A stretch of 35,459 bases of DNA from Chloroflexota bacterium (GTDB taxonomy: Bacteria; Chloroflexota; Dehalococcoidia; Lucifugimonadales; Lucifugimonadaceae): contig JABIHL010000146.1 of the NCBI GenBank assembly GCA_018649665.1, positions 1 through 35,459 on the forward strand, in the 5' to 3' direction. Below, in pieces: positions 1-35,459 of this stretch. The first letter of the stretch is position 1; each line of letters begins with the position of its first letter. The notes beneath the pieces were generated by a model. It saw only the letters and a list, made by a program, of their open reading frames with translations. It did not search any database and was not told the origin of the DNA. Position numbers and translations under genes: made by a program.

Positions 1-40
1 CTTTTTCGCCCGCTTGGTGTCTTTATGGTGTCAATCACAG

Positions 41-70
41 AGAAGCCCTCACATCTCTGTGAGGGCTTCT
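41..70. terminator. Perfect 12-bp inverted repeat (AGAAGCCCTCAC-atctct-GTGAGGGCTTCT), downstream of the minus-strand tRNA; possible transcript end or processing hairpin
   Basis: Exact inverted repeat read in sequence; no T-tract on either side, so canonical rho-independent function is uncertain. Confidence 0.45.
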
Positions 71-88
71 GAGTTCAGCTTGAACTGG

Positions 89-160
<72 letters not shown>

Positions 161-204
161 TCGCGACGGACGACAGGACCGACGTCAACCAATCCCCGCC
201 CCAC

Positions 205-1206
205 CTACTGATTATTCGCGCCTGCCCTCAGATCGGCCAGCACCTCTTGGATCTCGTCGTATCGCACGGCACGATTGTCTGAACTAATCACAGTGCTTTT
301 CTGGATGATCGTCCCGATTAAATCGCCGTCTATATCGAACAGTCCACCACCGCTCATACCGTTCGTAGCCTCGGCGTTAAAGCCGAACGTCGAAACATCG
401 CCCGGCACGACGTTCCACCATGTTGAAATGTGACCAAAGCTGGTCATTGGAACCGTGTTCGAAACCGGTGTTACGTACCCGATTGCAATGACCGGACTTC
501 CGATTAACCCGTTCGACGTCCACTCAGTTCCATCCCAGGTCGAACCTTCTGAAATCTCAGCTATCGACTCTCCCCCTGTTGATGAAAACGTCAGCAACGC
601 CAAGTCGCGAGTTTTGTCCCAACCTTTGACGACTGCGTTGACCAAACCAACTCCAGGTATCGAAGCCTGAACAAGAGATTTACCAGTAATTACGTGCTCG
701 GCGGTTAGCAATTCGCCAGCACCGATCACCACTGCCGACCCCGTCGCTTCGCCTGCATCGATCCAAACGACGTGATCTTTGATGCTCGCTTCGTCGAGGA
801 ACAGTTCGTGGTAATCGCCACCACTGACTCCTGCAGGGCCGATCGGACCGGCGATACCAGCGTCACCAGCCTGCCCTTTGGGTCCTATTGCCCCTTTCTC
901 GCCAGCAGGCCCGGTTTCACCTTGTGGGCCTGTCTCTCCGATGACGCCTGCTTCGCCTTGAGGTCCATCGGGACCGATTTCGCCCTGAGGACCAATAGGA
1001 CCAGTCGATCCCTCAGGCCCGGTAAGACCAGTTGCACCAGCAGGACCAGCAATTCCTTGACCACCTTGTGGACCAGGGTTGCCTTGAATTCCCGCGGGAC
1101 CAACCGCCCCCTGACACGCGACAAGACCTACAAAAACTGTGAGAACGAGAGCCACTGAAATAAGGAGTTTCATAGTGTTCCTAAATTGCCAAAAATATGC
1201 CCTCAT
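205..1206 (-). CDS. Putative lipoprotein with collagen-like (Gly-X-Y)n region and C-terminal trypsin-like serine protease domain
   Basis: N-terminal hydrophobic stretch with lipobox-like LVAC, 32 consecutive GXY triplets, then protease motifs TAEHVIT, TRDLALL and GMSGGGLFD consistent with a His/Asp/Ser triad; an internal start at MKLL is possible. Confidence 0.85.
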   Translation of the reverse strand: MRAYFWQFRNTMKLLISVALVLTVFVGLVACQGAVGPAGIQGNPGPQGGQGIAGPAGATGLTGPEGSTGPIGPQGEIGPDGPQGEAGVIGETGPQGETGPAGEKGAIGPKGQAGDAGIAGPIGPAGVSGGDYHELFLDEASIKDHVVWIDAGEATGSAVVIGAGELLTAEHVITGKSLVQASIPGVGLVNAVVKGWDKTRDLALLTFSSTGGESIAEISEGSTWDGTEWTSNGLIGSPVIAIGYVTPVSNTVPMTSFGHISTWWNVVPGDVSTFGFNAEATNGMSGGGLFDIDGDLIGTIIQKSTVISSDNRAVRYDEIQEVLADLRAGANNQ

Positions 1207-1331
1207 AACGTAACACCGCGAACATTACGATGATGCTTGCTTCAGATGATCGCAGCGTCGTTCAAGACATTCGACTCATGTTTACTTACGCTCGTACCCC
1301 ACTCGATGGGTTCCTGCCCTAAAATCGTCCG

Positions 1332-1877
1332 ATGCCTAAAAATACGAACTTATTCTGGGTCGATCTCGAAATGACAGGACTCGGCGACGAGCAAGTCATT
1401 GTCGAAATCGCCTCGCTTGTGACCGACGCCGATCTCAACGTTCTCGCCGAAGGGCCAGAACTCGCCATTCACCGAACGCCTGAAGAGATGGCTCGAATGG
1501 AAGATTGGCCTGCGAAGCAGCACAAAAAGTCTGGACTTCTCGACCGAATCGAGGCTTCAGAAATAGATATCGCAGAAGCCGAACGCCAAACGCTAGAGTT
1601 TTTGAAGAAATGGACCGAAAAGGGCAAAGCACCACTTTGCGGAAATTCCATATGGGTCGACCGTCGGTTCCTGCACAAAGAAATGCCGACTCTCGAAGAC
1701 TACCTTCACTACCGAATGGTCGATGTGTCGTCATTCAAAGAGGTTGTTGAACGGTGGTACCCGAAAACGCTGCGCCCACCTTCCAAGAAGGGCACGCATC
1801 TAGCGATGAACGACGTCAAAGAAAGCGTCGAAGAATTGAAGTGGTACCGAGAGAACGTGTTTAAAGGCACGGACTAA
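1332..1877 (+). CDS. orn: Oligoribonuclease (DEDDh 3'-5' exonuclease)
   Basis: LFWVDLEMTGL N-terminal exonuclease motif, NSIWVDRRFLHKEMP and MVDVSSFKEVVERWYP typical of Orn; 181 aa. Confidence 0.93.
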   Translation: MPKNTNLFWVDLEMTGLGDEQVIVEIASLVTDADLNVLAEGPELAIHRTPEEMARMEDWPAKQHKKSGLLDRIEASEIDIAEAERQTLEFLKKWTEKGKAPLCGNSIWVDRRFLHKEMPTLEDYLHYRMVDVSSFKEVVERWYPKTLRPPSKKGTHLAMNDVKESVEELKWYRENVFKGTD

Positions 1878-2020
1878 GAGAAATCAACCTTCCGTTTCGC
1901 CTCTTATTCCATCGGGCGAGCGCCGAATTACCAACGGGATTATCACGCCTTAAGTTCGAATTAGTTACTTCGTGACCGCATACTCCGCTCAGTACTCAGG
2001 AAAACCCAGCGGGGTTCACA

Positions 2021-2707
2021 ATGCCCATGATCGTACCGACAACGTCCACAAAGGACTGGCAACGGCTTGCTCGTAGCCATGGGAAGGTGTGGCGACGCGG
2101 GTTCAGGATTATGAGCCTAGCCAACCACTGGCAAGGTGCTCCTGGCTTTCCTGCGGATGTGGAGCGGATGTTCAAGTCGGCCCGCAACACAGCAGTCAAC
2201 GATGCCGAGATTTTACTGAGTACTCCCGAGTACGAAACACAACTTCCTGCCAACGGCGGGCCTGCATTCGCCGATCTGTTCGTACTAGCAAAGTCCAGTT
2301 CTGGGCTAATGACAATGGTTGTTGAAAGCAGGGTCAACGAACCATTCGATTCTCCTTTCAACGCATTGCGGTGGAGGCAGGGCGACGTGATCGATGATCG
2401 AACGAGTTTGGCGGGACTGTCAGACATCCTTGAAATTACGGTCGGTGATGCCTCATCTACTCGGTATCAACTGTTAAACAGAACAGCATCAGTGCTGATC
2501 GAAGCAGAGAGATACTCGGCGACTACCGCAGTCATGCTGGTGCATTCATTCAGCGCTGATGGAGATTTATTTGAGGACTACGAGGCGTTCGGTGCTGCAA
2601 TGGGTGTTTCTGTTGAGCGCGGACAGCTTATGGATGTAGGCATCCGGTTTGGTCACCGACTACTACTCGGTTGGCTTACAAGTCCGGTGACGCAAGAGCC
2701 GCAGTAA
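2021..2707 (+). CDS. Uncharacterised protein resembling the DUF6946 family
   Basis: Long ORF; 'VPTTSTKDWQRL...W..G' and 'ADLFVLAKSSSGLMTMVVESRVNEPF' resemble DUF6946-type proteins from memory. Confidence 0.7.
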   Translation: MPMIVPTTSTKDWQRLARSHGKVWRRGFRIMSLANHWQGAPGFPADVERMFKSARNTAVNDAEILLSTPEYETQLPANGGPAFADLFVLAKSSSGLMTMVVESRVNEPFDSPFNALRWRQGDVIDDRTSLAGLSDILEITVGDASSTRYQLLNRTASVLIEAERYSATTAVMLVHSFSADGDLFEDYEAFGAAMGVSVERGQLMDVGIRFGHRLLLGWLTSPVTQEPQ

Positions 2708-2818
2708 GGCTCTTAATTTGCCCTACAACTTTCGACATCTGCAGCAACTGCAACCGGCAAGTAATCCTTATAGCCGAATAACTGCTCTCAATAGAGAATA
2801 TTCGCTTCCATCCGCTCC

Positions 2819-3583
2819 CTACTGAACCGAATAACCGCCATCAATCGGAATCGATACGCCTGAAACAAACTGCGAGGCGTCTGATGCGAGGAATATCGCT
2901 GTTCCTGCCAAGTCCTGCGGCTGACCCCAACGTCCTGCCGGTGTACGACCTTCGATAGCCGCATACCGATCTGGAAATAGTCGACCAAATTCGTCGGTCA
3001 TCTCGGTCACAATCCAACCCGGCAGAATTGCATTTATCTGAACGTTGTACTTGGCGTAAGCGATAGCGCAGCTCTTTGTGTACTGCACAACCCCTCCTTT
3101 GCTCGCAGCGTAAGCGGGAGCGTACGGTGAACCAAATATCGACATCATGGAGCCAATGTTGATGATCTTACCGCCGCCACGAGTCTTCATCAGCGGGAAC
3201 GCCAGCGATGTGACGCTGTGCATGCTCGTCAGGTTGGTGTCGATGACATCTTGCCAATCTTCTTCTGAGAGAAGGTGAGGTTCGTCAGCACGTTTGTTTG
3301 TCCCAGCGTTGTTTACCACGATGTCCAACCCGCCAAACTTCTCGACAGTCGCATCAAGAGCAGCCTGAATTGATTTTCTATCCGTCACATCACACTGAAC
3401 AGCGAGAACTTTGTCGCCACCGCCAGCAGCGGCTATTTCAGCAACTGCGGCATCGAGCTTCGAAACTGTTCGAGCAGCCAACACAACCGAAGCACCCTGA
3501 TCGACAAAACCTTTCGCCATACCCAAACCAATTCCGCCGTTGCCACCAGTTACGAACGCTACTTTGCCATCTAAATTGAACAT
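2819..3583 (-). CDS. SDR family oxidoreductase
   Basis: TGGNGGIG cofactor motif, NNAG, YAASKGG catalytic region, C-terminal SGVSIPIDGGYSVQ; start chosen at MFNLDGK preceded by AGGAAAA. Confidence 0.92.
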   Translation of the reverse strand: MFNLDGKVAFVTGGNGGIGLGMAKGFVDQGASVVLAARTVSKLDAAVAEIAAAGGGDKVLAVQCDVTDRKSIQAALDATVEKFGGLDIVVNNAGTNKRADEPHLLSEEDWQDVIDTNLTSMHSVTSLAFPLMKTRGGGKIINIGSMMSIFGSPYAPAYAASKGGVVQYTKSCAIAYAKYNVQINAILPGWIVTEMTDEFGRLFPDRYAAIEGRTPAGRWGQPQDLAGTAIFLASDASQFVSGVSIPIDGGYSVQ

Positions 3584-3633
3584 GCTAATTTTCCTTTTCT
3601 GCCGGGCGTGCCTTCGCACTTGGGCAGATATCT

Positions 3634-3670
3634 ACCCTCCCTCTAGCTCCCTCCCGAAGGAGGGAGAACC
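3634..3670 (-). repeat. Copy of dispersed hairpin repeat (CTCCCTCC-ttcg-GGAGGGAG-CTAGAGGGAGGG)
   Basis: Reverse complement ggttctccctccttcgggagggagctagagggaggg; same architecture as repeats at 16251, 27080, 27203 and 28937. Confidence 0.7.
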
Positions 3671-3901
3671 GTCGAAGCGCCCATCGTAAGTCAAACAACT
3701 TAGGAGGGAGAGTCCGCCTCGGATGCCCGGAGCAACGCACGGATTATCTCAGACACTTTTGATACTTGCTCTTCACAACACTGGATAACCAACCCTCCAT
3801 TTTTGGTAATAGAATTCCGGACGGTCAGTATCAATCTACTTTCATCAGCCTTATCGCAATCACCGGCATTTCATCAAAATGTCGACGCCACGTAGAAAAC
3901 T

Positions 3902-5131
3902 ATGCAATCTCTCCCGAATCCCAATGGCATGCCCGAAGCCCTCGAAGGCGTACGCGTTCTCGATTGTTCACAGATCCTCGCAGGCCCGTTCTGCAGCATG
4001 CTGCTCGCCGACATGGGCGCCGATGTGATCAAGATCGAAAAGCCGAACGGCGGAGACGACACCCGCCGTATGGGACCTCCATTTATCGATACTGAATCGG
4101 CTGCCTTTCTAGCGATGAACCGCAACAAACGCAGCATGGTGCTCAACTTCAAAGAGCCAGCGGGCGTCGAGGCGATGAAGAAGCTCGTCAAAGATGCTGA
4201 CATCGTTATAGAAAACTACCGCACTGGCGTGATGGAACGACTCGGACTCGGCTACGAAGACCTAAAAGCCATCAACCCCGGAATCATCTACTGCTCGGTC
4301 TCCGGGTTCGGTCGCACGGGTCCTTACGCCAAACGTGGCGGCTACGATCTGATTGCGCAAGGAATGAGCGGAATCATGAGCTTCACCGGCGTTCCGGGCA
4401 CTCCACCTGTGAAGGCAGGTGTGCCGATTGCCGATATGAACGCAGGAATGTTTTCCGTTTACGGCATCCTCACCGCCTATATCAACAAACTGAAAACGGG
4501 CAACGGCCAGTATCTCGAAATATCACTCCTCGAAGCAGCCCTCGCCTACACCGTTTGGGAGTCTGCCGGTTACTTTGCTACTGGTGAAGTGGCGGGTCCG
4601 CTCGGATCATCCCATCGCAATTCAGCGCCTTATCAAGCTCTAGAAACCAGCGATGGGCACATCATTGTCGGCGCACCGAACCAGCCGAACTGGGAACGAC
4701 TTGCAAAAGCGTTTGGCTGCGAAGAGCTCATCGCACGCGAAGAGTACAAAGACAACGCAGGTCGATTGGTTAATCGCGCCAAACTTGAAGAGGAACTGCA
4801 GTTAAGGACGACGACCAAAACCACAGACGAGTGGCTGGTTATTCTCGAAGAAGCAGGCGTTCCTGCGGGTCCGATTTTGAACATGGAGCAAATATGGGCC
4901 GATCCGCAAGTACAAGATCGAGGCATGGAAGCCGTTCTTGAACACCCAACTGCAGGCACTACTAAGAACATCGGTGTCGCTGCGAAGTTATACGGAACAC
5001 CCGGCAGAATTTCCGAACCCGCACCACTGCTCGGCCAGCACACCCGTGAAGTATTGACCGACGCGGGTTATTCCGAGGAAGAAATAGCGAATCTAGTCGA
5101 GTCGGGCGCGGCTGTAACTAACGATATTTAG
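3902..5131 (+). CDS. CaiB/BaiF family CoA-transferase
   Basis: LEGVRVLDCSQILAGPFCSMLLADMGADVIKIEKPNGGDDTR, NRNKRSMVLNFKEPAG, GYDLIAQGMSGIMSFTG. Confidence 0.95.
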   Translation: MQSLPNPNGMPEALEGVRVLDCSQILAGPFCSMLLADMGADVIKIEKPNGGDDTRRMGPPFIDTESAAFLAMNRNKRSMVLNFKEPAGVEAMKKLVKDADIVIENYRTGVMERLGLGYEDLKAINPGIIYCSVSGFGRTGPYAKRGGYDLIAQGMSGIMSFTGVPGTPPVKAGVPIADMNAGMFSVYGILTAYINKLKTGNGQYLEISLLEAALAYTVWESAGYFATGEVAGPLGSSHRNSAPYQALETSDGHIIVGAPNQPNWERLAKAFGCEELIAREEYKDNAGRLVNRAKLEEELQLRTTTKTTDEWLVILEEAGVPAGPILNMEQIWADPQVQDRGMEAVLEHPTAGTTKNIGVAAKLYGTPGRISEPAPLLGQHTREVLTDAGYSEEEIANLVESGAAVTNDI

Positions 5132-5166
5132 CCGGACACTTCTGAAAATGATCGGCTATCGTACCC

Positions 5167-7521
5167 CTACCGATTATCGAATGCGGCTCGCAAATAGTTC
5201 ACGAGGTGCCACATCTCGTCCTCCGATAAAACACCGTCTTGTCCCGGCATCCCAGACGCAGCGATCCCATCTCGAATGAACTCGTACAGGATCGTGTCGC
5301 TGTGAAGAGGCACGTGAACGATCAAGTCTGCTGGCGGCTTCGGCAATCCCGCTCCTGATAGCCCATCACCTAGCCCGGCGACTCCGTGACAAGCAACGCA
5401 AGCAGTGGCGTAAACCGGCTCGCCAAGTGCAACCGATTCAGCAGTTGGAGGGAACGGATTACGAATGGTTTCCGGCAAGCCAACCCGTAACACCTGTACG
5501 TTCAGTACAAACAATAATCCAAGCACGGCTACGACAACCCCCGGTGCCATAAGACCTTTTTGTGCGCCAGCAGCTCCGAAAATCTTCGGCGCAACTTTGC
5601 CACGCATACCGAGCACAACGACTAATCCTCCGATGATTAGAAGCTGCAATCCGAACAGCAAGTTCGCCCTTTCGTTGTCGGGTTTTATCGTGCCGGCAGC
5701 CGTTGCAACCGACTGAGCATTGAAGCGGAACGCGGTACGTGAATCGAACGCATCGGGTCGCTGGACAACAACTTCAGCCTGATATTCGCCAGCGATATTA
5801 AGGCGAGTGTCGTTGAGACGCCAAATACCGGCACCGGTATCTTTCAGCGACACGAGAGGTTCACCGAGATCGTCATCGACGAACTTGAGCCGCACCCGCA
5901 CATCTACGGCGTTATCGATCATCTCACCGTTCGGCTTGGTCAACCTAACTATCACATCGTTAGATCCGACTTCGGCAGGATTGATCTTGATATCAAATTC
6001 CGTTCCTTCTGCCTGATCCTGATAAGTCACTTTATCTTCAGACCCAATTCCAGTTCGACCCGCGTACTGTCGAGCAGGCTCTAAGCTTGCCAGCCAACCA
6101 ACCGCAGCAAAAATCAGCACTGCGATAGCCGCCTCGATAACCAACGATCGACCAAGACGACGTTCTCCACCAATTCCTAAACTCTTGGCTAGCTTGAATC
6201 CGTTGTAAGCGGCGAATCCGAACAACGGAACGATTAGCGCCAACTTCCCAACCAAGAACCAGCCGTACGGAGTAGACACCGCGGCAGGAATTGTGACCTG
6301 CATGTAGCTAGAGAAAATTCCGGTAGTAACCAAAATTCCGGCACTCAACAAGCCGAGCACAGTGAATCTGGAGATCGTTGAATCGAGTAAATCGGAAACG
6401 TCCGAACTACCCAACTGCCTGATGAAAACAGGAACGGCGATTGCAAGATAAATCACGCCACCGAGCCAGACCATCGACGACACTAGGTGAACGAAGTCGG
6501 TAACGATAGCGAAGATTTTTATCTCAGACGGCGAAGCGGCGTTATGGCTGCTTGTGGCGACTAATCCGAGAAAAACCAACCCTAGAACTGCTGCCGCCTG
6601 AGCAAATATCGAATCTCCGAGAAGCGAACCTTCCTGATCGTACTGCTCGACCGATTCGTCTTCCTCGTTCTCGTCGTCAGCGGCAGCCGATCGCTTGGCG
6701 ACGAAATACAAAATACCGATCCCAATAACTGCGATCAGACGATACGTCCACAGCCGCCCCCATCCACTTTCCAACGCAATCGATTTAAGAACATCTGGGT
6801 CAGGAGCAAACGCCGAGTTGCCCGATAAAACGCTGGCTTGCTGAAGCAGTTGCCCAAGCATTGCGAGAATCAACACTGCAAGCGAAATAGTTGCGACTCT
6901 CGACCATGCCTTAGACGCAGCTACCCCTGCAACTTGCCAACTATCCTTTGACGACAAGCCGTAGACAACAGGGACACCGATAATCAATTCAAACGCTAGC
7001 CCACCAATGACGATTGCGGCACTGACAAATACAAGCCAGCGTAGCCAGGGATCGGCGACTGTCTGCAACAACGGCTGCTCAACTGCATCTATCTGTGCAC
7101 CAGCAGAAAGCGGTTCGCCAACAGCGAACACGAACGACCCGATGACTTTGTGTCCGTCGACCGATGAAAGGTTCTTCCAAATGACGGTGTAAGTGCCGTT
7201 AGGAAGTTCGGGTAGACCAACCGACATCGCTGAAGGCTCCGACGGATCACGGGCCGAATCATCAAGATCAACTCGCTCGGCAGCCGAGTTCAGTACGGTC
7301 ACAACGCTGAACGACTCTTCTATCGGCTCGCTGTACCAAATAACCACACGGTTAGGCGAAGTTTCGAGCTCGCTATTTGGCGAAGGTATCGAATTGATCT
7401 GGTTGGCGTGCGCATCTACGCTCTCGCTCGGATAAACGAACAAAACGAACATCGATACGAGGGCGACCAGACCAAGAAATGATCGAAAAACCAGCGAGTT
7501 ATTTTCAAGCAATCGACTCAA
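5167..7521 (-). CDS. CopC-CopD domain copper protein fused to C-terminal cytochrome c domain
   Basis: N-terminal CopC-like 'HANQINSIPSPNSELETSPNRVVIWYSEPIE', multi-TM CopD-like core, C-terminal haem motif CVACHG followed by a c-type fold. Confidence 0.85.
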   Translation of the reverse strand: MSRLLENNSLVFRSFLGLVALVSMFVLFVYPSESVDAHANQINSIPSPNSELETSPNRVVIWYSEPIEESFSVVTVLNSAAERVDLDDSARDPSEPSAMSVGLPELPNGTYTVIWKNLSSVDGHKVIGSFVFAVGEPLSAGAQIDAVEQPLLQTVADPWLRWLVFVSAAIVIGGLAFELIIGVPVVYGLSSKDSWQVAGVAASKAWSRVATISLAVLILAMLGQLLQQASVLSGNSAFAPDPDVLKSIALESGWGRLWTYRLIAVIGIGILYFVAKRSAAADDENEEDESVEQYDQEGSLLGDSIFAQAAAVLGLVFLGLVATSSHNAASPSEIKIFAIVTDFVHLVSSMVWLGGVIYLAIAVPVFIRQLGSSDVSDLLDSTISRFTVLGLLSAGILVTTGIFSSYMQVTIPAAVSTPYGWFLVGKLALIVPLFGFAAYNGFKLAKSLGIGGERRLGRSLVIEAAIAVLIFAAVGWLASLEPARQYAGRTGIGSEDKVTYQDQAEGTEFDIKINPAEVGSNDVIVRLTKPNGEMIDNAVDVRVRLKFVDDDLGEPLVSLKDTGAGIWRLNDTRLNIAGEYQAEVVVQRPDAFDSRTAFRFNAQSVATAAGTIKPDNERANLLFGLQLLIIGGLVVVLGMRGKVAPKIFGAAGAQKGLMAPGVVVAVLGLLFVLNVQVLRVGLPETIRNPFPPTAESVALGEPVYATACVACHGVAGLGDGLSGAGLPKPPADLIVHVPLHSDTILYEFIRDGIAASGMPGQDGVLSEDEMWHLVNYLRAAFDNR

Positions 7522-7703
7522 CGCTTACGTCGCACCTTCCTCTTTTTCCGTCGTTCTTCCTTGCCTTTACTAGCCTTCCATGAAAGGAATCCTAGTGCAA
7601 TTAAAAGCACACCGATCCCGCCAAAAATAATCGCCTCGTCGTACGACCCTCCAGCTCCATGGAGCAGCGGTAAACGAGCCATTTCGATCGGGATCGGTGT
7701 CAT
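7518..7703 (-). CDS. Small single-pass membrane protein with Lys/Arg-rich tail
   Basis: 61 aa; overlaps the start of the CopC/CopD gene by 4 nt and is co-oriented with the cluster. Confidence 0.6.
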   Translation of the reverse strand: MTPIPIEMARLPLLHGAGGSYDEAIIFGGIGVLLIALGFLSWKASKGKEERRKKRKVRRKR

Positions 7704-7723
7704 TTCAATCTCCTAGCGGTGAA

Positions 7724-8767
7724 CTACGCTTTTTTTCCCGAACGCTGGAATGCTAATCCACCCAGTACTAATCCAATAAGACCTAGAATCAATGCGACAA
7801 CCGCCAACGTGTTCGCGCTTGAGGCCGAATCCGCGGCATCTGAAGCATCTGTTCCGGCAGTGTTCGCAGCCTCCATAGCGCCGCGTGCAGCGTTCTCGGT
7901 CTCTCGAGGCGCTGCCAACTGCACCGGGAATTGAATCTCAGTAGCAGCTGTAACTTCGTCGAACGTCGTATTACTCGATTCGAAGCTCTCGTCGATTGCC
8001 TGACCTTCAATATCACCGAAGAATCGGAAGTTGTATGCACCGGGTGATGTCGGAATGAACTCCGACTTATACTGTCCCGGCGAGTTCCAAGCTTCTTTGA
8101 GATCCATTACTTGCGATACCGATGATGCAACGTGGGTTACATCAACTTGAAGCGTTGTGAGACCGGTAACAACATTCAATGCAGCAGGGGCGCCAGCTTC
8201 TGGAGTCACCTCACCAAGAGGGCCACTCATTACGACCGTTGGCTCGGTCATGTGGCTCTCGAATTTGACCGTCGTACCTGCCTGAATCATCAACATTGCT
8301 GGCACGAATCCGTTTTCGTGAATCTCAACGACAACTTCCGTCGCTGCCGGATTGTCGGGACCAATCATGATCGAACCTTGATTTTCAATTGGGTGCGCAT
8401 GGAACGGAACGGTTAGACCCTCGAATTCGTGACCGAAGGTGAATCCGTAGTCAGCACCAGCGGCTAATTCATCGACGAACACTCCACCATGCGAAACGAG
8501 ATCGATTTCTACAGCCATCCCGTCGTCCATAGACATATCCATGCCATCGTCGTGGGCGTGATCGTCTTCTTCAACGATTAGCGACGTCACCCGCAGTGAA
8601 ACCCCATTCAGCATTCCTTCGACAGCCGGTTCGTTTATGAATCCTACGACGAAGTTGTAATCGCCAACGTCTCGCCCCTCATGAGCGAGTACAGTGCCGG
8701 TTCCGAGCACCGCGAAAAGAACAGTAAGTAAAAGTGCGCCGCGTGTGCGCCAAGAAAACACAGACAT
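7724..8767 (-). CDS. Secreted, His/Met-containing protein with cupredoxin-like region and C-terminal TM helix
   Basis: Signal peptide MSVFSWRTRGALLLTVLFAVLGTGTVLA, DDHAHDDGMDMSMDDGM segment, VVVEIHENGFVPAMLMIQAGTTVKFES cupredoxin-like strand pattern; start at 8767 preceded by GGGAG. Confidence 0.75.
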   Translation of the reverse strand: MSVFSWRTRGALLLTVLFAVLGTGTVLAHEGRDVGDYNFVVGFINEPAVEGMLNGVSLRVTSLIVEEDDHAHDDGMDMSMDDGMAVEIDLVSHGGVFVDELAAGADYGFTFGHEFEGLTVPFHAHPIENQGSIMIGPDNPAATEVVVEIHENGFVPAMLMIQAGTTVKFESHMTEPTVVMSGPLGEVTPEAGAPAALNVVTGLTTLQVDVTHVASSVSQVMDLKEAWNSPGQYKSEFIPTSPGAYNFRFFGDIEGQAIDESFESSNTTFDEVTAATEIQFPVQLAAPRETENAARGAMEAANTAGTDASDAADSASSANTLAVVALILGLIGLVLGGLAFQRSGKKA

Positions 8768-8831
8768 ATATAACTCCCAACTATGAATCAATCTCAAATG
8801 AGTCGATTCGAATAAACCAAAAATTGCGTTG

Positions 8832-9248
8832 TTACACGCGTCGGGGTGGTCTATTCAGCGGAGTGATCGATTCATTGTCGGGGACAGTCAATTCTCCGGC
8901 CTGCATATCAATCATGTGCGTGTTGAAATTCGGCACTAGCAACTCGAGAGTCGCTCCGACCAGCGTTAGCGGGCCATAAGACCCCGTAACGGACGTGCTG
9001 GTGATAGACAAGCCATCACCGATGGATTCACCGGATGAGTGATCGTGGATAGCCAGTGAATGATCGTGGATATTCGTATCTTCTCCAACGAACACGTGAG
9101 CATGCGCAGGTGAACGATCAGCGTAGTGGTGGTCCATCGCCGGCCCCAAAACTGGCACCAATAACCCCAGCACCATTGCAAACGGTACAAGACTCATCCC
9201 AAACGAGAAAAACGTTCGTCCGAATCTATGTTTAGTTCGTATCGCCAA
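8832..9248 (-). CDS. Small secreted His-rich protein, probably part of the copper-type cluster
   Basis: Signal/anchor followed by HHYADRSPAHAHVFVGEDTNIHDHSLAIHDH; TTG start in the track. Confidence 0.6.
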   Translation of the reverse strand: MAIRTKHRFGRTFFSFGMSLVPFAMVLGLLVPVLGPAMDHHYADRSPAHAHVFVGEDTNIHDHSLAIHDHSSGESIGDGLSITSTSVTGSYGPLTLVGATLELLVPNFNTHMIDMQAGELTVPDNESITPLNRPPRRV

Positions 9249-9384
9249 AAACCTTCAGCCCATTTAGTCGTTACGATGGCGCTTCACGCACTCATCAGTG
9301 TACCGATTCGACTACCTAAGCATGTACGCTCTGTGTGCGCCCGAGCAACTACGCTGCATAAATATAAGGTGAGGATTCGAAGAC

Positions 9385-11187
9385 GTGCCTAATCGAACTG
9401 GCGGCGAGATAGTAAGAGACAAACTACTCGCCGAAAAAGTGCCGTTTTTGGTCGGCATTCCCGGCCATGGCATAGTCGCCATGCTCGATTCATTTATTAC
9501 GGTTCAAGATCAGATAAAGATCCTTCAGGTTCGTCACGAACAGAGCGCCGTTCACCTTGCCGATGGCTACTACCGCGTATCGGGCAAGCCACTCGCGGTG
9601 TTTACATCGATCGGACCTGGCGCATTGAACACCGCAGTGGGTCTTGGTGCGAGCTATGTCGACTCAACAGCCGTATTGGTTGTTTCCGGCGAAGCCCACA
9701 CGTACATGGAAGGTCGTGGCGTTCTTCAAGAACTAGAACGTAAGCATCCTGCCGATATTCCTTCCGCACTCGAGCCGTTGGTTAAAGCCAGCTATCGTCC
9801 TCGATCACAGCAAGCCCTCCACGACGATCTGAATAGTGCGTTTGAGCAAATGACAACGGGTCGACCTGGTCCAGCGTTCATCAGCTTGCCAATGGACGTA
9901 CAAGCTGAATCTAGTGATGTGCCAATCGCAGAGGTTACAAGCGTTAGTGAACCGGCAACGCCTTCCGAGACAGCACTGAAAGCTATCGCCGATGCCGCAA
10001 CGTTACTCGCTAACGCCGAGCGACCTGTGATCGTCGCTGGAGGTGGAGTAACCCTCGCCAAAGCAGAACCGGCACTGCTCGAACTTGCCGAGCGAACGGG
10101 CGCAGCTGTCGTCACAACTCTTCAGGGCAAGGGATGCTTCCCAGAGGACCACCAGCTCTACGGCTGGCACCTCGGAACTAAGGGGACGTCTGTCGGAAAT
10201 GCACTCACGACCAAAGCCGATGTGATCTTGGCGGTAGGGACACGATTCACCGACCAAGTCACATCATCGTTCCGTGCAAATACGACCATTTCCAGCAATT
10301 CGACCAAACTCATCCAGATCGATATCGACGCACGAGAGCTTGGCAAGAACTACGCTCTCGAAACCAGTATTGAATCCGACGCTAAGGTTGCACTGGAAGC
10401 TATCTACAGCGAATTGGCAGAACGGGAATACTCATCCGATTACAGCAGCACTACTTACTACTCAGAAATCCAGCGACTACGTGCTACTTGGCTCGATGAA
10501 ACCGCCGAGCTTCGTGAGTCAGAGGCAGTTCCGCCAACCGTGCCAAGGTTCTACAAAGAACTTCGTGAAGTGCTCGATCGCGACGCTATAGTCGTCACTT
10601 CATCCGGTCACGCACAGGCGTGCGTTTTAGAGTTCCCGTTTTACGAACCCCGCACCAATCTAACTTCTGGCGGATTCTCAACGATGGGCTGGGCGTATCC
10701 GGCTGCGTTAGGGGCGAAGCTAGCAGCACCTGAAAAACAGGTAGTAGCGGTAATCGGCGACGGCGATTTCATGATGACGATGCAAGAGATGGCGACTGCC
10801 AAGCAGTACGGAATCAACGTAGTTGTGGTGCTACTAAACAACTACGGCTGGTACTCGATTCGCGATCTCCAGATGGCAGAATTTGGCGAAGATCGTGCAA
10901 TCGCAACCGATTGGTCCGACACTAATTCGCCCGATTTCGTAGCTATCGCCAAAGGGTTCGGACTCTATTCCGAATCAGTCGATCAGCCGAACGATATCCA
11001 AGCTGCCGTCAATCGTGCACTCGAACACGATGGCCCTTCGCTCGTCGAAGTAAAAGTCGCTCGTGACTTCCCGAACTCCGGCAGCACGGTCGTTGGTTGG
11101 TGGGACGTCCCGATCCCAACCTACCTCGAAGATCGTCGTGCTAAATACGAACAAGCGCGAAAAGAGATCGAACCGCCGCCCGCATAA
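9385..11187 (+). CDS. Thiamine pyrophosphate-dependent enzyme (acetolactate synthase-like)
   Basis: Three-domain ThDP enzyme: VRHEQSAVHLADGYYRVSGKPLAVFTSIGPGALNTAVG, central domain, and GDGDFMMTMQEMATAKQYGINVVVVLLNN ThDP-Mg motif; GTG start. Confidence 0.93.
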   Translation: MPNRTGGEIVRDKLLAEKVPFLVGIPGHGIVAMLDSFITVQDQIKILQVRHEQSAVHLADGYYRVSGKPLAVFTSIGPGALNTAVGLGASYVDSTAVLVVSGEAHTYMEGRGVLQELERKHPADIPSALEPLVKASYRPRSQQALHDDLNSAFEQMTTGRPGPAFISLPMDVQAESSDVPIAEVTSVSEPATPSETALKAIADAATLLANAERPVIVAGGGVTLAKAEPALLELAERTGAAVVTTLQGKGCFPEDHQLYGWHLGTKGTSVGNALTTKADVILAVGTRFTDQVTSSFRANTTISSNSTKLIQIDIDARELGKNYALETSIESDAKVALEAIYSELAEREYSSDYSSTTYYSEIQRLRATWLDETAELRESEAVPPTVPRFYKELREVLDRDAIVVTSSGHAQACVLEFPFYEPRTNLTSGGFSTMGWAYPAALGAKLAAPEKQVVAVIGDGDFMMTMQEMATAKQYGINVVVVLLNNYGWYSIRDLQMAEFGEDRAIATDWSDTNSPDFVAIAKGFGLYSESVDQPNDIQAAVNRALEHDGPSLVEVKVARDFPNSGSTVVGWWDVPIPTYLEDRRAKYEQARKEIEPPPA

Positions 11188-11205
11188 TTTATGTAAGGCA
11201 AACTG

Positions 11206-11547
11206 TTAGTTGAGAGCCGTTTCGTCTTTTTCACCGGTTCGTACTCGAATTACGGTTGAAACATCCTTGACCCATATCTTGCCGTCGCCAACGACGTCGG
11301 TTCGAGCTGCTTCGATGATTGCATCGATAGTCGGCTCGACGAACGAATCGCTCACAACGATGTCGAGCTTGATCTTCGGTACGTAATCAACTCGGTATTC
11401 AACACCACGGTAAGTGTCTCGCGATCCACCCTGTGACCCAAAACCTCGTGCATCCGAGATCGTCATACCAGTCACACCAACTAGAGAAAGTGCTTCACGC
11501 ACTGGTCCCAGTCGTACGGGCTGGATAACTGCTGTGATTTCTTTCAT
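11206..11547 (-). CDS. glnB: Nitrogen regulatory protein P-II
   Basis: MKEITAVIQPVRLGPVREAL, T-loop YRGVEYRVDYVPK with conserved Tyr, GDGKIWVKDVSTVIRVRTGE. Confidence 0.92.
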   Translation of the reverse strand: MKEITAVIQPVRLGPVREALSLVGVTGMTISDARGFGSQGGSRDTYRGVEYRVDYVPKIKLDIVVSDSFVEPTIDAIIEAARTDVVGDGKIWVKDVSTVIRVRTGEKDETALN

Positions 11548-11616
11548 CGGGCTCCCGTCCTTTCATATTTGACCAAGGTAATTAGTCTTTTTTAGGCTAT
11601 TTACCCAGAACATCAA

Positions 11617-11898
11617 TTAGTTTTTGACCGTCAGTTCAGGCAACTCAGGGTTCGTTCCGATAAGTCGATACCCACGTTTCCTTGCTACAGAAATTCCTGG
11701 GCGACCCGCGTCCTTCAGTTTCGCTCGGAGGCGACAGATATATGTACCCACCACTCTGATGAGCAGACTTCCCTCTGTCCACATTGCACGCAACAACTCC
11801 GCACTGCCAACCACTCGCCGTGATTCCTTCATGAGAACTATCTACAACCACAAGACAGAAAACGTGTACGATTCGCCAACACCACTCGACGACATCAT
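11617..11898 (-). pseudogene. OmpR/PhoB-type winged-helix DNA-binding domain interrupted by in-frame TAG
   Basis: Minus-strand frame reads MMSSSGVGESYTFSVLWL*IVLMKESRRVVGSAELLRAMW...VVGTYICRLRAKLKD...ISVARKRGYRLIG; similarity to the Trans_reg_C pattern extends upstream of the stop. Confidence 0.55.
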
Positions 11899-11919
11899 TT
11901 CTTCGGATCAATTACCACC

Positions 11920-12807
11920 ATGGCAAAACGCATCAACCGCGCAATCGAACTTCTTGAACAAGATCAGCCGATCTACTACGACGGAGGTCACACCGGTCAC
12001 GTACTAACCTACGAACAAGGACTCAAAGACGCACACACGTGGGCCGACTACATCAACGTAGGCATGGAACACGGCGCTTTTGATATGACCGGCCTCGACA
12101 ACTACATGAACGGCCTAATCGACGGTGGACCTACGGCGAGTGGTCACCGCACTCCGCCTGTGATCGTCGAGACGCCAGTAGAAGGATCTTCAGAAGACAT
12201 CATTCGGTTCAACGCATGGCAGTTCCGAATGATCTTGGCCCGCGGCGTTCACGGAATTCTTCTTTGCCAGGCCGAAACACCCGACGCAGTTCGAGCGTTC
12301 ATCGAATCGTGCCGCTACCCGATCAACATGAAGGGCGTCGGATACGGACTCGAACGAGGTACTCGTGGTGTCGGTTCACAACCAACATCTGCTCCTGTTT
12401 GGGGTGTCGATGCCGACACATATGTCGACAAGGCAGAGCCGTGGCCGCTCAATCCCGAAGGCGAACTGCTTTTGGGAGTAAAGATCGAAACTGTTCGAGC
12501 GCTCACCAATTGCGAACAATCACTGGCAGTTCCCGGTCTCGGATTCGCAGAATGGGGACCCGGCGATCTTCACATGTCGTTCGGAATCAAGCGAGACCCA
12601 AGCAAGCCAATGGATCCTCGTTTGCTCGAAGCCCGTGAGCGAGTTAAAAACGCTTGTAAAGAAAACGGCCTAGCGTTCCTCGACGGCTGCACACCCGAAA
12701 ACGTCGCCGACAAAATCGACGAGGGAGTGCGGGTTATCGCAGGTCACCGCACCGACACGGCAGAAGTAGGCCGCAAGCATTCAAAGCGAACAATGCCGGT
12801 GGGTTAG
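11920..12807 (+). CDS. HpcH/HpaI aldolase family protein
   Basis: NVGMEHGAFDM, PVIVETPVEG, ARGVHGILLCQAETPDAVRAFIESCRYP, LGVKIET pattern of class II HpcH/HpaI-like aldolases. Confidence 0.85.
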   Translation: MAKRINRAIELLEQDQPIYYDGGHTGHVLTYEQGLKDAHTWADYINVGMEHGAFDMTGLDNYMNGLIDGGPTASGHRTPPVIVETPVEGSSEDIIRFNAWQFRMILARGVHGILLCQAETPDAVRAFIESCRYPINMKGVGYGLERGTRGVGSQPTSAPVWGVDADTYVDKAEPWPLNPEGELLLGVKIETVRALTNCEQSLAVPGLGFAEWGPGDLHMSFGIKRDPSKPMDPRLLEARERVKNACKENGLAFLDGCTPENVADKIDEGVRVIAGHRTDTAEVGRKHSKRTMPVG

Positions 12808-14084
12808 CCGCCGTACGAACGGTGTTTGATGGCCGCGGCAGCAACGCCAGCGCCGGGTAGAACCAGTCGCTTCTCATACGCGAACACAACAACCTGCGTT
12901 CGATCGCGCATCAAAAGCTTCGAAAGAACCCGCTTCACGTGCGTCTTCACTGTTCCTTCTGAAATGAACAATTCTTCAGCAATATCGGCGTTAGTATCGC
13001 CGTGAGCCATCAGCATGAACACCTCTTGCTCACGAGCGGTAAGCTCGGCAATCGGCGCCAAATCAGGCGAACTATCCTGAACTTCGATAGCGACAGATAT
13101 TTCGGAAGGGTTCAGGACAGGTTTCAGATAAGGCTCGTCAACAGGAGTAGCGACCCGATCTGCAAAAACCCGAGCCGCCGTTGCAGGCGACTCGAGCTGG
13201 GGTTCAGAATCAGGGTTTTGTTCGGATCCTTCATCAGGCACGATTTCTGAATCAGGAGTCGATTCAGTAACGGCAACCGCACTTGGTTCCGCTTCAATCA
13301 GCTCCACAGAAGTCGTAGGCTTCGGAGGTTCGTCACCCGTTGGATCTGGAGCCGGTCGGCTGGAAACTCTCGTCGATCGAGAACCCAGCATCAACTTGGC
13401 CCACCAACCGTGAAGCGATGAATACGCAAGCACTAGATGCGATGCAAGTACGAATCCTAATATGCCGAACGGAATTGGCAGCAATGAACCCGGGTACTCG
13501 TTCAAATCGATGACCCACGTACCGATCAGCTCGATTTGAACTGCAAAATCCCAGAAGTGGTTCTCACCGGTGAGCAGAACTCCAAGTGGTGAAACGGTCA
13601 TGGCTCCGACCGCGGCGTAAACCACGACTATCCCAACGAATGATGCGATTCCAATTGGGAATTGCGCAACCAGATAGATCAGACCCGTCCAAGTTGTTGG
13701 GTCGACAAGCCGAACTTTCACCTGCGACCTAAACCCAGTGACGCCCTCTAATCTAAACGGTGGTCTACGAATCGTCGACCCGTTCACATATCCCGCGGTA
13801 TACGCCTCGAGGTCACCGAGCCAACGTGAAATGAACAGAGTTGCCACTAGAACGATCGGACCCACAAGCGTCCAAATCATCGATCCGCCAACCGCCAAGG
13901 TCGTAACAAAGAAGATGAAATAGGCGATGCCCAATGGGAACATCAGCAACATGTGCGCACCACGAAGGTACGTACGTGCTTCGATAACCGGCATGAAAAT
14001 TTTGCCTAGGGGTCCCCGGTCAGACGGATAGGCAGCAGCGAATGGGTTGTACTTGTAAGTCATGCCAATAGTCTCGGTCGCCAA
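12804..14084 (-). CDS. Membrane 'putative sensor' domain protein with C-terminal LuxR/GerE HTH
   Basis: Repeated TM pairs (LMFPLGIAYFIFFV..., PTTWTGLIYLVAQFPIGIASFV...) as in PF13796-type sensor domains; C-terminal LTAREQEVFMLMAHGDTNADIAEELFISEGTVKTHVKRVLSKL. Confidence 0.88.
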   Translation of the reverse strand: MATETIGMTYKYNPFAAAYPSDRGPLGKIFMPVIEARTYLRGAHMLLMFPLGIAYFIFFVTTLAVGGSMIWTLVGPIVLVATLFISRWLGDLEAYTAGYVNGSTIRRPPFRLEGVTGFRSQVKVRLVDPTTWTGLIYLVAQFPIGIASFVGIVVVYAAVGAMTVSPLGVLLTGENHFWDFAVQIELIGTWVIDLNEYPGSLLPIPFGILGFVLASHLVLAYSSLHGWWAKLMLGSRSTRVSSRPAPDPTGDEPPKPTTSVELIEAEPSAVAVTESTPDSEIVPDEGSEQNPDSEPQLESPATAARVFADRVATPVDEPYLKPVLNPSEISVAIEVQDSSPDLAPIAELTAREQEVFMLMAHGDTNADIAEELFISEGTVKTHVKRVLSKLLMRDRTQVVVFAYEKRLVLPGAGVAAAAIKHRSYGG

Positions 14085-14171
14085 CAGCTTACATGCGTCT
14101 CCCTGCAGAGGTATTTATGTGCCACAGGCACGTTTACCTGAGAACGAATGGTTTCCGCCGGTGGTTCACAC

Positions 14172-14196
14172 CCTAAAGAAAACGTGCCATTGGCAC
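14172..14196 (-). terminator. Putative rho-independent terminator after the ceramidase-like gene
   Basis: Minus strand GTGCC-AAT-GGCAC followed by GTTTTCTTT directly after the stop codon; only a 5-bp stem. Confidence 0.4.
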
Positions 14197-15585
14197 CTAC
14201 AAAACCTCGTCGATCGCTTCTAACGAAGCACCGATCGCCAGTTCGGCTGATCCCGGTGCAAACACGCTCACACCCACCTCGTATCCGCCCTCTTCGAACG
14301 CAATATCGGTGGCGAGATAGTTGATGTGACCGTTACTGAAACCAGAAAATACCGTGTTTGCTGAACTCGACCGCTCTTTGACTCCTTGAGCAAGTTCGAC
14401 AAACGGCTCGACAGGAATCGAAACCAAAACCGTCTCACCGATTCGCATCGACTGGGCGGTAATTTCGATATGCCCGTCGCGTGTGTTCGTATCGGAAAGG
14501 CGGGCAACGCTCAACTGAATATTCGCTCGCATAACCTTCGAAACGGCCTTCCGGATTTCTCCCTCAGAAGCTCCAGATGCCCTCGCCGATTCAAGTTCTT
14601 TTTCACCAGCGTCGAATCCGGCTTGTGCGTCCGCAAGACTAATAACGTCTCGACTGGGCAGATCGACAGGAACGTTGCCCACGGCAACCGTGTCGTCTGA
14701 TTCGTTGGTAGGCACGTTCGAGTAAATTCCAAGATCAGCGCCCGAAACTAAGATCTGATCAAGTCTCTCTTTTCGTTCACGCGGCTCAATGCCCAAGCGA
14801 ACACGAGCTGCTTCTGCACCGAGCTTCGATCCGGCCTTTCGGTACACGCGAAGATCGCCAGTGAAGCCATCGACAGGCCCCTGATTGCCGCTCGCCCCTT
14901 GCAGGAACAGGCAAAGCCCACCTACAGCGTGCTCAACAACCGAACGCATCGGTCCAGGAAAATCGGGAGTAACCCACTGATTCTCGTGAGCCATAATCGT
15001 TGGGTGCATTGCGTAGTTCACGATAGTCGCAATCGGGTTGTCATCAGCGTCATCAAAGCTAACAACATCGACCGAATGATCGACAGCGCCGTCCCAGTTT
15101 CGTCCTGTGAACAGCTCGCCATTATCTCGGGCAGGTCGTCGGTTGATGTTGACATCGCAGCTTCCACGCCCAAAACCCGTACGCGCGGGCTGTGCGGTCG
15201 CTTTTGCTTCAACTACAGCTTTGGCACAGGCGGCTGGAATCGTATTCCACCACTCGTTCGCGAGGTCGATACCGTCTTTAATCCACTGACCAAACGTAAT
15301 CGGACCTGAGTGAGTGTGCGTGTAAGCAAGCCGTATGTTTCCGAACGGAATTCCTGATTCTTTCGAAATTAGCTCACGAATATCTTTGTCTTGCTGGTTC
15401 GTGAAAATCCCGATGTCGACATCGACGATCGCAAGCTCGACATCGTCTTTGGTCACCACGAGAGCGGTCACGTGCAGTGGCATGTCGTTGCCAAGCGAAA
15501 CCTGATGAGTCTGTGCACCCCAACCGGCGTGGGCTACTCCAACTTTAGGGCTGATATCGACTCGGGCTACTCCGGCGTTGAGCAA
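14197..15585 (-). CDS. Neutral/alkaline ceramidase-like N-terminal domain protein
   Basis: AGVARVDISPKVGVAHAGWG, RLAYTHTHSGP, YAMHPTIM, FLQGASGNQGP. Confidence 0.8.
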   Translation of the reverse strand: MLNAGVARVDISPKVGVAHAGWGAQTHQVSLGNDMPLHVTALVVTKDDVELAIVDVDIGIFTNQQDKDIRELISKESGIPFGNIRLAYTHTHSGPITFGQWIKDGIDLANEWWNTIPAACAKAVVEAKATAQPARTGFGRGSCDVNINRRPARDNGELFTGRNWDGAVDHSVDVVSFDDADDNPIATIVNYAMHPTIMAHENQWVTPDFPGPMRSVVEHAVGGLCLFLQGASGNQGPVDGFTGDLRVYRKAGSKLGAEAARVRLGIEPRERKERLDQILVSGADLGIYSNVPTNESDDTVAVGNVPVDLPSRDVISLADAQAGFDAGEKELESARASGASEGEIRKAVSKVMRANIQLSVARLSDTNTRDGHIEITAQSMRIGETVLVSIPVEPFVELAQGVKERSSSANTVFSGFSNGHINYLATDIAFEEGGYEVGVSVFAPGSAELAIGASLEAIDEVL

Positions 15586-15732
15586 CGGCTATCTCCTGCG
15601 TGATTAGCTTCATCATTTGAACGAATGATGCGCAAGTTTAGCCCTGTACGGTACTATCCCGCACCCAACCCAGTGTCATCCTGAGCCAGTCGAAGGACGA
15701 CAGGTGAGCCCGCAACATCCAACTGAGGGAAT

Positions 15733-15927
15733 CTACGTCCGAACTTTGCTTTCGAAGTTGATATCTACGTGCGTGTCGTCACAGTACGGCTTCGTTTTTG
15801 ATGCCCCACATCGACACAATCGAAGCTTGCCGTGATGGTCGTATGAGTTGCCATCTTCGTCGATCAGATCGAACTTGCCTGTGATCTCCAGAGAATCGTC
15901 GTCTTGAATACGAATTTCTACTGTCAT
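15733..15927 (-). CDS. CDGSH iron-sulfur domain protein (small)
   Basis: LCRCGASKTKPYCDDTH motif. Confidence 0.9.
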   Translation of the reverse strand: MTVEIRIQDDDSLEITGKFDLIDEDGNSYDHHGKLRLCRCGASKTKPYCDDTHVDINFESKVRT

Positions 15928-16127
15928 TTTGCCGCCCTCGAAGAATCAACGAAATCGCAACTACTGTGCGAGCCTGTGCAGAACGGTTTCTCGGTCGATT
16001 CGCCACAGCGACACAGCCAAGTTTCGTCGGTCAGTTCCAGCTTCTTGCCTTGGCCGTCGATCAATACGAAATCGCCTTTGACGTGGTACGGACCATCATC
16101 ACCGGGGACAATCGTGGCTTCTGTCAT
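15924..16127 (-). CDS. CDGSH iron-sulfur domain protein (small), overlapping the next gene by ATGA
   Basis: LCRCGESTEKPFCTGSH motif; 4-nt stop/start overlap with the downstream CDGSH gene. Confidence 0.9.
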   Translation of the reverse strand: MTEATIVPGDDGPYHVKGDFVLIDGQGKKLELTDETWLCRCGESTEKPFCTGSHSSCDFVDSSRAAK

Positions 16128-16250
16128 TTTCAGCTCCTAAATAAAGTGGAGTTACGCCGGTCCGCTCAATCAACTGAACGACCATCTCCGCTATCCAGAT
16201 GTATTAAACCATGCATTTGGTGCGAATGGCGCAGGTTGACTCGATTGATC

Positions 16251-16371
16251 CTCCCTCCCTACGAGGGAGGGAGTTAGAGGGTGGGTTCAATCGGATTCTG
16301 CCGTCAATAATGATTACACCAATCTACGTTCTCAACCCACACCCTAACCCTCTCCCTTGGAGGGAGAGGGG
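16251..16371. repeat. Inverted pair of dispersed hairpin repeats (about 121 bp, MITE-like)
   Basis: ctccctccct-acg-agggagggag-ttagagggtgggtt at 16251-16287 and the reverse-oriented aacccacaccctaaccctctcccttggagggagagggg at 16334-16371. Confidence 0.75.
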
Positions 16372-16382
16372 ATCGACTCGCG

Positions 16383-17468
16383 CTACCGCAGGTCGCAGTC
16401 GATTCCGGCTTCGGCGCAGTACGACTCGAACCACTCGATTACTTCCTTGTGGTACGGAATGCCGGTTTTCATGCGTTCCTTCTCGTCTTCGTCTTCCTTG
16501 AGACCTGCGTACAGAACGCGCTCAAAACCCTTTGCTGGCGGCACATCGACGATGTACTGAAGCAGAGCGTCCATATCGTCTTTGAACTTCTCAGTGTCGG
16601 TGAAGGCTTCGATGTCGTACGCCTGGAAGAAGTGCCCACCCGGAGTTCCGTTTACCGGACCCGAGCCGTAACCCGATAGCTCGTTACAGATAATCTCGTT
16701 CATCAATGCGAGCCCAAAGCCCTTGTGCGAACCGTTCTCACGAGTGCCACCGATGTGCAGCGAGAAGAACTCGCCAGCGTCGGGTGCGGGGACTGCTTCA
16801 AGAATCGGCTCGCCATCAAGATCAGTTACCCAACCGCCTTCGATGTCCGCACCAATACGACGCGCAAGACCGATCTTATTGTTCGCAACCTGAGTAGTCG
16901 CTACATCGAACAAGAACGGCGGCATGTTCCGAGCTGGCGCTGCCCACGCAATTGGATTCGTACCCATTACCGGTTTTGAACCAAATGGCGGAACCGTTTG
17001 AAGCGCACCACCAGCCGTCATGCAGTGACCGATCATCCCTTGTTCAGCTGCCATCATCGCGTAGTACCCGCAACCCGCCAAATGACCCGAGTTCTTCACA
17101 GCAACCGCAGCCATACCGAACTCTTTTGCCTTGTCGATTGCCACTTGCATTGCCCATGGACCTACATGGATTCCAAGCGCTCCATCAGCATCGACCGTCA
17201 TGGTAGTTTTCGTCTCTCGCTCGACTTTGAACTTAGGCGTCGGGTTCAGGTCTTTCGAGCCATATTCAGCCGCGTACCGACGAAGTCCGTTCGAAACGCC
17301 GTGTGATTCCACACCGCGCAGGTCATTCTTTATTAGAACGTCGGCTGAACTCGCAGCCTCTTCGGCAGGCACCCCACTGTGCCGCAGAATTCCCTCGGTT
17401 GCAGCCCTAATGCGATCTACAGCAACGTACACACGGTCTTGTTCGGGAACTTTGAAGCGTTCGAGCAT
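16383..17468 (-). CDS. Malate/L-lactate dehydrogenase family (Ldh_2) protein, copy 1
   Basis: GVESHGVSNGLRRY, VKNSGHLAGCGYYAMMAAEQGMIGHCMT, FGSKPVMGTNPIAWAAP, ENGSHKGFGLALMNEI; paralogous to 18369-19454; start at MLERFKVP. Confidence 0.93.
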   Translation of the reverse strand: MLERFKVPEQDRVYVAVDRIRAATEGILRHSGVPAEEAASSADVLIKNDLRGVESHGVSNGLRRYAAEYGSKDLNPTPKFKVERETKTTMTVDADGALGIHVGPWAMQVAIDKAKEFGMAAVAVKNSGHLAGCGYYAMMAAEQGMIGHCMTAGGALQTVPPFGSKPVMGTNPIAWAAPARNMPPFLFDVATTQVANNKIGLARRIGADIEGGWVTDLDGEPILEAVPAPDAGEFFSLHIGGTRENGSHKGFGLALMNEIICNELSGYGSGPVNGTPGGHFFQAYDIEAFTDTEKFKDDMDALLQYIVDVPPAKGFERVLYAGLKEDEDEKERMKTGIPYHKEVIEWFESYCAEAGIDCDLR

Positions 17469-17605
17469 TGAGCAATACCTTTTGATCAACAGATGACTTT
17501 GAGCGGGAGCTGCCAGAATATTCTTCATGAGTAAGTTGTTCGTGTTTACAAACACACCTAAAAACACGAATTACCGCAGCCGCAACACTTTACTCGAAAA
17601 GCCCT

Positions 17606-17639
17606 AACGCAGGTCGCAGTCGATGACCTTGAAGTGGTC
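17606..17639 (-). pseudogene. Vestigial 3' end of an ldh-like gene
   Basis: Minus strand CACTTCAAGGTCATCGACTGCGACCTGCGTTAG = HFKVIDCDLR*, matching HFEVID[WFESYCAEAGID]CDLR* of copy 2 after deletion between two CAGTCGAT direct repeats. Confidence 0.6.
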
Positions 17640-17684
17640 GCTATTGTCTTGAGAGGAGAGAGATCGCTTGAAACGGTTGTCCGA

Positions 17685-18350
17685 TTACGCGGCGCAGCAA
17701 ACCGCGTTGCACCCACGAAGCCCAAACAGACAGGCCCTGCAAGCGCACAGACGCCCGACACCATCGTCGTCCTCATCCTCGCCCCGAACTCCTTCCAATC
17801 CTTCACGTATCAACCATGGAACGAGTAACAGAGCGGTAATTGGGTCAAGCCACCACCACGCAAGCAACGCATTCGCAGTCAGTCCGATTAACAGCGTTAG
17901 CGAAAGGTATGAGCAGGCTATCGTCTCTTTAGCTTCTGCCGCCAACGAACGAATATTGTTGTCAGCTGCCACACGTAATTTCCAAATGGCCACCGCAGGC
18001 ATCACGGTAATCGACACGATCGCCAAGATAATCCCGACGAGCGATTCACTCGCGCCGGTATTGCTCGTCAGACTAGTCACCACTTGGAAGATCACAGCAG
18101 CGGCCAGAGCCAGAAATGTCCAACCAATAAAACGCTCGACGAATTCCTCTGCATGCTCCGACCGTTCAGAGTGAATCACTGAAAGCCGCCATAGAACTAA
18201 GGATGCCGCTGCAACTTCCAGATAGCTGTCTGCTCCGAAGGCGATCAGAGCGATACTACCGGCAGCGATACCAGCGCCGAGAGCTACGATTCCTTCAACG
18301 ATGTTGTAAATAATCGTGAAATAAAGCAGAAATTTTGCAGTTCGAAGCAT
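17685..18350 (-). CDS. Cation transporter-like (CDF-type) membrane protein with Cys-rich C-terminal tail
   Basis: Multi-TM; GSIALIAFGADSYLEVAAASLVLWRL and LLIGLTANALLAWWWLDPITALLLVPWLIREGLEG are CDF-like; tail LCACRACLFGLRGCNAVCCAA. Confidence 0.75.
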   Translation of the reverse strand: MLRTAKFLLYFTIIYNIVEGIVALGAGIAAGSIALIAFGADSYLEVAAASLVLWRLSVIHSERSEHAEEFVERFIGWTFLALAAAVIFQVVTSLTSNTGASESLVGIILAIVSITVMPAVAIWKLRVAADNNIRSLAAEAKETIACSYLSLTLLIGLTANALLAWWWLDPITALLLVPWLIREGLEGVRGEDEDDDGVGRLCACRACLFGLRGCNAVCCAA

Positions 18351-18368
18351 CCAGTTATCCCCTAATAG

Positions 18369-19454
18369 TTACCGCAGGTCGCAGTCGATACCGGCTTCGG
18401 CACAGTACGACTCGAACCAGTCGATTACTTCGAAGTGGTAGGGGATGCCATCTTTTAGCCGCAGCTTCTCTTCTTCGTCTTCTTTAAGACCCGCGTACAA
18501 AACCCGCTCATGCCCTTTGGCAGGCGGCACGTCAACGATGTACTGAAGCAAGGAATCCATGTCATCCAGGAACTTTTCGGTATCGGTAAACGCCTCAATG
18601 TCGTACGCCTGGAAGAAGTGCCCGCCCGGTATACCGTGCACAGGACCCGGACCGAATCCTGATAGTTCGTTGCAGATAATTTCGTTCATCAACGCCAGAC
18701 CGTAGCCCTTGTGCGAACCATTCTCGCGAGTGCCGCCAAACGGCAACATGAAGTACTCGCCCGACGGGGGAGTATCGACCGGCTCCATGATCGGCGTGCC
18801 CTCGGAATCGGTTATCCAACCCGGCTCGACTTTCGCTCCCGTGCGGCGGGCGAGGGCAAGCTTGTTTCCAGCTACCTGCGTGGTTGCTATATCGAACAAA
18901 AACGGTGGCATCTTTCGTGCTGGTGCTGCCCATGCAACCGGATTCGTACCCATGACCGGTCGTGAACCGAAAGTCGGCACAGTCGAAAGGGTGTTTCCGG
19001 CAGTCATGCAGTGCCCGATCATGCCCTGATCGGCAGCCATCATCGCGTAGTATCCACAGCCTGCTAAGTGACCTGAGTTGATCACTGCCACCGCCGCCAT
19101 GCCGAACTCTTTCGCCCTGTCGATCGCCTGCTGCATCGCCCATGGACCTACATGTGTGCCGAGCGCTCCATCAGCATCAACAGTCATGGTCGTCTTCGAT
19201 TCGCGAATCACCTTGTACTCGGGAGTCGGGTTGATCGTCTCGGAACCGTACTCGCGAACGTAACGACGCATACCGTTCGACACGCCGTGCGATTCGTTTC
19301 CGCGAAGATCGTTCTTCATCAGTACGTCGGCTGATACTTCAGCGTTTTCGGCCGACACGCCGTTGTGCCTGAACATCGCCTCGGTCACGGTTCTCATCCG
19401 CTCTTGCGGAACATAAACACGGTCTTTTTCTGGAACCTTGAAGCGTTCGAGCAT
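18369..19454 (-). CDS. Malate/L-lactate dehydrogenase family (Ldh_2) protein, copy 2
   Basis: Near-colinear paralogue of 16383-17468 with the same motifs. Confidence 0.94.
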   Translation of the reverse strand: MLERFKVPEKDRVYVPQERMRTVTEAMFRHNGVSAENAEVSADVLMKNDLRGNESHGVSNGMRRYVREYGSETINPTPEYKVIRESKTTMTVDADGALGTHVGPWAMQQAIDRAKEFGMAAVAVINSGHLAGCGYYAMMAADQGMIGHCMTAGNTLSTVPTFGSRPVMGTNPVAWAAPARKMPPFLFDIATTQVAGNKLALARRTGAKVEPGWITDSEGTPIMEPVDTPPSGEYFMLPFGGTRENGSHKGYGLALMNEIICNELSGFGPGPVHGIPGGHFFQAYDIEAFTDTEKFLDDMDSLLQYIVDVPPAKGHERVLYAGLKEDEEEKLRLKDGIPYHFEVIDWFESYCAEAGIDCDLR

Positions 19455-19608
19455 GAGGGCATTTCCTAATCGGTTTGAAACTAGTGAGTGATGGCGATGG
19501 GTAGCGGCAACACTCTACATGCTGCCAAGCGCTATTTACGCTCGACGCACAGGCGACAGTCATTCTCCACGACTACTTTCTGAACTGTAATTCATGCAAA
19601 TATTAATA

Positions 19609-19637
19609 TAATCAATGCTTAACTTGACTTAATCAAT
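19609..19637 (+). promoter_or_regulatory. Direct repeat TAATCAAT x2, 21 bp apart, upstream of the DUF2089 gene; candidate operator
   Basis: TAATCAAT at 19609-19616 and 19630-19637; nested CTTAA repeats 10 bp apart; TTGAcTTAATCAA near-palindrome. Confidence 0.35.
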
Positions 19638-19680
19638 TTACAGTGGCAATCTAATTAAAGAACAAGACAAGGAGCACGGT

Positions 19681-20043
19681 GTGGCAAACGACTGGCAGGA
19701 ACTAACTCGACTCACTCAGGGAGAAGAAATTCTCGTTGAGCGCGTAAAGATTGTTCAGAACAACATCGCTATCGAAGGCGAGTTCGAACTCCCCCCGCTT
19801 GCACAGATCACCGCTGAAGACCAGGTTTTCATCATGGCGTTCATTCGTTCTGACGGATCAATCAAAGAGATGGAAAAAGTATTCGGCATCAGCTACCCGA
19901 CGGTGAAGAACCGACTGAAGCGCATCGCCGCCCAGCTTCCACTCACCGAATCGGGGCCACTTCTTTCGGACAATTCGGAACTTCTCGACCAGATATCTGC
20001 GGGTGAAATCTCAGCCGAAGAGGCAATCAGGAGAATGTCGTGA
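19681..20043 (+). CDS. DUF2089-type putative regulator
   Basis: FIMAFIRSDGSIKEMEKVFGISYPTVKNRLKRI HTH-like core, C-terminal SHOCT-like ISAGEISAEEAIRRM; GTG start. Confidence 0.85.
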   Translation: MANDWQELTRLTQGEEILVERVKIVQNNIAIEGEFELPPLAQITAEDQVFIMAFIRSDGSIKEMEKVFGISYPTVKNRLKRIAAQLPLTESGPLLSDNSELLDQISAGEISAEEAIRRMS

Positions 20044-20303
20044 TTCCACCGATGGTCATGTGGTTCAAAGTTCAGTGGTTTGGAATATGGATTCCGCTGT
20101 TCCTACTCTGGCCCATCGTCATCGTGCTGCTATTGCTCGTAATGCCGTTGGTTTTCATCGGCATGGCGATTACCGGCAACATCTCTAGATTCTGGATAGC
20201 GATACGAATAGTCCTCGCTGCCTACAAAACAATATGTGCGACCCGCGGTCTGCGAATCGACATAGACAAAGAAGAAATGACTTTCGAGATTTATCTGCCA
20301 TGA
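20040..20303 (+). CDS. Small membrane protein in the envelope-type operon
   Basis: Two hydrophobic segments; GTG start overlaps the upstream stop (GTGA). Confidence 0.7.
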   Translation: MIPPMVMWFKVQWFGIWIPLFLLWPIVIVLLLLVMPLVFIGMAITGNISRFWIAIRIVLAAYKTICATRGLRIDIDKEEMTFEIYLP

Positions 20304-20812
20304 CTACAACAGCCGTTATTGATCCTACTGAACGCTATGAAAGCGGAACACGCATGACATCTGAACGAAAACAAATATTGGAAATGCTCGCAGCCGGCAA
20401 AATTTCTGCCGATGAGGCAGAACGACTCCTGCAACTAACATCTGGCAGTACCGCTGGCCGACCGGCAAGTTCGAGTTCAACCGGTGCAACGACAGCTGTA
20501 ATTGCCCAGATTATCGACCCGAAATTCATTCGAGTTGTGGTTGAGCCCGACCCCACAGCTACCGGCAATCACGCCAAACACCACGTCAACGTTCGTGTGC
20601 CGTTAAAGATCATTCGTGCAGGCGTAAACCTTGCTTCTTTGATCCCAAACGACGCCGGACACATGGTGCAGGACAGTCTTTTGAACAAAGGCTTCAAGGG
20701 CGATCTTTCAAAGCTCGACGCAAGTGCGCTCGACGAACTTATCGAAGCGCTTCAAGAACTTAGTATCGATGCAACAGTCGATAACCACCTCGTCAAAGTA
20801 TTTGTCGAGTAG
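20300..20812 (+). CDS. SHOCT-like domain protein
   Basis: RKQILEMLAAGKISADEAERLLQL motif near the N-terminus; ATG start overlaps the previous stop. Confidence 0.75.
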   Translation: MTTTAVIDPTERYESGTRMTSERKQILEMLAAGKISADEAERLLQLTSGSTAGRPASSSSTGATTAVIAQIIDPKFIRVVVEPDPTATGNHAKHHVNVRVPLKIIRAGVNLASLIPNDAGHMVQDSLLNKGFKGDLSKLDASALDELIEALQELSIDATVDNHLVKVFVE

Positions 20813-20822
20813 GAGAATAATC

Positions 20823-21548
20823 ATGCGTATTGGTGGAATCGTATTTGGGCTAATCGTTGTGCTAATTGGCGCTTCGCTATTGCTCGACAATTTGGACATT
20901 TCTGGCGACTACCCAGCCCGGGACTATTGGCCAGTGATACTCATCGCCCTCGGATTCTTTGGGTGGATCGGCAAAGGCCTGCGCCCGGAACTGGGCAGCA
21001 TGGTGCTAATGGCACTTGGCGGAATTCTGCTTACACAGAATCTCGTCGACGATAAAAGCTTTGGCGATCTGTGGCCAGCTCTAGCAATAGCAGTCGGCAT
21101 CTCGATCATCTTCGGTGGCACAGGCCGTAAGAACAAAAAGAAAAAGTTCGCCATGAAGTTCCAAAAGGGACGCAACTGGGGAGATCACGGTCCGAGAGGC
21201 GGTAGCAATCGGGGCAATTCGTCCCATGATGCCAACGAGTTCTTATCGGGAAGCGAACGGGTAGTCGATGGCGAATACACCGGCAGCCTGGCACGAGTAA
21301 GACTTGCCGGAGGATCGATCGATCTCACCAACGCGACCATTAGCGAAGACGGCGCTGTTCTCGAACTCGACGTAACGCTTGGCGGCTACAAAATTCGGGT
21401 GCCAAACGACTGGAAGCTCGATCTACAGGCCGATGTAAACATGGGCGAAATATCTGACAATCGACCTGACCCAGAATCACCCCGAGAAGGCTCGACCCTA
21501 ACTATTGGCGGTCGAATATTCATGGGCGGAATTGAGATATCGAACTAG
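20823..21548 (+). CDS. LiaF/LiaI-like membrane protein
   Basis: TM repeats (GLIVVLIGASLLLDNL, YWPVILIALGFFG, LWPALAIAVGISIIFGG) with C-terminal beta-rich domain containing GEISD and GGRIFMGGIEI. Confidence 0.82.
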   Translation: MRIGGIVFGLIVVLIGASLLLDNLDISGDYPARDYWPVILIALGFFGWIGKGLRPELGSMVLMALGGILLTQNLVDDKSFGDLWPALAIAVGISIIFGGTGRKNKKKKFAMKFQKGRNWGDHGPRGGSNRGNSSHDANEFLSGSERVVDGEYTGSLARVRLAGGSIDLTNATISEDGAVLELDVTLGGYKIRVPNDWKLDLQADVNMGEISDNRPDPESPREGSTLTIGGRIFMGGIEISN

Positions 21549-21688
21549 GTTTTTGCTTGACGCCAAACCCTTTCGATATCAATAGGGTTATTCCAGCGGG
21601 CGACCTGATAACATCCCAGCATGGGCTCAGCGGTCACAACCAATAAACGTGGCAGTCGGACAATCTTGATCCAGAGGAGTTGGTCTAG

Positions 21689-22012
21689 TTGGCATCGACC
21701 GGTAACTTAATACTCGGAATCAGCATCATCGTCGTTGGCGTGCTCTTGGGTTTGGAAGCAGCCGGAAAGCTGGGAGCCGACGTTAGAAAATTTTGGCCAG
21801 CGCTGCTGATACTTATCGGGTTAGTCAGCTGGGCTACCCAAGGGAAGAAACCATCATTCGCCAACGTGATAGTTATCACTTTGGGAATTATTCTCCTATT
21901 AGGTAACCTAAATGGTTTGAACGGTTTCGGATTCCTCTGGCCAGCGTTGTTTATCCTGACCGGTCTGAATCTGGCGCTCGGCCCCAAATTTCGTGACAAA
22001 TTTTTGCGCTAG
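21689..22012 (+). CDS. LiaF/LiaI-like TM protein (TM region only)
   Basis: GISIIVVGVLLGLEAAG, FWPALLILIGLVSW, FLWPALFILTGLNLALG; TTG start. Confidence 0.7.
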   Translation: MASTGNLILGISIIVVGVLLGLEAAGKLGADVRKFWPALLILIGLVSWATQGKKPSFANVIVITLGIILLLGNLNGLNGFGFLWPALFILTGLNLALGPKFRDKFLR

Positions 22013-22033
22013 TTCCGACGGTCAATCAGTGAA

Positions 22034-22807
22034 CTAAATAATCGTCAACCCACCATCAATCACAAAATTCGCTCCTGTTGCGTAGGACGCGTCATCGCTG
22101 GCGAGGAACGTGATGAACGGTGCTATGTCTTCCGGCGTGCCGAGTCGATTTAGAGGCACTCGATTCACCGCAGTCGCCTCTCGACCATCTGGATCAGGAT
22201 GTTCATCGTGGTCAGGCGTTCGTTCGAGTGCGCCCGGGCAGATGCTGTTGGCTCGAATGCCCTGATCGCCGTAGTGGACTGCGATATGGCGTGCCAAATT
22301 CACGAGTCCAGCCTTACCCGTTGAATACGAAACATTCGGAGTCGTTCCGGTTAAGGCTGTAACGGAAGCAACGATAATCACGACTCCGCCTTCGCCCTGT
22401 TTCACCATTTGAGCGAGACCGTACTTGCATGCGAAATACTGCCCTTTGTAGTTCACATCGTGGGTGCGATCCCAAACTTCCTCGGGAAGCTCGTGCAAAT
22501 TGCGATCTTCGTTGTGCATCTGAATACCGGCGTTCGGAACGACGATGTCTAATCGACCGAACGAATCTACTGTTTGAGCAACAGCAGATTCAACCTGCTC
22601 GGGGTCAGTAACATCGGTCTGAATCGCCACAGCCGATCCGCCACTCGCTGTAATCTCCGCCGCCACAGCGATCACCCTGTCAGCCGGAATTCCGGTAATG
22701 GCAACCGATGCGCCTTCCGCTGCCATAAGCCGCGCAGTTGCCGCTCCGATACCAGAACCAGCTCCGGTAATAAGCGCCACTTTGCCAGCAAGTTTTCCGT
22801 CGGACAT
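22034..22807 (-). CDS. SDR family oxidoreductase
   Basis: TGAGSGIGAATA, PNAGIQMH, YSTGKAGLVNLARH, ATGANFVIDGGLTII. Confidence 0.93.
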   Translation of the reverse strand: MSDGKLAGKVALITGAGSGIGAATARLMAAEGASVAITGIPADRVIAVAAEITASGGSAVAIQTDVTDPEQVESAVAQTVDSFGRLDIVVPNAGIQMHNEDRNLHELPEEVWDRTHDVNYKGQYFACKYGLAQMVKQGEGGVVIIVASVTALTGTTPNVSYSTGKAGLVNLARHIAVHYGDQGIRANSICPGALERTPDHDEHPDPDGREATAVNRVPLNRLGTPEDIAPFITFLASDDASYATGANFVIDGGLTII

Positions 22808-22970
22808 GATTTTCTCTTTCGATTCTTCTCCCATTTGGAGTCACGTTGGTGACCACAGGGAGAAGCTCTAAGTCGAAGGCGAATGCCCTCATTCAGCGAG
22901 TGAACGATACTCGGCGATATGTTACTCGGAGTAAGCTTCTGCGAAACCAAGAGTAGGACTACAAAACTAG

Positions 22971-23168
22971 ATGGAATACAGAACCGACGAGCAAATAACC
23001 GCCAGGGCCCGCCAGATTGCGCCGCTTGCCGACACCGACCTCCCGCCACTGATTAATCTCGTCACCGGGGTGAGGGAATATTGCGATCTAATGGAAAGTC
23101 TGATGCCTGAGCTCGGCGGCGATATCGACGTCACAAAAATGTCGCACAACATGGACGGTGATGAATAA
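22971..23168 (+). CDS. Small GatC/AtzG-like putative amidase partner
   Basis: 65 aa; stop overlaps the amidase start (TAATG), with a helical GatC/DUF4089-like pattern. Confidence 0.6.
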   Translation: MEYRTDEQITARARQIAPLADTDLPPLINLVTGVREYCDLMESLMPELGGDIDVTKMSHNMDGDE

Positions 23169-24559
23169 TGGTCGCCAACCCTCTACTGCTCTCACTATCG
23201 GAGCAGGCTCGGCTGATACGCGAAGGCTCGATCACGTCAGTAGAACTGGTTCAAGCCCATCTCGACCAAATTTCAAAGCTCAATCCGCAGTTAAACTCGT
23301 TGATCGCAGTCGATCCAGAAAGTGCCCTAGAGCAAGCTGCTGAGATCGACGCTGCACGCGACAGAGGCGAAGATCTTGGTCCACTGGCGGGCGTCACTCT
23401 CGGTGTAAAGGATGCAGTGCCTGTAAAAGGCATGCCATGGACAATAAATTCCCGAATATTCGAACACCGAGTACCTGAATACGATGCCCCGGCTATAACC
23501 CGACTCAAAAAAGCCGGAGCCATCATCATCGGGAAGGCGAATCTAAACGAATTCTTCTCTCGACCGACCGAATCTGATCTAAATCCTCCGCCGTGGAATC
23601 CATGGAACCCTGAACGAATGTCGGTAGGTTCCTCAAGTGGTTCCGGCGCTGCATTGGCCGCACGAATGGCAAGTGGAACGATCGGTGTCGATGGCGGTGG
23701 AAGCGTCCGCCTTCCAGCCGGAGCTCACAATTTATACGGAATCAAACCCACTCACGGACTTGTTAGTCGAATCGGTGTAGGTCGAAGTGAACATAGCGAG
23801 ATATGCCCGCTTGGCTTCACCGCACTAGATACCGCAATGATGCTCGAAGCGATGGTCGGATACGAACCAGCCGACGACCTAAGTTGGCCCGGCGACGTTC
23901 CCGAGTACGCAGCCAATATTGATACCGATATCAGTGGATGGAGAATAGGTGTTCCGAGAGGATTTATCGATTCAGTTCCAAACGAATCTGAAGTCATAAA
24001 AGGCTTCGAAGATTTCCTAAAGAAACTCGAGGCACTAGGTTGCGAATTGATCGAATTCGACATTCAAGGGATGGCAGAAGCGCGGGCGGCAACATTCCTC
24101 ACTCTCTTCTCGAACTCCTACCAACGGCATCAGAAAACAGTCAAAGAAGACTGGGACACCTACGGCCCGCAATCCCGTGTGAACCTTCTTCAAGGCGCAT
24201 TCATGTCATCGACCGATCTGATAAACGCAGGCGATGTCGGTCGAGCTTTCAAGGCATACTTCTCGAAGAAACTGGCTGATCTAAGCCTCAAAGCTGTCGC
24301 CACGCCGACATCTCCGTTTGCAACTGCTGAGCGATCGCGCCGACCAGACGAACATTCCCGCGGAATAAACGCTTGTTACACAGCACCATTCAACATCTCG
24401 GGGCACCCGTCGATCAGCGTTCCGGCAGGATTCGGGGAGGCTGGAATACCAGTTGGAGCAATGCTCACCGGCGAAACGCATGATGATCTATCGCTTCTCC
24501 AATTGGCCCACGCCTACGATAAAGCCACCGACTACGCCACACTTTCGCCTTCGATTTGA
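23168..24559 (+). CDS. Amidase signature family protein
   Basis: GVTLGVKDAVPVKGMPWTINS, GKANLNEFF, VGSSSGSGAALAARMASGTIGVDGGGSVRLPAGAHNLYGIKPTHGLVS. Confidence 0.94.
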   Translation: MVANPLLLSLSEQARLIREGSITSVELVQAHLDQISKLNPQLNSLIAVDPESALEQAAEIDAARDRGEDLGPLAGVTLGVKDAVPVKGMPWTINSRIFEHRVPEYDAPAITRLKKAGAIIIGKANLNEFFSRPTESDLNPPPWNPWNPERMSVGSSSGSGAALAARMASGTIGVDGGGSVRLPAGAHNLYGIKPTHGLVSRIGVGRSEHSEICPLGFTALDTAMMLEAMVGYEPADDLSWPGDVPEYAANIDTDISGWRIGVPRGFIDSVPNESEVIKGFEDFLKKLEALGCELIEFDIQGMAEARAATFLTLFSNSYQRHQKTVKEDWDTYGPQSRVNLLQGAFMSSTDLINAGDVGRAFKAYFSKKLADLSLKAVATPTSPFATAERSRRPDEHSRGINACYTAPFNISGHPSISVPAGFGEAGIPVGAMLTGETHDDLSLLQLAHAYDKATDYATLSPSI

Positions 24560-24639
24560 TCGTCCATATATGATTGGCAGTGCGTTCGAAGCGTCCTGAC
24601 CACGGTCAGTTAATTAATGCGTAAGGGGCCGGGCGAAGC

Positions 24640-25434
24640 ATGATCGAGACTTTGCAAGACGTTCGAGAGACCGTAATAGCAATGCTTTGTGCAGAGCTTT
24701 CATGTTCAGAATCTGAACTCACCGACGGCCAGGTTCATATCACCGTTCGAAAACCCGACGCCCATAAAAACAAAGCACACCGGCTATTCGATCCCCACCC
24801 CGGCAAAATCGGAATTGCATCGCTCGGACGCGGTGGCATCGTATGCGTCGATGAACGGCATCTTGCGTGGGCCGAAGAGGTGTTCGGACCCGCCCCAACT
24901 TCAACCCGCGACGAACTGTTCATGCCCGATCGAATGGGCAAAATGGCAGAGCTCGTAAAACCCGAAGGGCTCGTTCTATACGGCCCATTTCCACGATTCG
25001 CCGTGTCTCACAGCACTCTTACTCACGTTGAACCACCTGCAAGTTACAGCGTGCGGGTGGTCGATCAAAAAGGTGCCGACGCCATTGGTCAGCGCGCTCG
25101 CTGGCACAACGCCATTTACAAGGTTCCAACCGAATCGGCACGACCAACCATGATCGCCGCTATCGCCGAACGAGAGGGTGAAATCGTAGGCGTGTGCGGA
25201 GCTTCCGCTGATTCGCCATTCATGTGGCAACTCGGAATCGATGTTACCCCGGAACATCAAGGGCGTGGACTAGCTCCAGCGCTCACGTCAGCAGTAGCAG
25301 AAGCGGTTCTCGATGATGGCAAAATGCCCTACTACGGCACTTCGGCAACGAACATACCTTCTATGAGAACTGCCCTCGCTGCGGGGTTCAAACCCATGTG
25401 GGTGGAGGTATTATCTCGACCGGCAGACAGCTAA
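24640..25434 (+). CDS. GNAT family N-acetyltransferase
   Basis: C-terminal VCGASADSPFMWQLGIDVTPEHQGRGLAPALTSAVAEAVLDDG...TSATNIPSMRTALAAGFKP. Confidence 0.85.
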   Translation: MIETLQDVRETVIAMLCAELSCSESELTDGQVHITVRKPDAHKNKAHRLFDPHPGKIGIASLGRGGIVCVDERHLAWAEEVFGPAPTSTRDELFMPDRMGKMAELVKPEGLVLYGPFPRFAVSHSTLTHVEPPASYSVRVVDQKGADAIGQRARWHNAIYKVPTESARPTMIAAIAEREGEIVGVCGASADSPFMWQLGIDVTPEHQGRGLAPALTSAVAEAVLDDGKMPYYGTSATNIPSMRTALAAGFKPMWVEVLSRPADS

Positions 25435-25498
25435 AAGTCTGAACTACTGTCGAGTCGACCAATAAACCCTTCTGGCACGATCACACTGAGAGAGAAAA

Positions 25499-27067
25499 AT
25501 GAGATTCGCCATCCTCGGCATTTCGCACGAGACCAACACCTTTTCGAAGGTTCCAGCAACTTACGAAGAATTCGAGAAGGCGACTATCGCCCGCGGACAA
25601 GAAATTGTCGATCTCTACGCCGAATCTCAATACACCATCTCGGGCTATCTCCAGGGTGCCGAAGAACTCGGATTCGAAGCCGTGCCGCTGATGTACGCGA
25701 ACACGGGCCCTATCGGAACCATCACGAAAGACGCCTACGACCGTCTCTCCAGCGAAATGCATCAACTACTCCGCGATGAAGGCCCGTGGGACGGCGTCTT
25801 AATCAGTAACCATGGAGCAGCGGTTTCGGAAGAATTTCCTGACATGGACGCTGAATTCACTCGCGTCGTTCGAGAAATTGTCGGACCCGATGTACCAGTT
25901 GGCGTAACGCTCGACATGCACGCCAATATTTCGAAAGACACCGTAGCCAATACCGACGTTTGCATCGTCTGGCGAACCTGCCCGCACCTCGACACCAAGC
26001 TGCGGGGTCGCAAAACAGCCGAACTCATCTATCGAACTGCCCTGGGCGAAATCAAGCCTACCCAGTTCATCGAAATGCCTCCGATGCTCGTAAACATCGT
26101 CAAGCAGTTCACAGGCCAAGAGCCAATGCTGAGCCTCGTCGACGAATGTGTCGCAGCCAACGAAATCGAAAACGTGCTCGACACATCGATCGCCGAAGGC
26201 TACCCATACGCCGACGTCGACGAAATGGGAATGTCATGGATCACGATCACCGATGGCGACCCTGAACTCGCTGAGAAGACTTCGAAAGACCTTGCAGCCG
26301 CAGCTTGGACCAGGCGAATCGATCTCAACAAGCCCGTTGCCAGCATCACCGACGCCCTAACTCAGGCTGAAGAGCTTTACGTTGGGCCTAAACCTGAAGG
26401 CGTTGAAAACTTCATGCCAAGCGACGGTTCTGCCCTTGCTGAGCCCGAGAAGAGCGAACATTCCCATTTGGGACCGATCGTTCTAATGGACGTTGGAGAT
26501 AACATCGGCGGAGGATCTTCCGCCGACTCGACTCATATTCTCAAGGTCGCAAAAGAGATGGGCGTGACCGGATATCTGCAAAGCCTCTACGATCCTGAAG
26601 CGGTCGAAGCGTGCGTTGTCGCAGGTATTGGCGCCGAGTTGGCTCTTGATGTCGGCGGCAAAACCGACGACATGCACGGCGAGCCGGTTCACATTGTCGG
26701 CACGGTGTCCGTAATCGACGATGGGCCATACGAAGAGACTCGCCCAACTCACGGTGGCTATCGCTTCTACGACGATGGAAAGCGTGTGATATTCAACACG
26801 GTCGATGGAATGACAATTCTTTTGACATCGGCACGAAGCGGAAATACGGCTCGAGCACAGATGTACTCAATGGGCATCAATCCTGAAGATTACCGAGTAG
26901 TAGTTGCCAAGGGCGTTAGCTCTCCACGACCTGCCTACCAGCCGATTGCCGCCGAAATCATCATCGTGAACAGTCCTGGCGTGACCTCTGCCGACCTCGA
27001 TACGTTCGAGTTCAAGAGTCGCCGAGTCCCCCTCTACCCATTCGAAGAGCCTGTTTACCCAGCGTAG
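25499..27067 (+). CDS. M81 family (MlrC-like) metallopeptidase, copy 1
   Basis: RFAILGISHETNTFS, GAAVSEEFPDMDAEF, LDMHANISKDTVANTDVCIVWRTCPHLDTKLRGRKTAEL, DVGDNIGGGSSADSTHIL. Confidence 0.93.
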   Translation: MRFAILGISHETNTFSKVPATYEEFEKATIARGQEIVDLYAESQYTISGYLQGAEELGFEAVPLMYANTGPIGTITKDAYDRLSSEMHQLLRDEGPWDGVLISNHGAAVSEEFPDMDAEFTRVVREIVGPDVPVGVTLDMHANISKDTVANTDVCIVWRTCPHLDTKLRGRKTAELIYRTALGEIKPTQFIEMPPMLVNIVKQFTGQEPMLSLVDECVAANEIENVLDTSIAEGYPYADVDEMGMSWITITDGDPELAEKTSKDLAAAAWTRRIDLNKPVASITDALTQAEELYVGPKPEGVENFMPSDGSALAEPEKSEHSHLGPIVLMDVGDNIGGGSSADSTHILKVAKEMGVTGYLQSLYDPEAVEACVVAGIGAELALDVGGKTDDMHGEPVHIVGTVSVIDDGPYEETRPTHGGYRFYDDGKRVIFNTVDGMTILLTSARSGNTARAQMYSMGINPEDYRVVVAKGVSSPRPAYQPIAAEIIIVNSPGVTSADLDTFEFKSRRVPLYPFEEPVYPA

Positions 27068-27079
27068 GCAGCCAATGGT

Positions 27080-27201
27080 CCTCCCCCGGATCGGGGGAGC
27101 TAGAGGGGGAGATTGCGACGCGGAGCCGAGTTACACAGTAATGTGAGCGATTAACAAGATTGCAGCTGCGACCAAGTCGTCCGGCGACGCCCGAAGCTAA
27201 A
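27080..27201 (+). repeat. ~122-bp intergenic repeat, copy A
   Basis: ctcccccggatcgggggagctagagggggagattgcgacgcggagccgag...aagtcgtccggcgacgcccgaagctaa; aligns with copy B. Confidence 0.8.
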
Positions 27202-27202
27202 T

Positions 27203-27326
27203 CCTCCCCCGGATCGGGGGAGTTAGAGGGGGAGACTGCGATGTGGAGCCGAGTCGCCCGATGACGAGCGCGACTAACACGAGCTTGCGACGCGTGACTG
27301 AGTCGTTCAACGACGATGGAACCTAA
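27203..27326 (+). repeat. ~122-bp intergenic repeat, copy B (tandem to copy A)
   Basis: ctcccccggatcgggggagttagagggggagactgcgatgtggagccgagtcgc...gagtcgttcaacgacgatggaacctaa. Confidence 0.8.
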
Positions 27327-27355
27327 CGAGCCTAAAAGTAAGAAGAAACATAATT

Positions 27356-28927
27356 ATGAAATTTGCCATTCTCGGAATCTCCCACGAAACCAACACATTC
27401 TCGGTCGTCCCAGCGACATACGAAGAATTTGAAAAAAGTAAGCTCCTGCGCAGGCAGGAGATACTCGATCATTACGCAACTTCCGATCACACCATCGCAG
27501 GCTATCTTCAGGGCGGTGAAGAACTCGGATTCGATGCTGTGCCGCTAATGCACGCCCGAACAGGCCCCATTGGAACAATCACCAAGGACGCCTACGACCG
27601 GCTTTCTAGCGAGATGCTGGGCATGCTCGCTGACGAAGGTCCGTGGGACGGAGTTCTGATCGCCAATCACGGTGCTGCCGTATCAGAAGAATTTCCCGAT
27701 ATGGACGCCGAGTTCACAAGGCAAGTCAGAGAAGTCGTTGGGCCTGACGTTCCAGTAGGTATCACGCTCGACATGCACGCCAATATCTCAAAAGACACCG
27801 TCGCCAACACCGACGTCTGCATCGTCTGGCGAACATGTCCGCACCTCGACACCAAGCTGCGGGGTCGCAAAACTGCCGAACTCATCTACCGAACCGCACT
27901 GGGCGAAATCAAACCCGTCCAGTTCATCGAAATGCCCCCGATGCTTGTAAACATCGTCAAACAGTTCACAGGCCAAGAGCCGATGCTGGGCCTTGTCGAC
28001 GAGTGCGTCGCTGCGAATGAAATCGAAAACGTGCTCGACACGTCGATCGCCGAAGGCTACCCATACGCCGACGTTGAAGAAATGGGGATGTCGTGGATCA
28101 CGATCACCGACGGCGACGCTGAACTCGCTGAGAAGACTTCGAAAGACATGGCAGCCAGCGCATGGACCAAACGAATCGATCTCAACGAACCGGTCTCTAG
28201 CATCTCAGACGCCCTAAAACAGGCTGAAGAACGGTACGTCGGGCCCAAGCCTGAAGGCGTTGAAAACTTCATGCCAACCGACGGTTCTGCTCTAGCAGCA
28301 CCCGAGAAGAGCGATCACTCGCATCTTGGGCCAATCGTCCTAATGGACGTTGGAGACAACATTGGCGGTGGATCGTCCGCAGACTCTACCCACATCCTAA
28401 AAGTCGCACAGGAAATGGGAATAGAACGATACCTACAAAGCCTTTACGATCCTGAATCTGTCGAAGCATGTGTTGATGCCGGAGTAGGAGCGGAACTTGC
28501 ACTCGACGTAGGCGGCAAGACCGACGATATGCACGGCGAGCCCATTCATGTTGTCGGCACAGTAGCCGTTATTGATGATGGACCATACGAAGAAACACGA
28601 CCCACTCACGGTGGAGGTCGGTTCTACGACGACGGGCAGCGAGTGATCTTCAACACCGTCGACGGCATGACGATTTTGCTGACTTCAAAACGAAGCGGAA
28701 ATACGGCTCGAGCGCAAATGTATTCAGCGGGCATCAACCCTGAAGATTACCGAGTGGTGGTCGCCAAGGGCGTGAGTTCTCCACGACCCGCCTACCAGCC
28801 GATTGCCGCCGAAATCATCCTCGTGAACAGTCCCGGCGTAACCTCTGCCGATCTCGATACGTTCGAATTCAAGAGTCGCAGAATCCCGCTCTACCCATTC
28901 GAAGAACCCGTTTACCCGGCTGAATAG
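27356..28927 (+). CDS. M81 family (MlrC-like) metallopeptidase, copy 2
   Basis: Highly similar to 25499-27067 along its whole length. Confidence 0.93.
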   Translation: MKFAILGISHETNTFSVVPATYEEFEKSKLLRRQEILDHYATSDHTIAGYLQGGEELGFDAVPLMHARTGPIGTITKDAYDRLSSEMLGMLADEGPWDGVLIANHGAAVSEEFPDMDAEFTRQVREVVGPDVPVGITLDMHANISKDTVANTDVCIVWRTCPHLDTKLRGRKTAELIYRTALGEIKPVQFIEMPPMLVNIVKQFTGQEPMLGLVDECVAANEIENVLDTSIAEGYPYADVEEMGMSWITITDGDAELAEKTSKDMAASAWTKRIDLNEPVSSISDALKQAEERYVGPKPEGVENFMPTDGSALAAPEKSDHSHLGPIVLMDVGDNIGGGSSADSTHILKVAQEMGIERYLQSLYDPESVEACVDAGVGAELALDVGGKTDDMHGEPIHVVGTVAVIDDGPYEETRPTHGGGRFYDDGQRVIFNTVDGMTILLTSKRSGNTARAQMYSAGINPEDYRVVVAKGVSSPRPAYQPIAAEIILVNSPGVTSADLDTFEFKSRRIPLYPFEEPVYPAE

Positions 28928-28936
28928 CCATCGGTT

Positions 28937-29012
28937 CTCCCCCGGATCGGGGGAGCTAGAGGGGGAGACTGCGCTGCGGAGCCGAGTCATACGATGACGA
29001 GCGCGAGTAACG
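28937..29012 (+). repeat. Intergenic repeat, copy C (3'-truncated)
   Basis: ctcccccggatcgggggagctagagggggagactgcgctgcggagccgagtcatacgatgacgagcgcgagtaac. Confidence 0.75.
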
Positions 29013-29088
29013 AGACGCGCACACCTGATCCATTCAGCTTAAGAGAATGTGAAACCAACACTGCCCAATAGCCCATAGACTTAATCCC

Positions 29089-29754
29089 ATGAAACCTTGG
29101 ATTACCGTTGGCGAAGCGCTTTCGCCCGATGGCACACGACTCGAACTTGTGGAGCACGATGGTGAATACATCATCAGAGCCGACGATCTACCCCTGATGT
29201 CGACCCGCATGCATTTCTCCGAAATCGAGCTCGCCCGTCTCGTCTGCAACAAACTTCGATCTGGCGCCAAAGTCATGATCGGCGGACTCGGACTCGGCTA
29301 TACCCTCCGTGCGGCTCTCGACCTCCTTCCCAAAGACGGCATCGCTGTCCAAGTCGAACTCGTTCCTGAAGTGGTTGAATGGAACAAAGGCCCGCTCGCT
29401 CCGTTCGCGGGTAATCCACTCGACGACAAACGATCTGAACTAGTTCAAGGCGACGTTGCGAAAGCCATTCGTGGCGCACGCAATGAGTACGATTCGATCA
29501 TGCTCGATGTCGACAACGGCCCATCACCCCTCGTCAGCGAACGCAACGCCTGGCTGTACACCGATCACGGTCTGCAAGCGATCCGAGGCGCACTAAAAAA
29601 CGGCGGGAGAGTCGCCATATGGTCGGCAGATGACGAGCCTCGGTTCATCTCTAGAATGAAGCGAAACGGATTCCGAGCCGAAAACCACCTCATTCAAGCG
29701 CACAAAGGAAAAGGTGGAATTCGTCACGTGATATTCACCGGTCGCAAAACATAG
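29089..29754 (+). CDS. Spermidine synthase-like methyltransferase-fold protein
   Basis: MIGGLGLGYTLRAAL, VELVPEVVEWNK, DSIMLDVDNGPSPLV. Confidence 0.85.
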   Translation: MKPWITVGEALSPDGTRLELVEHDGEYIIRADDLPLMSTRMHFSEIELARLVCNKLRSGAKVMIGGLGLGYTLRAALDLLPKDGIAVQVELVPEVVEWNKGPLAPFAGNPLDDKRSELVQGDVAKAIRGARNEYDSIMLDVDNGPSPLVSERNAWLYTDHGLQAIRGALKNGGRVAIWSADDEPRFISRMKRNGFRAENHLIQAHKGKGGIRHVIFTGRKT

Positions 29755-29815
29755 ACTGATATTGTTGGCTAAGTACAGATAATCACTCTCAGAATTTCAG
29801 AGCCAGAGATCAAAA

Positions 29816-30526
29816 TTGACCTCAAGAAAAGAACGACGACAAAACAAGAACAATCCGCCCAAGAGCACAGGCCAGAAAAACTGGATGATGATGGGTGGAG
29901 TTGCAGTCGTAGTTATCGCCATAGCGATCGTCGCGTTCGTAGCTCTCTCGCCAGAGGACACGATCACCCTAGAGAACACTGACGATGCCGTTCTGGCGTC
30001 GAGCGGCTCGCTGATTGGAGATCCGAACGCACCGGTAACCCTTGTCGAATTCGGGGACTTTCAGTGATCGCACTGCGCAAATTTTGCCCTCGGGACAGGG
30101 CAACAGATTATTCGTGAGTACGTAGACACCGGTCGTGTAAACATTCTCTACAGACACTTTCCGTTCATCGGCGACGAATCGTGGCGGGCAGCTGAAGCAT
30201 CGGAATGCGCTGGTGAGCAAGATCGTTTCAAGGTCTATCAGGAAACCGTTTTTGTGAACTGGAACGAGACAAACAAAGGTGGCTACTCGGACGCCAATCT
30301 TCGTACTTTTGGCGAAATGACTGGTCTGTTAATGAATCAGTTCGACGAGTGTATGGGCACCAACAAGTATCTTCCCAAAGTCGAATCTGATCGACAAGCC
30401 GCCCTCGACGTAGGCGTGAATTCCACACCCACATTCTTCTTGAACGGTGAAAATATCACCGGACCCGACGATTACGGCTACTACCGAGTCAAGATCGAAG
30501 AGGCTCTAGCCAAAGTAGGCGGCTAG
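29816..30526 (+). CDS. Putative selenoprotein: membrane-anchored DsbA/thioredoxin-fold oxidoreductase with UxxC active site (in-frame TGA at 30065-30067)
   Basis: One frame reads ...PVTLVEFGDFQ-[TGA]-SHCANFALGTGQQIIREYVDTGRVNILYRHFPFIGDESWRAAEASECAGEQDRFKVYQETVF...GVNSTPTFFLNGENITGPDDYGYYRVKIEEALAKVGG; the TGA sits at the first Cys of CxxC, and no other stop occurs up to 30524. Confidence 0.82.
30084..30103 (+). promoter_or_regulatory. Candidate bacterial SECIS hairpin
   Basis: TTGCCCT (30084-30090) - CGGGAC loop - AGGGCAA (30097-30103); 7-bp perfect stem, G at loop position 2, loop begins 24 nt after the TGA. Confidence 0.65.
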
Positions 30527-30529
30527 ACG

Positions 30530-31030
30530 TTGGATAACGGTTCGGATTCAGAGAGCGAAGTGGCTGCAATTGTTGGTCGACCATCAAAGTTGTGGCTGTT
30601 CATTGCGCTACTCGGAATCACCGGACTCGCAGTGACAACTTATCTGACTTCGAACGCGCTCGCGCACACTGAAGTCGGATGCAGCATAAGCGGCTGCAAC
30701 ACCGTGCTCGGCAGCAAGTGGTCGAAGATTTTCGGCATCCCTGTATCAGCGTTTGGAATGGCGACCTACGCAATCATCATGCTCGGGGCATTCCACGCGT
30801 ATCAGTCGCCAATCGACGATCTGAGGGGGCGACGTGTAGTCGCTCTGACGGCTGGCATCGGCGTACTAGCGTCGATCTACCTCACCACTATCGAATTCTT
30901 CGTAATCAAAGCCGCCTGCCAATACTGCATCACTTCGGCAGTGCTGGTCGTGGTCGTGGCAGTAACGTTGATAATCGCTGCACGAAAAGAAGGCCCATTG
31001 TGGGCGGCGATTCGAAGGCGCCCCGACTAA
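30530..31030 (+). CDS. Vitamin K epoxide reductase (VKOR) family protein, DsbB analogue
   Basis: GCSISGCNTVLGSKWSKIFGIPVSAFGMATYAIIMLG and AACQYCITSA motifs; TTG start 3 nt after the upstream stop. Confidence 0.9.
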   Translation: MDNGSDSESEVAAIVGRPSKLWLFIALLGITGLAVTTYLTSNALAHTEVGCSISGCNTVLGSKWSKIFGIPVSAFGMATYAIIMLGAFHAYQSPIDDLRGRRVVALTAGIGVLASIYLTTIEFFVIKAACQYCITSAVLVVVVAVTLIIAARKEGPLWAAIRRRPD

Positions 31031-31611
31031 CCCGCGTCATCCGGCAAGAAGTTGTCGATTAGCGACGCACAGCGGAGAATCGCCTGCTCAGAGTCGAGAC
31101 CGTCGCAAAGAATCACCATGTTTCCTACGATCGCCCAATCCTGATAAGTAGGACCCGGAGCCTGCCTCGAACCGCCACTGGAAACATCAGTAACGCCTCT
31201 AGCCTGCCAACGATCCTTCACGCCCTCAGTCCAAACCTGCTCATCACGCTTAGCCTCGAACTCCGCGCCAGTGGCGTCGATAGCTAGCTGCTGACCGCTC
31301 GAAACGGCCAGCGCGTGCGAAGCGTAAAAGCGAATCTCGTAGTCGTGTCGATCGTACGGATCCAAACCCCAGAAACCCTTCCAAGCGTCGAGCCCATCAG
31401 GTAGGCCTTCAACATCGTAGTCCTTGGAGGCTTTGAACCCGATCGCTTTGAGATCTTCAATCGTGTAATCAGCCGGAGCCTCACGAACCTGCACGAAACT
31501 AGCGGCGTCATCCGCCGCGCCGCCCCCGCAAGCGACGAGCACAATCGTCAGCATCATAATTACAACGGGTACGATCCCGTACCTAATCGATCGAATGTTC
31601 CAACCAATCAT
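31027..31611 (-). CDS. Hypothetical lipoprotein
   Basis: MIGWNIRSIRYGIVPVVIMMLTIVLVACGGG signal with lipobox; no recognised domain. Confidence 0.65.
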   Translation of the reverse strand: MIGWNIRSIRYGIVPVVIMMLTIVLVACGGGAADDAASFVQVREAPADYTIEDLKAIGFKASKDYDVEGLPDGLDAWKGFWGLDPYDRHDYEIRFYASHALAVSSGQQLAIDATGAEFEAKRDEQVWTEGVKDRWQARGVTDVSSGGSRQAPGPTYQDWAIVGNMVILCDGLDSEQAILRCASLIDNFLPDDAG

Positions 31612-31692
31612 CTCAAAAACTCCTCGACCCAAAATCAGAATCGAAACTCCCGACAGTATATGTCTCACCCCGTAATACGCGTCTGTAGCCGT

Positions 31693-33372
31693 CTACTTCC
31701 AAATACCGTCTTTGGCGGCTCGATGCTGAGAAATGTGAGCATGATCGCCTTTGAGACGTTTTGCGAGCACGCGTGGATCGACCGGCCAGGGTAATACCTC
31801 GGCACGCTCCGCCCACTCGAAATACGCTTTCTCCAGTGCCTTTGCGCGATCCTTTTCGCCGTCGATCAGATCGTTTTGCTCGGTTCGGTCATCGCTAATG
31901 TTGTACAGCTCCCACGACTTGTCCCACTCAGCAACCAATTTCCAGTCGCCGACGCGAATTCCTCGGTTGCCTTCGTGCTCGATTGTAATCGGCTGCTCGC
32001 GCTTCAACTCCCGCCCCTTCAAAGCAGGAAGGAAGCTCTCACCTTCTAACGGAGTTATCTCGGTGTCGTGATGCTCTTTCGGATACTGCGCACCGGCAAT
32101 GTCGTAGCAGGTCGCCGAAATATCGATGATATGCATCGGATTATTCAGGATGTTCGACTTCTCGATTCCGTCGGGCCAATGAACGATGAACGGAGTTGAA
32201 ATTCCGCCTTCATGAACCCAACGCTTAAACAATCGGAACGGCGCGTCCGAGACGTTCGCCCACGGCAGCTCGACCGCCTGGAATGTAGTGTCCGGACCTG
32301 GCCGTAGCTCAGGAATATCGCCCACACGAACTGGCTCGCCATCGAGAGTTGTCGACGATGCCCACTGCGAAGGATCCGGCCAGTCAGAATCCTCTTGAAA
32401 CAATTCGGCGCAACCCCCGTTGTCCGACAAAAACATGATGACCGTGTTCTCGAATTCGCCCGCCTTCTTCACCGAATCCACGATGCGCCCTACAGTACGG
32501 TCGACCTGTTCGATCATGGCGCAATAGGTCGCCATCCGTATGTCTTCATATTCCTTGTTCTGAACGTCGTCCCAATCGGGTGAATCAGAATCTCGGGGTG
32601 AAATCTCCCACTTATCGTCGACTACTCCGAGCCCTTTTTGCTGTTCATGTCGAGAGGTACGAATCGCGTCATAGCCAGCCATGTAATTGCCTTCGTACTT
32701 CACGATGTCGTCTTCCCATGCGTGAAGCGGCCAGTGTGGCGCGGTGAACGCCACGTACTGGAAGAATGGCATGCCCATTTCGACTGACTCTTCGATCTGA
32801 TTCACCGCGTGATCACCAATGGCGTCGGTCATGTGAAAATCATTGGTCTCGACATCTATCAAAACGTCTTCGAGAATCAGTGATTTGGGATTCCAGAACG
32901 AATCAGCCGCGTTCAACAGACCGAATGAACGGTCGAATCCTCGCTGCTTCGGCAAAGGGTGCTTTTTATCACCGAGAATCCAATTGTCCCGGTCCCGATT
33001 GTCCCAGCTTCCTGAAACGTGCCACTTGCCCGAAATCATCGTGCGATACCCGGCAGTCTTCATCACCTCAGCGATAGTGACGCAGCCTTCTCGCAAGTAA
33101 CCTTGGTAGGAGGGAACTCCCAAATCGGTTGTCATTTGACCGATTCCGGCCTGATGAGGATGCAGCCCCGTCAACAACGCCGCGCGGGAAGGACAGCACC
33201 TTGCGCCGTTATACATTTGCGTAAAACGAAGGCCGTTGTAACCAAGGGCATCGATGTTCGGCGTGCTGATCTCACCGCCGTAACAACCAAGATCTGAATA
33301 GCCGAGATCATCGACCATCATCACAATGATGTTTGGTTTTTTTGTGGCTTCCGGTGCTTTGCTTTCAGGCAT
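31693..33372 (-). CDS. Arylsulfatase-type sulfatase
   Basis: PNIIVMMVDDLGYSDLGCYGGEI...TPNIDALGYNGLRFTQMYNGARCCPSRAALLTGLHPHQAGIG; C-x-P-S-R formylglycine motif. Confidence 0.95.
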   Translation of the reverse strand: MPESKAPEATKKPNIIVMMVDDLGYSDLGCYGGEISTPNIDALGYNGLRFTQMYNGARCCPSRAALLTGLHPHQAGIGQMTTDLGVPSYQGYLREGCVTIAEVMKTAGYRTMISGKWHVSGSWDNRDRDNWILGDKKHPLPKQRGFDRSFGLLNAADSFWNPKSLILEDVLIDVETNDFHMTDAIGDHAVNQIEESVEMGMPFFQYVAFTAPHWPLHAWEDDIVKYEGNYMAGYDAIRTSRHEQQKGLGVVDDKWEISPRDSDSPDWDDVQNKEYEDIRMATYCAMIEQVDRTVGRIVDSVKKAGEFENTVIMFLSDNGGCAELFQEDSDWPDPSQWASSTTLDGEPVRVGDIPELRPGPDTTFQAVELPWANVSDAPFRLFKRWVHEGGISTPFIVHWPDGIEKSNILNNPMHIIDISATCYDIAGAQYPKEHHDTEITPLEGESFLPALKGRELKREQPITIEHEGNRGIRVGDWKLVAEWDKSWELYNISDDRTEQNDLIDGEKDRAKALEKAYFEWAERAEVLPWPVDPRVLAKRLKGDHAHISQHRAAKDGIWK

Positions 33373-33381
33373 GCGTTACTC

Positions 33382-34452
33382 CTACTTAGTCGATAAGAAA
33401 TATTCGTTTTGGAAGTCGTGCTCAAGCTGCTTCACCTCGACGTTCGCAAAACCTGCTTCACCAAGCATCTTGAGTGCCAATTCCCGACCCCACATTGTGC
33501 CGAGTCCCTTGCCACCGACTGCCAGCGAAACAGTCATGCAGTGCATGACTGAGATCGTATACAAAAACGGCCCTACTGGGTGATCGATATTGTTCTGAAC
33601 CTCGCTCGATGCCTTGATGTCTTGCATCAGATAGAGACCGTCTTTACGAAGCGCTTTTGCTATCGATTCGAGCACCTTGTCGGGTGCCGCCTGATCGTGA
33701 ACAGCGTCGAACGTGGTTATGAAATCGAACTCTTCGCTGAAACCCAGATCAGTGGCGTCGCCTGTCTCGAATTTCAGATTCGTGAGTCCACGTTTCGCAG
33801 CCTCCGCACGTCCGAGCTCAAGACCTTCTTCGGAAATATCTGAACCCTTGAATCGACTGTTCGGAAACTGCCCGGCCATGATGTTCAGCGCACGACCTGC
33901 GCCGCATCCGACATCCAGCACATCGATTCCTGATTCGAGACGCTGAACAAGCCCGTCAGTCAAAGGCAAAATGTGCGAAAGAATCGCTGGTACAACCGTC
34001 TGACCAGAATCCTCCGCCATCACTTCCTGAAATCTCGGGAAGCCGGAATATGGGACGCCGCCCCCGTTTTTGAATGCATCGACGATTCCGTCTTCAACTC
34101 CCCCGAGAAGTGGAATGTACTGGGCGAAGGCAGCGATATTATCGGGGGCAGCGCCACGAGTCAGTAATGCCGCATGTTCCTGTGGGAGTGAGTAGGTTTT
34201 TGAACCGGCGTCGTACTCAACAAATCCACCCGTGAGCATCGCACCGAGCCACTCCCGAACGTAGCGTTCATTGAGACCCGCTGCCTCTGTGATTTGTTCG
34301 GAAGTTGAAGGCGCAAGACCTGCCATCGAATCGAATAAACCCGTGCGATGACCAACAGACGTCATCAGCGCCAACGATCCAAGGTTCAGCATGTCCATTA
34401 AGCGGTCGCCAAACGCCTCGGCTTTAGCGTCATCGAATTTTTGTTCGGTCAT
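33382..34452 (-). CDS. Class I SAM-dependent methyltransferase with N-terminal winged-helix-like region
   Basis: IDVLDVGCGAGRALNIMAGQFPNSRFKGSDISEEGLELGR; N-terminal AGLNERYVREWLGAMLTGGFVEYD. Confidence 0.88.
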   Translation of the reverse strand: MTEQKFDDAKAEAFGDRLMDMLNLGSLALMTSVGHRTGLFDSMAGLAPSTSEQITEAAGLNERYVREWLGAMLTGGFVEYDAGSKTYSLPQEHAALLTRGAAPDNIAAFAQYIPLLGGVEDGIVDAFKNGGGVPYSGFPRFQEVMAEDSGQTVVPAILSHILPLTDGLVQRLESGIDVLDVGCGAGRALNIMAGQFPNSRFKGSDISEEGLELGRAEAAKRGLTNLKFETGDATDLGFSEEFDFITTFDAVHDQAAPDKVLESIAKALRKDGLYLMQDIKASSEVQNNIDHPVGPFLYTISVMHCMTVSLAVGGKGLGTMWGRELALKMLGEAGFANVEVKQLEHDFQNEYFLSTK

Positions 34453-34517
34453 GGCTGTTGTCTAATCCTCTCCACTACTAATCAAGGTTCCCGAATGCGG
34501 GTGTCAGATCACTTTCA

Positions 34518-35459
34518 TCACCGCGGCGGTTTCTCGTACGTCGCGGCGCTGGTTCGTGGTGAGTTCGGCCAAGGACGGTTCCAGCTTTCGTAGCCGAACG
34601 TTGGATCTTGCGACATATCGCCGTTCTGAGCCAATCGATCATCCATCGAGCCTTCGATAGAAGCCATCAGTTCCTGCGTAAGCTCTATCTCAAGCCGCTG
34701 AACAATGTCGGCAAACTCTGGATTTCCGAACAGATTTACCTGCTCTTGCGGATCGTTCAGCATGTCGAACAACAACGTCTCGCCAGTTCGATATTTGTGC
34801 AGCTTATAGCGACCGTCAAAGTTCATCCAGCCATCACCCAATAAGCCAAAAATGTTCTCTCGACCCGATTCACCCGGCATTCCGTCACCCGGAAGCGGCT
34901 GAGCGTCATACCACGCAGGCTGCTCGATTCCAGCCCAGCTGAGCATGGTCGCAGTCACATCACGAAGCTCGACTAGCCCTTCTTGAACCTGACCCCCTTC
35001 GATACCCGGGCCCATCGCAATCATCGGCACCCGGATCGCCGATTCGTAGAACGATGCCTTGCCGATCAAATTGTGATCGCCAAGATAGTCGCCATGATCC
35101 GAAGCCAGCACGACGTACGTGTTTTCGAGCAACCCTTTGTTGCGGAGCGAATCGAGAATGGCACCGACTTCGAAATCGATCTGCTGAACGAGTCCGGAGT
35201 AGTGCTTACGAACAGTGTGCTTGGTCTCGTCAGGGAACTCGGAGTAGTCGACCCCGTTCCAAGGTCGCTTGTTGCCGTCGACGTTGCCTTTGCGCAGTTG
35301 AGGCGTGTGACCCGGCACTTCGGGAGCGGCCTCGGGAATCTTCGATTCGTCGATGCCTTCCAAGAACCGCTCGTCAGGGTCGTAAGGGCAATGTGGACCA
35401 GGGAATCCGACCATCATTGCGAACGGCTGGTCGGACCCGTAATCATCGATAAATTTCAC
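34518..35459 (-). CDS. Sulfatase, partial (5' end beyond the window)
   Basis: PFAMMVGFPGPHCPYDPDERF, NTYVVLASDHGDYLGDHNLIGKASFYESAIRVPMIAMGPG; open at the window edge. Confidence 0.9.
   Translation of the reverse strand: MKFIDDYGSDQPFAMMVGFPGPHCPYDPDERFLEGIDESKIPEAAPEVPGHTPQLRKGNVDGNKRPWNGVDYSEFPDETKHTVRKHYSGLVQQIDFEVGAILDSLRNKGLLENTYVVLASDHGDYLGDHNLIGKASFYESAIRVPMIAMGPGIEGGQVQEGLVELRDVTATMLSWAGIEQPAWYDAQPLPGDGMPGESGRENIFGLLGDGWMNFDGRYKLHKYRTGETLLFDMLNDPQEQVNLFGNPEFADIVQRLEIELTQELMASIEGSMDDRLAQNGDMSQDPTFGYESWNRPWPNSPRTSAATYEKPPR

Follow-up and report, generated by a model that had tools for sequence, protein, structure and literature searches.

A predicted selenocysteine-containing DsbA-family oxidoreductase encoded beside a VKOR-family membrane protein in an uncultured Chloroflexota genus

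Does a TGA triplet within a DsbA-like reading frame end a short protein, or is it read as selenocysteine (Sec)? The question is posed by a locus in the window (the whole stretch of DNA that was analysed, 35,459 nucleotides), which belongs to an assembly of 2.65 Mb that is 86% complete and divided into 180 contigs. On the plus strand, positions 29816-30526 contain 236 codons followed by TAG, and the sole break in the frame is the TGA at 30065-30067. Standard gene calling yields two pieces, as the first-pass annotation had anticipated. Its proposal that the two form one frame split by a single TGA agrees with matches to Pfam families Thioredoxin_4 (PF13462, E = 3e-32, residues 65-223) and DSBA (PF01323, E = 1.9e-10, residues 75-220), both of which exceed their cut-offs and span the TGA. 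The in-frame TGA is real, but the position given for it, 30067, is only its last base. With TGA read as U, the joined product contains ...VTLVEFGDFQ-U-SHC-ANFALGTGQQIIREYV...GVNSTPTFFLNG..., and the features of the gene are as follows.

29816-30526, plus strand: predicted gene for a Sec-containing DsbA-family oxidoreductase, 236 amino acids, TTG start, TAG stop (Pfam, orthologues and AlphaFold model)
29882-29947, plus strand: predicted N-terminal membrane anchor, approximately residues 23-44, without a lipobox cysteine (hydrophobic stretch in the translation)
30065-30067, plus strand: UGA codon, putative Sec84, which opens the active-site motif U-S-H-C
30074-30076, plus strand: TGC codon, resolving Cys87 of the UxxC motif (alignment)
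30425-30430, plus strand: Thr204-Pro205, expected to form the cis-Pro loop opposite the active site

Of the 14 loci of the genus, 13 have TTG at the position that corresponds to the start codon. Among 1211 TGA triplets in the window, 62 are bridged by 40 open codons on each side; an open frame alone is therefore weak evidence, and the case rests on homology. When all TGAs of the window were ranked by codon usage, that of the DsbA gene came fifth. What takes it beyond chance is its coincidence with the column of a catalytic cysteine, its retention in 13 further genomes of the genus, and the conserved hairpin after it.

The identification of the product as a DsbA-family protein, made at first from the translation, is confirmed by the two Pfam matches, the UxxC motif, Thr204-Pro205 and the predicted structure. 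The columns of U84-S-H-C87 and T204-P205 are invariant in the alignment, the latter being presumably the cis-Pro loop of the DsbA/thioredoxin fold. Also invariant are C131 and C179, which align with cysteine residues of Wolbachia alpha-DsbA1. The AlphaFold model (mean pLDDT 76; low for the first 62 residues, about 90 for most of the domain) has a DsbA fold with a helical insertion, and Sec84 is placed just before the first helix. The nearest solved structures found by Foldseek, with E-values from 1e-11 to 2e-11, are BdbD of Bacillus subtilis (E = 1e-11, TM-score 0.83 on the target) and Wolbachia alpha-DsbA1. These share the fold, the position of the CxxC motif and the cis-Pro loop, but their active sites contain cysteine rather than Sec and the sequence identity is 26%. 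The hydrophobic stretch near residues 23-44 suggests that the protein is anchored in the membrane.

DsbA matches were found in 37 of 100 related genomes. An orthologue is present in the genome of the window and in 13 of the 18 others that belong to its genus (62-92% identity outside its own genome), and all 14 loci have TGA at the same codon. The remaining five genomes of the genus possess selB with no detectable copy of the DsbA gene, owing to incompleteness or loss. In more distant genomes the active-site codon is TGA or TGC, and the column, which the first-pass annotation had proposed to inspect in homologues for Cys or TGA, holds 21 TGA and 12 Cys codons over 33 loci; these 21 TGA loci were read at the column itself, while other TGA matches rest on the stop count alone. 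Among the 100 relatives, selB is found in each of the 24 genomes whose match bears TGA, and none of the matches in five genomes without selB has an internal stop (Fisher p = 0.003 for the association of selB with a TGA-bearing match, not corrected for relatedness). The tree of Sec and Cys forms requires at least four changes, but its deep branches are weak, and the branches with good support call for no more than two. A related genus of the same family has small genomes without selB (g6: G023, G033, G042 and G050, 1.3-1.4 Mb), and three of these, which are among the five just mentioned, encode the Cys form of the same protein together with its membrane-protein neighbour, described below.

The codon for Cys87 itself reads TGA in one relative, L036 (G004:C46:156201-156890), giving the apparent motif U-P-V-U. 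This is the only UxxU among the matches listed from the 100 relatives and 394 genomes of the class. Its second UGA is 14 nucleotides from the hairpin loop, below the model limit of 16, and the adjoining VKOR gene is frameshifted, so that a second Sec is no likelier than decay or error, and the double-Sec motif was not accepted.

These comparisons bear on two trivial explanations of the TGA. If it were a genuine stop, ending a short protein and leaving the 3′ part dead, the division of the gene into two pieces by standard gene calling would be correct. The same codon is nevertheless TGA in 14 loci of the genus, the hairpin is conserved, and the remaining catalytic features are all kept. Moreover, the pairs for which dN/dS could be computed on the 3′ side of the TGA give values of 0.07-0.24, which excludes a dead 3′ half. 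The scattered disruptions that the first-pass annotation had associated with a pseudogene do not occur in the homologues, and we regard a pseudogene as highly improbable. The other explanation, that a Cys codon was turned into TGA by an error of sequencing or assembly, might be encouraged by the fragmentation of the assembly into 180 contigs. It is refuted by the presence of the same TGA and hairpin in independently assembled genomes of other species, including SI036_bin77, casp40-mb.264 and bin.216; these read TGA, not TGC or TGT, at that codon, and the probability left to an error is negligible.

Bacterial Sec insertion calls for a SECIS element, which was expected just after the TGA and was found there:

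30084-30103, plus strand: SECIS-type hairpin inside the reading frame, with the loop CGGGAC on a 7-bp stem, TTGCCCT/AGGGCAA

The published bSECIS model specifies a loop of 3-9 nucleotides, a stem of 4-16 bp, G in one of the first two loop positions, 16-37 nucleotides from UGA to loop, and a minimum free energy of -7.5 kcal/mol or lower (PMC13188914). The hairpin lies within every one of these limits, having a 6-nucleotide loop with G at position 2, a UGA-to-loop distance of 23 nucleotides and a free energy of -10.0 kcal/mol. No shuffled sequence was equally stable (z = -3.1). In 17 TGA sequences, 99.2% of hairpin cells are paired and three of the seven pairs show compensatory changes; the covariation score was matched by none of 500 shuffles, slid registers came nowhere near it, and RNAalifold recovers the same helix unaided. 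The stem of L052 illustrates the pattern, having gone from TCGCCCT/AGGGCGA to TCTTCCT/AGGAAGA with both sides changed together. Three more distant TGA loci (L053, L054 and L056) have another stem and retain CGGG in the loop. The 12 Cys homologues retain just one to five of the seven stem pairs, and the hairpin is absent from them. Within the genus, the Leu codon and two Gly codons of the hairpin are each represented by one single codon; over the whole 3′ part, synonymous differences affect 0.66-0.81 of sites in most pairs of the genus, which is near saturation. A search of Rfam at the gathering threshold reported tRNA alone in the window and is uninformative on bSECIS elements.

The machinery for Sec, the absence of which from the host had been named as a possible objection, is encoded by the host genome: SelA (529 bits), full-length SelB (a 625-codon frame), SelD, and tRNA-Sec with the anticodon UCA. 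The selD gene (L013, G000:C168:19179-20105) likewise has a TGA in frame, at locus base 1531. This TGA occupies the Cys/Sec site usual for SelD (CAG-U-AGK) and has after it a hairpin with the stem CTTGCCC/GGGTAAG, so that selD is a second selenoprotein gene of this genome.

It might be supposed that UGA has been reassigned throughout the genome to another amino acid, or is read through without selenium, given that, of 22 ORFs examined in the window, just one is closed by TGA. Around selA, however, TGA terminates 4 of 14 long ORFs, and neither selA nor selB has an internal TGA; UGA is therefore not a general sense codon. The tRNA-Trp found in the genome has the anticodon CCA, and the confinement of internal stops to genomes with selB, together with the SECIS-type hairpin of the TGA loci, speaks against reassignment as well, making it a most improbable reading. 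In sum, the proposal that TGA 30065-30067 encodes Sec, put forward at first from the sequence, is strongly supported by the Sec machinery, the SECIS-type hairpin, the TGA/Cys column and the low 3′ dN/dS. From these lines of comparative evidence, the product is very probably a thiol-disulfide oxidoreductase of the DsbA family, anchored in the membrane and located outside the cytoplasm, with Sec, inserted with the aid of SelB and the hairpin, in place of the first cysteine of CxxC.

The class of Sec-DsbA proteins of the UxxC type has been on record since 2005, and the present gene adds a member, in keeping with the initial remark that the class might not be new. Earlier reports describe nine DsbA-like selenoprotein sequences in Sargasso Sea data (PMC1088965), DsbA-like selenoproteins in bacterial genomes (PMC1794560), and 63 sequences of DsbA 1, with UxxC, in the GOS data (PMC2398784); two DsbA-like selenoproteins are on record from Asgard archaea (PMC11227280). 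Like the marine metagenome proteins, called DsbA 1 or DsbA-like protein form 1, the present protein matches PF01323 above the cut-off, has UxxC with Sec first and a bacterial SECIS element, and has Cys homologues. That family is computed, mostly from metagenome reads, and was compared by its description rather than by sequence; the parts of those reports that were available mention neither Chloroflexota DsbA selenoproteins nor VKOR. The best NCBIfam match is NF041057 (Rcas_1661 family thioredoxin-like (seleno)lipoprotein; 130.8 bits, E = 6e-38), which includes Sec and Cys forms, but the score is below the curated cut-off of 190, and the present protein has a predicted membrane anchor and no lipobox cysteine. 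The NF041057 family is listed as DsbG-like (PMC13188914). Nothing on point was found in the open-access literature for SAR202 with selenocysteine, or for DsbA, selenoprotein and VKOR together. What is newly seen here is a Sec-DsbA in a little-described lineage of Chloroflexota, with a conserved VKOR neighbour.

The surroundings of the gene suggest what the protein may do.

29089-29754, plus strand: methyltransferase-like gene, 221 amino acids, upstream neighbour (named by reading only)
30530-31030, plus strand: VKOR-family membrane protein gene, likely redox partner, 166 amino acids, with C51/C56 and C130-x-x-C133

The VKOR gene starts three bases after the DsbA gene, and its product matches PF07884 (E = 8e-24, 84.7 bits against a cut-off of 27.5) with both cysteine pairs present. 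This neighbour, which the first-pass annotation did not mention, follows the DsbA gene in every one of the 14 loci of the genus and in several distant relatives, beside Sec and Cys forms alike; the available flanks of L053, L054 and L056, distant loci in which the TGA-bearing DsbA has the motif UPHC, gave no VKOR match. The methyltransferase-like gene is also upstream in 14 of 14 loci (74-98% identical outside the genome of the window). Elsewhere in the window, two adjoining, very similar genes at 25499-27067 and 27356-28927 (522 and 523 amino acids) appear to be a tandem duplication and resemble MlrC-type proteins by reading, and two sulfatase-like genes, named by reading only, are on the minus strand near the DsbA-VKOR pair at 31693-33372 and 34518-35459.

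DsbA proteins are re-oxidised by DsbB or VKOR, from which electrons pass to quinone (PMC11208910), and DsbA of Mycobacterium tuberculosis binds a VKOR-derived peptide (PMC3792642). Given these precedents and the occurrence of VKOR after DsbA in every locus of the genus, the most likely role of the gene is in a disulfide-exchange couple of Sec-DsbA and VKOR, as gene order suggests. SelB would insert Sec at the UGA, aided by the hairpin directly downstream; Sec84 would take the place of the first, nucleophilic cysteine to give UxxC, and may form a selenenylsulfide with Cys87 that is exchanged with substrates among the secreted proteins; DsbA may then be re-oxidised by the adjacent VKOR, with electrons passing to quinone. 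The DsbA-VKOR pair of Actinobacteria such as M. tuberculosis likewise consists of an anchored DsbA with a VKOR membrane partner, but it contains no selenium, and the corresponding partnership in the present genus is deduced from gene order.

A thiol-disulfide enzyme normally becomes more reducing with Sec, which lowers the redox potential of the active site and is not obviously suited to a strong oxidase, so that either direction of electron flow is possible. The Sec-DsbA might accordingly serve mainly in disulfide reduction, isomerisation or peroxide handling rather than in VKOR-driven oxidation, a role to which the Thr that precedes the cis-Pro also points; gene neighbours, moreover, are no proof of partnership. 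We consider such a role the less likely one, since VKOR adjoins the gene in the whole genus and in relatives with the Cys form, and since BdbD, which is known as an oxidase, is among the closest folds. The presence of VKOR beside Cys forms also means that VKOR alone does not explain the use of Sec by the couple.

Because gene callers split genes of this kind, the oxidative-folding enzymes of the lineage are missed. The same DsbA-VKOR pair occurs with Sec in genomes that have selB and with Cys in a related genus without it, a clean natural comparison in which it can be asked what a DsbA protein gains from selenium. Our tentative view, held at somewhat less than even confidence, is that, across this uncultured Chloroflexota genus, a quinone-linked disulfide-forming couple of Sec-DsbA and VKOR may have selenium at its catalytic centre; if so, protein oxidation outside the cytoplasm would rely on selenium.
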